Positions 1 through 64,000 of a DNA stretch of 64,000 bases are shown piece after piece (within the stretch, counting starts at the first letter, position 1; each line of letters opens with the position of its first letter). The notes under the pieces were generated by a model. That model ran no database searches. It had not been told where the DNA came from and saw only the letters and a list, made by a program, of their open reading frames with translations. This stretch comes from Natrinema sp. HArc-T2 (GTDB lineage: Archaea > Halobacteriota > Halobacteria > Halobacteriales > Natrialbaceae). The translations under genes were made by a program, and so were the position numbers. The stretch is taken from positions 62,001 through 126,000 of the forward strand of contig NZ_JBGUAZ010000006.1 of NCBI RefSeq assembly GCF_041821085.1, in the 5' to 3' direction.

Positions 1-190
1 CGGAGCCGCCGTCGCGCTCTAAGGGTACCGACACCTGCTGGACCCGCGTGGGGTGTTTCAGCCGCTCGACGACGCCGGGATCGACGTCGACGTGGGTCGC
101 CGCGCGCTCTAACTGCCGGCGAGCGGTGGTCAGCGCCGAGTCGAGCTCGTCGTCCGATACCGCCTCGTCCGCGGCTGGTGGCGTGCTCAT
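1..190 (-). CDS. gdhB: Glutamate dehydrogenase, N-terminal part (cut by window edge)
   Basis: Reading leftward from an ATG at 190, about 63 residues are present before the window ends. They match the start of haloarchaeal Glu/Leu/Phe/Val dehydrogenases: an acidic leader, then the pattern [26 protein letters not shown] and [10 protein letters not shown]. The family interconverts glutamate and 2-oxoglutarate plus ammonia with NAD(P). The dehydrogenase core lies outside the window. The gene starts 17 bases after the stop of the M24 gene on the same strand, so the two are probably cotranscribed. The symbol is by similarity; haloarchaea often carry several paralogues. Confidence 0.85.
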
Positions 191-207
191 GTGTATCCCT
201 GACGACG

Positions 208-1389
208 TTACGTCGTAAACAGTTGTCGCGGAAACTCGGCCAGCGTTTCAGCACCGTCGCTCGTCACGTGGAACGTCTCGCTGATCTCGACGCCGAGTTC
301 GTCGGTCCAGATGCCCGGAATCATGTGGAACGTCATGTCCTCCTCGAGCACCGTGTCGTCGCCCGGACGCAGGCTCGCAGTGTGTTCGCCCCAGTCCGGC
401 GGGTAGCCAAGCCCCATCGAGTAGCCGATCCGATCCTCCTTCTCGAGGCCGTACTGGGCGATCGTCTCGCGCCACGCTTTCTCGACGGACTCGCAGGTGA
501 CGCCGGGTTCGGCGGCGTCGAGCGCCGCCTCGAGCCCCTCGACGACGATCTCGGCAGTCTCTGCGAGTTTCGCGGGCGGATCGCCGACGAACGTCGTGCG
601 AGCCAGCGGCGAGTGATACCGGTGACGGCAGCCCGAGAGTTCGATGATGACGGGATCGCCGTCCTCGAAGGGCCGATCGGTCCAGGTCAGATGTGGCGTG
701 CCGGTGTGATCGCCGGACGGCATCAGCGGGACGATCGATGGGTAATCGCCGCCGTACGCCTCGGTGCCGGTAATGAGCGCGTCGTAGATCGCGGCCGCGG
801 CCTCGTACTCGGGGACGCCCTCCTCGATGGCGTCGAACCCTGCCTGCATCGCATGCTCGGAGATGCGAGCGGCCTCGCGCATGTACGCGAGTTCCTGCTC
901 TGATTTCTTGATCCGGACCCAGCCGACCAGCAGCGTCGCGTCTTCGAACGCGGCCTCGGAGAGGTTCTTTTGCAGCCGGGTGTAGGACTTCGCCGTGAAG
1001 TAGGAGGCGTCCATCTCGAGGCCGATCCGCCCGTCGGCGACCTCGAGGTCCTCTAAGACGCCCGCGACGTAGTCCATCGGATGGAGGTCGTACGGTGAGT
1101 GGACGTGGTCGTCGCTGTAGGATCGAATACTCGCCTCGGAGAGATGCGTCGTCGCGCGCGCGCCGTTGGCGTCCATCTCGCGCCCGATCCAGACGGGTTC
1201 GTCACGCTCGGGCGTGACCACGACGGCCTGATGAACGTAGAACGACCAGCCGTCGTAGCCCGTCAGATAGTTCATGTTCGCCGGATCGGCGACGACGATC
1301 GCGTCGAGGTTCTCCTCGCGTAGTCGGTCTTTGGTCCGGGTGACCCGTCGCTCGTACTCGGCTTCGTCGAAAATATGCTCTCGTGGCAT
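208..1389 (-). CDS. M24-family protein, ectoine hydrolase (DoeA)-like, metal ligands absent
   Basis: A 393-residue pita-bread protein. The N-terminal creatinase-like domain contains [17 protein letters not shown], a signature I associate with DoeA ectoine hydrolases; the C-terminal M24 domain follows from about residue 160. The five metal-ligand positions of M24 aminopeptidases look substituted: IIELSG where Asp is usual, YHSPLART where the second Asp is usual, GYSMGLG for the His, and IPGIW and ISET for the two Glu. It should therefore act without metal, like creatinase and DoeA. An in-frame TTG at 1431 is possible, but ATG 1389 gives the normal family N-terminus. Its partner gdhB suggests nitrogen release from an amino-acid-like substrate. 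The substrate is an inference. Confidence 0.75.
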
Positions 1390-1565
1390 GCTAACAAGCC
1401 CTCTCCGAAACGCATCAACCAGAATAGGCAAAAGCTTTTCGTGTATCTTGGGAACAGATACTGTTTACAGATGTGCGGCGTCCGTCGTGAGCGGGCACAC
1501 AGCAGTCACGCCGAGCATGTCGTCTGACTCCGCAACCCCGCCGTCGTTCCGCCGAACCACCGGCG

Positions 1566-1572
1566 GTTAAGA
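1566..1572 (+). promoter_or_regulatory. TATA-like box of carS
   Basis: GTTAAGA is centred about 27 bases before the carS ATG, as in leaderless haloarchaeal promoters. A perfect inverted repeat, AACAG-ATA-CTGTT, lies further upstream at 1453-1465 and could be an operator for carS or the divergent M24 gene. Confidence 0.4.
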
Positions 1573-1595
1573 CACGTCGGTTCGTCCCGCCGGAT

Positions 1596-2141
1596 ATGGC
1601 AATACTCGAGACTATCGTGATCGCGTTCTGGGCGATGTTGCCCGCCTATGTTCCCAACAACGCCGCGGTACTGGCCGGCGGTGGTCGGCCTATCGACGGC
1701 GGTCGGACGTGGGGCGACAGGCGCGTGCTGGGCGACGGCAAGACGTGGCGTGGGACGGCGATGGGAATCGTCGCTGGCGTCGCACTCGCGGTCGTCCTGA
1801 CCGTCATCGAACCAACTGTCAGTGATGCCCTCGGCTTCGCTGTCCCGCGATTCGAACCCCTCGCGGCGCTCGGCCTCGCCGGCGGTGCGATGTTCGGTGA
1901 CATCCTCGCCTCGTTTCTCAAGCGCCGCAGCGGCCGCCAGCGCGGCGCGATGTTTCCCGGCCTCGACCAGCTTGATTTCGTCGTCGTCTCCCTGCCGCTG
2001 ACCGCGCTGCTGGCGACCGACTGGTTCCTGACCTGGTTTACGCTCGAGGTCATCCTCGTCGTCGTCGTGGTGACGCCGATTCTGCACGTGACGACGAACG
2101 TGATCGCGTACAAGCTCGGTCTGAAGAACGAACCCTGGTAG
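1596..2141 (+). CDS. carS: CDP-archaeol synthase (CDP-2,3-bis-O-geranylgeranyl-sn-glycerol synthase)
   Basis: A 181-residue membrane enzyme that activates digeranylgeranylglycerol phosphate with CTP, a committed step in archaeal polar lipid synthesis. The CdsA/CarS signatures are visible: [11 protein letters not shown] near the start, [12 protein letters not shown] at about residues 47-58, and [11 protein letters not shown] with [13 protein letters not shown] in the middle. About five membrane segments are apparent. Length and start match the family. It is followed by pyrE on the same strand after 71 bases, but pyrE has its own TATA-like box. Confidence 0.93.
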
Positions 2142-2181
2142 CAAATTACTACGCGCGCGTTCGGCGTCCCGTTTCACACCG

Positions 2182-2188
2182 CTTATTT
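2182..2188 (+). promoter_or_regulatory. TATA-like box of pyrE
   Basis: CTTATTT is centred about 28 bases before the pyrE ATG, predicting a leaderless transcript separate from carS. Confidence 0.5.
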
Positions 2189-2212
2189 CAGTCGGGGCCG
2201 CGTTCTCGAGTA

Positions 2213-2740
2213 ATGACGAACCAAGCGCTCATCGACGCCCTGCGTGGGGCCGATGCCGTCCAGTTTGGCGAATTCGAACTCTCCCACGGCGGCACCAGCG
2301 AGTACTACGTCGACAAATACCTCTTCGAGACCGATCCGGGCTGTCTCGAGTTGATCGCCGAAGCCTTCGCCGACAAACTCGAGAGCGACGACAAACTCGG
2401 CGGCGTCGCGCTGGGCGGCGTCCCGCTTGCCGCCGCGACGAGCGTCGAAGCCGACGTTCCCTACGTCATCGCGCGCAAGCAGCGCAAGGACTACGGCACC
2501 GCGAACTTGGTCGAGGGCCGGCTCGAGGAGGGCGAAGAAGTCGTCGTTCTCGAGGATATCGTGACGACGGGGACGAGTCTCGTCGACGCGATCGAGGCAC
2601 TCCGTGACGCCGGCGCGACCGTCGAGCGCGCGCTGGTCGTCGTCGATCGGCAGGAAGGCGGTCGCGAGAACGTCGAGGACGCGGACGTCGAGATGGAGGC
2701 GCTCGTCACCGCCGAGGAGCTGCTGGCCGATCAGGACTGA
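2213..2740 (+). CDS. pyrE: Orotate phosphoribosyltransferase
   Basis: A 175-residue cytosolic enzyme that transfers the PRPP ribose phosphate to orotate to make OMP in pyrimidine synthesis. The PRPP-binding motif [14 protein letters not shown] sits near residues 109-122, and the Lys-rich loop [16 protein letters not shown] that closes over substrate precedes it. The length is typical of archaeal PyrE. The next pathway enzyme, pyrF, is 40 kb away in this window. Downstream lies a hairpin shared with the convergent gene. Confidence 0.93.
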
Positions 2741-2744
2741 CGAC

Positions 2745-2766
2745 TGAGTCACCGCGTCGTGACTCA
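2745..2766. terminator. Hairpin between convergent pyrE and membrane gene
   Basis: A perfect 8-bp inverted repeat, TGAGTCAC and GTGACTCA with a 6-base loop, lies five bases after the pyrE stop. It overlaps the stop codon of the opposing gene (2764-2766). Position and symmetry suggest a bidirectional terminator or transcript-end stabiliser. There is no clear T-tract. Confidence 0.45.
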
Positions 2767-3105
2767 CGTGCGGGCACTGTACCGACGGTACACCACGACA
2801 GCGACGACCAGCGCGAGGGTCCCGCCGATCGCGAGCGCGCCGCCGCCGACCCACTGGCTCCGGAATCCGATCAGCATCACGCCGAGGCTCGCGCCGAAGA
2901 GACCGGCGTGAACGAGCACCGCGACGACGACGAACGCGAGCAGCGTCGATCGCGAAATCTCGCTGAACGTCCGCTCGAGATCGTCGTCACCGCTCCTGTC
3001 TCCGATCGGGTCCTCGAGTGGATCGCTCTCGAACGGATCCTCGAGCGGGTCATCACCGAACGGGTCTTCGAGCGGATCGTCGTCTCCCGGCGGATCGAAG
3101 TCCAC
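2764..3105 (-). CDS. Small haloarchaeal membrane protein with acidic repeats
   Basis: A 113-residue protein of unknown function. Residues 1-45 are soluble and very acidic, with imperfect copies of the unit DPLEDPF repeated three to four times. Two membrane helices follow (about 53-82 and 87-106), ending in a short basic tail YRRYSART. The design suggests a small inner-membrane protein with an acidic cytoplasmic arm. It resembles short conserved haloarchaeal membrane proteins (DUF7322 type, by recollection only). It faces pyrE tail to tail. Confidence 0.7.
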   Translation of the reverse strand: MDFDPPGDDDPLEDPFGDDPLEDPFESDPLEDPIGDRSGDDDLERTFSEISRSTLLAFVVVAVLVHAGLFGASLGVMLIGFRSQWVGGGALAIGGTLALVVAVVVYRRYSART

Positions 3106-3164
3106 GACGTGACGTAGCCGGTTCGGAGCGAAAACCGTTCTGCCGGTGGCGCCCCATCACAATG

Positions 3165-3253
3165 CTTTTATTCCGCTCGAGACTACGCGTAGCTACGATG
3201 GTAGGTGTCCGCTTTACAGGGGCGTTTGCCCGTTTCTAACTCCCACCTACCGT
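3165..3253 (+). promoter_or_regulatory. thrS promoter and structured 5' leader
   Basis: A TATA-like CTTTTATT at 3165-3172 predicts transcription from about 3195, leaving a leader of about 140 bases before the thrS ATG. The leader begins with a strong stem: GGTAGGTG (3200-3207) pairs perfectly with CACCTACC (3244-3251) and extends by an A-T and a G-T pair. Inside it, GGGC-GTTT-GCCC (3220-3231) forms a second hairpin. A long structured leader is unusual here, where many genes look leaderless. It could control thrS or be a small RNA. Confidence 0.5.
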
Positions 3254-3332
3254 GTATTGTGTCGGCTCCGGTCGACCAGTGTGCGGGACGCGGCGCGGAC
3301 ACGCCACCGGGATTTTCACCACATCCACAGCC

Positions 3333-5282
3333 ATGTCAGAATCAGATTCACAGCAGCAGATAGCGGTCGTACTGCCCGACGGATCGGAACTCGAGGTCGA
3401 CGCCGATGCCACGGTCGAGGACTGTGCCTACGAGATCGGCCCCGGCCTCGGCAGCGACACGATCGCCGGCAAACTCGACGGCGACCTCGTCGCCAAAGAA
3501 GAGCCGGCCTACGACGGCGCTGAACTCGAGATCATCACGGACCAGTCCGACGAGTATCTCCGCGTCATGCGCCACTCCGCGGCCCACTGTCTCGCACAGG
3601 CCGTCGAACGGCTGTACGACGCCGAGGAGGTCAAACTCGCGATCGGCCCGCCGACGGACGAGGGCTTCTACTACGACTTCGACAATCTCGACGTCGACGA
3701 GGAGGACCTCGCCGACCTCGAGTCCGAGATGGAGGAGATAATCGAGGAAGACTACGAGATCGAGCGCGAGGAGGTTTCGATCGAGGACGCAGAGCAGCGG
3801 CTTGCAGACGAGCCCTACAAGCTCGAACTCCTCGAGGAACTCGCCGAGGAAGACGAGACCGTCACGTTCTACAGCCAGGGCGAGTGGGAAGACCTCTGTG
3901 CTGGCCCGCACGTCGACTCGACGGGCGAGATCGGCGCGATCGAACTGCTCGAGATCGCCGGCGCGTACTGGCGCGGCGACGAGGACAACACGATGCAGAC
4001 CCGGATCTACGGGACGGCCTTCGAGGACGAAAGCGATCTCGAGGACTTCTTAGAGCGCAAGCAGGAAGCCGAAAAACGCGACCACCGCCGGATCGGCAAC
4101 GAGATGGATCTCTTCTCGATTCAGGACGTCACTGGCCCCGGGCTGCCGCTGTATCACCCCGCCGGGAAGACGGTCCTGAAGGAACTCGAGGACTTCGTCG
4201 AGACCCTCAATAAGGAGGCGGGCTACGACTACGTCGAGACGCCCCACGTCTTCAAGACGGATCTCTGGCACCGGTCGGGCCACTACGAGAACTACCAGGA
4301 TGACATGTTCATCTTCGACGTCGGCGACGACGAGTTCGGCCTGAAGCCGATGAACTGTCCTGGCCACGCCGCCATCTTCCAGGATCACTCCTGGAGTTAC
4401 CGCGACCTCCCGATCCGGTACGCCGAGAACGGCAAAGTCTATCGTAAGGAGCAACGCGGCGAGCTCTCGGGCCTCTCGCGGGTCTGGGCCTTCACGATCG
4501 ACGACGGCCACCTGTTCATCCGCCCCGACCAGATCAAACGCGAAGTCGAAGAGATCATGGACATGATCACGGACGTCCTCGAGACGTTCGATCTCGACTA
4601 CGAGATGGCCCTCGCAACCCGCCCCGAGAAGTCGGTCGGCTCCGACGAAATCTGGGAGCGCGCCGAGGAGCAACTCGAGAGCGTGCTCGAGGCCCACGGC
4701 CACGAGTACGAGATCGAGGAGGGCGACGGCGCGTTCTACGGGCCGAAGATCGACTTCGCGTTCGAGGATGCCATCGGTCGCTCGTGGGACGGCCCCACGG
4801 TGCAACTGGACTTCAACATGCCCGAGCGGTTCGACCTGAACTACGTCGGCGAGGACAACGAGGAACACCGCCCGGTCATGATCCACCGCGCGCTGTATGG
4901 CAGCTACGAGCGGTTCTTCATGATGCTCATCGAGCACTACGAGGGCCGGTTCCCGCTGTGGCTCGCGCCCGAACAGGTCCGCGTGCTGCCGATCTCCGAC
5001 GCAAACCTCGGCTACGCCCACCGCGTGGCAAACGAGTTCGACGACTTCCGCGTCGAGGTCGACGGCCGCGACTCGACGCTCGAGCGGAAGATCCGCGCGG
5101 CCCACGACGACCGCGTGCCCTACCAGATCATCGTCGGCGACAACGAGGAAGAAGACGGCAACATCTCGGTTCGCGACCGCTTCGAGGATCAGGAGTACGA
5201 CGTCGAAATCGAGGACTTCCGCGCCCACCTCGAGGCCGAACGCGACGAACAGCGGACGGAGCCGGACTTCCTGCAGGACTAG
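3333..5282 (+). CDS. thrS: Threonyl-tRNA synthetase, bacterial domain layout
   Basis: A 649-residue class II synthetase that charges tRNA-Thr. Domains in order: a TGS domain (about 10-70), the editing/SAD domain with HSAAHCLAQ and [11 protein letters not shown] (to about 210), the class II catalytic core (about 230-540), and the anticodon-binding domain from [13 protein letters not shown] on. The zinc ligands are visible as the Cys of MNCPGH, the His of DDGHLF and the His of MIHRALYGS. The N-terminal half is the bacterial type, not the D-aminoacyl-deacylase-like domain of many other archaea. An in-frame ATG at 3252 is rejected because it falls inside the leader hairpin. Confidence 0.95.
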
Positions 5283-5285
5283 ACC

Positions 5286-5290
5286 TTTTT
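5286..5290 (+). terminator. T-tract after thrS
   Basis: A run of five T lies three bases after the thrS TAG, followed by a second T-rich stretch at about 5300. Archaeal transcription commonly ends at such T-runs without a hairpin. Confidence 0.35.
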
Positions 5291-5426
5291 CGACCCCTGT
5301 TTTCGCGCTGACCAACGCCTGATTTCGGGTTCGCCAATCGTCGTGCGGGATTACACCATGTTCGTGCTGATTCTGCGGTCCAAACCCGATCGTAATAGCC
5401 ATGGTTGCGGAATCGTGCATATCTGT

Positions 5427-6137
5427 ATGAACAGAGCCGAGAAGGCAGCCCTCCAGTTGCGGGCCGTCGACGTGTTGCGAATGTTGAAAGAAACCCGGAC
5501 CTACGACGAACTTGCTGAGACGACAGGGCTGCCGGCGGGCGATCTCAATCGGTACGTCAACGGGCACGTTCTCCCCGGCACTGACCGCGCGCGAGAGGTC
5601 GTCGAAGACCTCGGTAGAGAGGCGTTGGCCGAGGAACTCGACGCACGCATTCGCGTCGATGACGATGGGTACGTCGACAACTCCGCGACCGTCTTCGATC
5701 AGCCGTTTCTCGATTTGGCCGCGCCGGTCGTCGCCAACGGCTTCGACTTCGAGCGCCCCGATGTCGTGCTCACCGCCGCGACCGACGGCATCACGCTTGC
5801 GGCTGCGCTCGCGAGCTACTACGGTGTCCGCTGTGCCTACGCGAAAAAGCGCAAGGAGACCGCCGTCGAGGAGTTCATCGAGGCCCGCCAGCGCCTGCAG
5901 TCGGGGATCGAACTCACCTACTACCTGCCCGCCTCCGCGATCGACCCCGGCGAGTCGGTGCTCGTCGTCGACGACCTCATCCGATCGGGTGAGACACAGG
6001 AACTGCTACTCGACATCGCTCACACCGCTGAGGCCGACGTTGCAGGCGTCTTCGCGCTCATCGCAGCCGGCGAAGACGGGATTCAGCGTGCCCGCAACCA
6101 CACCGACGCGCCGGTCGGCGCGCTGACGACCGTTTAA
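5427..6137 (+). CDS. gfcR: GfcR-type regulator: HTH plus phosphoribosyltransferase-like domain
   Basis: A 236-residue protein. An N-terminal helix-turn-helix covers about residues 1-60 (AAVDVLRMLKETRTYDELAE, then TGLPAGDLNRYVNG). A type I phosphoribosyltransferase fold follows, with the PRPP-type loop VLVVDDLIRSGET near residue 180. Such proteins were annotated as orotate phosphoribosyltransferase-like, but the Haloferax homologue GfcR is known as an activator of glucose and fructose catabolic genes. I infer a DNA-binding regulator that senses a phosphorylated sugar through the second domain. The start is the ATG before NRAEKAA; a longer in-frame start adds 28 residues unlike the family. Confidence 0.8.
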   Translation: MNRAEKAALQLRAVDVLRMLKETRTYDELAETTGLPAGDLNRYVNGHVLPGTDRAREVVEDLGREALAEELDARIRVDDDGYVDNSATVFDQPFLDLAAPVVANGFDFERPDVVLTAATDGITLAAALASYYGVRCAYAKKRKETAVEEFIEARQRLQSGIELTYYLPASAIDPGESVLVVDDLIRSGETQELLLDIAHTAEADVAGVFALIAAGEDGIQRARNHTDAPVGALTTV

Positions 6138-6326
6138 TTGTTGAGTCGACCAGTTCTCTCCGACAGTCTCTCCTCGAGGAACGATCGTAACCGCCAGCGT
6201 ATTCCAGCGAGCGACTCGTCTACGGCTGCTCGCGTGTAACTCCCGCCTGGGATCACCATGTGAATCAGTGCCACATTATTAATCATTAGGTTTATGGTGG
6301 TGCCCGCAGTTTGTGGTGGTACGCAC

Positions 6327-6773
6327 ATGACGAAGACAGTCATCCTCGGCGTGATCGGCTCGGACGCTCACGTTGTCGGGATTACCATCCTGGAACAGGC
6401 ACTAGAGGCAGCTGGATTCGATGTCGTCAACCTCGGGGTGCAGACCTCCCAGGAAGAGTTCATCGAAGCGGCATCTGCCAACGACGCCGAGGCTGTACTC
6501 GTCTCGTCACTCTACGGTCATGCGAAACAGGACTGTGAGGGCTTCCACCAGCGCATCGCCGATTCCGATCTCGACGTGACGACCTACATCGGTGGCAATC
6601 TCGCCGTCGGGCAGGACGACTTCGAGGAGACTCGCAAGTTCTTCCGCGAACTGGGCTTCGACCGAGTCTTCGACTCCGAGACCGACCCCGAAGATGCCAT
6701 CGAGGCCCTGCGGGCCGATCTGGACATGCGCTCGAGTGAGTCCGAACAGGAAAGCCAGACCGTCTCGGCGTAA
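6327..6773 (+). CDS. mamA: Methylaspartate mutase, S (cobalamin-binding) subunit
   Basis: A 148-residue B12-binding Rossmann protein. The DxHxxG cobalamin signature appears as SDAHVVG at about residues 11-17, with SSLYGH and IGGNL loops further on. With an E subunit the family interconverts glutamate and 3-methylaspartate, the first step of the haloarchaeal methylaspartate cycle for acetyl-CoA assimilation. The catalytic E subunit and the methylaspartate lyase, which commonly sit next to it, are not in this window. The C-terminal 20 residues are a polar Ser/Glu tail. TTTATGG at about 6292 is a candidate TATA-like box. Confidence 0.88.
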   Translation: MTKTVILGVIGSDAHVVGITILEQALEAAGFDVVNLGVQTSQEEFIEAASANDAEAVLVSSLYGHAKQDCEGFHQRIADSDLDVTTYIGGNLAVGQDDFEETRKFFRELGFDRVFDSETDPEDAIEALRADLDMRSSESEQESQTVSA

Positions 6774-6861
6774 TCGCCGCGACGCCGCTGCTTTTCGCCG
6801 TTTTCTATCGACCAGCAGTAGCAGTTGCTGATCGTAACCGATACCGCATACTGGCTGGCAG

Positions 6862-7296
6862 TCACCGGACGATCGTCACCGGTACCGGCGACCGGCGAGC
6901 CACCGTCTCGGCGACGCTGCCGAGAAGAATTCGGCTCGCCCCGGTCCGACCGTGGCTGCCGACGACGATATGATCGACATCGTGTTCGTCGGCGTAGTCG
7001 ACGATCGACCGCGAGACGCTGCCGACGACGTGGTCCGTCTCGATCTCGACGCCGTGGTTGGCGGCCTGCTCGCGAGCCTCTTCTAAGATCTCATCGGCGC
7101 GCTCCTCGTGGTGGCGCTGTACCTCCTCGTAGTTGGCCATCGCTGTCCCTTCGACGCCACTTACCGCGTAGAAATCACCCGGATCGAGGACGTAGAGCGC
7201 GGTGATCGTCGCGTCCGGATACTCCGAGCAGGCGAACTCGAGCGCGTCAGTCGATTGCGCCGAGTCGTCAACTGCCACGAGAACGTGCCGTGCCAT
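6862..7296 (-). CDS. Universal stress protein, UspA family
   Basis: A 144-residue single-domain Usp protein. The N-terminal strand HVLVAVDDS and the C-terminal ATP-binding pattern G-2x-G-9x-G-S (GSHGRTGASRILLGS) are intact, so it should bind ATP and dimerise. The exact role is unknown, as for most Usp paralogues. A TATA-like CTTATTCC at 7320-7329 lies about 28 bases upstream of the ATG. It is convergent with mamA and shows no operon link. Confidence 0.9.
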   Translation of the reverse strand: MARHVLVAVDDSAQSTDALEFACSEYPDATITALYVLDPGDFYAVSGVEGTAMANYEEVQRHHEERADEILEEAREQAANHGVEIETDHVVGSVSRSIVDYADEHDVDHIVVGSHGRTGASRILLGSVAETVARRSPVPVTIVR

Positions 7297-7488
7297 ACGC
7301 GGCGGTACGTCTGCCCGTGGAATAAGTCCACCTCTTGGGGCAACCCCGCGGGAACGCGCCCGCAGGCTGGCAGACGGTAAGTCGTGATCGATGAGCGTCG
7401 CGTGGGCCAGCTGCGGCTGTCGTACGCGCCGCTCTCGACTCGAGTCGCAGAAAAATCGGCGTGAAATCGACTGTTGTGTCGCCGCGTG

Positions 7489-8079
7489 TTACTTCGCGCG
7501 GCCCTGGCCGCCGGTGTTGGACGGGCGGACCTTCTCGGCACCTTTACCGCGGTTGTTGAGCCCACGGTTTGCCGTGCCGGCGTTGGTGAGCCCGCGGAAC
7601 GCGCGGTTCTGGTGGTCGTCGCTGCAGATCCAGTTGAGGTCGTCGTCGTTCTCGATCGCGGGGTGGTTCGGATCGACGAGGATCATCTCGAACCACTTCT
7701 GCGAGCCGTCTTCCCCGACCCAGTAGCTGTTGAGCACGCGCAGGTTGGGGTACTTCCGGGAGACGCGCTCCTCACCGATGCGCTGGATGTTCTTGCGTCG
7801 TCCGATGCGGTTGACACCCTGACGCTTCGAGCGCCGACCGGCCTTGTGTCGCTGCTTCCGGGCGGTCCCTTTACGGACCGAGACCCGGGTCACGATGATG
7901 CCCTGTTTGGCCTTGTAGCCGAGTTCGCGCGCCTTGTCGAGTCGCGTCGGGCGGTCGATTCGCTCGATCGCACCCTGCTTGCGCCACTCCTGTTTGCGCT
8001 GCCACTGCAGCTCCCCGAGCTTGCCGTCGTCGGGGTCTTTCCATGCGTCCTTGATGTGGGAATAGAAGCTTTTTGCCAT
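7489..8079 (-). CDS. rpl15e: Ribosomal protein eL15
   Basis: A 196-residue basic protein of the large subunit, found only in archaea and eukaryotes. The start MAKSFYSHIKDAWK, the basic centre RKQRHKAGRRSKRQGVNRIG and the C-terminal FRGLTNAGTANRGLNNRGKG are typical. A second in-frame ATG three codons upstream is less likely. The gene stands alone, away from the main ribosomal operons, and is preceded by an unusually long GC-rich leader. Confidence 0.95.
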   Translation of the reverse strand: MAKSFYSHIKDAWKDPDDGKLGELQWQRKQEWRKQGAIERIDRPTRLDKARELGYKAKQGIIVTRVSVRKGTARKQRHKAGRRSKRQGVNRIGRRKNIQRIGEERVSRKYPNLRVLNSYWVGEDGSQKWFEMILVDPNHPAIENDDDLNWICSDDHQNRAFRGLTNAGTANRGLNNRGKGAEKVRPSNTGGQGRAK

Positions 8080-8234
8080 CGTATTCACCCGCGGGCGTTT
8101 TCTGGTTCAATCCCGACCGGGGCACATGCCCCGCGGATCACATCCCGACCTGCGGCCCGATACCGTGCAGGTGCCCGCTGATGCCCGCGAACCAGCGAGT
8201 CTACCGGACCTACCCAACTCTCGAGTATAAGGGC
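8080..8234 (-). promoter_or_regulatory. Long structured leader of eL15
   Basis: The nearest good TATA-like box on the minus strand is CTTATACTC at 8223-8231, which predicts a transcript start near 8202 and a leader of about 120 bases. The leader holds a strong hairpin, GGGGCA-CA-TGCCCC (about 8119-8132), and the direct repeat TCCCGACC at about 8111 and 8143. Autogenous control of a ribosomal protein through such a leader is plausible but unproven. Confidence 0.4.
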
Positions 8235-8253
8235 TTCGAACTCCGTGAGCGCG

Positions 8254-8784
8254 TTACCGCACTGGAACGCGCTCGCGAACGCCGCTCGGTGCGATGCCGT
8301 TGATCGTCGCGAAGACGGCCCCAATCACCAGCCCGTACACGAGATGGCCGAACCCGAACAGGAGTGCACCGAACAGCTCCGCTGTGAGCCCCGGGACCGA
8401 CAGAAACGGCACTGGCAACGTGGCCACCCCGACGCGTTCCATCGCGAACGGGAACAGGACGCCGCTGGCGAAGAGACCGATGACGGCACCGAAGGCGAGC
8501 CCCGCGATAATATAGTCGCTGAAATCGGTCACCAGTTGCTGGACTGCTGGCCTCGAGACGAGGGCGGCGAACACCAGCCCGAACGCGATGCTTATCATCA
8601 GGTGAATCGCCCAGCCAGCCCCGACTGCGAGTTCGGGTTCGACTGCGAGACCACCCAGCAGTTCGATCTGGTCTCCGCCGAAGTGAAGCACCAGCCCCAT
8701 GGCGATACCGGCGACTAACCCGCCCGTAACGCCACCGCCCCACACGCCGACGCCGTCGAGCTCGTGTTCAGTGCTAACACTCAT
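8254..8784 (-). CDS. Conserved haloarchaeal integral membrane protein
   Basis: A 176-residue protein of unknown function with about five hydrophobic helices. An acidic N-terminus (STEHELDGVGVWGGG) leads into Gly/Ala-rich helices such as VTGGLVAGIAMGLVLHFGG, AIHLMISIAFGLVFAALV and IIAGLAFGAVIGLFASGVLF. It resembles haloarchaeal DUF6789-type membrane proteins (by recollection). The start is ATG 8784; the longer form beginning MLELISL is less likely. An AT-rich GAATTAATC before it may be the TATA region. Confidence 0.7.
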   Translation of the reverse strand: MSVSTEHELDGVGVWGGGVTGGLVAGIAMGLVLHFGGDQIELLGGLAVEPELAVGAGWAIHLMISIAFGLVFAALVSRPAVQQLVTDFSDYIIAGLAFGAVIGLFASGVLFPFAMERVGVATLPVPFLSVPGLTAELFGALLFGFGHLVYGLVIGAVFATINGIAPSGVRERVPVR

Positions 8785-9082
8785 GAATGGAGCTACGGAT
8801 GCAAGGCTGATTAATTCAAGCATTCACCGGTGTCAGTGAGAGTAGCGTGTGGCACTAGTTCCATCAGTGTGACCGATCGTCACCCAGTTGGATCGACCAC
8901 TGGACGAATGCGGATTCTCAACCGTCTGCCATACTACCGTCGACGTGGCCGACATTATGAGACATACTCTTATTCTGTTAACTTCGAATGCGTATTTTAA
9001 ACTGCTTCTAAGCCGTGACATTCCGCTTCGTAAACCCACATGACAGTGCGAGTATATCTACCTCGAGCGCGTCTGCTACAGT
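8785..9082. other. Divergent promoter region, about 300 bp
   Basis: This is unusually AT-rich for the window, with CTTATTCTGTTAAC near 8970 and GTATTTTAAAC near 8992. TATATC at about 9052 lies 29 bases before the rightward gene and is its likely TATA box. I see no convincing gene or strong hairpin. Confidence 0.5.
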
Positions 9083-9814
9083 ATGGCCTTCAGCATCATT
9101 GACGCGATGTCCGACGGGTTCTCTCGCACCACCGAGCGAAACGGACTCGTTTTCATCGCCGTATTCGCCGTTCTCGCAGTCCTGAACGCACTCGTGACTG
9201 CCATAGGATTCGATCCTGCTACCGGGACGGTGCCTGTATCCGGAGCTATCGTCCTCTCTGCCGGACTCGTTTCGCTAGTGGTCGGAATCGTGACGATCGC
9301 GACAGCCATCGTCGCACTCCGGACGTTCGCGTCGGCGGAAACCGAGACGATCCCCCGCGAGTTCCGCCGCCGACGGATCGGCCTCGCCACGCTCAACGTC
9401 TTCGTCGGCACGATCGTCTACGTGTTGCTCGTCGCCGTCGGTAGCGTCTTCCTGCTCGTGCCGGGGCTGTTCGTGCTCGTCAGCCTCTACTACTGGAGCG
9501 TCTTCGTCGCGGTCGACGACCAGAACTTCCTGCAGGGCTTTCGCAGCAGTTGGACGCTGACCCGCGGTCGCCGCCTTCGGCTGTTCGGACTGGGAGTGGC
9601 TGTCCTGTTCGTCGGTATCGCCGTCACTGGAGCCGCCGGGATTCCGGCGGTTTTCCTCGGCGATGTTGCCGGCCCCGTGCTCACGCAACTCGTCGCCGCG
9701 GTCGTCACGGTGTACACGCTCGCGACCACCGCCCGCGCATACGACCAGCTTCGCAGCCTCGAGCCACCCGCCGACGCCGATGCCCGACCGGGCTCTGCCG
9801 GCATGCCTGCCTGA
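9083..9814 (+). CDS. Haloarchaeal multipass membrane protein
   Basis: A 243-residue protein with about six membrane segments grouped in three pairs (about 22-42, 50-76, 103-140, 168-190, 195-215). A soluble start IIDAMSDGFSRTTERNG and the loop FRSSWTLTRGRRLRLFGLG between helices recall the DUF7847/DUF4013 class of archaeal membrane proteins (by recollection), whose role is unknown. The C-terminal tail is Pro/Ala/Asp-rich. There is no conserved operon partner nearby. Confidence 0.7.
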   Translation: MAFSIIDAMSDGFSRTTERNGLVFIAVFAVLAVLNALVTAIGFDPATGTVPVSGAIVLSAGLVSLVVGIVTIATAIVALRTFASAETETIPREFRRRRIGLATLNVFVGTIVYVLLVAVGSVFLLVPGLFVLVSLYYWSVFVAVDDQNFLQGFRSSWTLTRGRRLRLFGLGVAVLFVGIAVTGAAGIPAVFLGDVAGPVLTQLVAAVVTVYTLATTARAYDQLRSLEPPADADARPGSAGMPA

Positions 9815-9849
9815 GTTCCACTGCGAACGACACTCCCACCGTCGTTCCA

Positions 9850-9871
9850 ATTCCGTATATCGGTATGTAAT
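9850..9871 (+). repeat. 22-bp element, copy 1 of an inverted pair flanking rio2
   Basis: The element centres on GTATATCGGTATGT and matches the reverse complement of 11147-11168 at 19 of 22 positions. It lies 36 bases after the upstream gene, in a 274-bp gap that otherwise shows nothing recognisable. Confidence 0.55.
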
Positions 9872-10088
9872 GTATGATGGTCGGATATCGGTTTCGTCCG
9901 TGTGGCGTTCACGACACGTCTCGAGTCCGCTACCGTCGAATTCAATCAGAAACGTATCTAGCGGTGGCGAAACCGGTGACTACGCTGCTCGGAAGCGACA
10001 CGGTGAGTAGCCACCTCGAGCGCGAGTGCGACTGCGAATCAAATCGGTCGGCGACCGACCCGGACGACACTGACGAACCAGCTGGTGG

Positions 10089-10997
10089 TCACACGAACTC
10101 GGTAACCGTTTCAAACGACTCGGCAGTGATCGCGTCGGCCACCTCGTCGATCGGAAGGTCGTCGGGCACGTGCTGGGGGTACTTGCGGCGGAAGTAGCCC
10201 ACGACGTTCGTCAGATCCCGCCGGAGGAACTCGTCGGCGTTTTCGTGATCCGTCGGGACGGCCTGGGGCCAGTCAAAGATCTTCACACCCGCCTCGTTGA
10301 CGAAGACGTTGTACTCGCTCATGTCTGCGTGGACGTACCCGTGTGCGTACGCGCGATCGATTTCGGAGACGAGCAGATCGAGGACCCCAAGCACCTGATC
10401 GTCCTCGAGTCGGGTTCGCGAGAGTTCGACGCCGTCCATCTTTTCCATGACGATGGCGTGGCGGTTCTGTCCGATCGGCTGGGGGACCGCGACGTCGGGG
10501 TAGAGTTCCTCGAGAATGTCGTACTCGCGTTCGGCGGCCTTTCGGGCGGTGTACATCCAGGAGACGTGTTCGTTGTCCGATGTGTAATCGCGCTCTTTGT
10601 GGACTTCCCGGAAGTTCGTATAGCCCTCGCGGTGGTACTTCAGCGCGAGCGGTTTGTACGATTTGACCTCGTAGACGTCGCTTTCCTTGCCGACGCCAAG
10701 TGGCGATCCGAACTCCGAGATGGTGTCCTGTTCGACGAGTGCCCGCAACGCGAGGACGTCGTAGCCCTCGAACTGCAGGGTGTAGCCCTCGTACTGGATG
10801 GTCTTCTTTTCGATCAGTCCGCGTTTGAGACAGCGCTCGAGGCGATAGTCGACCTCCTCTTCGGTCAGATTGGCGAACTTCGGGAGCTTTTCGCGCTGGA
10901 CCCACTCGGAAAAGCGCATCCCTTGTTCGACCCCCGAGAGGAGATAGAAGTCTTCGTCCTCGAGTTCCGGAAGCAATCCGGCGACGTTTCGCACCAT
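10089..10997 (-). CDS. rio2: Rio2-family serine protein kinase
   Basis: A 302-residue atypical kinase. A winged-helix domain (about 1-90) is followed by a RIO kinase fold. The P-loop region is SPLGVGKESDVYE, the catalytic loop YVHADMSEYNVFV has the Asp and Asn of the HxDxxxxN motif, and the metal-binding Asp is in KIFDWPQ. Rio2 proteins act in late maturation of the small ribosomal subunit. The start at 10997 (MVRNVAGLLPELE) is preferred over 11003 because TTTTTAC (about 11018-11029) then lies about 26 bases upstream, and because it gives the family N-terminus. Confidence 0.92.
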   Translation of the reverse strand: MVRNVAGLLPELEDEDFYLLSGVEQGMRFSEWVQREKLPKFANLTEEEVDYRLERCLKRGLIEKKTIQYEGYTLQFEGYDVLALRALVEQDTISEFGSPLGVGKESDVYEVKSYKPLALKYHREGYTNFREVHKERDYTSDNEHVSWMYTARKAAEREYDILEELYPDVAVPQPIGQNRHAIVMEKMDGVELSRTRLEDDQVLGVLDLLVSEIDRAYAHGYVHADMSEYNVFVNEAGVKIFDWPQAVPTDHENADEFLRRDLTNVVGYFRRKYPQHVPDDLPIDEVADAITAESFETVTEFV

Positions 10998-11146
10998 AGC
11001 CATCGATAACCAGTGAGTACGTAAAAACGGCGTGACGGACAGCGGCGGTCGATCCCGGTCGTCGTGAGACTCCGACCGAATACCAGCGATATGCGCCGTC
11101 GCGACCGGCGTGTGTCGACTCGAGACGCTCGTTCAACCCCTCGTGA

Positions 11147-11168
11147 ATCACATATCGATATACAGAAT
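11147..11168 (-). repeat. 22-bp element, copy 2 of an inverted pair flanking rio2
   Basis: On the minus strand it reads around GTATATCGATATGT, whose core ATATCGATAT is a perfect palindrome. It lies 49-70 bases before the rightward ligase gene and about 150 before rio2, so it could be an operator for either. The partner copy is at 9850-9871. Confidence 0.55.
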
Positions 11169-11216
11169 CGTGCCGATGCCGGAATCGCTTTGCGTCTCGT
11201 CCGTGTTGAGTCGTAC

Positions 11217-12053
11217 ATGATAACGCTTGCCGATCGGGACTGGCGACTGATTCGGGACGACCCGCGCGCAGGCGCGACGCAGATGGCGCTCGAGGAGATC
11301 GCTGCACGAACGGCACTCGAAGACGACCTGCGGACCGTCCGCGTCTACTCGTGGGAACCGAGCACGCTCTCGCTTGGGTATCGACAGGACGCCGACACCG
11401 TCGACTGGGACTTTTGCGAACGCGAAGGAATCGACGTTACGCGCCGCCAGACCGGCGGGGGTGGGATCTATCACGACCGATACGCAGACATCTCGTATAC
11501 GATCGTCGCGCCAGCCGACGAGGTGCCGGGCGACCTGATGGACTGTTACGAGCTGTTCTGCGAGCCGATCCTCGAAGCCTTTGACAGGATGGAGGTAGAC
11601 GCCGCATTCGCCTCGGCCGAACAGGAGGCGATCTATCAGCCGTCGTGCTATCTACGCGATATCAATCCGGCACACGACATCGTCGCGTCAGCGGATGCGG
11701 GCGTGGATGCCCAGAAGATCAGCGGCAACGCCCAGTACCGCCAGCGTGACGTCGTCATCCAGCATGGATCGATCAGTTACGACCTCGAGCCGCACAACCA
11801 CGTTGGCGTCTTCGATGCCGACCTCGAGGCGTCGACGTTCACCGATCGGGTGACGAGCATCCGCGACGAGGTGGGGATCGACCGCGAGGACGCCGTCGAT
11901 GCGATCGCGGGAGCGCTGGGTGACTGGTCGGATGCTACGGAATCGACGTGGCGCGACGGCGAACTCGACGCCGCCCGCGAGCTGGCTGCCCGGAAGTTCG
12001 GAAGCGACGGGTGGATTCGCGACCGGGAGGTACTCGCGGCGGACGAGCAGTAA
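11217..12053 (+). CDS. Lipoate/biotin-protein ligase A-like protein
   Basis: A 278-residue member of the BPL/LplA/LipB fold. The family motifs RRQTGGGGIYHD (about residues 78-89, ligand-binding loop) and the catalytic-lysine segment KISGNAQYRQRDVVIQHGS (about 165-183) are intact, so attachment or transfer of lipoate or a related acyl group to carrier lysines is likely. It could instead be a relative with another cofactor. It starts at MITLADRDWRLIRDD. It is divergent from rio2 and is followed by nfo after 71 bases. Confidence 0.8.
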   Translation: MITLADRDWRLIRDDPRAGATQMALEEIAARTALEDDLRTVRVYSWEPSTLSLGYRQDADTVDWDFCEREGIDVTRRQTGGGGIYHDRYADISYTIVAPADEVPGDLMDCYELFCEPILEAFDRMEVDAAFASAEQEAIYQPSCYLRDINPAHDIVASADAGVDAQKISGNAQYRQRDVVIQHGSISYDLEPHNHVGVFDADLEASTFTDRVTSIRDEVGIDREDAVDAIAGALGDWSDATESTWRDGELDAARELAARKFGSDGWIRDREVLAADEQ

Positions 12054-12124
12054 TCGAGTGGCAGCGAGACACCTACTCGAGACGCTCCGAAGTACCTATC
12101 ACGGCCCGGTACTGACGGGAATCC

Positions 12125-13003
12125 ATGACGATGAAGGTCGGCGCACACGTTTCGATCTCCGGCTCGCGCGTCTCCTCAGACGACGAAACGCCGCCGTACG
12201 ACGACATCCGCAACGCCGTCTGCCGACAGACGGCCTTCGGTGGGAACTGCGGGCAGATCTTTACGACGTCGCCACAGGTCTGGGCCCAGCCCGACATCTC
12301 CGCGGAGGCCGCCGACGGCTTCCGTGAGGAAAGCGACGCCAAACTCGAGGGGCCGTGGGTGATCCACTCCTCGTATCTGGTGAATCTCTGTACCCCGAAG
12401 GAGGACCTGCGCCGCAAGTCAAAGGAGAGCATGCAGGCGGAACTCGACGCCGCCGAAACGCTGGGCGTTCCATACGTGAACGTTCACCTCGGAGCCCACA
12501 CCGGTGCGGGCGTCGAGGGCGGACTCGACAACGCCGCTGGCGTCATCGACGACCTCGAGGTGCCCGAGGGCGTTCAGATCCTGATCGAATCCGACGCCGG
12601 CAGCGGCACGAAACTCGGCGGCGAGTTCGACCACCTCGCGGGGATTATCGACCGCACCGAGACGGACATCGGGATCTGTATCGACACGGCACACACGCTC
12701 GTCGCGGGCAACGACCTCACGACGCCCGAAGCGGTCGACGAGACCGTTGGTCGGTTCGACGACGTGGTCGGGCTCGAGTACCTCGAGTACATTCATCTGA
12801 ACGACTCGAAACACGACGTCGGGACCCACAAGGACGAACACGCCCTCATCGGCGAGGGCTATATCGGCGAGGACGGTATGCAGGCGATCGTCAACCACCC
12901 GGAGCTGCGGGACCTGCCCTTCGCACTCGAGACGCCGACGGAAGACGGGCGTGGCTTCGCGTGGAACATCCAGAAGGTCAAAGCGCTGCGCGACGACGAA
13001 TAG
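12125..13003 (+). CDS. nfo: Endonuclease IV (AP endonuclease)
   Basis: A 292-residue TIM-barrel nuclease that cuts the DNA backbone 5' of abasic sites in base excision repair. Metal-ligand motifs are in place: [48 protein letters not shown] and [17 protein letters not shown], with ALETPTEDG near the end. Length and order match bacterial and archaeal Nfo. The start could also be the ATG two codons later (MKVGAHVS). Confidence 0.94.
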
Positions 13004-13020
13004 CGGTCTAGATCGACTCG

Positions 13021-13027
13021 TTTTTAC
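13021..13027 (+). promoter_or_regulatory. TATA-like box supporting a GTG start
   Basis: TTTTTAC is centred 27 bases before the GTG at 13051. This fits a leaderless transcript and supports GTG as the start of the methyltransferase gene. Confidence 0.5.
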
Positions 13028-13050
13028 TCGAGACGCCGCTATCGGAGGTC

Positions 13051-13848
13051 GTGCGCGAGTTCTCCGAAGACTACCTCAGCCGGACCCGTGAGGGGATGTG
13101 GGCCGACTCTCGTGACGCACTCGAGCCGCTGGCCCTCGACTCGCGTGACCGGATTCTGGACGTGGGCTGTGGCACTGGCGAACTGAGCCGCGTCCTCGCC
13201 GCGGAGTCGCCCGGCGAGGTGATCGGGTGTGACGCCGACCCCGATCTGCTTGCGACCGCCGCCGAGTACGTCCCCGCCGTCGCTGGTGATGCCTATCAGC
13301 TGCCGTTTCCCGATGAGACGTTCGATCTCGTCGTCTGTCAGGCCTTGCTGATCAACCTGCCCGAGCCCGCGGTCGCGCTGACCGAGTTCGCCCGCGTCTC
13401 GACCGATCTCGTCGCAGCCGTCGAACCCGACAACGCCGCGGTCGAGATCGACTCGAGCGTCAACGCTGAAGGGCCCCTTGAGCGCCGGGCCCGGCGGGCC
13501 TACCTCGACGGTGCCAGCACAGACGTTGCGCTTGGGGCCGACGCCCGCGAGGCGTTCGCAGAGGCGGGCCTCGAGGTGCTCGCGACGCGTCGCTACGATC
13601 ACGTGCGGACGGTCGAACCGCCCTACAGCGACGCCGCGTTACGGGCCGCTCGTCGGAAGGCGACCGGCGACGGGCTGGCCGACGATCGGGAGACGATGCT
13701 GTCGGGATCGCTGACCGAACGCGAGTACGACGATCTTCGGGGCTCGTGGCGCGAGATGGGCCGAGACGTGATCGAGCAGATGCAGGCCCGCGAGTACCGC
13801 CGTGAGGAAGCGGTGCCGTTTCACGTCACGGTCGGTCGTGTTCCGTGA
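13051..13848 (+). CDS. Class I SAM-dependent methyltransferase
   Basis: A 265-residue protein with a Rossmann methyltransferase fold: motif I ILDVGCGTGELSRVLA (about residues 35-50), the acidic loop VIGCDAD, motif II GDAYQLPFPDETFDLVVC, and the post-motif EFARVSTDLVAAVEPD. This looks like the UbiE/Methyltransf_11 group acting on a small molecule. The C-terminal 100 residues are helical and Arg/Glu-rich. The substrate cannot be told. The start is GTG, backed by an upstream TATA-like box. Confidence 0.8.
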   Translation: MREFSEDYLSRTREGMWADSRDALEPLALDSRDRILDVGCGTGELSRVLAAESPGEVIGCDADPDLLATAAEYVPAVAGDAYQLPFPDETFDLVVCQALLINLPEPAVALTEFARVSTDLVAAVEPDNAAVEIDSSVNAEGPLERRARRAYLDGASTDVALGADAREAFAEAGLEVLATRRYDHVRTVEPPYSDAALRAARRKATGDGLADDRETMLSGSLTEREYDDLRGSWREMGRDVIEQMQAREYRREEAVPFHVTVGRVP

Positions 13849-13899
13849 CGCGGCGAAAAGTGCCACTATCGTCTTGTAGTTCCACCATCAAGTCCCTGT

Positions 13900-14874
13900 A
13901 TGGCCGCGATCGAACTCGAGGGGTTGACGAAAGATTACGGCGAGGTCCTCGCCAACGACGACGTCACGTTCGACGTCGAACGGGGCGAGATCTTCGGCTA
14001 TCTCGGCCCGAACGGGGCGGGGAAGACGACGACGATCCGGACGCTACTCGGCCTGCTATCACCGACTGCGGGGACGGCGCGAGTGCTCGGCCAGGAGATC
14101 ACCGACGAGGGGCAACTGCTCGAGGCCAAGCGCCGGCTCGGGTATCTCCCCGATACGCCGGCGTTCGATGAGACGGCGACTGGCCGGGAGGTCCTCGAGT
14201 TACACGCCGCGATCAAAGGCGACGAGCGAAGCGAGGAGTTGCTCGAGCTGTTCGACCCGCCGCTCGGCCGGGAGATTCGAGAGTATTCGCGGGGGAACGT
14301 CCAGAAGCTCGGGCTCGTCGCGACGTTCATGCATGATCCTGACCTCGTGATCTTGGACGAGCCGACCAGCGGGCTCGATCCGCTGTTACAACAGCGATTC
14401 AACGAGTTCGTCCGGGCCGAACGGGACCAGGGGCTGACGGTGTTTTTTTCTTCGCACATTCTCAGTGAGGTCCGAAAGCTGTGCGACCGCGTCGGCATCA
14501 TCCGCGATGGCCGACTCGTCACGGTCGAGCCGGTCGAGTCGTTACTCGACCGGAGCGGCAAGTTCGTCCGCCTCCATGCTGCGGAGTCGATCCCGAGACA
14601 GGCGTTCGAACTCGACGGCGTCCACGACCTCGAGGCCGACGCCGGCGCAGGGCCGAGTGGCGGAACCGAGTACGTCTTTACCTTCACCGGCGACGTCAAC
14701 GAGCTGCTCGAGCGACTGCGGGAGTACCGACTTCTCGATCTGTCGCTCGAGGAAGCGCCGCTCGAGGAAGTCTTCATGCGGTTTTACGATGGTGAGGGGC
14801 TTGATAGTGACACCGACAGCAACGGGGCCAATCGCGTGGTTGCCGGGGGCACAGGAGGTGACGACGGTGTTTGA
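13900..14874 (+). CDS. ABC transporter ATP-binding protein (drug/antibiotic exporter type)
   Basis: A 324-residue ATPase of the CcmA/DrrA group. Walker A GPNGAGKTTTIR is at about 40-51, an unusual signature YSRGNVQKLGL replaces LSGGQ, Walker B is DLVILDEPTSGLDPL, and the switch His is in SSHILSEVRKLCD. The C-terminal 100 residues match the accessory domain of exporter ATPases, ending in a variable polar tail. It overlaps the permease gene by 8 bases, so the two form one exporter operon of unknown cargo. Confidence 0.88.
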   Translation: MAAIELEGLTKDYGEVLANDDVTFDVERGEIFGYLGPNGAGKTTTIRTLLGLLSPTAGTARVLGQEITDEGQLLEAKRRLGYLPDTPAFDETATGREVLELHAAIKGDERSEELLELFDPPLGREIREYSRGNVQKLGLVATFMHDPDLVILDEPTSGLDPLLQQRFNEFVRAERDQGLTVFFSSHILSEVRKLCDRVGIIRDGRLVTVEPVESLLDRSGKFVRLHAAESIPRQAFELDGVHDLEADAGAGPSGGTEYVFTFTGDVNELLERLREYRLLDLSLEEAPLEEVFMRFYDGEGLDSDTDSNGANRVVAGGTGGDDGV

Positions 14875-15655
14875 GCTGACACGCTACGACGCCCACCACC
14901 GGGTTCGCGGCAGTCTCTACCTTTCGGTTGGCCTGTCGCTGCTCGCTGCGATGGTTATCTGGGTGTATCCATCGTTCAGGACCGAGGTCGATCTGGATCA
15001 GCTCATCGCCGCGTATCCGGAGCCGATCGTGCAGGTGATGGGGGTCCAGACGATGGCGAGTCTTGACGGCTTTCTCTCGTTCGAACTCTACACGTTCGGG
15101 TGGATCATCCTGCTTGGCCTCTATCTGGCCTACAGTACTGCGGGGACGATCGCCGACGACGTCGACCGCGGTCGGATGGACGTGCTGTTGTCGTTGCCGA
15201 TCTCCCGCCGGCGACTGCTCGGCGAGCGCTTCGCTGCGATGGCCGTCCCGATCGTCGGGGCGAACATCTTGCCACCGGTCGTCGTCTACGTTGGCGCGCA
15301 GTTGATCGACGAGTCACTCGCTGCCACGGACGTGCTTGCGGTCCATCTGCTCTCGATCCCCTACCTGTTTGCCTGTGCCGGCATCGGCCTGCTTGCGTCT
15401 GTCGGCTTCGATCGAGCGGGCATCGCCCAGCGAGTCGCCCTCGGTGTGACGTTCGCGCTGTTTCTCTCGGAGTCGCTGTTGACCGGGACCGACGCCGAAG
15501 CGGTCGGCGCGATCGCGCCCATGCGCTACTACGATCCAAACGCGATCTTGCTCGAGGGAACGTATAACGTCGCCGACGCGGGAATCCTCGTTGCGATGAC
15601 CGTTGCCCTCTTCGTTGCTGCCCAGCTGTGGTTTACACGTACCGACATCGCGTGA
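14867..15655 (+). CDS. ABC-2 type exporter permease
   Basis: A 262-residue membrane protein with six predicted helices, typical of ABC-2 permeases. The early cytoplasmic DDVDRGRMDVLLSLPISRRRLLGER is the coupling region characteristic of this class. The start is GTG: a Shine-Dalgarno GGAGG at 14854-14858 sits 8 bases before GTG 14867, which favours it over GTG 14858. The gene ends in TGA, and a long palindromic repeat begins inside that stop codon. Confidence 0.85.
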   Translation: MFELTRYDAHHRVRGSLYLSVGLSLLAAMVIWVYPSFRTEVDLDQLIAAYPEPIVQVMGVQTMASLDGFLSFELYTFGWIILLGLYLAYSTAGTIADDVDRGRMDVLLSLPISRRRLLGERFAAMAVPIVGANILPPVVVYVGAQLIDESLAATDVLAVHLLSIPYLFACAGIGLLASVGFDRAGIAQRVALGVTFALFLSESLLTGTDAEAVGAIAPMRYYDPNAILLEGTYNVADAGILVAMTVALFVAAQLWFTRTDIA

Positions 15656-15738
15656 TACGAACTCCTGTCAGTCGGTTCCGGTGCACCCGCGACCCGCACT
15701 GCGGGTGCACCGGGAACTCGTTACAGCAGACCGTATGA
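15653..15738 (+). repeat. Stop-codon-abutting palindrome, copy A
   Basis: The element starts within the TGA of the permease gene (TGATACGAACTCCTGTCAG) and ends ACAGCAGACCGTATGA. A perfect 13-bp inner stem pairs CCGGTGCACCCGC (15678-15690) with GCGGGTGCACCGG (15701-15713), leaving a 10-base loop. The outer arms are imperfect inverted repeats matching at 11 of 14 positions. Related copies lie at 16950, 27524, 36808 and 50732. It separates two convergent genes and may be a terminator or a dispersed element. Confidence 0.85.
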
Positions 15739-15764
15739 CTGCAAGCGCGGTCGTTCGATCACGG

Positions 15765-16427
15765 TTACGTTGGGTGGTCGTTCGGATACACCGTGTTCTC
15801 GATGAGTGCTTTGGTGCCGCGGCGGAACCGCTCCGATGCTGCGTTCGACGAGATGTCGAACTGTGTTCCGAGTTCGGCGAGCGAACACGAGCGCGGAATG
15901 TCGAGATACCCCTCGTCGACGGCCGCAACGAGTATTTCGTGTTGTCGATCCGTCAGCCCGAATCGCGGCTGCGAACAGTAGCTCGGTTTCCAGTCTTCGT
16001 ACAGTTGCTTGAGCTCGACGTCGAAATCACGACTCATAAAGAACGTATGGTACTGATCGAGTGTCTCCTCGTCCGGGAGCGCAGCGCGGATGTCCCATCC
16101 CTCGTCGGTCGCCGTTGCATCCTGTAAGATCGCTCCCGTCTCGACCACGGTTGGATAGACGCTAGCGCGGCGTCCTTCGGCCGTTAACTCGAGCTGGTAG
16201 AGCCGTCGTTCGTCGAATTCGATCACCCGCGTCGGCGACTTGACGGTGGGATCTGCCTCGAGCCCGGATTCGAACGTGCCGAACGCGGGACCATCAGCCC
16301 AGACGAGCATTCGATGTGTTCCGTCGCCAATGAGATCCGATCGTTCCCACGTGATTTCGATGTCGGATGCATGCGTGAGCGCCGTTCGTAAAATAGGATA
16401 GTCGATCCGGAATGTCGTGAGCAGCAT
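15765..16427 (-). CDS. Bat-type transcriptional regulator (HTH-10)
   Basis: A 220-residue regulator like the bacterio-opsin activator family. The N-terminal 150 residues form a haloarchaeal sensor-like domain without a recognised cofactor motif. The C-terminal HTH-10 is FGLTDRQHEILVAAVDEGYLDIPR, then [22 protein letters not shown]. Targets are unknown. It is divergent from a DUF7344 protein across a shared AT-rich promoter region and next to an ABC exporter. Confidence 0.82.
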   Translation of the reverse strand: MLLTTFRIDYPILRTALTHASDIEITWERSDLIGDGTHRMLVWADGPAFGTFESGLEADPTVKSPTRVIEFDERRLYQLELTAEGRRASVYPTVVETGAILQDATATDEGWDIRAALPDEETLDQYHTFFMSRDFDVELKQLYEDWKPSYCSQPRFGLTDRQHEILVAAVDEGYLDIPRSCSLAELGTQFDISSNAASERFRRGTKALIENTVYPNDHPT

Positions 16428-16566
16428 GCCAATGATTGGTACCGATACGAACCCGCTCCCTTTGCGCGTTTTGGTACGGCCCTAATCAATAATCATTATA
16501 AACTATATAAAGGACGTGAATACTTACGCCACACACCTATCCGACAGACTAGTCCACTATAGGACA
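16428..16566. promoter_or_regulatory. Shared divergent promoter region
   Basis: It contains ACTATATAAAGG at about 16503-16511, serving the rightward DUF7344 gene, and TTTATAAT on the minus strand at about 16496-16503, serving the Bat-type regulator. The two TATA-like boxes nearly overlap, so the two transcripts may compete. Confidence 0.55.
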
Positions 16567-16920
16567 ATGTCTAACCGGAATGCGGAGGGGAATCTGGGAT
16601 CTAACTCGATCGACGCGTGGTTCGACGTTTTAAGCCACCCGCGTCGACGATTCCTCTGTCGGTACATGATGCAAACGGATGCGGACATCGTGACACACGA
16701 GACCCTCGTCGAGTTCGTCATCGAGCGCGACTCGAGTGTCGTCGACGAGGTGTCCGACCGGCAGGGCGTTGCGATGGAACTTCGCCACGTTCACCTGCCA
16801 AAACTGGACGGTCTCGAGCCCGTCGATTACGATCCGCAAGGGGGACACGTATACATCGATTCTCAGACGCTTGCGGCACGGCTTGAAGCGGTGCAATCGA
16901 TGATCGAAGATCTACTCTAG
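16567..16920 (+). CDS. DUF7344 winged-helix-like protein
   Basis: A 117-residue protein resembling short haloarchaeal regulators: IDAWFDVLSHPRRRFLCRYMM is the first helical unit, the centre is acidic and helical, and MELRHVHLPKLDGLEPVDYD is the wing-like segment. A DNA-binding role is inferred, not shown. A paralogue of the same layout lies at 34473-34838. The start at MSNRNAEGN is preferred to an in-frame ATG 17 codons upstream, which would fall near the predicted transcript start. Confidence 0.75.
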   Translation: MSNRNAEGNLGSNSIDAWFDVLSHPRRRFLCRYMMQTDADIVTHETLVEFVIERDSSVVDEVSDRQGVAMELRHVHLPKLDGLEPVDYDPQGGHVYIDSQTLAARLEAVQSMIEDLL

Positions 16921-16949
16921 AGGTGCAGAGCGACCGATAACGACTGCGT

Positions 16950-17033
16950 CATACAGACTCCTGTCAGTGGATGCCGGTGGGACCGCGACCGCCCTGCGGT
17001 CGGGCCGGTCACTCGGTACAGCAGCCCGTCTCA
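16950..17033 (-). repeat. Stop-codon-abutting palindrome, copy B
   Basis: On the minus strand it starts in the TGA of the DUF7095-like gene (TGAGACGGGCTGCTGT) and ends ACAGGAGTCTGTATGA. The inner stem includes GACCGC (16981-16986) with GCGGTC (16996-17001). Compared with the other copies the element is inverted relative to the gene it follows. It fills the gap between convergent genes. Confidence 0.8.
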
Positions 17034-17720
17034 GACAACGTCACCACGAACCGTCACGCCGTTCTGACGGTCTCGCCAGGCGTGAAGTTCCCGGGCAGCG
17101 TCCGTGGCCTCGTCGGCGTCCAGTCCGAGCATCTCGAGTGCGGCAGACAGCGTCGGCAGCGCCAACTCGCTGTCGCGGAGTTTTCGGAACGCGTCGTCGC
17201 TTCTGGTGCCGTCGGCCCAGAGACAGACCCCACGGGGATCGAGCAACTGCGTGTAGTCCTCACGCAGTTGTGCCCCGCGGAGCCGCTGGGTGACGTTGTC
17301 CTCGAACGGCGCGTTACAGACCTCGAGGTGGATCGGTTCGTCGTCCTCGAGGAGGTGGGCGGCGAGACACTTCTCGGGTGCAGCGTGGCCGTTGGCGTTG
17401 GCCCGGAGATAGTGTGGGTACTCGCGAGCCCAGTCGGCCCGGACGGTCTTGCCGACGCCTTTGATGCCGTGAGACTCGCGAAACTGGCTGTCCGGGTCCG
17501 CGTCGTCATCGCTTGCGTTCACGGTCACCGACTCGCTGTCGTCACGCATGAGGATGTCCTTCGTGAGGTAGACATCTAGTCGCTCGACAGGGTCGAGTCC
17601 CAGCGCTACGTCGCCGACAGCCCACACCTCGCGAACGGGGACCGGTAGCCGCTCGTCTTCGACGGTGTCGACCAGTCGCTCGAGGCGGTCAACCGCGGCG
17701 TCCCGGGCGAATCCACTCAT
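17031..17720 (-). CDS. DUF7095-like haloarchaeal protein
   Basis: A 229-residue acidic soluble protein of unknown function. It contains DRLERLVDTVEDERLPVPVREVWAVGDVALG, then VYLTKDILMRDD, and a central ESHGIKGVGKTVRADWAREYPHYL. The Cys/His positions (HAAPEKCLAAHLL, LEVCNAPFED) do not form a clear metal site. The start at MSGFARDAAVDRL gives a compact protein; upstream in-frame codons look like intergenic sequence. No functional link to neighbours is visible. Confidence 0.72.
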   Translation of the reverse strand: MSGFARDAAVDRLERLVDTVEDERLPVPVREVWAVGDVALGLDPVERLDVYLTKDILMRDDSESVTVNASDDDADPDSQFRESHGIKGVGKTVRADWAREYPHYLRANANGHAAPEKCLAAHLLEDDEPIHLEVCNAPFEDNVTQRLRGAQLREDYTQLLDPRGVCLWADGTRSDDAFRKLRDSELALPTLSAALEMLGLDADEATDAARELHAWRDRQNGVTVRGDVV

Positions 17721-17883
17721 CGTGCGGTGGTGGGCGCTCGAGTCGCAAAACGGTTTTCCGTCTGTCGGCGTCGTGCCCGGGAGTGGGCTGTCGGTGGCGA
17801 CGAGGGCGTCGTGCCGTCGTGATCGATGGCACATTCGGCCCCGGGCGTCGCCCCGCTGGCTGCCATCGTGTCACGCATGCAGA

Positions 17884-17890
17884 TTTTTAC
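17884..17890 (+). promoter_or_regulatory. TATA-like box of the alpha/beta hydrolase
   Basis: TTTTTAC is centred 27 bases before the ATG at 17914 and fixes that start as leaderless. Confidence 0.5.
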
Positions 17891-17913
17891 CACCGCCCGA
17901 TGTACGGACCCGT

Positions 17914-18633
17914 ATGCGACACCGGATCTTCAACGACGACGGCGACGAGGACCTCGTCTTCGTCATGGGCTGGGGCAACCGTTGGACCCACGAGAACGTC
18001 AGCTGGCTCCTCGGACAGCTGACCGAGGCCGGCTATCGGGTCCATGCATTCGAGCTCCCCACGGATATCGATGACTTCAAAGCCGACTGGCTCGAGCCAG
18101 TCGCCGAGTACGTCCGCGACCTTGAGGGGTACCAGTTGCTCGGTCACAGCGCGGGTGCACTCATCGCCCAGGCCCTCGATGGCGCGGACAACCACGTCTA
18201 CATGAGTCCGTGGTGGGGCTACGGCGACGCGTTCCCGGAGCCGGTGCTCGAGGCGGTTTCGCTGGTACCGACCACGTACCCGTGTCTGCCCGTCGGCGGA
18301 ATGGACCGCGAGGCGCTGGGCGAGCGGGCGACCGACCACCAGCTCGCGACGCTGCCCTCGTGGGTCTCGCCGGCGTTCGTCCGGGAAACCCGTCGCGCAC
18401 AGCAGGACTTGCTGACGATCGACCACGACGCCGTCGTCTTCTGCTCGCTTCGCGATCCCGTCATCAGCCTCCGACCGATCGGCGAGCGCGTCCCCGCCGA
18501 TCACGTCGTCCTCTACGACGGCGGCCACGAGCTGTTCTCCACTGTCGCCCGCGATCGGTACGTTGATCTCGTCCTTGACGCCCTCGAGAACGGGTCTGAC
18601 GCCGTCGAGGAGCGACCGACGGTTCCTGCCTGA
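17914..18633 (+). CDS. Alpha/beta hydrolase
   Basis: A 239-residue hydrolase fold. The oxyanion region is VFVMGWGNRWTHENVSW, the nucleophile elbow is GHSAG at about residue 78, and the likely catalytic His is in YDGGHELFS near the C-terminus, with an acid in FCSLRDPVIS. Domain order and size fit small esterases or thioesterases. The substrate is unknown. The TATA-like box 27 bases upstream supports this start. Confidence 0.82.
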   Translation: MRHRIFNDDGDEDLVFVMGWGNRWTHENVSWLLGQLTEAGYRVHAFELPTDIDDFKADWLEPVAEYVRDLEGYQLLGHSAGALIAQALDGADNHVYMSPWWGYGDAFPEPVLEAVSLVPTTYPCLPVGGMDREALGERATDHQLATLPSWVSPAFVRETRRAQQDLLTIDHDAVVFCSLRDPVISLRPIGERVPADHVVLYDGGHELFSTVARDRYVDLVLDALENGSDAVEERPTVPA

Positions 18634-18730
18634 CGCCGACGGGCGGGGTTCGCAGCCTTCTCGAGCCGACGGTGCCGCTGGAGTCTGGGAGACGAAACGG
18701 ACATACGCGTCCGACGGCAACGCTTTTGCG

Positions 18731-19690
18731 ATGGACTGCAACCGGTGTGACGAGGAGGCGATCATGCATGCCGCCTACTCCGGGGCCCACCTCTGTGCGG
18801 ATCATTTCAGCGAATCGGTCGAAAAGCGGGTTCGCCGCCGCGTGCGCCGAGACGATCTCGTCCCACACGACGCGACGCCCGAGAACCCACAGACCTGGGT
18901 GATCGGCCTCTCCGGGGGCAAAGACAGCGTCGTCCTCACGCAGATTCTCCACGACACCTTTGCTGAGGATCCCCGCATCGAACTCGTCGGGTTGACGATC
19001 CACGAAGGGATCGAAGGCTATCGCGACAAGAGCCTCGAGGCCTGCGTGGACCTCACCGACGACCTCGACATCCGCCACGAAGTCGTCAGCTACGAGGAGG
19101 AGTTCGGCGTCCGGATGGACGACGTCGTCGAGGACGACCCCGAAAACATGGCCGCCTGTGCCTACTGTGGGGTCTTTCGCCGAGACTTGCTCTCGAGATA
19201 CGCCGACGAACTCGAGGCCGACCTCCTGTTGACGGGCCACAATCTGGACGACGAGGCTCAGTCGGCGCTGATGAACTTCCTTGAGGGCGACGTCGAGCAG
19301 ATGGCGAAACACTTCGATGCCAGCCTCGGCCCGCTTTCCGAGCGGGACGAACAGGACGAGTTCGTCCCGCGTGCGAAACCGCTGCGCGACATCCCCGAAA
19401 AGGAAGTCGCGCTCTACGCCCACGTCAACGACCTTCCTGCCCACATTACGGAGTGTCCCCACTCGAGCGAGGCCTACCGCGGCGAGATCCAGCAACTCCT
19501 CTACGGACTCGAGGAGAACCACCCCGGCACACGCCACTCGATTCTCTCGGGATACGAAGAACTGGCCGGCATCCTCTCCAAGGAATTCAGCGGCGACGAT
19601 GGCGCCGACCTCCAGGAGTGTGTCGAGTGTGGCTCGACGACTACTCGCGAGGTTTGTCGGAAGTGTACGCTGCTCGAGTCGCTCGTTTAA
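18731..19690 (+). CDS. ncsA: tRNA 2-thiolation protein NcsA (TtuA/Ncs6 family)
   Basis: A 319-residue ATP pyrophosphatase that thiolates U34 of tRNAs using sulfur delivered by a ubiquitin-like carrier. It has an N-terminal Cys/His zinc site (CNRC and HLCADH), a PP-loop GLSGGKDSVV at about 59-68, the catalytic Cys region MAACAYCGVFRRDLL, GHNLDDEAQ, and a C-terminal zinc site CVECGS with CRKC. In Haloferax the same gene also neighbours ftsZ2, cdrS and cdrL, and it is convergent with ftsZ2 here. Confidence 0.92.
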   Translation: MDCNRCDEEAIMHAAYSGAHLCADHFSESVEKRVRRRVRRDDLVPHDATPENPQTWVIGLSGGKDSVVLTQILHDTFAEDPRIELVGLTIHEGIEGYRDKSLEACVDLTDDLDIRHEVVSYEEEFGVRMDDVVEDDPENMAACAYCGVFRRDLLSRYADELEADLLLTGHNLDDEAQSALMNFLEGDVEQMAKHFDASLGPLSERDEQDEFVPRAKPLRDIPEKEVALYAHVNDLPAHITECPHSSEAYRGEIQQLLYGLEENHPGTRHSILSGYEELAGILSKEFSGDDGADLQECVECGSTTTREVCRKCTLLESLV

Positions 19691-19945
19691 TTCGTCGGAA
19701 CGCCAACACTGGGGCGTGACGCGCTGTCGGACACACCGCCTTTGTCCTCGAGTATTCTACAGACGGTATAACCGAGTCTGGCCTGTATACGTCCGTAAAC
19801 ATGGCTCTCGGCAGGTATCGAAGATGCGTTCATCATCAGTCCGACTGTCGGTGGATCGATACAGCTGATGCTGATACGGGGGGTTTCGGTATCAGGTCGC
19901 GCAAAAAGTGGATCCGATCGGTGAACGGCGGGTCGTCGGAGATCC
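19691..19945. other. Gap between ncsA and the ftsZ2 tandem repeats
   Basis: No convincing gene is seen. It contains AT-rich words (GTATTCTACAGACGGTATAAC near 19750 and CTGTATACGTCCGTAAAC near 19785). A reading frame running through the tandem repeats is discounted because its repeat-derived composition explains it. Confidence 0.5.
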
Positions 19946-20053
19946 GGTGGTGTGTCAGATGCCGCGTGCGGCGGTGGTGTGTCAGATGCCGCGTGCGGCG
20001 GTGGTGTGTCAGATGCCGCGTGCGGCGGTGGTGTGTCAGATGCCGCGTGCGGG
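19946..20053. repeat. Four tandem 27-bp repeats abutting the ftsZ2 stop
   Basis: Units at 19946-19972, 19973-19999, 20000-20026 and 20027-20053 are identical except that the last ends GGG instead of GGC. Each holds the palindrome GCCGC-GT-GCGGC and the word GTGTGTCAGAT. The block ends exactly at the base before the ftsZ2 stop codon, so it forms the 3' untranslated start of that operon. Confidence 0.95.
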
Positions 20054-21241
20054 TTACCGGATCACGTCGACGCCGTTCTGTCGCTCGAGTTCGTTGCGAC
20101 CGCCGTCGCTGTGGGCACCGCGTCCGGTGCCACCGTCCTCGATGTGGTTACTCGCGTCGAAGTCGGTATCGCTGACGCCCTCGATGCTCTGACGGGATTT
20201 GTCGGCCTGTTTCTGGGTCGTCGGACCGAGCACCTGCGCGCTCTGGACGCCGGTCATGATCGCCATGACGCGTACTTTGCCCTTGTAGTTGTCCTGAATG
20301 CGGGCTCCCCAGATGACGTTCGCCGAGGCCTCGAGGCGTTCGGTGATGTTGTCGGCGATGCCTTCGGCCTCTTTGAGCGTGAGGTCGGGGCCGCCGGTGA
20401 TGTGGACGAGTCCGCCCGACGCGCCGCGGTAGTCGACGTCCAGCAGTGGGTGGTTCATTGCGTCCTTGACGACCTCGTCGGTCTTGTTCTTGTCCTGGGT
20501 CTCGCCGACCAGCATGACGGCGACGCCACCCTGGTTCATGATCGTGGACATGTCGGCGTAGTCCAAGTTGATCAGCGAGGGCTGGGTGATCGTCTCCGAG
20601 ATGCCTTTGACGGTTTCGGCGATGATCTGGTCCATCACCGAGAACGCCTTGCCGATCGGCAGGTTCGGGACGTAATCGAGCAACCGGTTGTTGTCGAGGA
20701 CGATGATCGAGTCGGCCTGCTCGCGCAGTTTCTCTAAGCCTTCTTCGGCTTTGACCGTACGGGCACGCTCGACGTTAAACGGAGTCGAGACCATGCCGAC
20801 GACGATCGCACCCTGCTCTTTGGCGATCTCCGAGACGACGGGGGCGGCACCCGTGCCGGTGCCACCACCCATCCCGGCGGTCACGAACACGAGGTCCGCG
20901 TCGCCGAGGACCTCTTTGATCGTGCCTTGGGCCATCTCGGTCGCACGCTCGCCCATCGACGGGTCGCCGCCAGCACCGAGCCCGTTCGTGAGCGACTTGC
21001 CGACGAGGATCTTCGTGTCGGCCTCGATCATCTTGAGGTGCTGTTTGTCCGTGTTGATCGCGACGGTGTCGGCGCCGTCGACGCCGATGTTGTACAGCCG
21101 GTTGATGGTGTTGTTACCCGCACCGCCACAGCCGACGATCACGATTCGGGGGTCCCCGAACTCGTCATCGTCCATCGAGACATCCATCTCTCGGGCCTCC
21201 TCTTCCGCGTTCTCTAAGGCGTCTTGGACGATATCCTGCAT
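20054..21241 (-). CDS. ftsZ2: Cell division GTPase FtsZ2
   Basis: A 395-residue tubulin homologue acting in mid-cell constriction in haloarchaea. GTP-binding elements are [16 protein letters not shown], the tubulin signature [12 protein letters not shown], and the T7-loop region [12 protein letters not shown]. The N-terminus [10 protein letters not shown] and the C-terminal [10 protein letters not shown] after an acidic linker (about 345-383) mark the FtsZ2 rather than the FtsZ1 paralogue. It starts two bases after the cdrS stop, hence one operon. Four 27-bp repeats follow the stop. Confidence 0.95.
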
Positions 21242-21243
21242 CG

Positions 21244-21423
21244 TTACACCTTCGCCCAGTTGCGTTTGCCGGACTGCTCGGTGGGGCCGTCGGCCTGTTC
21301 GTTGATCATCTCACGGACTGCCGACCGGATCGCCTCGCTCCGGTTCGGGAACTCGCCCGAGTCGACCAGTTGCTCTACTTCCTCGATCTGCTGCTTTGGG
21401 ATTCGCAGTGTCACACGCTCCAT
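21244..21423 (-). CDS. cdrS: CdrS, short ribbon-helix-helix regulator of ftsZ2
   Basis: A 59-residue protein. The ribbon strand [19 protein letters not shown] and the helices [19 protein letters not shown] form a complete RHH domain, with a short basic tail SGKRNWAKV. CdrS is known in Halobacterium and Haloferax to regulate ftsZ2 and cell division. The gene overlaps no other and is followed after two bases by ftsZ2. It is easily missed because of its length. The preceding region holds repeated GTAAGAC half-sites, its likely target or that of CdrL. Confidence 0.92.
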
Positions 21424-21442
21424 GGTTGTATTCCCCGTTGGG

Positions 21443-21614
21443 GTAAGACGGTCCCGCGCCCCTGTCAGACGCAGTGTGTCTTACATCCAAACCGACCGCA
21501 AGCGGGCGGTTTTCCGTCCTGTCGACGGCTGTAAGACAATCCGTCTTACGCAAATAAGTCGATGATTGTCTTGGACAATAAAGTTTTCGCCGAGATTTAT
21601 TTTCTGTGTCTTAC
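21443..21614. promoter_or_regulatory. Operator-like array before cdrS-ftsZ2
   Basis: The 196-bp gap between cdrL and cdrS holds five GTAAGAC/GTCTTAC half-sites: 21443-21449, 21478-21484, 21531-21537, 21543-21549 and 21608-21614. The third and fourth form the palindrome GTAAGAC-AATCC-GTCTTAC. A separate palindrome ATTGTC-TTG-GACAAT lies at 21565-21579. The candidate minus-strand TATA, CTTATTTGCG, is at 21549-21558, which places the main palindrome between TATA and transcript start. RHH dimers bind short inverted sites like these. Confidence 0.75.
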
Positions 21615-21619
21615 ACCGG

Positions 21620-22240
21620 TCAGTACTGCGTACTGTCCGACTCGAGAACGTCCGCCGCGGGCGTCCGACGACCGCAGCTGGGACAGAACGACCAGTCGGA
21701 CCGGATCTCGTCGCCACACTCACAGAACAATCGTCGCGACGCCTTTTCGCCGCAGTTGGGACAGTAGACGTGGTCGCCCTCAAGGTGGTCGCCACACTGG
21801 TTGCACTGCACACCGTCGTCACGTGGCTGGGACGCTGTCCGTTCGTGTGACTGATCTGGTCGCTGGTCGTCACCCGCTGTCTCACGGGTCCGGTCGACAT
21901 CGACCGCACTCAGTTCGTCCGACGCGTCTGTCGGACTGTCGAGCGAGATCGAGATGGTGACGTCCTGTGGTGATGGCGAATCGCGCGCTCGCGTGCTCGC
22001 GCGATCGAGTCCTAACTCCCGTAATCGCGTATCGAGTCGGTCGTCGACGCGATCACGCACGAGGTCGTCGATCGCACCCGCGTGCTCCCGTTCCGCATCG
22101 GAGCGTGTGTCACTCCCCCGAGTCACCTCGTCCTCGAGATATGCGCGAAGTGCCTCCCGCATGGCTTCGCTCTTGGACGCCTCGAGGGCCTCGAGTTGCG
22201 CGACGAGGTCGTCGTCGGCACGGAACGTGATCTTACTCAT
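21620..22240 (-). CDS. cdrL: CdrL-like regulator: RHH domain plus double zinc ribbon
   Basis: A 206-residue protein. The N-terminal ribbon-helix-helix spans about 1-45 (KITFRADDDLVAQLEALE, then SKSEAMREALRAYL). An acidic, low-complexity linker follows (about 50-135). The C-terminus has two zinc ribbons: CNQCGDHL with CPNCG, and CECGDE with CPSCG. The order cdrL-cdrS-ftsZ2 matches the known haloarchaeal cell-division locus, where CdrL controls cdrS-ftsZ2. TATATC on the opposite strand at about 22272 is its likely promoter element. Confidence 0.88.
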   Translation of the reverse strand: MSKITFRADDDLVAQLEALEASKSEAMREALRAYLEDEVTRGSDTRSDAEREHAGAIDDLVRDRVDDRLDTRLRELGLDRASTRARDSPSPQDVTISISLDSPTDASDELSAVDVDRTRETAGDDQRPDQSHERTASQPRDDGVQCNQCGDHLEGDHVYCPNCGEKASRRLFCECGDEIRSDWSFCPSCGRRTPAADVLESDSTQY

Positions 22241-22372
22241 CGGCGAATTACGTTGGTGTTGTCACGCCACCTATATCAATCATGCTGCTGTTTGCCATTT
22301 CCAACACGTTCTCGCCGCTTCGAATAATAACCCTTATGTGCACTACGGCGGCTACGTTTGAGTGCGAAGTGC

Positions 22373-22446
22373 CCGCCCTTAGCTCAGACTGGTAGAGCAG
22401 TCGACTGTAGATCGACTTGTCCCCCGTTCAAATCGGGGAGGGCGGA
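22373..22446 (+). tRNA. tRNA-Tyr (GUA)
   Basis: The 74-nt cloverleaf has acceptor CCGCCCT paired with AGGGCGG and discriminator A. The D arm carries AGCTCAGACTGGTAGAGC, the anticodon loop is CTGTAGA (anticodon GTA), and the T arm CCCCG-TTCAAAT-CGGGG is perfect. There is no intron and no encoded CCA. CCCTTATGTG about 40 bases upstream is a candidate TATA box. Confidence 0.95.
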
Positions 22447-22770
22447 CTTCCTTTCTCGTCGAAGTACAGCAGACACCGAATAGCCCGCCGTCTTGCGATT
22501 TTACCCCGCTCGAGACGACCGCAAATTCTGATTGGAACAAGGATCTTGTTGGGGGTCCGCGCCCTCTGGCGAATTCCATAGCAGAGACGTGGCACGTGAG
22601 TCGTCACTCTCCGGGCTGCCGTGGCCGTATGATACGGGTGACATCGTCTGACAGACACCTCCGTCGCATGTGAGCTGATTCCGTGGTCCATCACTGGCCG
22701 TCGTCCAATTGTGTTAATTTTATGTAGTATGATAGCTTTATATCGACGCTTAGCGTGTGGTCCTGCGCTC
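22447..22770. other. Gap between tRNA-Tyr and the HMA protein gene
   Basis: No gene is convincing. The right end is AT-rich (GTGTTAATTTTATG, then CTTTATATCG). TTTATAT at 22737-22743 lies 31 bases before the HMA ATG and is its likely TATA box. Confidence 0.5.
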
Positions 22771-22983
22771 ATGGCAACAGCAAAAGCCCACCAGATACAG
22801 GTCTCTGACATGATGTGCAACGGCTGCGAAGACACGATACAGCACGAGCTGCGCCACGCCGACGGTGTCAAACGAGTCAGCGCAAACCACATTGAGGGAA
22901 CAGTCGAAATCGAGGGCGACGACCATCTCGATCTCGAGAACCTGGCCGACACGATCAACGACCTCGGGTTCACCGCTACATAA
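22771..22983 (+). CDS. Heavy-metal-associated (HMA) domain protein
   Basis: A 70-residue ferredoxin-like metallochaperone. The metal site MMCNGC (MxCxxC, about residues 14-19) follows the first strand HQIQVSDM, and the body VKRVSANHIEGTVEIEGDD, then LADTINDLGFTA completes the fold. It probably carries Cu(I) or another soft metal. No copper ATPase or regulator is adjacent, so its partner is elsewhere. Confidence 0.88.
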   Translation: MATAKAHQIQVSDMMCNGCEDTIQHELRHADGVKRVSANHIEGTVEIEGDDHLDLENLADTINDLGFTAT

Positions 22984-23073
22984 TCGGCTCGAGGTCGCTC
23001 TCGTCTTTTCGGTCGTTGATGGGAGCACCGGAGCGTCACCGACACCGATGCTGTATGACTAGCTGAGAGTGAC

Positions 23074-23844
23074 TCAGAGTGCGAAGATACGATCCATCTC
23101 CGCGTCGGTCAGCTCGAAATCGAAGACGTCGATGTTTTCGCGGAGGTGCTCGCGGGACGAGGCTTTCGGAATCGTCGACACCTGCTCCTGCTGGAGCAGC
23201 CAGCGGAGCGCGACCTGTGCTGCCGTCTTGTCGTATGTCGCGCCGATCTCGGCCAGCGTCTCGTCGGTCGCGATTTGCCCCTCAGCCAGCGGGCTGTAGG
23301 CGGTCAGCATGATCTCGTTGTCCCGGCAGAACTCGAGCAGGGCCGACTGATCACGGTAGGGATGGTACAGTACTTGATTCGTCAGGATCGGCGTCTCGGA
23401 GGCGGCCACCGCCGCTTGCAAGTGCGCGATCGAGAAGTTACTCACGCCGATATGCCGAACCGAACCTTCGTCCTGCAGTCGGTTCATGACCGCGATCGTC
23501 TCGTCGATGGGGACGTCCGGGTTCGGCGCGTGAATCAACAGCAGGTCCACGTACTCCGTCCCGAGACGCTCGAGCGATCGCTGGAACGACGCGAGTGCGT
23601 CGTCGCGTCGCAGGTTCTCTCGGAGGAGTTTCGTCGTCACGAAGACGTCGTCCCGATCGACGCTCGAGTCGGCGATTGCTGTCCCGATCGCGTCTTCGTT
23701 GTCATACATCTGGGCGGTATCGACATGTCGATAGCCGAACTCGAGTGCGGTCGTTACGGCCTCGGTACACTGCGTTCCCGTCATCGGCCAGGTGCCGAGG
23801 CCGAGTGCTGGAACGTTGACACCGTGGAGCGACACGGATTCCAT
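23074..23844 (-). CDS. Aldo/keto reductase
   Basis: A 256-residue TIM-barrel NAD(P)H oxidoreductase. The tetrad is complete: Asp in YRHVDTAQ, Tyr in QMYDNE, Lys in VFVTTKLL and His in LLLIHAPNP. The cofactor-binding end IPKASSREHLREN is also typical. It reduces aldehydes or ketones; the natural substrate is unknown (2,5-diketogluconate reductase-like group). The minus-strand TTTTTGTAAC at 23866-23876 is about 27 bases upstream of the start. Confidence 0.9.
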   Translation of the reverse strand: MESVSLHGVNVPALGLGTWPMTGTQCTEAVTTALEFGYRHVDTAQMYDNEDAIGTAIADSSVDRDDVFVTTKLLRENLRRDDALASFQRSLERLGTEYVDLLLIHAPNPDVPIDETIAVMNRLQDEGSVRHIGVSNFSIAHLQAAVAASETPILTNQVLYHPYRDQSALLEFCRDNEIMLTAYSPLAEGQIATDETLAEIGATYDKTAAQVALRWLLQQEQVSTIPKASSREHLRENIDVFDFELTDAEMDRIFAL

Positions 23845-24277
23845 ACCAGAACTAGCACAGTGTCGTTACAAAAAGCTGCAGTGGGCAGTGATTGGAGGCG
23901 GCGATCGCAGTCCCGGGCCGTCTGGCGCTGGTCGGGTCTCTCACGGAGGGTGTGGGAGTGCGGTGAACGTCCTCGGCCTGCTCCGAACACATGGCTCGAG
24001 CGCGTTTCGGGCACGCGAATCGGTCACGATTTCGTGACCTGCTCTCGCACTAACCTGTACGTGGCCGTTTCAGTCGCCGACGAGTCGACAAGCCGTCCCT
24101 ACTGCTTGCTAGTCTCTCGAGTCCGTGAGTTCCACACGACCGACCTGACAGCCGTTGAATCCCGCCTGTTGTGTCAGCCTATCCGTCCCCAGTCGCACGT
24201 AACAGCCGTCTTGTGTGGGTAAACCGGGTCGAAACAATGAGTCGGTGTGCCGTCGCCTGTCGTGAGACCCCGTGAAG
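23845..24277. other. Divergent intergenic region, 430 bp
   Basis: It holds the aldo/keto reductase promoter at its left end. The rest has moderate G+C and no credible gene, hairpin or repeat. Translations in all frames look non-coding. Confidence 0.45.
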
Positions 24278-25036
24278 ATGTTCAACCGATCAGCACAGGA
24301 TTCGCACTCGTCGGCGACCGAGGCGGACGCTCGTGACTCGACGACGGCGGTTCGTCTCGAGGCTGTCACCCACCAGTACGGATCGAGTGGTGGTCGGCTC
24401 CGCTCGAGCGACGAGCGAACGGTGACTGCGCTCCGTGACGTGTCGTTCGACGTGCCGATGGGCGCTATCGTCGGACTCGAGGGGCCAAGCGGGAGCGGAA
24501 AGTCGACGATCTTGCACGCGGTCGCGGGGCTGCTGGTGCCGACGGAGGGTCGCGTGCTGTTGTGCGGGACCGACCTCACGACACTGTCCGACGCGGCGCG
24601 GACCCGGATGCGGCGGCGTCACATCGGCATCGTCTTCCAGCGGTTTCACCTTCTGCCGTCGCTGTCTGCTCGCGCGAACGTCGCGTTACCGCTCGTGCAG
24701 GCCGGCATCTCGCGTTCCGACCGGCGAGCACGTGCGACGGCGCTGCTCGAGGCGGTCGGACTGGGGGATCGCGGCACACACTTACCCGGCGAATTAAGCG
24801 GCGGTGAGCGCCAGCGCGTCGCGATCGCCCGGGCGCTGTCGACGGATCCGGACGTGATCGTCGCCGACGAGCCGACGGGCGAACTCGACACGGCAACTGG
24901 GACGGACGTCCTCGAGTTGCTCACCGACATCGGCCGCGATCGGGCGGTGCTGGTCGCGTCACACGACGCGGCCACGCTGTCGGTCACAGATCGCGTCATC
25001 ACGCTTTGTGACGGTCGGGTGGACGATGTCCGATGA
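24278..25036 (+). CDS. MacB/LolD-like ABC transporter ATPase
   Basis: A 252-residue ATPase with Walker A GPSGSGKSTILHAV, Q-loop FQRFHLLPSLSA, signature LSGGERQRVAIARAL, Walker B VIVADEPTGELD and switch ASHDAATL. This is the LolD/MacB/FtsE class that works with FtsX-type permeases. It overlaps the next gene by 11 bases. The N-terminal 20 residues are polar and variable; a GTG two codons upstream is an equal start choice. Confidence 0.9.
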   Translation: MFNRSAQDSHSSATEADARDSTTAVRLEAVTHQYGSSGGRLRSSDERTVTALRDVSFDVPMGAIVGLEGPSGSGKSTILHAVAGLLVPTEGRVLLCGTDLTTLSDAARTRMRRRHIGIVFQRFHLLPSLSARANVALPLVQAGISRSDRRARATALLEAVGLGDRGTHLPGELSGGERQRVAIARALSTDPDVIVADEPTGELDTATGTDVLELLTDIGRDRAVLVASHDAATLSVTDRVITLCDGRVDDVR

Positions 25037-26297
25037 GTCAGACGACCCGTCCGACGACCTCGAGACGCGGCGACGCAGGCGGTGGACTGGGCTGGTCTCC
25101 CTGACGGTCTCGCGGTGGTGGCAGCGAGCGACGGGGACGACGGCGGGCCGGATCGTCTCGACTGTCGCCGCCGTCGCGCTGACGATTGCGTTCTTGCTGG
25201 TGGTGACAGGGATCGCGCTTGCGCTGGCCGACGGCGGCGTCACGACCACCGACGACGCGACCGTCCGTATTCTACCGGACGAACAGCAGACGTTGTCGTC
25301 CGTCGACGGGGTCGAGGGACCGCGCCTCGGGGCGACCAACGAGCGGGCCAGACAGCTTCGCGCACACGACGGCGTCGCACACGCCTCGCCGGTACTGATC
25401 GAAACGGGCCGTCTCGAGGCAGGTGGCGACCCACAGACCGTCCAACTCATCGGCGTCGTTCCGGATGGCACGTCGCGGACCGTTGCGGGGCTTCCGCTGG
25501 ACCGCCTCGAGGAAGGGGATCCACACTACGCGAACGGCTCGTATGACGGCCCACGAGCGGGCGAGATCGTGCTCTCGCGCACCGCTGCAGACCGGCTCGG
25601 TGCGTCCGCTGGTGACGAGGTGACTGTCTCCATGGGACCGATTCGGTCGAGCGACCTCTCGGTGACGGTGACGGCGGTCGCGGATACTGACGGCGGCGAG
25701 GACGGCGCACCGGTCGCGCTCGTCCACGCGAGCGAACTCCAGTCGCTGTCCGGAGCCGCCGACGGGGAACTCGCCGATCGGGTGGTGGTCTGGGGTGACG
25801 CCGAGATCGCGCAGTCGGCTGCCGCCGATGCCTATCCAAAGGCGTCGGTCACGGTCTCTGGTACGACCGATCCCACCGCGCTGTTCGAGGACGGGCTGGC
25901 GTTTGCGACCAGCGCGATCGCGCTGATCGTCGGCGTGACGATCTGTGCGTCGTTCGTCGCGACGACGATGGGGATGACTGTCGACGAGGATCGACGGACG
26001 CTCGCCGTCCTCGAGTCGATCGGCGTCCCCACGCGGGGCCGTCTCGCCGTGATCGCGATTTCGACGGGAATTACGACGCTCGTCGGATCGGTCGTGGGTG
26101 TCGGGCTCGGCGCGGCAGGAATCGCCGGTGTCAACGCGGTCGCGGGCGCGACCGTCGCGCCGGGCGCGGTCGCACAGTTCCATCCGCTGTTCGTGCCCTA
26201 CGGGATCGCCGTCGCCGTGCTGTCGGGGCTCGTCGCCGTTCCCTATCCCCTGGCAGTGGCCGCGCGAACGTCCGTCCTGTCGGAGGTGGGCCGATGA
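25026..26297 (+). CDS. FtsX-type ABC permease, first of a pair
   Basis: A 423-residue protein with the MacB/FtsX plan: a cytoplasmic start rich in Arg, one membrane helix (about 42-66), a large external domain (about 70-285), and three C-terminal helices (about 290-315, 340-370, 385-410). DRRTLAVLESIGVPTRGRL is the coupling segment after the second helix. It overlaps the ATPase upstream and the second permease downstream. It is probably one half of a mechanotransmission or lipoprotein/peptide export complex; the substrate is unknown. Confidence 0.85.
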   Translation: MSDESDDPSDDLETRRRRRWTGLVSLTVSRWWQRATGTTAGRIVSTVAAVALTIAFLLVVTGIALALADGGVTTTDDATVRILPDEQQTLSSVDGVEGPRLGATNERARQLRAHDGVAHASPVLIETGRLEAGGDPQTVQLIGVVPDGTSRTVAGLPLDRLEEGDPHYANGSYDGPRAGEIVLSRTAADRLGASAGDEVTVSMGPIRSSDLSVTVTAVADTDGGEDGAPVALVHASELQSLSGAADGELADRVVVWGDAEIAQSAAADAYPKASVTVSGTTDPTALFEDGLAFATSAIALIVGVTICASFVATTMGMTVDEDRRTLAVLESIGVPTRGRLAVIAISTGITTLVGSVVGVGLGAAGIAGVNAVAGATVAPGAVAQFHPLFVPYGIAVAVLSGLVAVPYPLAVAARTSVLSEVGR

Positions 26298-27526
26298 GTG
26301 TGAGCCGAGCGGTCGTGCGGCTGCGTGCGGTCATCGGGCTTGCACTCGCACAGCTGCGCCGATCGCCCGGACGAACCGTCCTGACTGTGCTCGCGGTCAC
26401 GCTGGCGGTGCTCTCGGTGACGGTGCTTGCGAGCCTCGGCGCGGGCGTCATCGAAAAGAGCGAACAGGGGCTGGACAACGCCAACCGAGACATCTGGATC
26501 TCTCGATCACCGGTCGATCCGGCGGCCAGTGGCGCGGAAAACCCGATCGCCGGCTCACACGGCGTGGCTGCCGAACTCACCGCACGGGACGATATCGCGT
26601 CGGCCTCTCCGATCGCGATGTACGATGTCTACGTCGGCTCGAGTCCATCCGACCTCGAGCGCCGGCCCGCAGTCGGTGTCCAGGCGACCCACGACGGGTT
26701 CGACTTCCAGGCGGGGCGCGGATTCGACATCGACGACGACGCTGCCGCCAGTCCCCCACCGGACGATCCCCAGCGCCGTGAGCTCGTACTCGATCCGCGG
26801 GTCGCCGACGAACTGGGGGTGTCGGTCGGTGAGACGATTTACATCGGGACCAGCCGGCACACGGCAGCGAACAACGAGTTCACTGTCGTCGGCATCTCGG
26901 GGTACTACTCGCAGTATCTGGGCTCGCCGACGGTGACGGTCCCGCTCGGCGACTTACAGGCCGTCGCCGGGACATCGGGCACCGATCGGGCGACGTTCAT
27001 CACCGCCGACGTGGCCGCAGACGCCGACCGCGACGCCGTCGCAGCAGACCTCAGCGAGCAGTACCCCGAGTACGATGTCCGGACCAGCGACAACCAGGTA
27101 CAGTCGATGCTCGAGGAACGCACGGCCCTGCTCGCAAGCGGCGCGACGCTGGTCGGGCTGGCTATCCTCGGCGGAATCATTCTGACGGCCAACCTGTTCG
27201 CGCTCGTGGCTCACCAGCAACGCGAGGAGCTCGCGGCGCTGCGGGCGATCGGGCTCTCGCGTGGCCTGCTCGCCGGCACGATCGGCACGCAGGGACTCGT
27301 CATCGGCCTGCTCGGTGGCGTTCTCGCCGTTGCGGCGACGCCACTGGCCGTCCTCGGGTTGAACCGGTTCTCGGCGTCGGTGCTCGGCTTCGAGCAACTC
27401 CTGCAGACACCACCCGATATCTACGCTGGCGGGTTCGCACTCGCGTTCGTCGCTGGGACCATCGTCGCGGTCGTCGCCGGCTGGCGGGCCGGTCGCTACG
27501 CCCGGGTCGAACATCTCGAGGCTTGA
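26294..27526 (+). CDS. FtsX-type ABC permease, second of a pair
   Basis: A 410-residue protein of the same plan as its neighbour: a first helix at about 27-50, an external domain (about 55-275), then three helices, with AHQQREELAALRAIGLSRG as the coupling segment. It ends RVEHLEA, as often in MacB-type permeases. The 4-base overlap with the first permease implies coupled translation. The external domain has no recognised enzyme motif. A palindromic repeat begins within its TGA stop. Confidence 0.86.
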   Translation: MSVSRAVVRLRAVIGLALAQLRRSPGRTVLTVLAVTLAVLSVTVLASLGAGVIEKSEQGLDNANRDIWISRSPVDPAASGAENPIAGSHGVAAELTARDDIASASPIAMYDVYVGSSPSDLERRPAVGVQATHDGFDFQAGRGFDIDDDAAASPPPDDPQRRELVLDPRVADELGVSVGETIYIGTSRHTAANNEFTVVGISGYYSQYLGSPTVTVPLGDLQAVAGTSGTDRATFITADVAADADRDAVAADLSEQYPEYDVRTSDNQVQSMLEERTALLASGATLVGLAILGGIILTANLFALVAHQQREELAALRAIGLSRGLLAGTIGTQGLVIGLLGGVLAVAATPLAVLGLNRFSASVLGFEQLLQTPPDIYAGGFALAFVAGTIVAVVAGWRAGRYARVEHLEA

Positions 27527-27608
27527 TACGGCCTCCTGTCGGTCAGTGCTGGTGGGACCGCGACCGTCCGGCGGGCCCACCGGTCACTCGGGACAGCAGA
27601 CCGTCTGA
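27524..27608 (+). repeat. Stop-codon-abutting palindrome, copy C
   Basis: It begins in the permease TGA (TGATACGGCCTCCTGTCGG) and ends ACAGCAGACCGTCTGA. The inner stem GGTGGG (about 27551) pairs with CCCACC (about 27576). Here the next gene runs in the same direction, so the element is not restricted to convergent gene ends. Confidence 0.85.
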
Positions 27609-27712
27609 CGCCGTCGGTTGACCCCTGACGCGATCGCGGAGTGACAGCCGAACGTGCCTCGAGGTCGCCGGAAACGTGGCCCTTATGCGCCGTTCGTCCC
27701 TACCCTGGCTCC

Positions 27713-30604
27713 ATGACTGACGGGGACGTCGCGGCGTTTACCCACCTCGGCGCAACGGTTCGCGGGGCGCTCTCCGAACGCGGCTTCTCGCAGCCGACGG
27801 CACCGCAGCGACTGGCGATCCCACCGCTGTCTGCCGGCGAGAACACGCTCGTGATCGCACCGACCGGGAGCGGCAAGACCGAGACGGCGATGTTGCCCGT
27901 TTTCGATCACCTGGTCGCTGACGAGGGAGAGGCGAGCACAGCGAAGCGATCCACGTCGGAGGGGTCCTCCGACAACGGGCCACCCGAGGGGTTCGGCGCG
28001 CTCTATATCACGCCGTTGCGGGCGCTCAACCGCGACATGCGCGAGCGTCTCGAGTGGTGGGGGGACTACCTCGACCTCGCGGTCGACGTCCGCCACGGCG
28101 ATACGACCCAGTACCAGCGGAGCAAACAGGCCGAGGATCCGCCGGACGTGCTGATCACGACACCCGAGACCGTCCAGGCGATGCTCACCGGCGAACGCCT
28201 GCGCGAGGCCTTGGCGGACGTCTCCCACGTCGTGATCGACGAGGTCCACGAACTCGCAGCCTCGAAACGAGGGGCACAGTTAGCGATCGGCCTCGAGCGA
28301 CTCCGCGATCTCGCGGGGCCGTTCCAGCGGATCGGCCTCTCGGCGACCGTCGGTGACCCCGGCGAAGTCGGGCAGTTCCTCACCGGCGGGCGGCCATGCG
28401 AGATTCGCGAGATCGATGTGGGGAGTAATGTCGATGTAACGGTTCGCCAGCCAGAGATTACCGACGAGGACGAGCGGTTGGCGGGGGAACTGATGACCGA
28501 GCCGGATACGGCCAGTCACGTCCGGCTGATCCGTGACCTCGTCGCGACCCACGAGTCGACGCTGATCTTCGTCAACACGCGCCAGACCGCGGAGGCGCTC
28601 GGTTCGCGATTCAAGGAGCTCGAGTTGCCGATCGGCGTCCACCACGGTTCGCTCTCGAAGGAGGCCCGGATCGACGTCGAGGACCGGTTCAAGGCCGGCG
28701 ACCTCGACGGCCTGCTGTGTACGTCATCGATGGAGCTGGGCATCGACGTGGGCCAGGTCGATCACGTGGTCCAGTACAAGAGCCCCCGGCAGGTCACGCG
28801 GCTCCTCCAGCGGATCGGGCGGGCGGGCCACCGCCAAGATGCGGTCTCGAGCGGGACGATCGTCACGACCCGCCCCGACGATACGTTCGAGGCACTGGCG
28901 ATCGCCCGCCGGGCCCGCGACGGCGAGGTCGAACCGGCAGCGATCCACGAGGGAAGTCTGGACGTGGTGGCGAATCAGTTGCCGGCGATCGTGCAGAGTC
29001 GCGGCGATACGGACGTCGACGAAGCCGTCAAAACCATCACGCGCGCGTACCCGTTTCGAAATGTGTCTGCGGAGACGATTCGCGAGATCGTCTCCGAGCT
29101 GGACCGCAACCGGATCATCTGGTTCGACGAGGGCGAGGACCGCATCGAGACCACCGGCGGCACCTGGCAGTATGTCTATTCGAATCTCTCGATGATCCCC
29201 GACGAGGAGACCTACGAGGTCCACGACATTGCCTCGGGCGGCCAGATCGGGACCCTAGACGAGCGGTTCGTCGTCAACTTCGCCCAGCCGGGCGAGGTGT
29301 TCATCCAGCGCGGCGAGATGTGGCGGATCGCCGAGATCGACGACGACGAGGCCCGGGTCAAGGTGAGCCCGATCGAGGATCCCGCCGGCGAGGTGCCGTC
29401 GTGGATCGGCCAGGAGATACCCGTCCCTGCCGCGGTCGCCGGCGAGGTCGGCGAGCTCCGGGCCGTCGCCGAGCCACAGCTTCAGTCGGGAGCCGACGCC
29501 GCCGCAGTCGGGCGCGAACTCGCTGGCCGGTACCCGAGCGACGAGTACACGCTGACCGAGGCCTGCACGCAACTCGAGCGACAGGTCGACGCCGACGCGC
29601 CGATGCCGACGACCGACCGGCTCGTCCTCGAGCGCCAGGGGCGGACGATCGTCCTGAATGCACCGTTCGGCCACATGGCAAACGAGACACTCGGGCGGCT
29701 GCTCTCTGCCCTGTTGGGCCAGCGGGCCGGCTCGTCGGTCGGCCTCGAGACCGACCCCTACCGGATCGAACTCGAGGTGCCGACGTCGATCGCGACCAGC
29801 GATGTGCTGGACGTGCTCTCCGAGACCGACCCCGACCACGTCGAGGCGATCGTCGAACTCGGGCTCAAGCGCTCGGACGCGCTCGCGTTTCGGCTCGCAC
29901 AGGTCTCGGCGAAGTTCGGCGCGCTCAAGCGCTGGCAGAACACGGGCTCGGGTCGGATCTCCAACGACCGGTTGCTGGCAGCGCTCGAGGACACCCCGAT
30001 GTACGAGGAGGCGATTCGAGAGGTGTTCCACGAGGATCTGGATATCAACCGTGCGAGTGCGGTACTCGAAACGATTCAGTCGGGCGAACTCGAAGTAGTG
30101 ACCCACCGCGGGCGGACGCCGGTCGGACAGGGTGGCCGGTCATCGGGTGGCAAGGAACTGCTCGCACCCGATAACGCCGACGCGAGCGTCATCGAGACGG
30201 TTCGCGATCGAATTCACGACGACCGGGTCATTCTGCTCTGTACCCACTGCACGGAGTGGAAAGTGAAGACGAAAGTCAAGCGCGTCCCCGACCAGCCCGA
30301 GTGTCCCGAGTGTGGCTCGACCAGAATCGCGTCGCTGAATCCGTGGGCTGACGAGGTCGTTCAGGCGGTTCGTGCCGAGGAAAAGGACGACGAGCAACGG
30401 GACATGACCGAGCGCGCGTTCCGGGCCGCGAGTCTCGTCCAGAGCCACGGTAAGCAGGCGGTGATCGCGATGGCTGCCCGCGGTGTCGGCCCACACAACG
30501 CTGCCCAGATCATCAACAAGCTCCGCGAGGACGAGGCTGAGTTCTACCGGGACATCCTCTCGAAAGAACGCGAGTACGCCCGGACCCAGTCGTTCTGGGA
30601 TTGA
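27713..30604 (+). CDS. lhr: Lhr-like superfamily 2 ATP-dependent helicase
   Basis: A 963-residue DNA/RNA helicase. Walker A APTGSGKTET and DEVHEL (DExH) sit in the first RecA domain, SATVGD is motif III, and the second RecA domain carries FVNTRQTAEALG and RIGRAGHRQ. A winged-helix and Lhr core follow. Near the C-terminus four Cys (CTHCTEWKVK, then CPECGS) form a probable zinc site. Archaeal Lhr proteins unwind branched nucleic acids in repair. An in-frame start 24 codons upstream lies between the repeat and a TATA-like CTTATG (27684) and is rejected. Confidence 0.92.
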   Translation: MTDGDVAAFTHLGATVRGALSERGFSQPTAPQRLAIPPLSAGENTLVIAPTGSGKTETAMLPVFDHLVADEGEASTAKRSTSEGSSDNGPPEGFGALYITPLRALNRDMRERLEWWGDYLDLAVDVRHGDTTQYQRSKQAEDPPDVLITTPETVQAMLTGERLREALADVSHVVIDEVHELAASKRGAQLAIGLERLRDLAGPFQRIGLSATVGDPGEVGQFLTGGRPCEIREIDVGSNVDVTVRQPEITDEDERLAGELMTEPDTASHVRLIRDLVATHESTLIFVNTRQTAEALGSRFKELELPIGVHHGSLSKEARIDVEDRFKAGDLDGLLCTSSMELGIDVGQVDHVVQYKSPRQVTRLLQRIGRAGHRQDAVSSGTIVTTRPDDTFEALAIARRARDGEVEPAAIHEGSLDVVANQLPAIVQSRGDTDVDEAVKTITRAYPFRNVSAETIREIVSELDRNRIIWFDEGEDRIETTGGTWQYVYSNLSMIPDEETYEVHDIASGGQIGTLDERFVVNFAQPGEVFIQRGEMWRIAEIDDDEARVKVSPIEDPAGEVPSWIGQEIPVPAAVAGEVGELRAVAEPQLQSGADAAAVGRELAGRYPSDEYTLTEACTQLERQVDADAPMPTTDRLVLERQGRTIVLNAPFGHMANETLGRLLSALLGQRAGSSVGLETDPYRIELEVPTSIATSDVLDVLSETDPDHVEAIVELGLKRSDALAFRLAQVSAKFGALKRWQNTGSGRISNDRLLAALEDTPMYEEAIREVFHEDLDINRASAVLETIQSGELEVVTHRGRTPVGQGGRSSGGKELLAPDNADASVIETVRDRIHDDRVILLCTHCTEWKVKTKVKRVPDQPECPECGSTRIASLNPWADEVVQAVRAEEKDDEQRDMTERAFRAASLVQSHGKQAVIAMAARGVGPHNAAQIINKLREDEAEFYRDILSKEREYARTQSFWD

Positions 30605-30611
30605 CCGGTCA
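30602..30611. terminator. Palindrome joining two convergent stop codons
   Basis: TGACCGGTCA is a perfect 10-bp palindrome whose first three bases are the lhr stop and whose last three are the stop of the opposing deacetylase gene. The genes are thus separated by four bases. Whether it ends transcription is unknown. Confidence 0.4.
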
Positions 30612-31796
30612 TTGGGCGACGAACGACTCTTCCATCTCCGTGGGAGTGATCACCTCGAGCTCGCCAGCGGATTCCAGTTCGTTGAGGTAGCTGACCGTCT
30701 CTCGAAGCTCCGACTGGGAACTTCCGTCGAGTCGGGTGAACGCCAGCGACGTGATACCGCCTAGCTCCGCGGTGAGATCGAGCGCCGTCCGCGCCTCCTC
30801 GGCGCTGAGGCCGGTGACTCGCGAGCAGAGCTGTGGATTCATCGCGGCACCCTGTGATGGGTAGCGACCGGCGAACGCGAGGCTGTGGTTCTCTGAGACG
30901 GCCTCGAGGACCTCCCCGTTGTACTGGCCGACCGGATACGAGAAGTAGCGCGCGCCTTCCTCGTAGCCGTTGTCCTCGAGCCACGCTTTCGCGTCGCTGA
31001 CCTCCGTTTCCGGGTCGCGTCCCGACAGGGTGGTGAGATTCTGGCCGTGCATCGAATGACTCCCGATCGTCCAGCCGGCGTCGGACAGCTCCGTGATCTG
31101 GTCGGAGAGCAGGTGGTTGCCCGTCGCGCTTTCGTCTTCGCGAACCCGGCTCGGGACGATAAACGACGTTGCGGGATACCCGTACTCGTCGAGAATCGGG
31201 AATCCGTGCGTGTAGATGGACTCGTGGCCGCCGTCGAAGTGTACCATGACCTTGCCGACGTCCGGCGTGGGGGCAAACCGCAGGTCATCGATCCAGATCG
31301 ACCCCTTGTCGTCGTCGGCGGTCCAGCGGATGATCTGGACCTCGGTGATCGCGGTCAGGTCGGGCTCGCCGTCGACGCTGTCGACGCCGAAATTATTGTG
31401 GACGAGCGGCGTGTCCTTGTGCATTCGCTGCCTGAAGATCATCCGATTCTCGTCCCCGTCGAGTAACTGGATGACTATGTCAGCCTCGTGTTCCGTCGCC
31501 ATCGCCATGGTCGGTCGCACGCCCGTGAAATCCTGTGGCTCGTCCAGTTTCCGGACGATCCGGAACTGGTTGTCGGATCCCGACTCGAGCCGTGCGGACT
31601 GCGAGCCGGTGTACGCACGCTCTTGATCGGCGGTGAGCGTCCCGAGTGGCACGTCCCACGCGTCCACGTTCTCGAAATCGTCGAACTGTTCGGTCGTCGG
31701 CTGGTCAGAGCTGGGGCCGTCGCCCGATTCTTCGGACGTCGAACAGCCGGCGAGAGCGGCTACGAGAGCGGCGCTGAGATACGTTCGTCGTTTCAT
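30609..31796 (-). CDS. Polysaccharide-deacetylase-like lipoprotein
   Basis: A 395-residue exported protein. The signal peptide carries twin Arg (KRRTYLS) and a lipobox LAGC with Cys 18, so a Tat-type lipoprotein is likely. An acidic Ser-rich linker leads to a jelly-roll-like domain (about 40-180). The NodB domain starts at MVHFDGGHESIYTHGFPIL, with GSHSMHGQNL, then SYPVGQYN. The second Asp of the usual FDDG metal site is Gly here, so catalysis is uncertain. It may modify or bind cell-surface glycans. A minus-strand TATA-like ATATAC at about 31828 lies 28 bases upstream. Confidence 0.8.
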   Translation of the reverse strand: MKRRTYLSAALVAALAGCSTSEESGDGPSSDQPTTEQFDDFENVDAWDVPLGTLTADQERAYTGSQSARLESGSDNQFRIVRKLDEPQDFTGVRPTMAMATEHEADIVIQLLDGDENRMIFRQRMHKDTPLVHNNFGVDSVDGEPDLTAITEVQIIRWTADDDKGSIWIDDLRFAPTPDVGKVMVHFDGGHESIYTHGFPILDEYGYPATSFIVPSRVREDESATGNHLLSDQITELSDAGWTIGSHSMHGQNLTTLSGRDPETEVSDAKAWLEDNGYEEGARYFSYPVGQYNGEVLEAVSENHSLAFAGRYPSQGAAMNPQLCSRVTGLSAEEARTALDLTAELGGITSLAFTRLDGSSQSELRETVSYLNELESAGELEVITPTEMEESFVAQ

Positions 31797-32160
31797 TGCT
31801 GGCGACCGCTTGCGCCACGGTGCAGTATATTGTTATTCTCGATTGTCAACAGCGTGTTATACGTCATAGAGTCGGGAAAACACGGCACACATCGCATGCA
31901 CGCCGGGAACGCATCGGCTTCCGTGATCGGGCGCTGCCGTTCCACATAGTCTTCGAATACACGGGTTACAGGGCCGCCGTATCGAGTAGTGAGTTCGGAC
32001 TGACTGCAGGCACCGTGCCTGCGTCTCGTAACCCTCGCCGTACGAGACCTGTAGGTCGAGGTTGTCGTGTCCCGTGAACGGCAGTGTGAGCGCTCGAGCG
32101 CCTATCGGCGCGAGTTGCCGATCCGTAACGGCCATACGGATTGCTCTCGTCATCCCCGCT
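31797..32160. other. Divergent gap, 364 bp
   Basis: The left end carries the deacetylase promoter in an AT-rich stretch (31824-31870). The rest is moderately GC-rich with no credible gene in any frame. No strong hairpin was seen. Confidence 0.45.
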
Positions 32161-32874
32161 ATGAAATTCGCACCGGGGGCCTGGAAGTACGCCATCGTCC
32201 CTTTGCTCGCCGCGCCGTTTGCGCTTCTTTATAGCGCCACCGTCGGGCTCGTCGCGTTTGCGCTTGGCGCGGGAACCCTCGCGTTCTTTCGCGACCCGGA
32301 GCGGACGCCGCCAGCGACCGGTGTCGTCTCGCCGGCCGACGGGACCGTCTCCGTCCTTCGCGAGGAAGGCGATCGGGTCCGGCTGGGCGTCTTTATGAAC
32401 GTCTGGCACGTTCACGTCGTTCGCGCTCCGTTCGCGGGCCACGTGACCGGCGTCGAACACGTCCCCGGCGCGAATCGACCCGCGTTCTCGAAGGAATCTG
32501 ACCGAAACGAACGCGTGCACGTCCGTCTCGCGTCGGACTCCGCGAACCTGCCGTCGGCACCTGCCGAGGCAGCGACGACCGGAGACGACTCCACGACAGC
32601 GGTCGACGGACCGGGCCACGATGCTGCGGTCACACTGATCGCCGGCGCGTTCGCCCGTCGCATCCATCCCTACGCCGACCCCGGTGACGACGTCTCGCGT
32701 GGCGACCGCATCGGTCACATCGCCTTCGGCAGCCGCGTCGATCTGCTCTTTCCGCCGACGGTCGACCGCGAGGACGTCGCTGTCGACATCGGCGACTCGA
32801 TGACTGCCGGAGAAACCGTCGTCCTCGAGTCGTCGCCCCAGCCAACGACCGATCGATCCGGTCACGAACAGTAA
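32161..32874 (+). CDS. asd: Archaetidylserine decarboxylase (PSD family)
   Basis: A 237-residue membrane-associated pyruvoyl enzyme that makes archaetidylethanolamine. Two N-terminal helices (about 8-45) precede FFRDPERTPP and SPADGTVSVL. The self-cleavage site is the GS of IAFGSRVDLLFP (about residue 183), and the conserved His appears in NVWHVHVVRAPFAG. An acidic insert of about 25 residues (SAPAEAATTGDDSTTAVD) is an unusual feature. The start is the ATG at KFAPGAWKY; upstream codons in frame look non-coding. Confidence 0.88.
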   Translation: MKFAPGAWKYAIVPLLAAPFALLYSATVGLVAFALGAGTLAFFRDPERTPPATGVVSPADGTVSVLREEGDRVRLGVFMNVWHVHVVRAPFAGHVTGVEHVPGANRPAFSKESDRNERVHVRLASDSANLPSAPAEAATTGDDSTTAVDGPGHDAAVTLIAGAFARRIHPYADPGDDVSRGDRIGHIAFGSRVDLLFPPTVDREDVAVDIGDSMTAGETVVLESSPQPTTDRSGHEQ

Positions 32875-33054
32875 GCTTCGCGCTCGGTCATTCGTTCTCG
32901 CCCATCCCCGCTGCTCTGGCCGACAGCCGACCGTTTCGACGGATAAACGATTCGTTCAGTGCGGCTGACTCCGCTGAATCCGCCGTAACCGATCGAAACG
33001 GTCGCGTCGCTATTTGCTGCTGGCAGACGAACAAAACGCCGTCCACTGATTCCG

Positions 33055-33330
33055 ATGGCCAGTCCACCTTCGATCTCCGACCAGGGATCCGCTGGCTCGA
33101 GTTCGACGACAGAGTCCGCTGACGACGCTCATGGCGTCCTCGAGCGAGTGACACCGGAACTCGTCACCTCGATCCGCGCGGTCGGGTTCTGGACAGCGAT
33201 CGCCATGCCGTTTCTCTATTTGCCGCTGCTCGCGACCGGGCTGTCGTCTTCGTTCGACGGCATCCTGTTCGTCTGTCTGGTCGTCGGGAACTGCCTCGCA
33301 TTGTACGTCGGCCACCCGCATCACCAGTAG
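33055..33330 (+). CDS. Small two-helix membrane protein
   Basis: A 91-residue protein of unknown function. A polar Ser-rich N-terminus (1-32) is followed by two membrane helices (about 45-62 and 68-85) and a His-rich end VGHPHHQ. Its composition and codon use resemble neighbouring genes. It lies 180 bases after asd and is convergent with an EamA transporter. Confidence 0.65.
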   Translation: MASPPSISDQGSAGSSSTTESADDAHGVLERVTPELVTSIRAVGFWTAIAMPFLYLPLLATGLSSSFDGILFVCLVVGNCLALYVGHPHHQ

Positions 33331-33405
33331 GCGCTTCACATCGGTTTCGGGCAGGGTTGCCGTTCGCCGATCGACGAGCCCGTCGGGTTGATTCGCGCTC
33401 TCGAC

Positions 33406-34314
33406 TTACAGCCCCCAGGTGAGTTCCCGACGAATCGCGCGTCGTTTGACGAGGACGAAGCCGACCGCGATGAGTCCGAACCCGACCAGCGTCACGGTCT
33501 CGATTGCTTCGTCGAGATAGAGCCAGCCGACGATCGCGGTGACGATCGGGGCCACGTACGAGACCATATTGATCTCGACGGCACCCAGTCGCTCGAGCAG
33601 GTCGAAATAGATGAGAAAACCGACTGCGCTCGCGCCGAATGCGAGGACGGCGAGCGCCCCGATCGCTTCCGGGTGAGTCCACGCGGTCGGCTCGAGCGGT
33701 TCGCCGATCGCGAGGCTCACGAGATGGAGAACGACCGCGCCGCCGAGCATCGACCAGGCTTCCATCGTCTCGATCGGCAACGCGGCATCGAGGCGGCGGG
33801 TGAGGACGCTGCCGAGTGCGAACGCCGCTGCTGCACAGAAGACGAGTCCCTTCGAGACGGCGTCGGCTGCGAGCAGGTTCGACGGGGTCGGCTGGACGAT
33901 CACTGCGACGCCGGCGAGGCCGACGAGGACACCGATCACGCCGACCGGCGAGAGGGCGTCGGTCGGAACGAGCAGCCGCGCGAAGCCGGTGCTCAACACC
34001 GGTGAGAGACTCACCAGAATGGCCGCGGTAGCTGCCGGCGTGCGCTGCTGGCCGACGAACAGGAACGCGTGATAGGCCGCGATCAACAGGATGGCACCGA
34101 CGGCGACCTGTCCCCACTCGGCTCGGTTTCGAGGCCGCCACGGCTCGACGACCATCGCTGCATAGCCAAGCATCACGACACCAGCGATATCGTATCGAAA
34201 CGCCGCAAACAGAAGCGGCGGAAAATACGAAAGCCCTGCACTGATCGCAACGAATGCACCGCCCCACAGCGTCGCGAGCGTCACGAACAGCCCGAGATTT
34301 CGATACCGGTTCAC
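33406..34314 (-). CDS. EamA/DMT-superfamily transporter
   Basis: A 302-residue protein with ten membrane helices in two EamA repeats (about 5-145 and 155-290). The motif LVSLSPVLSTGFARLL in helix four and VSYVAPIVTAIVGWLYLDE in the second repeat are typical. It is probably a metabolite or amino acid exporter; the substrate is unknown. The C-terminus is basic (KRRAIRRELTWGL), placing it in the cytoplasm. Confidence 0.88.
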   Translation of the reverse strand: MNRYRNLGLFVTLATLWGGAFVAISAGLSYFPPLLFAAFRYDIAGVVMLGYAAMVVEPWRPRNRAEWGQVAVGAILLIAAYHAFLFVGQQRTPAATAAILVSLSPVLSTGFARLLVPTDALSPVGVIGVLVGLAGVAVIVQPTPSNLLAADAVSKGLVFCAAAAFALGSVLTRRLDAALPIETMEAWSMLGGAVVLHLVSLAIGEPLEPTAWTHPEAIGALAVLAFGASAVGFLIYFDLLERLGAVEINMVSYVAPIVTAIVGWLYLDEAIETVTLVGFGLIAVGFVLVKRRAIRRELTWGL

Positions 34315-34472
34315 AGCGGCTCTCTCGGAGGTGAGCCACCCTTTGTATTTCGATTCAGACTATCCGACCTGAATCGGACTCGAGCGTGATACTGTCACGT
34401 CAGCGTGCGGTAGAGCGCGCCACGACGGTCAGTACGACTGCACGTCGTCGGTTGTGGACCGCCCTCTCCCTC

Positions 34473-34838
34473 TCAGAGCGGCGGTCGTCCGCGGAGCTCG
34501 GGCTCGTCCTCCGTCGTCCGGAACTGCTCGAGTAAGGGTTTGATGTCGTCGAACCCCTCCGCCAGGACGATGTCACCGCTTCGGAGGTCGTACTCGATGA
34601 TGTCGTAATCAGCGAGCCGTGGCAGGTGGTTGTGGACGAGGGAGACGTAGACGCGCTGTCGGGTTTCCTTCTCGAGTGCGTGGGTACTGACGTCCAGTTC
34701 CCAGGCGGCGATCTGGGTGACGAGGTCCTCGAGGTTGGCGGTCCGGTTGTCCGCTAACTCGTAGAGCAGAAACCGCCGCTCGGATTCGGCAAGCAGGGAA
34801 CAGGCCGCTTCCATCCGACTGGCGTTCGTCGGGCTCAT
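34473..34838 (-). CDS. DUF7344 winged-helix-like protein (paralogue)
   Basis: A 121-residue relative of the protein at 16567-16920. It has ACSLLAESERRFLLYELADNRTANLEDLVTQIAAWE, a central helix with KETRQRVYVSLVHNHLPRLADYDIIEYD, and a short acidic tail. The winged-helix layout suggests a DNA-binding regulator. ATG 34838 is chosen over a start five codons upstream. It is divergent from the RNase H-like gene. Confidence 0.75.
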   Translation of the reverse strand: MSPTNASRMEAACSLLAESERRFLLYELADNRTANLEDLVTQIAAWELDVSTHALEKETRQRVYVSLVHNHLPRLADYDIIEYDLRSGDIVLAEGFDDIKPLLEQFRTTEDEPELRGRPPL

Positions 34839-35087
34839 ACATCGACCAAGCACCCAGTGGTATTACACCTACTGCCAACACAGATTGGGTCCCGATCGAT
34901 CGACCTGCCTCTCAGAGATCGATATTTGTCGAAGCTGGTCGAGTTAGCGTCTGTCGATGCCGTCTGAGCAGATACCGTTAGCACAAATGACGGTTCACGC
35001 TGGGTGTATTCCGGTGGGGTACCAACCCACTCGGGAGCCGACCGAGGGGCTCCCGAGACGTACTGTGACATATGTTATCTCAGACGA

Positions 35088-35097
35088 CATAATTAAG
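35088..35097 (+). promoter_or_regulatory. TATA-like box of the RNase H-like gene
   Basis: CATAATTAAG is centred about 29 bases before the ATG at 35122 and argues against a longer in-frame start at 34957. Confidence 0.5.
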
Positions 35098-35121
35098 TGG
35101 TGGACCGACATACTCGGGTGT

Positions 35122-35766
35122 ATGGCCGCTCACGGCCGGTCCGCACTGCGGGACCTGTTCGACGAGTCGCCCACACCCCACATTGCCCATCCCCCTCGGA
35201 CCCACCATCGTGATTTCTACGTCGCTACCGACGGGTCCTTCCGGGAGTCGGGCGGTGGACTGGGCGCTGTTATCGAAACGCGCGACGGCACCCGCGTCGC
35301 ACGCGTCGCGACGACGGACACGCCGCCGGACAACAACGTCGCCGAGTATCGGGCGCTGCATCTCGGACTCGACGTGCTCGCCGCGCGAGCGCCACGAGAC
35401 GCCGCCGTCGGCGTCCTGATCGACCACGACGCGCTCGCCAGCAACGTCAACAACGCCATCCTCGCAGCTCAACACCCCGACGGGAAATCACCCCGCCCGA
35501 TTTCAGTCCCGGCTGCGACACGGTATCACTGGCGGGGCATTCAGGCCCGTCTCTGTGGGTTCGACGAGGTCCGGGCCGCTCGCATCGACAGCGATCAAAA
35601 CCCTGCCCACCCGCTTGCGAACGCACCGGAGCAGTACCGCCACGTCAACCGAACGTCCGATCGATGTGTCCTCCCCGAGACGCCGGAGCCGAGCGCTGCC
35701 ACCGAATTCCCACCACCGTCTCGAGCCGACCGCAACGGCCCCGGCGGCGGTCGTGCCTCGGACTGA
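35122..35766 (+). CDS. RNase HI-like protein
   Basis: A 214-residue protein. The RNase H fold spans about 30-165: strand one YVATDGSFRESGGG has the first Asp, NNVAEYRALHLGL the Glu, and VLIDHDALASN the second Asp. The fourth catalytic position, normally Asp in NxxAD, reads NPAHPLAN, so His replaces it. The C-terminal 45 residues are Pro/Glu-rich and disordered. RNase HI removes RNA in hybrids; activity of this variant needs testing. The start is fixed by the upstream TATA-like box. Confidence 0.78.
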   Translation: MAAHGRSALRDLFDESPTPHIAHPPRTHHRDFYVATDGSFRESGGGLGAVIETRDGTRVARVATTDTPPDNNVAEYRALHLGLDVLAARAPRDAAVGVLIDHDALASNVNNAILAAQHPDGKSPRPISVPAATRYHWRGIQARLCGFDEVRAARIDSDQNPAHPLANAPEQYRHVNRTSDRCVLPETPEPSAATEFPPPSRADRNGPGGGRASD

Positions 35767-35848
35767 TCGCTCGACGGCAGCCGTATCCGGCGGCGAGGGC
35801 CGGCCCGAACCGTCATCGTTTTCTCACCGCTCGAGCAACTCCTCCCCG

Positions 35849-36307
35849 ATGAGTCTCCGCGTCGCGGTCGCCGCCCCGTTCATCCAACACGGCACGCGTC
35901 GCCTCAAGGAAAACGAGTTCGTCGTTGCCCTCTCGCTCGACCGAGACTGGTTCTCGCCCGACCAATCGAAGCGACTGATCGATGTCGCGACGAAAGAGGG
36001 GCTGCTCGAGCGAACCGACGACGGGCTCGACGTAACGTTCGATCCCGCCGAGGTGACGGTACCCGAGGAGTTCATGCCCGACGAGGACCTCCTGCGGGAG
36101 CGGTCGGCGTTCGAACGCGTCCTCGACTCGCTGGTCGCCGAGGGGATGGAAAAACACGAAGCCGTCGGCGCGATCAACACCCTTCAAGGGGAACTCGGGC
36201 TCACGATCGAGGCCGCAGCAGTCGTTTACGCCCGCCGCGAGGGCTTCGAGGTCGACGAGCTCGTCCCGATCGCCCGCGCGGCCCTCCGCGACACCGAAGA
36301 CAGTTAG
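35849..36307 (+). CDS. DUF2240 family protein
   Basis: A 152-residue archaeal protein of unknown function. It opens MSLRVAVAAPFIQHGTRRL, followed by EFVVALSLDRDWFSPDQSKRLIDVATKEGLLER, a winged-helix-like region, and ends with a helical part MEKHEAVGAINTLQGELGLTIEAAAVVYARREG. The matching layout marks the DUF2240 family. The C-terminal segment resembles a helical bundle. It is followed 23 bases later by another small gene and may form an operon with it. Confidence 0.8.
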   Translation: MSLRVAVAAPFIQHGTRRLKENEFVVALSLDRDWFSPDQSKRLIDVATKEGLLERTDDGLDVTFDPAEVTVPEEFMPDEDLLRERSAFERVLDSLVAEGMEKHEAVGAINTLQGELGLTIEAAAVVYARREGFEVDELVPIARAALRDTEDS

Positions 36308-36330
36308 TCTCGACGGCCTGAGCCACGCGT

Positions 36331-36708
36331 ATGGTCGAAGATCGGATCACCGACGGTCGACGGATCGCCGAACTGCTCTCGAGCGAACTCGACGGTCGCG
36401 AGGACGGCGACCTCGCAGCCGTTGCCGTGACGAACGCCGACCGCGACGTCGAACCGACGGCCGAAGGCGCGCGTGCCTACGACGTCACCTGCAGCGACGA
36501 GCGAATCGCCCGTGTCTTTCTTCACGAGGACCGGGCACACCTCGAGTTCGAAACGGGCCAAGATGTCGCAGCCGATGCCGCGTCGGACGCCGACCTCCGA
36601 GTTCGACCGAAGGCGACGACGCCGCCGCGAACGCTCGTCTTCGTCGAGAGCGGCGCGGAAGTCAAGCGGGTGACGGACGTGGTTCAGGCTGTGAGCCGGT
36701 CGCTCTGA
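36331..36708 (+). CDS. Conserved haloarchaeal protein of unknown function
   Basis: A 125-residue acidic soluble protein. It begins VEDRITDGRRIAELLSSELDGRE, has alternating strands (LAAVAVTNA, YDVTCSDERIARVFLHEDRAHLEFE) and ends in a helix KRVTDVVQAVSRSL. No catalytic or metal motif is seen. Tight spacing (23 bases) after the DUF2240 gene suggests cotranscription. Confidence 0.7.
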   Translation: MVEDRITDGRRIAELLSSELDGREDGDLAAVAVTNADRDVEPTAEGARAYDVTCSDERIARVFLHEDRAHLEFETGQDVAADAASDADLRVRPKATTPPRTLVFVESGAEVKRVTDVVQAVSRSL

Positions 36709-36807
36709 GAACTACCGTGATCGGGTGTGGATATCGCCCAGTCGAGCACTCGTTCGGCAGGTAAACGCAAGCGTTACTGCTGTCTTTCAAATATCGAGTT
36801 ATCGTCT

Positions 36808-36892
36808 CATACGGTCTGCTATCACTGGTTACCGGTGCACCCGCAGGACAGGTCGCGGGTGCGCCGGAACTAACTGATAGGTGCCCGTCTCA
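36808..36892 (-). repeat. Stop-codon-abutting palindrome, copy D
   Basis: On the minus strand it begins in the HAD gene TGA (TGAGACGGGCACCTATCAG) and ends GATAGCAGACCGTATGA. The outer stem reads CTATCA with TGATAG where copy A has CTGT with ACAG, so paired bases changed together. The inner stem is CCGGCGCACCCGC with GCGGGTGCACCGG. It lies between convergent genes. Confidence 0.85.
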
Positions 36893-37555
36893 CTCGAGCC
36901 CGGCGACAACCGCCGGAACAGCCGTCGCAACCGCTTCTTGCTCGACGTGTGCGACGGCGCGCGGATCGGGGTCGGGGCCGTCCTCGAGCAGCACCTGCAC
37001 CGCGGTCAATCCGGCCTCGGTCGCGCCCTGGATGTCGGCCTCGACCTCGTCACCGACGTAGACCGCTTCGGCGGGTGTGACGTTCAGTTCGTCAGTGATC
37101 GCCTCGAACGCACGAGGGTCGGGTTTCCCCGCCTCGAGTTCGCCGGTGACGACGGCGGCGTCGAAGGCCCCCTCCCAGCCCAGCGTCTCGAGTTTGTCTC
37201 GCTGGGCGCGAACGGGGCCGTTCGTAAGCAGGCCAACTCGATACTCGCCGCGTAAGTCCGCGAGCATGGCTTCGACGCCGGGCAGGGGCTTGAGGGCGTC
37301 GGCGATCGTCTCGCGATACGCTGTTGCAACGGCGGCCGGGTCGGTGTTGCTGTCGGTGTCCGCGAGCAGGTCGGCGAAAATGGGTTCGCGCGTTTCGGTC
37401 GTGAGGTTTCGCCGATGGGCCGCGAGATACGCCTCGCGTGTAAGCGATGGCGCACCCGTGGTGGCCGTGGCCTCTTCGAGGATGGTCGCCCGATCCCGCT
37501 GGGGAACGGCGAGCGTGTAATCGAGATCGAAGACGACCGCCTGTGGCATAGCCAT
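36890..37555 (-). CDS. HAD-superfamily hydrolase
   Basis: A 221-residue phosphatase-like protein. Motif I is VVFDLDYTLA (with DLDYT in place of DxDGT), motif II is LLTNGP, the Lys is in ELEAGKPDPRAFE, and motif III is AVYVGDEVEADIQGA. The cap domain is the helical C1 type (about 18-85). It is probably a small-molecule phosphatase of the PGP/YjjG group; the substrate is unknown. An alternative start two codons later (MPQAVVFD) is equally good. A palindromic repeat follows the stop. Confidence 0.88.
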   Translation of the reverse strand: MAMPQAVVFDLDYTLAVPQRDRATILEEATATTGAPSLTREAYLAAHRRNLTTETREPIFADLLADTDSNTDPAAVATAYRETIADALKPLPGVEAMLADLRGEYRVGLLTNGPVRAQRDKLETLGWEGAFDAAVVTGELEAGKPDPRAFEAITDELNVTPAEAVYVGDEVEADIQGATEAGLTAVQVLLEDGPDPDPRAVAHVEQEAVATAVPAVVAGLE

Positions 37556-37602
37556 GAGAGGGGGCTCGAGCCGGTTGAAGCTTTCTGTTCTGCCGGGTCG
37601 AC

Positions 37603-38898
37603 TTAGTCGTCGCTCGCTCGGCCAGTTCGGCTGCGTCCCCGCTCGAGCAGCGAGACGAAGACGGGTTCGAGCCGGCTCGAGTACTGCATGAGTGACGTGC
37701 CGAGGATGCTCATGACGAGGACGTAGCCGACGGCGACGGCGTAGATCGTCTCGGCGGTCTCTGTGGGTATCCCGCTGCCGGCGCCGGTGAGCGCGACACT
37801 CGCGATGATCAGCGAGAACTCGCCGCGGGTAGCCATGCCGAGCCCGACGCGCAGCGACCGGCGCTCGTCGAGGTCGTAGATCCGACCTCCGAGGTAGCCG
37901 CTGACGAGCTTTGGCGGCGTCGTCACGATCACAGCGGCAACGATGATCCCGACGACCGAGAGCGTAAACAGCCCCGGATCGGTGACGAGCCCGATCCAGA
38001 AGAAGAAGATCGCCGCGAAGGCGTCCCGAAGCGGCTCGAGCAGCCGCTCGAGGTCGTGGACGTGATCGGTTCCCGAAAAGGCCATGCCGACGAAGAAGGC
38101 GGCGACGGCCTCGCTGACGCCTAACGCGAGTGCGATGCCGGCAACGAGGACCGTGACGCCGAGCGCTCGGACGACGACGAACTCGTTGGTGTCGGCCTCG
38201 AGAAAGCGCTGGAAGAAGTCGGTCCCGTACGTGACCAGCGCGAGCAGCGCGAGGATGACGACGATCGCGATCGCGATCTGGCCCGCGGCCGCCCCGAGAT
38301 CGCCCCCGCCGAGGACGAGCGCGGAGACGATCGCCAGGTAGACGGCGATAAACAGGTCCTCGTATACGAGCGTCCCCAACATCGGTTCCGACTCGGCGTT
38401 AGCGATCCAGCCCAGATCGAGCAGCGACTTCGTGATGATCGCGCTTGAGGAGATGTAGACGACGCCGGCAGTGAGGATGGCCGCGAGTGCGCTCCCGAAG
38501 ACGAGATAGCCGAACAGCAGTCCGATCCCGAAGTTGAGCGCGAGGTCGATCGTGCCCGCCTTGCCGATCCGATCCTTGCTCGCGAGTAGCCGCTCCAGAT
38601 TGAACTCGAGACCGAGGAAGAACAACAGGAGGACGATTCCGAGCTCCGCACCGACGACGACGAAGTCCGTGTCGCCGAGTGCGAGCCCCCCGAGCGCCGC
38701 CAGGAGGTCGACGCCGCCGACGGCAACCTCGCTGCCGGCGAGGTCGGGGAGTTCGCCGAGGACGTTCGGTCCCAGCACCATCCCGGTGATGATGTACAAC
38801 GGAATGACGGACTGGTCGATCCGATTCGCGACGATGCCGGCGAGTGCGACCGCGGCAAAGAGTATTCCCACGTCGACGAGTGCCGTCTCAGTTGCCAC
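37603..38898 (-). CDS. Cation:proton antiporter (CPA2/Kef type)
   Basis: A 431-residue protein with about twelve to thirteen membrane helices and no C-terminal Rossmann domain, ending in a basic tail. Conserved segments include IPLYIITGMVLGPNVLGE, GIVLLLFFLGLEFNLERL and the region with MATRGEFSLIIASVAL. It exchanges Na+ or K+ for H+. The start is GTG: the Shine-Dalgarno GGAGGTGA (38907-38914, minus strand) is spaced 8 bases before it. The RCK_C gene lies 34 bases upstream in the same operon. Confidence 0.9.
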   Translation of the reverse strand: MATETALVDVGILFAAVALAGIVANRIDQSVIPLYIITGMVLGPNVLGELPDLAGSEVAVGGVDLLAALGGLALGDTDFVVVGAELGIVLLLFFLGLEFNLERLLASKDRIGKAGTIDLALNFGIGLLFGYLVFGSALAAILTAGVVYISSSAIITKSLLDLGWIANAESEPMLGTLVYEDLFIAVYLAIVSALVLGGGDLGAAAGQIAIAIVVILALLALVTYGTDFFQRFLEADTNEFVVVRALGVTVLVAGIALALGVSEAVAAFFVGMAFSGTDHVHDLERLLEPLRDAFAAIFFFWIGLVTDPGLFTLSVVGIIVAAVIVTTPPKLVSGYLGGRIYDLDERRSLRVGLGMATRGEFSLIIASVALTGAGSGIPTETAETIYAVAVGYVLVMSILGTSLMQYSSRLEPVFVSLLERGRSRTGRASDD

Positions 38899-38932
38899 TA
38901 TGGCTCACCTCCGACGGAGACATCGGTTTAGA

Positions 38933-39427
38933 TCACTCCTCGAACCCGTCTCCGAGCAGTGCTTCGAACTGTGTACAGTCCTCTTGCTCGCCGATGACGA
39001 CGACCGTGTCGCCGGCCTCGAGGACCGTCTCCGGCGTTGGCGGTGAGATCAACTCATCGCCGCGCTGGATAGCGACGATGGAGACGCCCGTTCGATCACG
39101 GACGTCCGACTCAGCGAGCGTCTTACCGGCGACTTCGGCTGTCTCTGTGACGGTGTACCACTCGAGGTAGGTCTCGTCGGACAGCATGGTCTCGACTGCC
39201 TCGGCCTGGACCGGCTGGAAGTATGCCCCTTCCAGAATCGTGCCGATCTTCCGGGCGAGCCGATCCGAGACTTCGAACAGTTTGTCGCCGTCAGCGTCCG
39301 CGTCCGGTTTCAGGTACACCTCTCGTTTCCCCGTGTTGTGGGTCACGATGACGAGCCGAGAGTCGTCCTCGAGTTCGACCTCGAATTTCTTCCCGACGCC
39401 GGGGAGGTCGCTCTCGTAGATGGTCAT
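38933..39427 (-). CDS. TrkA C-terminal (RCK_C) regulatory subunit of the antiporter
   Basis: A 164-residue cytoplasmic protein. The N-terminal half (TIYESDLPGVGKKFEVELEDD) is the domain found before RCK_C in KhtT-like proteins. The C-terminal RCK_C runs from about 95 to 160 (VAGKTLAESDVRDRTGVSIVAIQR, then VLEAGDTVVVIGEQEDC). By comparison with KhtTU it should gate the antiporter encoded next, perhaps through a nucleotide or ion. The start is the ATG before TIYESD. Confidence 0.88.
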   Translation of the reverse strand: MTIYESDLPGVGKKFEVELEDDSRLVIVTHNTGKREVYLKPDADADGDKLFEVSDRLARKIGTILEGAYFQPVQAEAVETMLSDETYLEWYTVTETAEVAGKTLAESDVRDRTGVSIVAIQRGDELISPPTPETVLEAGDTVVVIGEQEDCTQFEALLGDGFEE

Positions 39428-39512
39428 ACCACAACGAGTGGACCGCGCGGCAATAAATGGCATGACCCGTTCACTCTATCGGACGTGGCCGTTCCTGGAG
39501 GTCAGTCAGTCG

Positions 39513-39881
39513 CTACTCGGCCAACCCCTCGATGAGAAACGTCGCGGAGGCGAGATTCGTCGCCAGCGCCGTATCTCGCACGTCACAGATCCGCAACAGT
39601 GCCGAGATGTCGGGCTCGTGGGGCTGGGCTCGCAGCGGATCGCGAAGGAAGACGACACCATCGAGGTTCCCCGCTGCGACTTCGGCACCGATCATCAGGT
39701 CGCCGCCGTGGGGTCCGGACTCCATGCGCTCGACCTCGAGGTCGGTCTCCTCGCGCAGCCGCTTTCCCGTCGTTCCCGTCGCGATCAGGTCGTACTCCCG
39801 AAGCTGTGACTCGTGGGTCTGTGCAAATTCGATGAGGTCTGACTTCTTCCGATCGTGGGCGATCAGTGCGATGCGCGTCAT
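39513..39881 (-). CDS. mgsA: Methylglyoxal synthase
   Basis: A 122-residue protein converting dihydroxyacetone phosphate to methylglyoxal and phosphate. Family motifs: IALIAHDRKKSDLIEFA, LIATGTTGKRL (phosphate loop), MESGPHGGDLMIG with the catalytic His region, VVFLRDPLRAQPHEPDI with the catalytic Asp, and ALATNLASA. The protein is slightly shorter than bacterial MgsA but complete. It lies near an SDR and a VOC/glyoxalase-fold gene. Confidence 0.93.
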   Translation of the reverse strand: MTRIALIAHDRKKSDLIEFAQTHESQLREYDLIATGTTGKRLREETDLEVERMESGPHGGDLMIGAEVAAGNLDGVVFLRDPLRAQPHEPDISALLRICDVRDTALATNLASATFLIEGLAE

Positions 39882-39996
39882 ATCGGTCCGTCAACCCCGT
39901 GGAGAATAAACGAACCGCTGGTTCCAGCGAGAGACACTGGCTCGTTCGGATCAGTTCGAGCGGTCTTTCTCATCGGAGACGGACACTTCGTGGTGG

Positions 39997-40698
39997 TCAG
40001 AACTCCTCGACGTGTGGCCGCAGATCGAGCTCGAGTGTCCACGCCGACCGGTCCTGCATGACCAGCTGCCAGTACGAGTCGGCGATCGCGTCCGGATCGA
40101 GGAACTCGGCCCTATCCCGATCCGGCTGTGTCTCGCGACGTTGCGGTGGCTCGATCTGGCCGTCGATCACGACGTGGGCGACGTGGATCCCCTCGGGACC
40201 GAGCTCGCGAGCCATCGACTCGGCCATCCCGCGGGCGGCGAACTTGGCCGCACTGAAGCCGAGCGCGCCGCCGCGACCGCGAACCGCCGACGTCGCGCCG
40301 GTGAAGATGATCGTTCCACCGTCATCGGCGAGCATGTCGTCGACGGCCTCCTGTGCACACAACAGGGACCCCTGTGCCGAGACGCGCATTGTCTGTTCGA
40401 ACTCGTCCGGCGAGATGTCCTGGAGCCCCTTCCAGGCGCCGCCACTTGCGTGATTGACGAGGATATCGACGGGGCCGAACGCGTCGCGAACCTCGCGAAA
40501 TCCGGCCTCGACGGCTTCGGGATCGGTGATATTGGTTGGGACGGCGAGCGCGTCGTCACCGAGATCGGCTGCCAGCGACTCGAGGAACTCCGCTGAGCGG
40601 GCGAATAGCCCCACCTGACAGTCCTCGGCGACGAATTTCCTGGCGATCGATTCGCCGAGTCCGGGGCCGACGCCGGCGATGACAGCAGTTCGTGCCAT
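39997..40698 (-). CDS. SDR-fold protein with Phe at the catalytic Tyr position
   Basis: A 233-residue Rossmann protein. The cofactor loop GVGPGLG (about 8-14) and NHASGG are typical SDR features. At the YxxxK motif the sequence is FSAAKFAARG, so Phe replaces the usual Tyr, while Ser is kept in FTGATSAVRG. The C-terminal GIHVAHVVIDGQIEPP is a recognisable group of SDR proteins that share this Phe (by recollection). It may bind cofactor without classical catalysis. The start is ATG 40698 (MARTAVIAG). Confidence 0.8.
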   Translation of the reverse strand: MARTAVIAGVGPGLGESIARKFVAEDCQVGLFARSAEFLESLAADLGDDALAVPTNITDPEAVEAGFREVRDAFGPVDILVNHASGGAWKGLQDISPDEFEQTMRVSAQGSLLCAQEAVDDMLADDGGTIIFTGATSAVRGRGGALGFSAAKFAARGMAESMARELGPEGIHVAHVVIDGQIEPPQRRETQPDRDRAEFLDPDAIADSYWQLVMQDRSAWTLELDLRPHVEEF

Positions 40699-40823
40699 GG
40701 CATGGTCAACGGCAGCACAGCACAAAACCATCGCCATCACTATGACGCGATAGTCTCGCGTCGATCGCACCGCATTGGTATTCAAGACAGGCACTTTTGC
40801 CGCCAAGTCCCATGGACCTGTGC

Positions 40824-41915
40824 ATGGGTGTTTTTCGCGGACGTGATGGCAAGCGCCTCGTCTGGACCGGACTCGGGCTGGTCATCGCGGCGCTGATCGG
40901 ACTCGCCCTCTTCCGGTACGTCGGGACGTTCCTCTTTGCGATCTTCGTCTACTACGCGACGCGGCCACTCTACCGCTGGCTCGACCGCTACATCGACCAT
41001 CCGAACGTGACGACAACGATCACGATCCTGTTCGTCATCATCCCACTGGTGGCCATCATCGGCTATGCAGGTATCGTCGCGCTCAGAGAACTCGATCAGT
41101 TTCTCGCCGCGAGCAACCTCGAGGCGTATCGGGCGCCCTTCCAGCCATACCTTCGATTGGCACACCACGGAAACATCGAGCAGCTGATCAGATCGTTCAG
41201 GTCCGGCGCCGGTAGCTCGGTTACGGGGGTACTCCGCCAGGGCCTCCCGAGTGCCGTCCAGCAGTTGGCGTCGATCGCCGGCTTCGTCTTCTCAGTCCTC
41301 GCCCGGCTCTTCCTCATGCTCACGATCCTCTTTTATCTCCTGCGAGACGATCACCGGTTACGGCAGTGGTTCTACGATAGCATCGACCACGAGCAGCGGA
41401 TCGTCGACTACGCAAACGATGTCGATGACGACCTCGAGACGGTCTTCGTCGGTAACCTCGCAGTCATCCTGGTGGCGGCTATCGTCGCCGTCGCCACGTA
41501 CTACGGTCTCAACTTCCTCGCATCGGGCGGGCCCGTCGTTGGAACACCAGTGTTGCTTTCCCTGCTTATCGGGATCGGAACGCTGATTCCGGCCGTCGGA
41601 ATGAAGATCGTATACGTCCCGTACGGCCTGCTCTTGCTTGGGCTCGCGGTGACGACGCCGACGCCGCTTTGGCATCCGATCGCGTTTTTGGTCCTTACGT
41701 TCGTCGTCGTCGATACCGTCCCCGACTTCTTCGCTCGGTCGTTCCTGTCCGCCCGCAGTGGGATCCACATGGGGTTGGTCCTGCTGGGATACTTCCTCGG
41801 AACGCTCGCGTTCGGCTGGTATGGCCTGTTCCTCGGTCCGATCGTCGTCGTTCTCGCGACTCACTTCGCCGACAAGATCTTTCCCGACCTCGTGGACGAT
41901 CTGCTCGCGAACTGA
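40824..41915 (+). CDS. AI-2E family transporter
   Basis: A 363-residue membrane protein with seven to eight helices and a central soluble region (about 80-140) typical of the AI-2E/PerM family, including PTPLWHPIAFLVLTFVVVDTVPDFF and GWYGLFLGPIVVVLATHF near the end. Members may export signals or act as Na+/H+ antiporters, so the substrate is open. ATG 40824 (MGVFRGRDG) lies about 28 bases after a TATA-like CTTTTGC; ATG 40812 is the alternative. Confidence 0.86.
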   Translation: MGVFRGRDGKRLVWTGLGLVIAALIGLALFRYVGTFLFAIFVYYATRPLYRWLDRYIDHPNVTTTITILFVIIPLVAIIGYAGIVALRELDQFLAASNLEAYRAPFQPYLRLAHHGNIEQLIRSFRSGAGSSVTGVLRQGLPSAVQQLASIAGFVFSVLARLFLMLTILFYLLRDDHRLRQWFYDSIDHEQRIVDYANDVDDDLETVFVGNLAVILVAAIVAVATYYGLNFLASGGPVVGTPVLLSLLIGIGTLIPAVGMKIVYVPYGLLLLGLAVTTPTPLWHPIAFLVLTFVVVDTVPDFFARSFLSARSGIHMGLVLLGYFLGTLAFGWYGLFLGPIVVVLATHFADKIFPDLVDDLLAN

Positions 41916-42014
41916 TCTCGGACCGTCCGCGACCGGGCGCTCGAACCACAGTGAGCACACGGCGTCGTCGCGCAGACGAACGTTTTTCGTCGGTGCAGCG
42001 TCGATCCACGACGG

Positions 42015-42434
42015 ATGACCGAACTCAGCGCACACCACGTCGGTATCACCGTCACCGATCTCGAGGAGACGCTCGCGTTCTACCGGGACGTGCTCGACCT
42101 GTCGGTTGCGAATCGGTTCAGCGTCGGCGGCGAGGCGTTTTCCGACGCGGTCGGGGTCGAGGGTGCAAGCGCCGACTTCGCCCACCTCGAGGCCGACGGC
42201 GTCCGGATCGAACTCGTCGAATACGAACCCGAAGGGACGGACACGGCGGCGTCGGAGCTCAATCAACCGGGGGCGAAACATATCGGCCTCTCGGTCGACG
42301 ACCTCGAGTCGTTCGCTGCGTCACTTCCCGACGACGTGCCGACGATCAGCGGGCCACAGACCACCGAAAGTGGCACCACACTCATGTTTCTGCGCGATCC
42401 AGAGGGGAACCTGATCGAAATTCTCGAGGCCTGA
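42015..42434 (+). CDS. VOC-fold protein, glyoxalase I-like
   Basis: A 139-residue protein with two beta-alpha-beta-beta-beta repeats. Likely metal ligands are His in SAHHVGITV (about residue 8), Glu in RIELVEYEP, His in AKHIGLSVDD and Glu in NLIEILEA, the glyoxalase/methylmalonyl-CoA epimerase arrangement. Members include methylmalonyl-CoA epimerase and lactoylglutathione lyase; substrate choice is not visible. mgsA is 2.1 kb away, so methylglyoxal handling is possible. Confidence 0.85.
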   Translation: MTELSAHHVGITVTDLEETLAFYRDVLDLSVANRFSVGGEAFSDAVGVEGASADFAHLEADGVRIELVEYEPEGTDTAASELNQPGAKHIGLSVDDLESFAASLPDDVPTISGPQTTESGTTLMFLRDPEGNLIEILEA

Positions 42435-42471
42435 GTCGAGCGAGAACACGTGGTCTGATCGAGCAGACGTG

Positions 42472-42738
42472 TTACGGCCCTCGACAGGCCAGCGTCGATC
42501 TCACTTCTTCGACATCGCCATCACACTGCGAACACCTGCGTTTTTCCGCGGCGATATAGACGATGCGACACCGTGAGCAGTGAAAGAGATTCCCAACTGC
42601 CGTCGAGACGTTGGTTCCCGTTTCGCCGTCGTCTCGAGGTGTCTCGGTTTCCGTTGTATCTCGTTTGTTCAACAGTGCCGACCGGACCTGGTCGTGAAGA
42701 CGGCGTGTGATCGTCGTCGCGTTCCGTCGGATTCCCAT
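42472..42738 (-). CDS. Small zinc-ribbon protein
   Basis: An 88-residue protein. The N-terminal 45 residues are polar and basic-acidic mixed. The C-terminus FHCSRCRIVYIAAEKRRCSQC holds four Cys as two CxxC pairs, a likely zinc finger, followed by VEEVRSTL. It resembles small haloarchaeal zinc-finger proteins. ATG 42738 is chosen. A much longer open frame on this strand, continuing to 43734, is only the antisense shadow of pyrF. Confidence 0.7.
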   Translation of the reverse strand: MGIRRNATTITRRLHDQVRSALLNKRDTTETETPRDDGETGTNVSTAVGNLFHCSRCRIVYIAAEKRRCSQCDGDVEEVRSTLACRGP

Positions 42739-42906
42739 ACCGTAGGCAACTAGAACACGAATGAAGTAGTTACTGTCAAAGGTATTTGGATGCAGACCGG
42801 ACGGACGCCGTCTCACTCGCATTGTGCTGCGTCGTAGCGTCGGCGCGAGCCGATCGACCGGCCCGTGGATAGCAACCTTTTCGACCGTCCCGAGGCCAGT
42901 TCCGGC

Positions 42907-43710
42907 ATGAACTTCTTCGACCGCTTGCACGACCGCATCCGAACGGTCGACAGCGTCGTCTCCGTCGGGCTCGATCCTGACCCGTCGCGCATCCCCGATC
43001 ACCTCCAGAAACACGACCTCCCCCGGTGGGCGTTCAACCGCCGCATCATCGACGCGACCCACGAACACGCCGCCATCTACAAGCCCAACGCGGCCTTCTA
43101 CGAGGACCCCGACGGCTGGCGCGCACTCGAGGAGACCATCGCTTACGCCCACGGCAAGGACGTACCCGTCCTGCTGGACGCCAAGCGAGCCGACATTGGA
43201 AACACGACCCGCCAGTATGCGAAAGCCCTCGAGACGGTCGACGCGATCACCGTCAACCCCTACATGGGTCGGGACTCGCTGCAGCCGTTCCTGGCCGACG
43301 AGGAGTCGGGCGTCTTCGTCCTCTGTCGGACATCGAACCCGGGTGGTGCCGACATTCAGGACCTCGAACTCGCAACCGGCGAACCCGTCTACGAGCGCGT
43401 CGCGGCGCTGGCGGACCTCTGGAACGAAAACGACAACGTCGGACTCGTCGTCGGTGCAACCCAGCCCGAAGAACTCGAAGACCTCCGCGAGCAGGTTCCA
43501 GAGCTCCCCTTCCTCGTCCCCGGTATCGGCGCACAGGGTGGCGACGCCGAGGCAGCCGTCGAGTACGGGCTGGCAGACGGCGTCGGGCTCGTCAACTCCT
43601 CGCGCGGGATCATCTTTGCAGGCGAAGACGAGGGCGAAGACTTTGCCAGCGCCAGCGGTCAGGCCGCAAAGCGGCTCAAGAAGCGGCTCAACCAGTACCG
43701 CGATAGCTAG
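42907..43710 (+). CDS. pyrF: Orotidine 5'-phosphate decarboxylase
   Basis: A 267-residue TIM-barrel enzyme making UMP from OMP. The catalytic array is in VLLDAKRADIGNTTRQYA (Asp-Lys-Asp region), with SVGLDPDPSRIP at the N-terminus and phosphate loop GIGAQGGD near residue 205, then VNSSRGIIFAG. This is the longer PyrF type. An upstream in-frame ATG at 42865 would place the start next to the predicted TATA region (CCTTTTCG, about 42875) and is rejected. Confidence 0.93.
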   Translation: MNFFDRLHDRIRTVDSVVSVGLDPDPSRIPDHLQKHDLPRWAFNRRIIDATHEHAAIYKPNAAFYEDPDGWRALEETIAYAHGKDVPVLLDAKRADIGNTTRQYAKALETVDAITVNPYMGRDSLQPFLADEESGVFVLCRTSNPGGADIQDLELATGEPVYERVAALADLWNENDNVGLVVGATQPEELEDLREQVPELPFLVPGIGAQGGDAEAAVEYGLADGVGLVNSSRGIIFAGEDEGEDFASASGQAAKRLKKRLNQYRDS

Positions 43711-43758
43711 ATCGCCGCTCTTCGCGTTTTCCACCGAGCCGGTCGGCTCGGTCGACGC

Positions 43759-43935
43759 TCAAAACCGGTTGATATCAACGTCGTCGCGCTGTCCCGGCTG
43801 AGCCTGCGCGGCGCAGTCGGCACACAGCCCCAGTTCGTCGTCGTAGTGAACGTCGCAGGCGAGCGTGCCGCAGTTTGGACATCGCTGCTGGGCGGGGCGC
43901 GATTCGCAGATCTGACAGAGACCGCTGACGCTCAT
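43759..43935 (-). CDS. Small zinc-finger protein (HIT/B-box-like)
   Basis: A 58-residue protein with Cys pairs CQICES, CPNCGTLACDVHYDDE and CADC, plus one His, likely holding two zinc ions. It is too short for an enzyme. Such small zinc-finger proteins are frequent in haloarchaea and often regulatory. The start is the ATG before SVSGLCQ. Confidence 0.75.
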   Translation of the reverse strand: MSVSGLCQICESRPAQQRCPNCGTLACDVHYDDELGLCADCAAQAQPGQRDDVDINRF

Positions 43936-44075
43936 AGCTTGGGGGTACACGCTCGAGGGGCTTGAAAGCGCGCCCGGAACACACGCACTGTCGACTCCCC
44001 GCTCGGGAGCCCTACTGTGTCAGACAGTGGCAATCCACGGGAAGCCTTTTGCTGTGTGGGCCTCTAACGGGGCAC

Positions 44076-45677
44076 ATGAGCCGTGACCGGGCTCTCCTCG
44101 AGCGAGCCCTGGACCGTGGCGAACAGGACGGTGGCAACGTCGAATTCAAGGAGCGACTGTCACGAGACGTCCACCTCGAGGGTGGACGACGCGAGAGTCT
44201 AGCTGCACAGCTTCGACACCGCCTGCTGTCCGGTGATGGCGAAGCGACGTACGTCGTCGGCGTCACCGACGACGGCGGCCTCGCTGGCATCGATCCCGAC
44301 ACCTTCTCCGAGACGATGGACGTTCTTTCGTTACTGGCCGAAGAGGCCGACGCACACATCGAGGACGTCCAGACGTGGGGCATCGCTGACGGACTGGTCG
44401 GCGTCGCACAGGTACGGGAGGGTGGCGTCCTCGAGACGGACGACGAACACGTCGTCGTCGGGACGGCGGGCCACGTCGACCACGGGAAGAGTACGCTCGT
44501 GGGCTCGCTCGTGACGGGCAAAGCCGACGACGGCGACGGGGCGACGCGGGCGTTCCTCGACGTCCAGCCCCACGAGGTCGAACGCGGCCTCTCGGCCGAT
44601 CTGTCCTACGCGGTCTATGGCTTCGACGACGAGGGGCCGGTCCGGGTTCGGAACCCGAATCGCAAGGCAGACCGCGCCGAAGTCGTCCAGGAGGCCGATC
44701 GACTCGTCTCGTTCGTCGACACCGTTGGTCACGAGCCGTGGCTTCGGACGACGATCCGCGGACTCGTTGGTCAGAAACTCGACTACGGCCTACTGGTCGT
44801 CGCCGCCGACGACGGTCCCACCCGCACCACACGGGAACACCTCGGCGTGTTGCTCGCGACCGAGCTCCCGACGATCGTCGCGATCACGAAAACCGACGCC
44901 GTCGATGCCGAGCGCGTCGAGGAAGTCGAACGTGAGGTCGAACGACTCCTCCGTGACGTCGACAAGTCGCCGCTGCGGATCAGCCGCCACGGCGTCGACG
45001 CCGCTGTCGAGGAAATCAGCGAACGCGTCGTCCCCATCGTCGAGACCAGCGCGATCACGATGGACGGCCTCGAGACACTGGACGAACTGTTCGACCGACT
45101 CCCCAAGACATCCCAGGATACCGGCGAGTTCCGGATGTACGTCGACCGTAGCTACTCGGTGACTGGCGTCGGTGCGGTCGCTTCGGGAACGGTGATGGCC
45201 GGCGAGGTCGAGGCTGGCGACGAACTCCTGATCGGTCCCATGCCTGACGGCCGCTTCCAGGAGGTCGAGGTCCGCTCGATCGAGATGCACTACCACCGGG
45301 TCGATCAGGCACAGGCGGGTCGGATCGTCGGCATCGCGCTGAAAGGGATTAAAGAAAGCGCCATCGAGCGCGGCATGGTCCTGTTGCCACGGGATGCTGA
45401 CCCCGACCCGGTCCGAGAGTTCGAAGCCGAAGTGATGGTGCTCAACCATCCCACCCGCATCGGCGAGGGCTACGAACCGGTGGTCCACCTCGAGACGATC
45501 GGCGAGGCTGCCGTCTTCCACCCCGAGAACGGCCGCCTCCTGCCAGGAGACACGGGAACGACCACCGTCGAGTTCAAGTTCCGCCCATATCTTATCGAGG
45601 AGGGCCAGAAGTTCGTCTTCCGTGAGGGTCGCAGCAAGGGCGTCGGGACGGTCATCGACGTCTCGCCAATGGAGTGA
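44076..45677 (+). CDS. GTPBP1-family translational GTPase
   Basis: A 533-residue protein. An acidic N-terminal domain (about 1-135) precedes an EF-Tu-like GTPase: G1 GTAGHVDHGKST, G3 FVDTVGHEPW, G4 ITKTDAVD and G5-like VETSAITM. Beta-barrel domains 2 and 3 run from about 350, with VTGVGAVASGTV and LLPRDADPDP. Archaeal and eukaryotic GTPBP1/2 proteins resemble elongation factors; the role in haloarchaea is unknown. The start (MSRDRALLERALDRGE) is 27 bases after a TATA-like CTTTTGC. Confidence 0.88.
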   Translation: MSRDRALLERALDRGEQDGGNVEFKERLSRDVHLEGGRRESLAAQLRHRLLSGDGEATYVVGVTDDGGLAGIDPDTFSETMDVLSLLAEEADAHIEDVQTWGIADGLVGVAQVREGGVLETDDEHVVVGTAGHVDHGKSTLVGSLVTGKADDGDGATRAFLDVQPHEVERGLSADLSYAVYGFDDEGPVRVRNPNRKADRAEVVQEADRLVSFVDTVGHEPWLRTTIRGLVGQKLDYGLLVVAADDGPTRTTREHLGVLLATELPTIVAITKTDAVDAERVEEVEREVERLLRDVDKSPLRISRHGVDAAVEEISERVVPIVETSAITMDGLETLDELFDRLPKTSQDTGEFRMYVDRSYSVTGVGAVASGTVMAGEVEAGDELLIGPMPDGRFQEVEVRSIEMHYHRVDQAQAGRIVGIALKGIKESAIERGMVLLPRDADPDPVREFEAEVMVLNHPTRIGEGYEPVVHLETIGEAAVFHPENGRLLPGDTGTTTVEFKFRPYLIEEGQKFVFREGRSKGVGTVIDVSPME

Positions 45678-45779
45678 CCGATAGTATCGAGTGCGATCGC
45701 CGATCTTGTGAGATCGCGTCGATCGACGTCCGTATTTTGCTCCGTAAATCGTATACATTAGACGAGGCTAATCCATAAC

Positions 45780-45914
45780 ATGACTGGCGGCATTATCGAT
45801 ATCGTCTCCCATCCGTCATTGCGGCTGCTCGATCACGCAGACGATCGAACAGCGGTCGCTCTGTCTGTCCGACAGTATGAACGACAGCGCGCTTTCACCG
45901 CGCTCGAGCCATGA
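45780..45914 (+). CDS. Possible 44-residue small ORF coupled to the GDT1 gene
   Basis: The ORF encodes a short soluble peptide (MTGGIIDIVSHPSLRLLDHA to QRAFTALEP). Its TGA overlaps the ATG of the next gene in an ATGA arrangement, a usual sign of translational coupling. GTATACATT at about 45751-45759 lies about 25 bases upstream and could be its TATA box. No homologue is recognised. It may be a genuine microprotein or only a leader peptide; the overlap could also be chance. Confidence 0.4.
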   Translation: MTGGIIDIVSHPSLRLLDHADDRTAVALSVRQYERQRAFTALEP

Positions 45915-46606
45915 CCGGCTGGCTCGAGATCCTCATCGTTGCGTTCGTTCTCCAGCTGTCGGTGCTACCCGGCGAGAAGGTCCAGTTCATCATCGCCGGC
46001 CTTTCGACACAGTACGATCCGCGGATCGTCGTCGCCGCCGCGGGGAGTGCCTTCGCTGGCTGGACGGCCCTCGAGATCCTCTTCGGTGCGGCGATCAGGG
46101 GCGCACTGCCACCGATCTATCTCGACGCGATTACGGCAGGGTTGTTCCTGCTCTTTGCGGTGTTGCTCATCAGGTCGGCACCCGAGACGAGCTCCCAGCC
46201 AGTCGCGACCAACGGCGGGACGGTGATGGGCGACGTAATGGACATCTCGCTTTTCGGGTACGATATCCCGCCGTATCTCAGCGGGTTCGTTCCGATTTTC
46301 GCGTTGATGGCCGTGGGTGAGTTCGGTGACAAGACCCAGCTCGTCACGATCGGACTCGCTGTCAAGTACGGGGCCCACCCCGCCATCTGGGCCGGCGAGA
46401 TGCTCGCAATCATCCCTGTGAGTGCGATCAACGCGTACTTCTTCCACCGGTTCTCACACCGTTTCGATGCTCGGCTGGCCCACTTCGCCGGCGCAGCGCT
46501 GTTTCTCTTCTTCGGGCTCGATACGGTGTTGCAGATCCTGACCGGATTCTCGATCTGGGAGACGATCGTCGATGGAATCACGACCGTGATTCTCGGCCTC
46601 GTCTAA
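45911..46606 (+). CDS. GDT1/TMEM165 family membrane protein
   Basis: A 231-residue protein with six to seven helices in two halves. The family's EφGDK(S/T) motif is intact in the second half (VGEFGDKTQLVTIG, about residue 137), but the first half reads SVLPGEKVQFII, lacking the expected Glu-Gly-Asp order. A 30-residue linker (about 90-120) separates the halves. Homologues transport Mn2+ or Ca2+, or exchange these with H+. The unequal motifs imply an asymmetric ion site. Confidence 0.85.
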   Translation: MTGWLEILIVAFVLQLSVLPGEKVQFIIAGLSTQYDPRIVVAAAGSAFAGWTALEILFGAAIRGALPPIYLDAITAGLFLLFAVLLIRSAPETSSQPVATNGGTVMGDVMDISLFGYDIPPYLSGFVPIFALMAVGEFGDKTQLVTIGLAVKYGAHPAIWAGEMLAIIPVSAINAYFFHRFSHRFDARLAHFAGAALFLFFGLDTVLQILTGFSIWETIVDGITTVILGLV

Positions 46607-46669
46607 CCCGCCCCCGGCAGAACGAAACCAAAGTTGGTATGTCCGCCTCGGTTCCTGGGCTAGAATAAG

Positions 46670-47446
46670 ATGGTACAGACGAGCGTTATCGGTTGTGGCA
46701 ACATGGGGAGCGCCCTGATCACGGGCCTCCATCGGTCGGGCAATCACACGGTAACCGCGTGTGATCTCGACCCCGACGCACTCGAGGCGGTCGCCGACTA
46801 CGTCGATCACACGACGACGGACGTTTCCGAGGCGACCGAGGCCGACGTGGTCGTCGTCGCAGTGAAACCAGACATCGTCGGCGCAGTGCTCGAGGACCTC
46901 GATCTCTCGCCCGAGCAGACGCTAGTCTCTATCGCTGCGGGCGTCTCCACCGACTACGTCGGCGCGCGAACCGACGCGAACGTCGTCCGGATCATGCCGA
47001 ACCTCGCAGCCGAAACCGGGAACATGGCTGCAGCCGTCACCGGAGACGACGTGCCAGACGAGGTTCTGGAACTGCTTGATGACGTCGGCGAGTTCGCCGA
47101 GGTCGACGAGAGTCAGATGGACATCGCGACCGCCGTCAACGGCAGCGGCCCCGCCTTCGTCTTCTATCTCATTCAGGCGATGAAAGAAGCGGGCATCGAC
47201 GGCGGGCTCGCTGCTGACGACGCCGAGACGCTGGCCGCCCAGACGTTCAAAGGCGCTGCCGAGACAGTCCTCCGTTCGGACGAAGATCTCGACGACCTGA
47301 TCGACGCCGTCTGCTCGCCTAACGGGACGACCATCGAAGGCATGGAAGTCCTCTGGGACAGCAACGCCAAGGAAGACGTCGCCGCGGCGGTGAACGCGGC
47401 CGAAGAACGTTCTGCGGAACTCGCTGGGGAGCTCACCGATGAGTAA
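46670..47446 (+). CDS. proC: Pyrroline-5-carboxylate reductase
   Basis: A 258-residue NAD(P)H enzyme for the last step of proline synthesis. The Rossmann loop [15 protein letters not shown] is at the N-terminus, VVAVKPDIV and [10 protein letters not shown] follow, and the C-terminal domain has [15 protein letters not shown] and [11 protein letters not shown]. It overlaps proB by 8 bases, so the three proline genes form one transcript. No attenuator is seen before it. Confidence 0.95.
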
Positions 47447-48272
47447 GGGACTCGAGGAGGCGACCGTCGACGAGGCACGCCAACTCGCCGCCGACGCTGA
47501 CCGCGTGATCGTCAAGGCCGGGACGAACTCCCTGACCGACGACGACTCGAATCTCGACATCGAGAAGCTCGACAAGCTCGTCGACGACCTCGAGGACCTC
47601 CTCTCGCGGGACAAGGAGGTTATCCTCGTCTCCTCTGGTGCGGTCGGTGCCGGGACGGGCCGGATCGAACAGTCGAGCGGGACTGTCGAGGAAACACAGG
47701 CGCTGTCGACCGTCGGCCAGAGCCTCCTCATGCACCGCTACACCGAGAGCTTCGACCGCTACGACCGGAAGGTCGCACAGCTCCTGTTGACCCAGCACGA
47801 CCTCGAGAATCCCGAGCGCTTTACCAACCTCCGGAACACGATCGAGACGCTGTTAGACTGGGGCGTCGTCCCGATCATCAACGAGAACGACGCCGTCGCG
47901 ACCGAGGAGATCCGTATCGGCGACAACGACATGCTCTCGTCGGCGGCGGCGATCGGTGTCGACGCCGATCTGCTGGTCACGCTGACTGACGTCGGCGGCG
48001 TCTACACCGGCAACCCGAAACGCAACGACGACGCCGAGCGCATCGAGGCCGTCGGGACCAACTACGACACGGTGCAGGATATCATCTCCGAGACCACCTC
48101 CGAGGGATTCGGCGGCATCCAGACGAAAGTCGAGGGCGCACGTGACGTCAGCGAACACGGCACCCCGGCAGTTATTGCGAAGTCCACCGAGCCCGACGTC
48201 CTCGAGAAGATCGCTACTGCCAAACCCGTGGGAACCATATTCGTTCCTATCAACGGTGTGAGCGATGACTGA
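47439..48272 (+). CDS. proB: Glutamate 5-kinase
   Basis: A 277-residue amino acid kinase phosphorylating glutamate with ATP. Motifs: [10 protein letters not shown] (nucleotide/phosphate), [40 protein letters not shown] (substrate and ATP site), and [13 protein letters not shown]. It lacks the C-terminal PUA domain found in Escherichia coli ProB. That domain's absence is common in archaea. It overlaps proA by 8 bases. Confidence 0.95.
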
Positions 48273-49602
48273 AACAGATATCGAACGCGACGTCGAGGAG
48301 GCACAGACCGCGGCCCTGGAGCTCGCGAAACTTTCCGACGAGGATCGCAGCGCGGCGCTTCACGAGATCGCCGACGCGCTCGAGGCCCGAACCGACGAGA
48401 TCCTCACGGAAAACGAGAAAGACGTCACCGAGGGCGAGCGGCTGCTCGAGGACGGCGAGTACACGCAGGCGCTCGTCGACCGGCTCAAACTCTCCGAATC
48501 GAAGATCGAGGACATCGCCGAGATGGTCCGCAGCGTCGCTGGCCAGGACGACCCGCTGGGCAAGACACTGTCGGCCCGCGAACTCGATGATGACCTCGAA
48601 CTGTACAAGGTCGCCGTCCCGATCGGCGTCGTCGGGACTGTCTTCGAGTCCCGACCCGACGCGCTCGTCCAGATCGCCGCGCTCGGCCTGAAATCGGGCA
48701 ACGCGGTGATCCTGAAAGGCGGCAGCGAGGCACTCCACTCCAACCGGATCCTCTTCGAGATCATCGAGGAGGCTGCCGCCGAAGCCGACGTTCCCGACGG
48801 CTGGGCCCAGCACATCGAGGCCCGCGAGGACGTCAACGCCTTGCTCGAGATGGACGACGCGATCGACCTGCTGATGCCCCGGGGCAGCTCCGAGTTCGTC
48901 AGCTACATCCAGGACAACACGAGCATCCCCGTGCTCGGCCACACGGAGGGGATCTGCCACGTCTACGTCGACGACGACGCCGACCTTTCGATGGCCGAAG
49001 ACATCGCCTACGACGCCAAGGTCCAGTATCCGGCGGTCTGTAACGCCGTCGAGACGCTGCTGGTCCACACGGATGTCGCCGACGAGTTCCTGCCGGCGAT
49101 CGCCGACCGCTACGAGACCGCCGGCGTCGAGATGCGCGGTGACGAAGCCACCCGAGAGATCGTCGACGCCGAGGCCGCGACCGACGCCGACTGGGACACC
49201 GAGTACGGCGACCTGATCGTCTCGATCAAAGTCGTCGACTCGCTTACGACCGCGATCGACCACATCACGGTCCACAGCTCCAAACACACCGAGTCGATCG
49301 TGACCGAAGACGCCGACCGCGCGAGCACTTTCATGCGCAGCCTCGATTCGGCGAGCGTCTTCCACAACGCCTCGACGCGCTTCGCCGACGGCTACCGGTA
49401 CGGGCTCGGTGCCGAGGTCGGCATCAGCACGGGCAAGATCCACGCCCGCGGTCCCGTCGGCCTCGAGGGACTGACGACCTACAAGTACCACCTCGAGGGC
49501 GACGGCCAGCTCGTGGCCACCTACGCCGGCGAGGACGCCAAACCGTTCACCCACGAGGAGTTCGACGGCGAGTGGACGCCTGGTCGGCTCTCCGATAACT
49601 AG
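48265..49602 (+). CDS. proA: Gamma-glutamyl phosphate reductase
   Basis: A 445-residue aldehyde dehydrogenase-fold enzyme reducing gamma-glutamyl phosphate to glutamate semialdehyde. The catalytic Cys is in [16 protein letters not shown] (about residue 258), with [20 protein letters not shown] and [17 protein letters not shown] for NADPH binding. It ends [11 protein letters not shown]. It is the last gene of proC-proB-proA. Confidence 0.95.
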
Positions 49603-49717
49603 CGACGCTCTGTTTTCGTCTCGGTTCTCTCCACTCAATTCGCCTGATTTATCGCCTCGCCCGCGTGGGCGCGGGATCGTACAAAATAATCGACCCTGTT
49701 ATCTGGCCTCGAGCGCC

Positions 49718-50650
49718 TCAGAGATCGAAGGAATCGACGAGTAGTTCCTCGTCTGTCTCGCCGTAGACGTACGTCGGGCCGCCGATCACGTCGATCGTCA
49801 CTGTCGCGGGCGCGAAGAGATCCGACGGCACTTCCCCGAACACCCAGTCGAGGTCGTCGAAGACTTCGCCGAACGGGCGACCGTGATCTTCGGCGGCGGT
49901 CGACGGCACCGAGTCGAAGAAATCGGCGTCCTCCCGGACGGTGAGATGGGCACGCCCGCCGTAGGCGATCGCGTCGTTCGTCCGCGCGATGGCCGTCCGC
50001 TCGTCGCCCGCGACGGGCGCGACCGGGGCGCGACCGGTCGCCGAGACGATGTCGAGGGGATCGTAGCCCAGTTCGGCGAGCCGGAAGGTGGCGAGTTCGG
50101 CGGTCCGGGCGGCGTTCGTGATGCTCCCGACGAGACTCGCGGTTCGGTACGCGAGCAGGAAGACGCTACTCGTCTCGACTTCGGCGAGGTCAGCGACCTG
50201 CTCGGCCGCAGCTTCGGTCGGCTCGAGTTCGGTCTCGACCGCCAGCGCCGTCAGATCGAACGCATCGGTGTAGCCGACGCGGCGGAATTCCTCTTCTTCG
50301 GCCACGAGCGCCCGCGCGGGGCCGCTCCCCAGTCCCTCGAAATCCTCGGTCGTCAGCTCCCAGCCAGCCTTCTGGGAACACAACAGCGAGAGCGCGGGCT
50401 GATCGGTCGACAGTTCCACGTAGGGGATCGAGGCGTCGCCGAGTTCGCCCAGTTCGTAGCTCGGCGTCGCCATTCCGGCCGTCTGGATCTCGGTCAACAG
50501 CAGTCCGGCCTCGATCCCGCCGTCGAACTCGAGCCCGAAGTCGAGTACCGTCGCGTCGTTCGCGAGGTCGTAGCCACCGATATTCAGCTCCTCGGCGTAG
50601 TCGAGGGCCTCGTCGACCAGCTCGATCGCCATCCGATTGAGACTTTCCAT
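49718..50650 (-). CDS. mch: Methenyltetrahydromethanopterin cyclohydrolase
   Basis: A 310-residue enzyme of C1 metabolism, hydrolysing the methenyl-pterin to the formyl form. It has the Mch hallmark SLNRMAIELVDEALD at the start, the central LALLCSQKAGWEL-type region (ALSLLCSQKAGWEL), and IVSATGRAPVAPVAGDERTAIARTNDAIAYGG. The start is ATG 50650: a TATA-like GTTTTACC (about 50676) sits 26 bases upstream. A longer in-frame start 26 codons earlier is rejected. Haloarchaea use it with a folate-type carrier (inference). Confidence 0.92.
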   Translation of the reverse strand: MESLNRMAIELVDEALDYAEELNIGGYDLANDATVLDFGLEFDGGIEAGLLLTEIQTAGMATPSYELGELGDASIPYVELSTDQPALSLLCSQKAGWELTTEDFEGLGSGPARALVAEEEEFRRVGYTDAFDLTALAVETELEPTEAAAEQVADLAEVETSSVFLLAYRTASLVGSITNAARTAELATFRLAELGYDPLDIVSATGRAPVAPVAGDERTAIARTNDAIAYGGRAHLTVREDADFFDSVPSTAAEDHGRPFGEVFDDLDWVFGEVPSDLFAPATVTIDVIGGPTYVYGETDEELLVDSFDL

Positions 50651-50731
50651 GCGACAGGCTTCAGCCTCCGTGGTAAAACCGTTTGTCAGTTCGTATCCGC
50701 CCGCCGGGCTGATGTCACTGTATGTCACGCC

Positions 50732-50811
50732 TCAGACGGTCTGCTGTCCGGTCCCAGGGGGCCGCCAGGCGGTCGGGAGCCTGCCGGCATCCACTGCCAG
50801 AGTCCGTTTCA
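50732..50811 (-). repeat. Stop-codon-abutting palindrome, copy E
   Basis: On the minus strand it begins in the TGA of the thiamine-binding-type gene (TGAAACGGACTCTGGCAG), followed by TGGATGCCGG as in copy B's other arm. The far end is ACAGCAGACCGTCTGA. The inner arms are more degenerate than in copy A. The next gene, mch, runs the same way. Confidence 0.75.
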
Positions 50812-51123
50812 CTCCCGGCGATTTCGGGCTGGCCGACCGAGTTGGTCTTCGACAGCCGTGACCTTCTCCGCAGCGTCGATCTCGCGCGTCCGCTTATCGT
50901 CGATCTTCAGGACCGTACTCACACGGTCGGCGTCGACTGCGTCGTGGGCCGCCTGTGCGGCCGCGAAGAGGTCGTCCGTCGTCTCGGCTTCGATCACCGT
51001 CCCCATCGGGTTCGTCTCGTAGCTCACGTCGTAGTCCTCGAGTGCGTCGACCGCTTTCGCAACCTCGCCGGACATACTGCCTTCGATCACCGGTGCAACG
51101 CTCAGGAGCGCGACTACTGTCAT
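50809..51123 (-). CDS. MTH1187 family thiamine-binding protein
   Basis: A 104-residue ferredoxin-like protein, beginning TVVALLSVAPVIEGSMSGEVAKAVDALED and YDVSYETNPMGTVIEAET, the pattern of the MTH1187/YkoF-like family known to bind thiamine. It probably binds thiamine or a related ligand in the cytoplasm. ATG 51123 is preferred; an upstream in-frame start gives a non-family N-terminus. A palindromic repeat follows the stop. Confidence 0.85.
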   Translation of the reverse strand: MTVVALLSVAPVIEGSMSGEVAKAVDALEDYDVSYETNPMGTVIEAETTDDLFAAAQAAHDAVDADRVSTVLKIDDKRTREIDAAEKVTAVEDQLGRPARNRRE

Positions 51124-51220
51124 ACCAACTGCTGATGAGCGGTGGCGACCTAAAGCCGTGGCTTCCGGCGCCGTCGGTCCGAAGGATCTGGCGGCCACAG
51201 TGTGTGGCGCGCAAAAACGA

Positions 51221-51574
51221 TCAGTTCCTGGTCGGCGTCCGGGGCGTCTCCGCCGGTGGGTAGATGATCACATCGCCGTTGGCGTAGACGTACACCTCGT
51301 GTTCGAGCGCGGTGAAGGCGACGTGGCCGCCCGTCCGGTCGGAGCCGTCCGATTTCGAGGCGAAGATGCGCTCGAGCGCGTCCGGGTCGACGCTATCGTA
51401 CAGGGAGAACTCACCCTGCGAGACGTCGGTGTCCGCGATCGACGCCAGCGCGTGGACGATCGTCGTGGTGAGCGTCGCCGTCCCCTCGCTGTCGTGGTGG
51501 AAGACGTAGCGGTCGTTGGGCTGGTCATACTGGAGGTCGGTCGTGCCATCCGCAGGTGAGAAGTCCGTCTGCAT
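51221..51574 (-). CDS. HalOD1 domain protein
   Basis: A 117-residue haloarchaeal output-domain protein. The motif TTTIVHALASIADTDVSQGEFSLYDSVDPDALERIF is the HalOD1 core, followed by GGHVAFTALEHEVYVYANGDVIIYPP. HalOD1 occurs alone or fused to sensors; a role in signalling is inferred. TTTTTATACT on the minus strand (about 51619-51629) may be its promoter, giving a leader of about 25 bases. Confidence 0.85.
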   Translation of the reverse strand: MQTDFSPADGTTDLQYDQPNDRYVFHHDSEGTATLTTTIVHALASIADTDVSQGEFSLYDSVDPDALERIFASKSDGSDRTGGHVAFTALEHEVYVYANGDVIIYPPAETPRTPTRN

Positions 51575-51895
51575 TGCTGGATCTGATCGTTCAACCGTGC
51601 AGTACCCAGTACCCCGTCATAGTATAAAAACGACTCGCAGCCGTTAACAGTACGCACGCGTGAAATACACTCTCGGATTAATACTGTCTCTGAATGGTCT
51701 CGTTTCCCAGCACGGGTGGCTGAGAGCCATGCGGAGTCACTGTGAGACCGTGACAGCTGACACGGACGACACACCGATCGTGGGTCGTTCGATGGGCGTC
51801 CACGGACAGTCGCGACGGGTGTGCGAACGCGACAGCCATCGTCCACTTGCCACGTCCACCCCCGACTTTATCGACGCAGAGCAACAACGATTAGT
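51575..51895. other. Divergent gap, 321 bp
   Basis: The left end holds the HalOD1 promoter. CTTTATC at 51866-51872 lies 27 bases before the DUF4112 ATG and is its TATA box. The rest has no credible gene. Confidence 0.5.
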
Positions 51896-52306
51896 ATGGC
51901 ATCCGACACAGCAGCCGCTCTCAGCGAAGACCTCGAGGCACTCGAGGACGACCTTCCCGCCGCGGTCGACGACGGCGCGATCGAGCGTATGCGGTTCGTC
52001 GCACACGCACTCGACGAGGGGATTCGGGTCCCGGGAACGGACGCAAGGGTCGGACTCGATCCGATCGTCGGGATCCTCCCGGGGGCTGGTGACACCGCAG
52101 CCGCAGTCGTCTCGCTGTATCTCGTCGTCGAAGCCGCGCGCATGGGCGTCTCAACATCGACGCTGCTTCGCATGCTTGCAAACGTCGGCGTCGACGCCGT
52201 CATCGGTTCCATCCCCGTCCTCGGCGTCGTCTTCGACGCCTTCTGGAAGGCAAACACGTGGAACCTCGAGCTGGCGCTCGAGGATCTCGCTGCGGAATAC
52301 GAGTAA
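51896..52306 (+). CDS. DUF4112 family membrane protein
   Basis: A 136-residue protein. The acidic helical N-terminus (SEDLEALEDDLPAAVDD) precedes MRFVAHALDEGIRVPGTDARVGLDPIVGILPGAGDTAAAVVSLYLV, which is the DUF4112 core, then a second hydrophobic segment VGVDAVIGSIPVLGVVFDAFWKAN. Function is unknown. It is predicted to be a membrane protein with two helices. The TATA-like box 27 bases upstream fixes the start. Confidence 0.85.
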   Translation: MASDTAAALSEDLEALEDDLPAAVDDGAIERMRFVAHALDEGIRVPGTDARVGLDPIVGILPGAGDTAAAVVSLYLVVEAARMGVSTSTLLRMLANVGVDAVIGSIPVLGVVFDAFWKANTWNLELALEDLAAEYE

Positions 52307-52401
52307 TCAGACCGCGACGCTCAGAGGATCTCAGTCACATTCACATCCAGAACGAGTTTCGCTACATGGACAATTCGCTCGTCGGATTGCATTCAGAGAA
52401 A

Positions 52402-52423
52402 TGCGCTGGCTGGGATTTGAACC
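52402..52423 (-). repeat. 3' fragment of tRNA-Gly, copy 1
   Basis: Twenty-two bases are identical to the 3' end of the tRNA-Gly gene at 52514-52584 (half of the T arm plus acceptor), and the match stops there. It lies 112 bases beyond the tRNA's 3' end, the place where an attachment-site copy would be after integration and loss of an element. A decayed tRNA duplicate is the alternative. Confidence 0.7.
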
Positions 52424-52513
52424 ACGTCCAGACGTGCTCGTTTCACTGCGCGCGTCTGGCCTTATTCAAACCCAGAACGATTTCGTCGCTCACGGAGTTG
52501 TTCGCGACAGAAA

Positions 52514-52584
52514 TGCGCTGGCTGGGATTTGAACCCAGGTTGTGACCATGGCAAGGTCACGTGATACCACTACACTACCAGCGC
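52514..52584 (-). tRNA. tRNA-Gly (GCC), copy 1
   Basis: A 71-nt gene: acceptor GCGCTGG with CCAGCGC and discriminator A, D arm AGTGGTATCAC, anticodon stem GTGACC/GGTCAC with loop TTGCCAT (anticodon GCC), and T arm TGGG-TTCAAAT-CCCA. There is no intron or CCA. A second identical-core copy is at 52883. CTGAC-TTCG-GTCAG just upstream (52591-52604) forms a small tetraloop hairpin. Confidence 0.95.
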
Positions 52585-52810
52585 CCTCGACTGACTTCGG
52601 TCAGCCAGGTCATCTCGAGTGCAAGTAGATAAATGTGCCATCCCTATTTATAACTGACGAACATCGAAAGCAGACGTTCACCAACAAATCAGTCTCATGC
52701 ACTCATGGGAGTCGGTTGGCGGTGGCTCGAGCTCACTTTCATAGCGTCAGTGTACGAATGTGTCGTCAACAGGTCGATCGCGGTCGCTCGTAGGATTGAA
52801 TTCAGAGATG

Positions 52811-52831
52811 TGCGCTGGCTGGGATTGAAAC
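52811..52831 (-). repeat. 3' fragment of tRNA-Gly, copy 2
   Basis: TGCGCTGGCTGGGATT followed by GAAACC repeats the tRNA-Gly 3' end with one base deleted. It lies 72 bases beyond the 3' end of the second tRNA. Flanking words (ATTCAGAGA before, CCACG after) are shared with fragment 1 but not with either tRNA, so the fragments are related to each other. Confidence 0.65.
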
Positions 52832-52882
52832 CACGCCTGAGAACCTGCTCGCCGTGCTCGTCGTCGTTGCTTCAGCGAAAAG

Positions 52883-52953
52883 TGCGCTGGCTGGGATTTG
52901 AACCCAGGTTGTGACCATGGCAAGGTCACGTGATACCACTACACTACCAGCGC
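52883..52953 (-). tRNA. tRNA-Gly (GCC), copy 2
   Basis: Same 71-nt sequence as the copy at 52514-52584, including anticodon loop TTGCCAT. TATAAGG on the opposite strand at about 52986 (minus CCTTATA) is a likely TATA box 36 bases upstream. With fragment 2 it repeats the fragment-tRNA unit about 370-410 bases from the first. Confidence 0.95.
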
Positions 52954-53012
52954 CCTGCTGCACTCATACCTACTGCCGGATGGATGTATAAGGGTTGCGA
53001 ATCGGCCCGCCT

Positions 53013-53143
53013 TCGGCATGCCCAAGCATGCCGATTTTGCGACCCACCAGTAGCGACACCTTCTCTAGTACCAGCAATATCATCCGCATTTGCGGTTGGT
53101 GTCTGCGACCAGTTGCCGAACGTGAGTGTGTGCCCGTTCGGCA
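53013..53143. other. Cluster of hairpins before the ribosomal operon
   Basis: Three stems occur within 131 bases: TCGGCATGC with GCATGCCGA (53013-53034, 9 bp, loop CCAA, then TTTT); GACACC with GGTGTC (53055-53060 and 53098-53103), enclosing CCGC-ATTT-GCGG; and TGCCGAAC with GTTCGGCA (53114-53143, 8 bp). No open frame is convincing. The first may be a terminator or promoter barrier; together they could be a small structured RNA. Confidence 0.45.
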
Positions 53144-53192
53144 CGAATTCACGGGTGTGAGCGGTTGGCGGCCGGGATCGAATCCGCTATTC

Positions 53193-53199
53193 TTTTAAG
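53193..53199 (+). promoter_or_regulatory. TATA-like box of the ribosomal operon
   Basis: TTTTAAG predicts transcription from about 53222, giving the first gene a leader of about 34 bases. This is the only clear TATA-like box before the 11-kb ribosomal cluster. Confidence 0.5.
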
Positions 53200-53255
53200 A
53201 CCCTCTCCGCAATACATCGCTACAGTCTAGTGACGCGGCGCCGAAGCGTCTCGGC

Positions 53256-54131
53256 ATGACCATCAGCGTACTCGTACCGTCGTCACTCACCCGGGAAGCC
53301 GAAGACAAACGCGAGGCAACTCGCAAAGTTGGATACGTCGCCCGCGCGGCGACGATCTTCCGGGCCGATCGCCTGATCGTCTATCCCGATCGGGACGGCG
53401 AAACAGGGCGATTCGACGGCGGGTTCGTCACAACCGTCTTACGGTACGCCGCAACGCCCCCCTACCTCCGCAACGAGGCCTGGGGGATGCGGGACGAACT
53501 GGAGTACGCTGGTGTCTTGCCGCCGCTCCGCGCGGTGTCACAGACCGGCTCCGAATCGAACGGTTCGGGGTCGTCAAGACAAGGGATCGTGACCGAGGTC
53601 GGACCTGAAGGGCGCGTCCGGGTCAATTGCGGACTGCAACACCCGATCTCCCTCAACACACCTCCTGACATGGAGGTCGACGAGGGAGAGCGCGTGACCG
53701 TCAGGATCTCTTCGCGACGACCGGTCCGGGCGAAGCTCGTCGACGAACCCCTTCCGGGGCTCACAATCGAGCAGACGGACCTTTCGGCAGCACTCGGCCG
53801 TGAGGACGCCGGCGTCTGTATCGCAGCCTCCCGATTCGGTGAAGAACTCACCGTGGGACGGCTCGAGACGCTGGCCGGACGCGTCGAGGACGACGGGATG
53901 ACCGTCGCCTTTGGGGCGCCCGAGCGAGGGTTGCCGGATATCCTCGGAATCGAGGCATCTGCCGTCGGGGCTGTCCAGGAGACAGCCACGGACGGGGATG
54001 ACGGAGTCGAACCCACTGCCGATCCGGGGTTCGACCTCTGGCTAAACACGGTTCCGAACCAGGGAAGCGAGGTGGTGCGAACGGAAGAAGCTCTGTTCGC
54101 CACCCTCGCTCCCCTCTCACTCAGAGAGTGA
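53256..54131 (+). CDS. Putative RNA uridine N3 methyltransferase (SPOUT, COG2106-like)
   Basis: A 291-residue protein: an N-terminal ISVLVPSSLTREAEDKREATRKVGYVARAATIF, the RLIVYPDRDG strand, an inserted OB-like domain (about 108-165: QGIVTEVGPEGRVRVNCG), and a C-terminal SAM-binding knot part MTVAFGAPERGLPDILG with LNTVPNQGSEVVRTEEALFATL. The layout matches the C9orf114/SPOUT1 relatives found at the head of haloarchaeal ribosomal operons. It starts the cluster, four bases before uL3. Confidence 0.8.
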   Translation: MTISVLVPSSLTREAEDKREATRKVGYVARAATIFRADRLIVYPDRDGETGRFDGGFVTTVLRYAATPPYLRNEAWGMRDELEYAGVLPPLRAVSQTGSESNGSGSSRQGIVTEVGPEGRVRVNCGLQHPISLNTPPDMEVDEGERVTVRISSRRPVRAKLVDEPLPGLTIEQTDLSAALGREDAGVCIAASRFGEELTVGRLETLAGRVEDDGMTVAFGAPERGLPDILGIEASAVGAVQETATDGDDGVEPTADPGFDLWLNTVPNQGSEVVRTEEALFATLAPLSLRE

Positions 54132-54135
54132 TAGA

Positions 54136-55155
54136 ATGCCACAAGCAAATAGACCACGCAAAGGCTCACTCGGGTTCGGCCCACGAAAGCGTGCGACCAG
54201 CGAGGTCCCACGGTTCAACTCGTGGCCGGACGACGACGGACAGCCGACGCTGCAGGGGTTCGCGGGCTACAAGGCCGGCATGACCCACGTCGTCATGGTC
54301 GACGATAAATCGAATTCGCCGACCGAAGGGATGGAACAGACCGTCCCCGTGACGATCGTGGAGACGCCGCCGATGCGCGCCGTGTCCCTGCGAGCGTACG
54401 AAGACACGCCGTATGGTATGAAGCCGCTAACTGAGGTCTGGACCGACGAGTTCGCCCCCGAACTCGATCGCGTGCTGGACCTTCCCGGTGACGATTACGA
54501 CGCCGACGCCGCCACGGACGAGCTCCGTGGCCTCCACGAGGAGGGCCGCGTCGACGACGTTCGCGTCATCACCCACACGGTACCGTCGGAGGTTCCCTCG
54601 GTACCCAAGAAGAAACCGGACGTGATGGAAACGCGCGTCGGCGGCGGTTCCGTCGACGAACGCGTCGATTTCGCCCTCGAGCTGCTCGAGGACGGCGGCG
54701 AGCACGTCATGAACGACGTGTTCCGCGCCGGCGAGTACCTCGACGCAAGCGGCGTCACGAAAGGGAAAGGGACCCAGGGTCCCGTCAAGCGATGGGGCGT
54801 CCAGAAACGCAAGGGCAAACACGCCCGGCAGGGCTGGCGTCGCCGCATCGGCAACCTCGGCCCCTGGAACCCATCTCGCGTCCGCTCGACGGTCCCCCAG
54901 CAGGGCCAGACCGGCTACCACCAGCGGACGGAACTGAACAAGCGCCTCGTCGACATCGGCGACGGCGCCGACGCGACGGTCGACGGCGGCTTCGTCAACT
55001 ACGGCGAAGTCGACGGACCGCACGCGCTGATCAAGGGCTCGCTCCCCGGGCCACAACAGCGTCTCGTACGCTTCCGCCCGGCGATCCGACCCGGAGACCA
55101 GCCGCGCCTCGATCCCGAGGTGCGCTACGTCTCCACCGCATCCAACCAGGGATAA
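54136..55155 (+). CDS. rpl3: Ribosomal protein uL3
   Basis: A 339-residue large-subunit protein near the peptidyl transferase centre. It opens PQANRPRKGSLGFGPRKRAT, contains FAGYKAGMTHVVM and the extension GTQGPVKRWGVQKRKGKHARQGWRRRIGNLGPWNP that reaches the catalytic centre. Length is typical of archaea. It is the first ribosomal gene of the S10-type cluster. Confidence 0.97.
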   Translation: MPQANRPRKGSLGFGPRKRATSEVPRFNSWPDDDGQPTLQGFAGYKAGMTHVVMVDDKSNSPTEGMEQTVPVTIVETPPMRAVSLRAYEDTPYGMKPLTEVWTDEFAPELDRVLDLPGDDYDADAATDELRGLHEEGRVDDVRVITHTVPSEVPSVPKKKPDVMETRVGGGSVDERVDFALELLEDGGEHVMNDVFRAGEYLDASGVTKGKGTQGPVKRWGVQKRKGKHARQGWRRRIGNLGPWNPSRVRSTVPQQGQTGYHQRTELNKRLVDIGDGADATVDGGFVNYGEVDGPHALIKGSLPGPQQRLVRFRPAIRPGDQPRLDPEVRYVSTASNQG

Positions 55156-55158
55156 CAC

Positions 55159-55911
55159 ATGGACGCAACAGTACGAAACCTGGACGGCTCCGAGGCGGAC
55201 ACGGTCGAGCTCCCGGCGGTCTTCGAGACCACGTACCGCCCGGACTTGATCGGTCGCGCCGTGCGTGCCGCACAGGCCAACCGAAAACAGGACTACGGTG
55301 CCGACGAGTTCGCTGGCCTTCGAACGCCGGCCGAATCGTTCGGTAGCGGCCGAGGCATGGCCCACGTCCCACGACAGGAGGGTCGCGGTCGACGCGTTCC
55401 CCAGACGATCAAGGGACGCAAGGCTCACCCGCCGAAAGCCGAAAAGGACCAGTCCGAATCGATCAACACGAAAGCAAAGAAACTGGCCGTCCGCAGCGCC
55501 ATCGCTGCGACGACCGACGCCGAACTCGTCGCCGAACGTGGCCACGAGTTCGACGACGACGCCGAGATTCCGGTTGTCGTCTCCGACGAGTTCGAGGACC
55601 TCAAGAAGACGAAAGAGGTCGTCGAGTTCCTCGAGGCCGCCGGCCTCGCGGACGACATCGAACGCGCCGACGAGGGTCGCAGCGTCCGCTCCGGTCAGGG
55701 GAAAGCCCGTGGCCGCAAGTACAAGACGCCGACGTCGATCCTCTTTGTCACCTCGAGCGAGACCGGCCCGTCCCGTGCGGCCCGCAATCTTGCGGGTGCC
55801 GACGTGACGACGGCCGCCGAGGTCAACGCGGAGGATCTCGCCCCCGGCGCACAGCCCGGACGGCTGACCGTCTGGACCGAGAGCGCACTCGAGGAGGTGG
55901 CTGACCGATGA
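55159..55911 (+). CDS. rpl4: Ribosomal protein uL4
   Basis: A 250-residue large-subunit protein whose extended loop lines the exit tunnel: GSGRGMAHVPRQEGRGRRVPQTIKGRKAHPPKAEKD. RARNLAGADVTTA-type sequence (AARNLAGADVTTAAEVN) and LEEVADR end the protein. It starts three bases after uL3. Confidence 0.97.
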   Translation: MDATVRNLDGSEADTVELPAVFETTYRPDLIGRAVRAAQANRKQDYGADEFAGLRTPAESFGSGRGMAHVPRQEGRGRRVPQTIKGRKAHPPKAEKDQSESINTKAKKLAVRSAIAATTDAELVAERGHEFDDDAEIPVVVSDEFEDLKKTKEVVEFLEAAGLADDIERADEGRSVRSGQGKARGRKYKTPTSILFVTSSETGPSRAARNLAGADVTTAAEVNAEDLAPGAQPGRLTVWTESALEEVADR

Positions 55912-56162
55912 GTTCGATCATCGAACACCCGCTCGTGACCGAGAAGGCGATGGACGACATGGACTTCGAGAACAAGCTCCAGTTCATCGTCAACCCGGAC
56001 GCGACCAAGCCCGAGATTCGGGACGTGGTCGAAGAGCGCTTCGAGATCTCGGTTGAGAAGATCAACACGCAGGTTACGATGAACGGCAAAAAGAAAGCGG
56101 TCGTCCGCCTCTCCGAGGACGACGACGCACAGGAAGTCGCTTCGCGAATCGGGGTGTTCTGA
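55908..56162 (+). CDS. rpl23: Ribosomal protein uL23
   Basis: An 84-residue protein at the tunnel exit, site of SRP and chaperone docking. IIEHPLVTEKAMDDMDFENKLQFIV and KINTQVTMNGKKKAVVRL are typical. It overlaps uL4 by four bases, implying coupled translation. Confidence 0.97.
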   Translation: MSSIIEHPLVTEKAMDDMDFENKLQFIVNPDATKPEIRDVVEERFEISVEKINTQVTMNGKKKAVVRLSEDDDAQEVASRIGVF

Positions 56163-56164
56163 GC

Positions 56165-56887
56165 ATGGGACGACGCATTCAAGGACAACGACGTGGTCGC
56201 GGGACCTCCACGTTCCGTGCCCCGTCGCACCGATACAAGGCGAAGCTCGACCACAAGAAAGAGGAAGACGACGACGTCGTGCGCGGGACGGTCGTGGACA
56301 TCGAACACGACCCGGCCCGCTCCGCACCGGTCGCCGCCGTCGAGTTCGACGACGGCGATCAGCGACTGATCCTCGCACCCGAGGGTATCACCGTCGGCGA
56401 GGAGTTGCAGGTCGGCGTTTCCGCAGAGATCAAGCCCGGCAACACGCTCCCGCTCGCGGAGATCCCCGAAGGGGTCCCGGTCTGTAACGTCGAAGCGAAC
56501 CCCGGCGACGGCGGTCGATTCGCCCGCGCTTCGGGGACCAACGCGGACCTGATCACCCACGACCGCAACGCTGCGGTCGTTCAGCTTCCAAGCGGCGAGG
56601 TCAAGCGCCTCGATCCGCAGTGTCGTGCCACCATCGGCGTCGTCGCCGGTGGCGGTCGCACGGAGAAGCCGATGGTCAAGGCAGGGAACAAGTACCACAA
56701 GATGAAGGCCCGGGGCACCAAGTGGCCTCGCGTCCGTGGTGTTGCGATGAACGCCGTCGACCACCCGTTCGGTGGCGGTGGCCGCCAGCACCCCGGCAAA
56801 CCCAAGTCCGTCTCGCGGGACGCCCCGCCGGGACGGAAGGTCGGTGACATCTCGTCCCGACGCACCGGTCGAGGTGGCAACAAATGA
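56165..56887 (+). CDS. rpl2: Ribosomal protein uL2
   Basis: A 240-residue large-subunit protein important for subunit joining and peptidyl transfer. [26 protein letters not shown] opens it, and the C-terminal [22 protein letters not shown] is the conserved His-containing loop. It is within the S10 cluster, three bases after uL23. Confidence 0.97.
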
Positions 56888-57306
56888 GTCAGGAGTACCG
56901 AACCGGCCGTGAAGGTGAGTTCACCTACCGCGGCTACACGGTCGAGGAGCTGCAGGACATGGAGCTCGACGAGGTCGTGGAACTGCTGCCCGCACGACAG
57001 CGGCGAAGTATTCAGCGTGGCCTTTCCGTCGAGAAAGAGAAGCTGCTCGAGGAGGCCCGCAACGCGGACGAAGAGGAGACGGCGAACGCGCCGATCCGAA
57101 CGCACCTGCGGGATATGCCGATCCTGCCGGAGTTCGTTGACCTGACCTTCGAGGTCTACAACGGACAGTCGTTCGAGCGCGTCCGCGTCGAGCCCGAAAT
57201 GATCGGCCACTACCTCGGCGAGTTCCGACTCACCCGGACCTCCGTCGAGCACGGCCAGGCCGGTATCGGCGCGACCCGATCGTCGAAGTTCGTCCCACTG
57301 AAGTGA
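56884..57306 (+). CDS. rps19: Ribosomal protein uS19
   Basis: A 140-residue small-subunit head protein. The archaeal N-terminal helical extension ([23 protein letters not shown]) precedes the core [30 protein letters not shown] and the end [13 protein letters not shown]. It overlaps uL2 by four bases. Confidence 0.97.
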
Positions 57307-57313
57307 TCCACGC

Positions 57314-57793
57314 ATGGGAATCAACTACTCAGTCGACGCCGACCCCGACACCACGGCGAAAGCCATGCTTCGGGAGCGTCATATGAGCCACAAGCACAGC
57401 AAGGAGGTCGCCCGCGAGATCAAGGGCCGCACCGTCGCGGACGCACAGGCGTACCTCCAGGACGTCATCGACGAAGTACAGTCGGTTCCGTTCAAGTCCC
57501 ACAACGCCGGCGCGGGGCACCGCTCCGACGTCGACGGCTGGGACGCCGGCAAATATCCCGAGAAGGTTTCCGGGGAGTTCCTCGACCTGCTCGAGAACGT
57601 CGAAGCCAACGCGGACAGTCAGGGCTTCGACGGTGCGTCCATGGAGATCGCCCACGTCGCCGCCCACAAGGTCGGCGAGTCCGTGGGCCGCAAGCCCCGC
57701 GCAATGGGGCGGGCGTCCTCCTGGAACACGCCGCAGGTAGACGTCGAGATCGTCGTCGAAGAAGTCGACGAGGACGAAGAAGGTGATAGCTAA
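57314..57793 (+). CDS. rpl22: Ribosomal protein uL22
   Basis: A 159-residue protein whose hairpin reaches into the exit tunnel. [37 protein letters not shown] opens it and [26 protein letters not shown] ends it. A short acidic C-terminus DEDEEGDS fits a halophile. Confidence 0.97.
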
Positions 57794-58743
57794 TGGCTGA
57801 CGAACACCAATTCATCGAGAACGGCCTCCAGCGGTCCCAGATCGACGAGTTCTTCCAGGAAGAACTCGGCCGCGCGGGCTACGGTGGTATGGACGTCGCC
57901 AAGACGCCGATGGGAACCCAGATCGTCCTCAAGGCCGAAAAGCCCGGGATGGTCATCGGCAAAGGCGGCGAGAACATCCGGAAGGTCACGACGGCCCTCG
58001 AAGAGCGGTTCAACCTCGAGGACCCCCAGATCGACGTGCAGGAGGTCGAAGAACCCGACCTGAACGCACGAATCGTCGCGGACCGACTGGCCAACGCACT
58101 CGAGCGCGGCTGGTACTTCCGGAAGGCCGGTCACACGACGATCGACCGGATCATGGAAGCCGGCGCACTCGGCGCTGAGATCGTCCTCTCCGGGAAGGTC
58201 ACCGGTGCGCGATCGCGCGTCGAGAAGTTCAACCGCGGCTACATCAAGCACAACGGCGAACCCGCCGAAGAGGTCGTCGACCACGGCCAGGGCGTTGCGG
58301 TGATGAAACTCGGCACCATCGGTGTCGACGTCAAGATCATCCCGCCGGGAGCCGAACTCCCCGACGACTTCGAAGTCAACGAGGACATGGATCCCGAAGA
58401 GCTCGTCCCCGACGCCGTCGAGGCCAACGAGGCCGAAGGCGTCGAGGAACTCCTCGAGGGCGAACCCGAGGAAGCTGAAGCCGCTGCCGCCGACGCCGAG
58501 GCAGAAGCCCCGGCGACGGAGGCCGACGAGGAAGCACTCGACGAGGACGTCGTCGAGGAAGTCATCGAAGAAGAGGTCGAGGCTGACGCCGACGAGGAGT
58601 TCGAAGAGGTCGAAGTCCCCGGCGGCGACGAAGACGTCGAAGAAGAACTCGAAGAACTCGAGGAAGACGTCGAAGCGGAAGCCGAAGAACTCGTCGAGGA
58701 GATGGAAGCGGACGACGACGAAGACGAGGGAGGTGACGCCTGA
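57793..58743 (+). CDS. rps3: Ribosomal protein uS3 with long acidic tail
   Basis: A 316-residue small-subunit protein. The KH domain [22 protein letters not shown] (about 53-75) and the C-terminal ribosomal domain up to about residue 200 are standard. From about 205 to the end, roughly 110 residues are almost all Glu, Asp, Ala and Val. Such tails are seen in haloarchaeal S3 but this one is long. It overlaps uL22 by one base and is followed by uL29 with the Shine-Dalgarno GGAGGTGA. Confidence 0.96.
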
Positions 58744-58958
58744 TGGCGATCCTCCACGTCGAAGAGATCCGTGACATGACGCCTGCCGAACGGCAGGAGG
58801 AACTCGAGGAACTCGAGACGGAACTGCTGAACCAGAAGTCCGTCCTCGCAGCCGGTGGAGCCCCGGAGAATCCGGGCCGCATCGGCGAGCTGAGTACCAC
58901 CATCGCGCGGATCAAGACGATCCAGCGCGAGGAAGGCGACCTCGAAGACGAAGAATAA
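58743..58958 (+). CDS. rpl29: Ribosomal protein uL29
   Basis: A 71-residue helical hairpin protein at the tunnel exit. [34 protein letters not shown] and [22 protein letters not shown] are typical. Its ATG overlaps the uS3 stop (TGATGG), preceded by the Shine-Dalgarno GGAGGTGA. Confidence 0.96.
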
Positions 58959-58965
58959 GACAACA

Positions 58966-59415
58966 ATGGCACTGACACCCGAGACGCTGCCGCGACACGA
59001 ACTCAACGGACTGCCCGTCCGCGTCGTCGAAAGCGACGACGCCTCGCGGGTCGGTCTGGAGGGACGGGTCGTCATCGAGACGACCAATACCCTCTCGATA
59101 GAAGTTCGAACGGACGGCGAGTCACGGGTGGTGATGGTGCCAAAGTCGGGCTCGACGTTCGAGTTCGCGATCACAGATGACGCCGCCGACTATCGTCGAG
59201 GGGACCTCGACGTCTTCCCGGACGAGGTCCGGGAATCCGCAAAGGAGTCGGGGACTGCGTCCAAACTGGCCGACACTCAACCTGCTGGGGTGGAGCAATC
59301 CACACCGGTGGACGGCGCTGGCGAGGATGTGGCCTACGTTACGGTCGATGGATCGCGGCTGCTCTCACGACCCGCCCGACGCACGGAAACGAATGGTGAC
59401 TCACCATGGCAATAG
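58966..59415 (+). CDS. rnp1: Ribonuclease P protein component 1 (Rpp29/Pop4)
   Basis: A 149-residue protein subunit of RNase P, which trims pre-tRNA 5' ends. The Sm-like core LPVRVVESDDASRVGLEGRVVIETTNTLSIEVR, then VVMVPKSGSTFEFAI matches archaeal Rpp29. The C-terminal 60 residues are variable, ending [15 protein letters not shown]. It sits between uL29 and uS17, as in other archaea, and overlaps uS17 by 10 bases. Confidence 0.93.
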   Translation: MALTPETLPRHELNGLPVRVVESDDASRVGLEGRVVIETTNTLSIEVRTDGESRVVMVPKSGSTFEFAITDDAADYRRGDLDVFPDEVRESAKESGTASKLADTQPAGVEQSTPVDGAGEDVAYVTVDGSRLLSRPARRTETNGDSPWQ

Positions 59416-59843
59416 GACTAGACGTTGAAACCCCTCCGGAACCAGAAAACCCGGAGGAATACGACTACGAGAAGTGTCCGTTCTACGGCGACCTCGCCGT
59501 TCGAGGCCAGGTCCTCGAAGGCACCGTCGTCTCGACGGACATGGACAAGACCGTAGTCGTCGAGCGAGAGTACGATGTGGCGGTCCCGAAGTACGACCGC
59601 CAGATGAAACGACGCTCGCGCATCCCGGCTCACGTACCGGGCGTGCTCGAGCCGCTCTCGGTCGGTGACACGGTCAAGATCGCAGAGACCCGACCACTGT
59701 CGAAGACGAAATCGCACGTGGTCGTCGAAGTAACCGAAGAAGCGACTGCGGCAGATGTTGCCGAGCTGACCGGTCAGGCCGAGCCTGAGCCGGAGCTTTC
59801 GGCGGAAGACCTCGCCGCAGCCGAAGACGAGGGTGATCAGTGA
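59406..59843 (+). CDS. rps17: Ribosomal protein uS17 with acidic C-terminal extension
   Basis: A 145-residue protein. The OB-fold core [35 protein letters not shown] with [18 protein letters not shown] and [16 protein letters not shown] is normal. About 30 extra residues ([31 protein letters not shown]) form an acidic tail beyond the usual end. It overlaps uL14 in TGATGG. Confidence 0.95.
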
Positions 59844-60241
59844 TGGAGGCAATGAAAGCCGACGTCACCCAGGGCCTGAAGAAGGGCTCGCTGGTCACGT
59901 GTGCCGACAACACCGGCGCACGTGAGCTGAAGATCATCAGCGTCTCGGGCTACCACGGCACCAAGAGCCGCCAGCCGAAGGCGGGAATCGGTGACAAAGT
60001 GACCGTCTCGGTCACGAAGGGTACCCCCGAGATGCGCCGCCAGGTCCTCGAGGCCGTCGTCGTCCGCCAGCGGAAGTCGATCCGCCGGCCCGACGGCACC
60101 CGACTCAAGTTCGAGGACAACGCGGCAGTCATCATCGACGAGAACGAAGAGCCCCGCGGTACGGAGATCAAGGGGCCGATCGCCCGCGAAGTCGCAGAAC
60201 GCTTCGGAGCAATCGCCAGCACGGCGACGATGATCGTATAG
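59843..60241 (+). CDS. rpl14: Ribosomal protein uL14
   Basis: A 132-residue protein at the subunit interface. [32 protein letters not shown] and the C-terminal [22 protein letters not shown] are conserved. ATG 59843 overlaps the uS17 stop; a GTG one codon earlier is less likely. Confidence 0.96.
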
Positions 60242-60243
60242 AT

Positions 60244-60600
60244 ATGACTGAACAACCACACAAACAGCGAACGCAGACGCGAAACGCGCCGCTGCACAAG
60301 CGACAGAAGCAGCTGCACGCGACGCTGTCCGACGAGCTTCGCGAGGAGTACGACACTCGACGCACCCGCGTCAACGCGGGCGACACCGTCGAGGTCATGC
60401 GTGGCGACCACGCCGGCGACGAAGGCGAGGTCATCCGTGCGATCCTCGAGGACGGCACGATCCACGTCGAGGACGTCACCATCGAGACGGCCGACGGCGA
60501 GGAAGTGCCTCGACCGCTCGACCCGTCGAACGTCCGTATCACGGACCTCGACCTCGAGGACGAGCGTCGCGAGGCGCGACTCGAAGGTGATAACGAATGA
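60244..60600 (+). CDS. rpl24: Ribosomal protein uL24
   Basis: A 118-residue assembly-initiating large-subunit protein. [25 protein letters not shown] is the archaeal-type N-terminus, and [39 protein letters not shown] is the KOW core. It overlaps eS4 by four bases. Confidence 0.96.
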
Positions 60601-61295
60601 CGAAACACCAGAAGCGACTATCGGTACCGAAATCCTGGCCGGTCGAGCGAAAGACCGAGACCTTCACGGTGAAAGCCGGTGCCGGCCCGCACGGCCAAGA
60701 CGGCGTGCCGCTCGTCGTCCTCCTGCGGGACGTGCTCGGCTACGTGGACTCGCGCAAGGAAGCGCGATACGCTCTCTCGGAGGATGCGATCCTCGTCAAC
60801 GGGGATGCGATCAACGACGAACAGCGCCCGATCGGCATGTTCGACATCGTCGCCTTCCCCGCACGCGGGGAGTACTACCGCGTCTTCCCCGACGAGGGCG
60901 GTCGACTCGCACTGACCGCGATCGACGAGGACGCTGCGGAGAGCCGTCTCGGCAAGATCGAGGGCAAACAGCAGGTCCCCGGCGGCCAGACGCAGCTGAC
61001 GCTGCACGACGGGACGAACGTCCTCGTCGACGATGACGAGTACAACGCACGCGACTCGATCGTCGTCGACAACGACGACAAGTCGATCGTCGCCCACTTC
61101 CCCTACGAGGAGGGCGCGCTCGTGACGGCCGTTCGTGGCAACCACGGCGGCAAGATCGGCGAAGTCGACGCGATCGACATCACCCCCGGCAGTGGCTCGA
61201 ACACCGTCGGCGTCTCGACGGACGACGGTGGCTTCGAGACGGTCGAAGAGTACGTCGTCGTCATCGACGAGAACTTCACGGGTGATGACGAATGA
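60597..61295 (+). CDS. rps4e: Ribosomal protein eS4
   Basis: A 232-residue small-subunit protein of archaea and eukaryotes. [32 protein letters not shown] opens it; the S4-like RNA-binding segment [22 protein letters not shown] and a KOW-type region follow. It ends [11 protein letters not shown] and overlaps uL5 by four bases. Confidence 0.96.
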
Positions 61296-61831
61296 GCGAA
61301 GCTGACGCAGGCGAGTTCCACGAGATGCGCGAGCCGCGCGTCGAAAAAGTCGTCGTCCACATGGGCGTCGGCCAGGGTGGCCGCGAACTCGGCAAGGCCG
61401 AGGACATCATCGAGGAAGTCACGGGCCAACAGAGCGTCCGGACCCAGGCGAAAAAGACCGAACCCGACTTCGGGATTCGCCAGGGCGACCCGATCGGCAC
61501 GAAGGTCACCCTTCGTGACGACGACGCCCACGCGTTCCTCGAGAAAGCGCTGCCGCTCGCGGACATCTCCGCGACGCAGTTCGACGACACCGGCAACTTC
61601 AGCTTCGGTGTCGAGGAACACACCGACTTCCCGAGCCAGGAGTACGATCCGAACGTCGGGATCTACGGGCTGGACGTCACCGTCAACCTGGTGCGTCCCG
61701 GCTACCGTATCGCCAAGCGAGACAAGGCGACCCGTTCGATCCCCTCGAGCCACCGACTGACCCACGAGGACGCCATCACGTTCCTCGAAGCGAACTTCGA
61801 CGTCAGCGTGGAGGGCCCAGACGATGAGTGA
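61292..61831 (+). CDS. rpl5: Ribosomal protein uL5
   Basis: A 179-residue protein that binds 5S r[38 protein letters not shown] and [16 protein letters not shown] are conserved. It overlaps uS14 by eight bases, so translation is coupled. Confidence 0.96.
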
Positions 61832-62006
61832 AAGCGAAACCGAAAACGACCAGACGGGCGAGCACGCCGCAAAGCGGACGGGACAGATCGAGTCCTGTCA
61901 GCGCTGTGGCCGCGAGCAGGGACTCGTCGGCAAGTACGATATCAACCTGTGCCGACAGTGCTTCCGCGAGATCGCCCGCGACATGGGATTCAAGAAGTAT
62001 CGATAA
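61824..62006 (+). CDS. rps14: Ribosomal protein uS14 (zinc form)
   Basis: A 60-residue protein of the small-subunit head. The zinc site is complete: CQRC, then CRQC. The C-terminal [14 protein letters not shown] is typical. An acidic N-terminal arm of about 15 residues precedes it. Confidence 0.96.
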
Positions 62007-62007
62007 T

Positions 62008-62400
62008 ATGACTGGAAACGATCCACTCAGCAACGCGCTCTCGGGACTCGACAACGCCGAGAGTGTGGGTCATCTCACCCACGAGGTAACGCCCGCCTCG
62101 AACGAGATCGGCAGCGTACTCGAGGTCTTCTACGACCGCGGGTACATCGACGGCTTCGAGTACGTCGATGACGGCAAAGCCGGTCAGTTCGAGGTTGAAC
62201 TGAAAGGAGCGATCAACGAATGCGGCCCCATCAAGCCCCGCTATGCCGTTGGCGCTGAGGACTTCGAGAAGTGGGAGAAGCGCTATCTCCCCGCTCGAGA
62301 CTTCGGTGCGCTCGTCGTCACGACGAGCAGTGGCATCATGAGCCACTACGAGGCACGCGAGCAGGGTATTGGGGGCCAGGTGATCGCATACGTCTACTAA
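62008..62400 (+). CDS. rps8: Ribosomal protein uS8
   Basis: A 130-residue small-subunit assembly protein. [32 protein letters not shown] and [31 protein letters not shown] are conserved. The start is the ATG directly after the uS14 stop. Confidence 0.96.
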
Positions 62401-62402
62401 CC

Positions 62403-62936
62403 ATGCGAGTCGAACTGGAAATCCCCGAAGACGTAACCGTCGAGGTCGATCGATTCGACGTGTCCGTCGAAGGTCCCGAAGGCAGCGTTACCCGCCGTCT
62501 CTGGTACCCCGACGTGACCGTTGCAGTCGACGACGACCAGGTGGTCATCGAAAGCGACGCCGAGGACGCGAAGACGAACTCGACCGTCGGCACTTTCGAG
62601 AGTCACATCACCAACGCCGTCCACGGCGTGACCGAGGGCTGGGAGTACGAGATGGAAGTCTTCTACTCTCACTTCCCGATGCAGGTCCGCGTGGAAGGCG
62701 ACGAGGTCGTCATCGAGAACTTCCTCGGCGAAAAGGCACCGCGACGCACGACTATCCACGGTGAGACCGATGTCACCGTCGACGACGAGCAACTCGTCCT
62801 GTCCGGCCCCGACAAGGAAGACGTCGGACAGACAGCGGCCGACATCGAGCAGCTGACGAAAGTCAGCGGCAAGGACACCCGTGTCTTCCAGGACGGGGTC
62901 TACATCACCAACAAACCCGCCAAAGGAGGTGTCTGA
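62403..62936 (+). CDS. rpl6: Ribosomal protein uL6
   Basis: A 177-residue protein near the factor-binding site. [29 protein letters not shown] and the C-terminal domain GPDKEDVGQTAADIEQLTKVSGKDTRVFQDGVYITNK match archaeal uL6. It starts two bases after uS8. Confidence 0.96.
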   Translation: MRVELEIPEDVTVEVDRFDVSVEGPEGSVTRRLWYPDVTVAVDDDQVVIESDAEDAKTNSTVGTFESHITNAVHGVTEGWEYEMEVFYSHFPMQVRVEGDEVVIENFLGEKAPRRTTIHGETDVTVDDEQLVLSGPDKEDVGQTAADIEQLTKVSGKDTRVFQDGVYITNKPAKGGV

Positions 62937-62939
62937 TAG

Positions 62940-63659
62940 ATGGCAGACGACCAATCCGAACCACAGGAACTCGAGGACATCAGCGGCGTCGGCTCGAGCA
63001 AGGCTGAAGCCCTGCGCGATGCCGGCTTCGAGTCCATCGAGGACGTCAAGGAGGCCGACCAGGATGGCCTGGCCGAGGCCGACGGCATCGGCAACGCACT
63101 CGCCGCCCGTATCAAAGCCGACGTCGGTGACCTCGAGGTCACCGAGGAGACCGAGGCTGAGATCGAAGACGAGGGTGTCGAGGAAGAAGCCGAGCCGGAA
63201 GAAGAAGTCGAGACTGAACTGCAGCCCCGCGGGCTGACCGAGAAGACGCCCGACCTCTCCGAGGACGAGGAGCGACTCCTCAACCGACGGAAGAGCGAAG
63301 GGAAACCGCAGTTCAACCGACAGGACTACCACAAGAAAAAGCGGACGCCGGAATCCTGGCGCCGACCCCGCGGCACGCTCTCGAAGCAGCGCCGCGGTGT
63401 CAAGGGCAAGGGCCCGACGGTCCAGGCTGGCTTCCGCACGCCGAAAGCCGTCCGGGGCAAACACCCCAGCGGCTTCGAGGAAGTCTACGTCGAGAACCTC
63501 GACGACCTCGAGGGTGTCGACGGCTCTCGAGAGGCGGTCCGGATCGCTTCCGCCGTTGGTGCACGCAAGCGCGAACGGATCGAAGAGGAAGCCGAGGAAC
63601 AGGGCGTCCGCGTTCTGAACCCGACCTACGAGGAAGTCGAGGTGGAAGCAGATGACTGA
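62940..63659 (+). CDS. rpl32e: Ribosomal protein eL32 with N-terminal helix-hairpin-helix extension
   Basis: A 239-residue protein. Residues 1-60 form a helix-hairpin-helix-like segment ([30 protein letters not shown], then [10 protein letters not shown]), then an acidic linker (about 65-95), then the eL32 core with [21 protein letters not shown] and [15 protein letters not shown]. The extension is known from haloarchaeal L32e. The Shine-Dalgarno GGAGGTG (about 62925) is well placed. Confidence 0.95.
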
Positions 63660-64000
63660 TCTCTCCGCACAGAAGCGACTGGCAGCCGACGTTTTGGACG
63701 TCGGCGAGAACCGCGTCTGGCTCGACCCCGAAGCCCAAGCTGACATCGCCGAAGCGATCACTCGCGACGAAATCCGTGAACTCGTCGACGACGGTCGCAT
63801 TCAGGCCGACGATGCCTCGGGCAACTCCCGCGGTCGCGCCCGCGAGCGCAACGCAAAGCGTGCCTACGGCCACCAGAAGGGCCACGGTAAGCGCCGCGGC
63901 AAGAAGGGCGCACGCCAGAACGAGAAAGAAGAATGGCAGAGCAAGATCCGCGCACAGCGACGGAAACTGCGCGAACTCCGCGACAAGGGCGAGCTGACGC
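63652..64000 (+). CDS. rpl19e: Ribosomal protein eL19, N-terminal part (cut by window edge)
   Basis: About 116 residues are present. [49 protein letters not shown] and the basic [16 protein letters not shown] segment are typical of eL19. It overlaps eL32 by eight bases. The remaining C-terminus lies beyond the window. Confidence 0.95.

Follow-up and report, generated by a model that had tools for sequence, protein, structure and literature searches.

A conserved array of GTAAGAC heptads as the probable operator of the haloarchaeal cdrS-ftsZ2 division operon

Through which sequence might haloarchaea control the operon that encodes the division protein FtsZ2? We know of no named transcriptional regulators of the haloarchaeal division operon other than CdrS and CdrL. 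The promoter studied here belongs to Natrinema sp. HArc-T2 (GCF_041821085.1) and lies in a window of 64,000 nt, the whole stretch of DNA analysed (contig NZ_JBGUAZ010000006.1, positions 62,001-126,000 of the forward strand), whose numbering we use throughout. Three genes follow one another on its minus strand: cdrL (21620-22240), encoding a ribbon-helix-helix (RHH) domain with CdrL_M and a double zinc ribbon (Pfam); cdrS (21244-21423), encoding a 59-residue RHH regulator (Pfam RHH_1); and ftsZ2 (20054-21241), with Pfam Tubulin and FtsZ_C domains. From the cdrL stop (21620) to the cdrS start (21423) there is a spacer of 196 bp, the length given in an earlier note on this DNA, and both neighbours are RHH genes by Pfam, as that note had said. 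Hbt. salinarum has the same order, cdrL-cdrS-ftsZ2, around the promoter to which its CdrL binds (Darnell et al., 2020; PMC7439475), and the two promoters are orthologous. Directly beyond the ftsZ2 stop codon, at 19945-20052, stands a perfect 27-bp tandem repeat of four copies (CGGTGGTGTGTCAGATGCCGCGTGCGG), each unit holding a GC-rich inverted repeat; it might be a terminator, or mobile.

The spacer holds five copies of GTAAGAC, which we name heptads A to E in reading order toward cdrS; the earlier note had listed the same five, and all are exact. Their setting is given by a predicted TATA box (TTTATT, 21577-21582, minus strand), of which TTTAT is conserved in the alignment, and by the usual haloarchaeal TATA-to-start spacing of 27 bp, on which the predicted cdrS start site at about 21551-21553 (minus strand) rests. 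Heptad A (21608-21614, minus strand), exact GTAAGAC on the cdrS strand, is upstream of the TATA box and untranscribed from the cdrS promoter. Heptads B (21543-21549, minus strand; exact GTAAGAC), at the predicted start site, and C (21531-21537, plus strand; GTCTTAC on the cdrS strand) are the first and second arms of a core dyad. Heptad D (21478-21484, minus strand; exact GTAAGAC) falls inside the predicted leader, as does a related word, D' (GTCTGAC, 21464-21470, minus strand), which is of the CdrS type discussed below and sits in a leader hairpin. Heptad E (21443-21449, plus strand), again GTCTTAC on the cdrS strand, directly precedes a Shine-Dalgarno-like GGGGAA.

Could a short word have clustered here by accident? 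Across the window GTAAGAC is unremarkable, with seven copies against 4 expected, only two of them in the 63.8 kb outside the spacer. The genome as a whole contains 119 copies in 3.73 Mb, counting both strands, and about 0.006 would be expected in 196 bp; five observed copies correspond to a Poisson probability of ~1e-13, so the array is not due to chance. Positional conservation across the class, described below, already refutes chance clustering, whose probability we consider negligible. The B/C dyad, GTAAGAC-N5-GTCTTAC, is a true 19-bp palindrome (21531-21549), as previously noted, and the sole exact one in the genome. A second palindrome that had been proposed as part of the recognition element, ATTGTC-TTG-GACAAT (21565-21579), does exist and overlaps the TATA box; it is absent from every other Natrinema-type locus examined, including three with identical CdrS, and chance alone would supply about 0.4 palindromes with such 6-bp arms in a stretch of 196 bp. 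We therefore judged it a chance feature and dropped it from the operator.

Scanning other haloarchaeal cdrS promoters, the check that the earlier note had suggested, revealed that the heptads are conserved throughout the class; the lack of conservation by which that note would have been refuted did not occur. Each cdrS promoter of 80 named haloarchaeal loci has between three and five exact heptads, and their places are fixed; among 134 promoters counted, five were present in 67, four in 32 and three in 32. A blind genome-wide search of 194 haloarchaeal genomes with the pattern GTAAGACN{3,6}GTCTTAC found the dyad GTAAGAC-N3-6-GTCTTAC exactly once per genome in 188, while the reversed pattern, used as a control, matched in 2/194, and all 30 of the dyads that were opened lay ~105-135 bp before cdrS. 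The six genomes without an exact dyad were rejected as counter-examples: they all carry variants with an N2 spacer or one degenerate arm, and their other heptads are kept. Two haloarchaeal genomes, 97-98% complete (G230 and G348), gave no close cdrS match, which may reflect either a gap in the assembly or a true loss.

Conservation of the individual heptads was followed in 156 loci, 144 with an adjacent cdrL and 12 without. In the cdrL-containing loci the core dyad is exact in 135/144, heptad E in 132/144, heptad D in 103/144 and heptad A in 90/144 (139/144 when one mismatch is allowed), A being found either way round depending on the clade. In the remaining 12 loci the dyad and E are exact in all and D in two. 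B and C are mostly 11 bp apart (range 9-13 bp, that is, spacers of 2-6 bp, mostly 4) and C and D 52-57 bp; the spacings are thus constrained, and strict 11-bp helical phasing was not found. In most loci the centre of a TATA-like element is 29-35 bp ahead of heptad B, so B/C probably abuts the start site. A search of the open-licence PubMed Central literature gave neither a report of the motif nor a binding experiment on these heptads.

Which protein might read the array? CdrL is the first candidate: ChIP-seq in Hbt. salinarum found it bound at the cdrS-ftsZ2 promoter and nowhere else in the genome (PMC7439475), and a dyad present once per genome in 188/194 genomes has the uniqueness expected from this single reproducible site. 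That study reports a ChIP peak and gives no motif in its text, whereas here the element, its copy number, its architecture and its evolution are defined. GTAAGAC could accordingly be a code for CdrL alone, with CdrS limited to a different word, GTCWGAC; the once-per-genome dyad agrees with this, as do a CdrS ChIP list in which the cdrS promoter does not figure and the restriction of a GTC-to-GTA change to haloarchaea, the only clade with CdrL (see below). Genomes that lack CdrL argue the other way. CdrL was undetected in 14/391 haloarchaeal genomes, in six of which every candidate was scored. Eleven of their loci, representing seven genera, could be read and have no cdrL beside cdrS, and in all of them B, C and E are unchanged in every letter (the locus L268 of genome G353 was left out because the contig ends within or before its cdrL). 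The one divergent cdrL-less pair (G026/G311) is identical at 35/35 heptad bases against 82% elsewhere (p about 0.001). An operator of CdrL alone would be expected only where cdrL is present; since these 11 loci preserve the dyad perfectly, CdrL cannot be its sole reader, and we consider a CdrL-only code improbable. From these sequences it appears that something other than CdrL maintains the dyad in cdrL-less loci, CdrS being the obvious candidate. Heptad D was also considered as a CdrL-specific site and rejected, the association breaking down inside genera: g59 has D without cdrL, and g44 has cdrL without D. In Natrinema a tRNA-Tyr gene lies on the far side of cdrL (22373-22447), and in 9 of the 11 cdrL-less loci a tRNA-Tyr is found on the same (cdrL) side; deletion or integration at this gene might be the cause of repeated cdrL loss.

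CdrS itself has a related word. In Hfx. volcanii, CdrS ChIP gave 18 listed sites that include ftsZ1 and do not include the cdrS promoter, and the published CdrS motif comprises related symmetric heptads before ftsZ1 and other targets (Liao et al., 2021; PMC8406309). We rebuilt this code as GTCWGAC-N4-GTCWGAC: the pair is conserved in the ftsZ1 promoters of 30 other genera, directly upstream of the TATA box, and a search of a Haloferax-like genome and the Natrinema genome returned ftsZ1, hisB and a PALP-family gene, probably threonine ammonia-lyase. All three functions are on the published CdrS ChIP list, and these common targets suggest that our pair corresponds to the published motif and to the CdrS regulon code. 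Such a pair also precedes an MptE-like gene in both Natrinema and a Haloferax-like genome (L187, L190), a gene not named as such among the published CdrS targets. The cdrS promoter differs from these targets in carrying GTAAGAC, a variant of the CdrS code by one base per word that is confined to this promoter; it has a single GTCTGAC (D') and no GTCWGAC-N4-GTCWGAC pair. One GTAAGAC before ftsZ1 in the Natrinema genome (G000:C1:46933) was set aside as chance, being unconserved at that place in 30 genera.

The two proteins are similar where they would touch DNA. Both have an RHH_1 domain (Pfam) with a basic strand, which reads ERVTLR in 133/133 CdrS; in 125/125 CdrL it reads SKITFR, with minor variation. 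The two strands differ, R3 in CdrS versus K3 in CdrL, at one position that likely contacts a base, by analogy with NikR, which is among the PDB relatives of these proteins. Because the cdrS promoter is not on the CdrS ChIP list, reading of GTAAGAC by CdrS remains putative; its omission from that list could reflect occupancy by CdrL. The earlier proposal that GTAAGAC may be the recognition code of CdrL and CdrS thus stands in part: the word is found class-wide at cdrS, the only place where CdrL was bound (PMC7439475), but the general code of CdrS appears to be the GTCWGAC pair, and a version limited to CdrL is contradicted by the cdrL-less genomes that keep the dyad.

Promoters from outside the haloarchaea offer a view of a CdrS system without CdrL. 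We compared 19 cdrS-ftsZ loci of the same phylum, from methanogens and others (L202-L221); none of the 19 has an adjacent cdrL, and a search of 18 of the genomes for an RHH-bearing CdrL homologue gave only weak zinc-ribbon matches. All 19 promoters carry runs of as many as nine GTCWGAC-like words that follow one another at an exact 11-bp phase, and in 18/19 the arrays beat all 200 shuffles, a regularity that suggests CdrS dimers aligned on one face of the DNA. GTCATAC ranks third in frequency among the words of these arrays. Read on the other strand it is GTATGAC, so words of the GTA-W-GAC type already belong to the CdrS repertoire; GTATGAC is also found at the ftsZ1 sites of 3/31 genomes. The occurrence of GTAWGAC words in CdrS-only lineages and at ftsZ1 is a further point against a code for CdrL alone. 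What 19/19 non-haloarchaeal promoters and all haloarchaeal cdrS promoters examined have in common is a repeated GTMWGAC-type heptad, placed close to the TATA box or downstream of it. Only haloarchaea show the GTC-to-GTA change. In the simplest history compatible with these alignments, CdrS would have regulated its own gene through an ancient array, whose words were fixed as GTAAGAC in the haloarchaea with the arrival of CdrL.

Could the reader be neither CdrS nor CdrL but a third regulator of the haloarchaea, perhaps a further RHH protein like NikR? The NikR half-site is GTATGA (PMC7055735), close to GTAWGAC, and an array that outlives CdrL leaves room for another protein. The NikR operator, GTATGA-N16-TCATAC, resembles the cdrS array in having inverted half-sites of the RHH type whose letters are almost identical, GTA on the outer side and GAC on the inner; it differs in being a single site for a nickel-dependent tetramer of another regulator, with a 16-bp spacer that the cdrS array does not show, the B/C spacer being 2-6 bp and mostly 4. 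Moreover, the dyad is found only at cdrS, and occupancy of this promoter by CdrL is published; we regard a third regulator as very unlikely. Other RHH arrays, namely the omega heptads and the Arc and MetJ boxes, consist of short words about one helical turn apart, each bound by one dimer. The cdrS words, in contrast, are 9-65 bp apart with one close pair, and four of them fall in the predicted leader RNA.

Taken together, we favor, at a probability of roughly two in three, the explanation that the array is a DNA operator of the CdrS/CdrL division circuit, an inherited CdrS-type autoregulatory site shared with CdrL in haloarchaea. Besides the CdrS ChIP list and the cdrL-less genomes, two features weigh against it: firstly, a B-C spacing of 9-13 bp is unusual for rigidly cooperative dimers; secondly, all heptads but A fall within the predicted leader and keep their orientation there, which RNA structure would require as well.

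Heptads B to E might instead be conserved mainly for pairing in the transcript, a layer that the earlier note had not foreseen, where the leader would control translation, stability or premature termination. The predicted 5' leader of cdrS-ftsZ2 (21424-21551, minus strand) can form two helices of 9 bp each, B:E and C:D, and the D' hairpin; in Natrinema it folds with z = -3.86, B paired with E and C with D. Across 72 diverse leaders the mean z was -3.70, or -2.07 when the heptads were held fixed and the remainder shuffled, and mean pair probabilities were 0.86 for B:E, 0.89 for C:D and about 0.1 for B:C and D:E. The C-D interior alone gave a mean z of -1.92 (61 dissimilar sequences) versus -0.28 for random stretches from the same loci, and no comparable folding was found in the untranscribed A-B region. 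Bases beside B and beside E, separated by ~95 nt, change in a compensatory manner: the pair B+2:E-2 changes from G-C to A-T in 13/92 reduced loci, a result equalled in 0/5000 permutations. Support from phylogeny-aware covariation, simulated on an FtsZ2 tree, is moderate: for double changes p was 0.03-0.06 at each B:E position, and 0.02-0.06 when each B:E position was taken on its best measure; at two C:D positions p was 0.007-0.03. Three controls in the same simulation, B:C, D:E and outer C:D, gave no covariation. Published work adds that the cdrS-ftsZ2 operon is probably under post-transcriptional control (PMC8303175) and suggests that Hfx. volcanii makes additional short RNAs, produced by cleavage or by premature termination (PMC8406309).

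Several observations speak against pairing as the main cause of conservation. Heptad A lies upstream of the TATA box, in either orientation, and yet is the same word; the leader cannot explain it, and we therefore retain DNA recognition as the primary role. The core pairs lack covariation, because the heptads scarcely vary. RNAalifold on 26 Natrialbaceae leaders, in which D' (GTCTGAC) is nearly invariant, redrew the B:E, C:D and D' helices with little covariation, and over the C-D stem across the class it gave no alignable consensus. The start site is only predicted, and the ~250-nt cdrS RNA of Hfx. volcanii (PMC8406309) is shorter than a full leader plus reading frame. Local B:C and D:E hairpins were rejected as RNA structures, having no covariation and low probability, and Rfam gave no match above the gathering score in the cdrL-cdrS spacer. 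That B to E are kept chiefly for the RNA is, on this evidence, doubtful.

The fold is nonetheless a serious added possibility beside the DNA role. We consider it conceivable, as a tentative proposal, that the heptads are read twice, as RHH operators on the DNA and as strands of the B:E and C:D helices in the leader RNA; B:C plus D:E would then be an exclusive alternative fold, and an operator joined to a folded-leader switch of this kind would be unlike any Rfam family.

The favored explanation, a shared operator of CdrS and CdrL, would work as follows. One RHH dimer would land on each GTAAGAC heptad. With A just upstream of the TATA box and B/C over the start site, bound dimers would block the cdrS-ftsZ2 promoter, probably resulting in negative autoregulation or repression. 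The site would descend from a CdrS autoregulatory array of GTCWGAC words at 11-bp phase, as still found in methanogens; fixation of GTAAGAC would make the cdrS promoter distinct from the regulon code of CdrS, so that the newcomer CdrL could act at this promoter alone in the genome. Where CdrL has been lost, CdrS probably still reads the array, and the leader fold may modulate expression.

A once-per-genome operator together with a separate CdrS regulon code would make the division circuit of haloarchaea testable base by base. Methanogens have GTCWGAC arrays where haloarchaea have GTAAGAC, a shift that suggests an autoregulatory site which became specialised when a related regulator joined it. 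If true, the leader fold could explain why mRNA level and translation are reported not to match for cdrS-ftsZ2.
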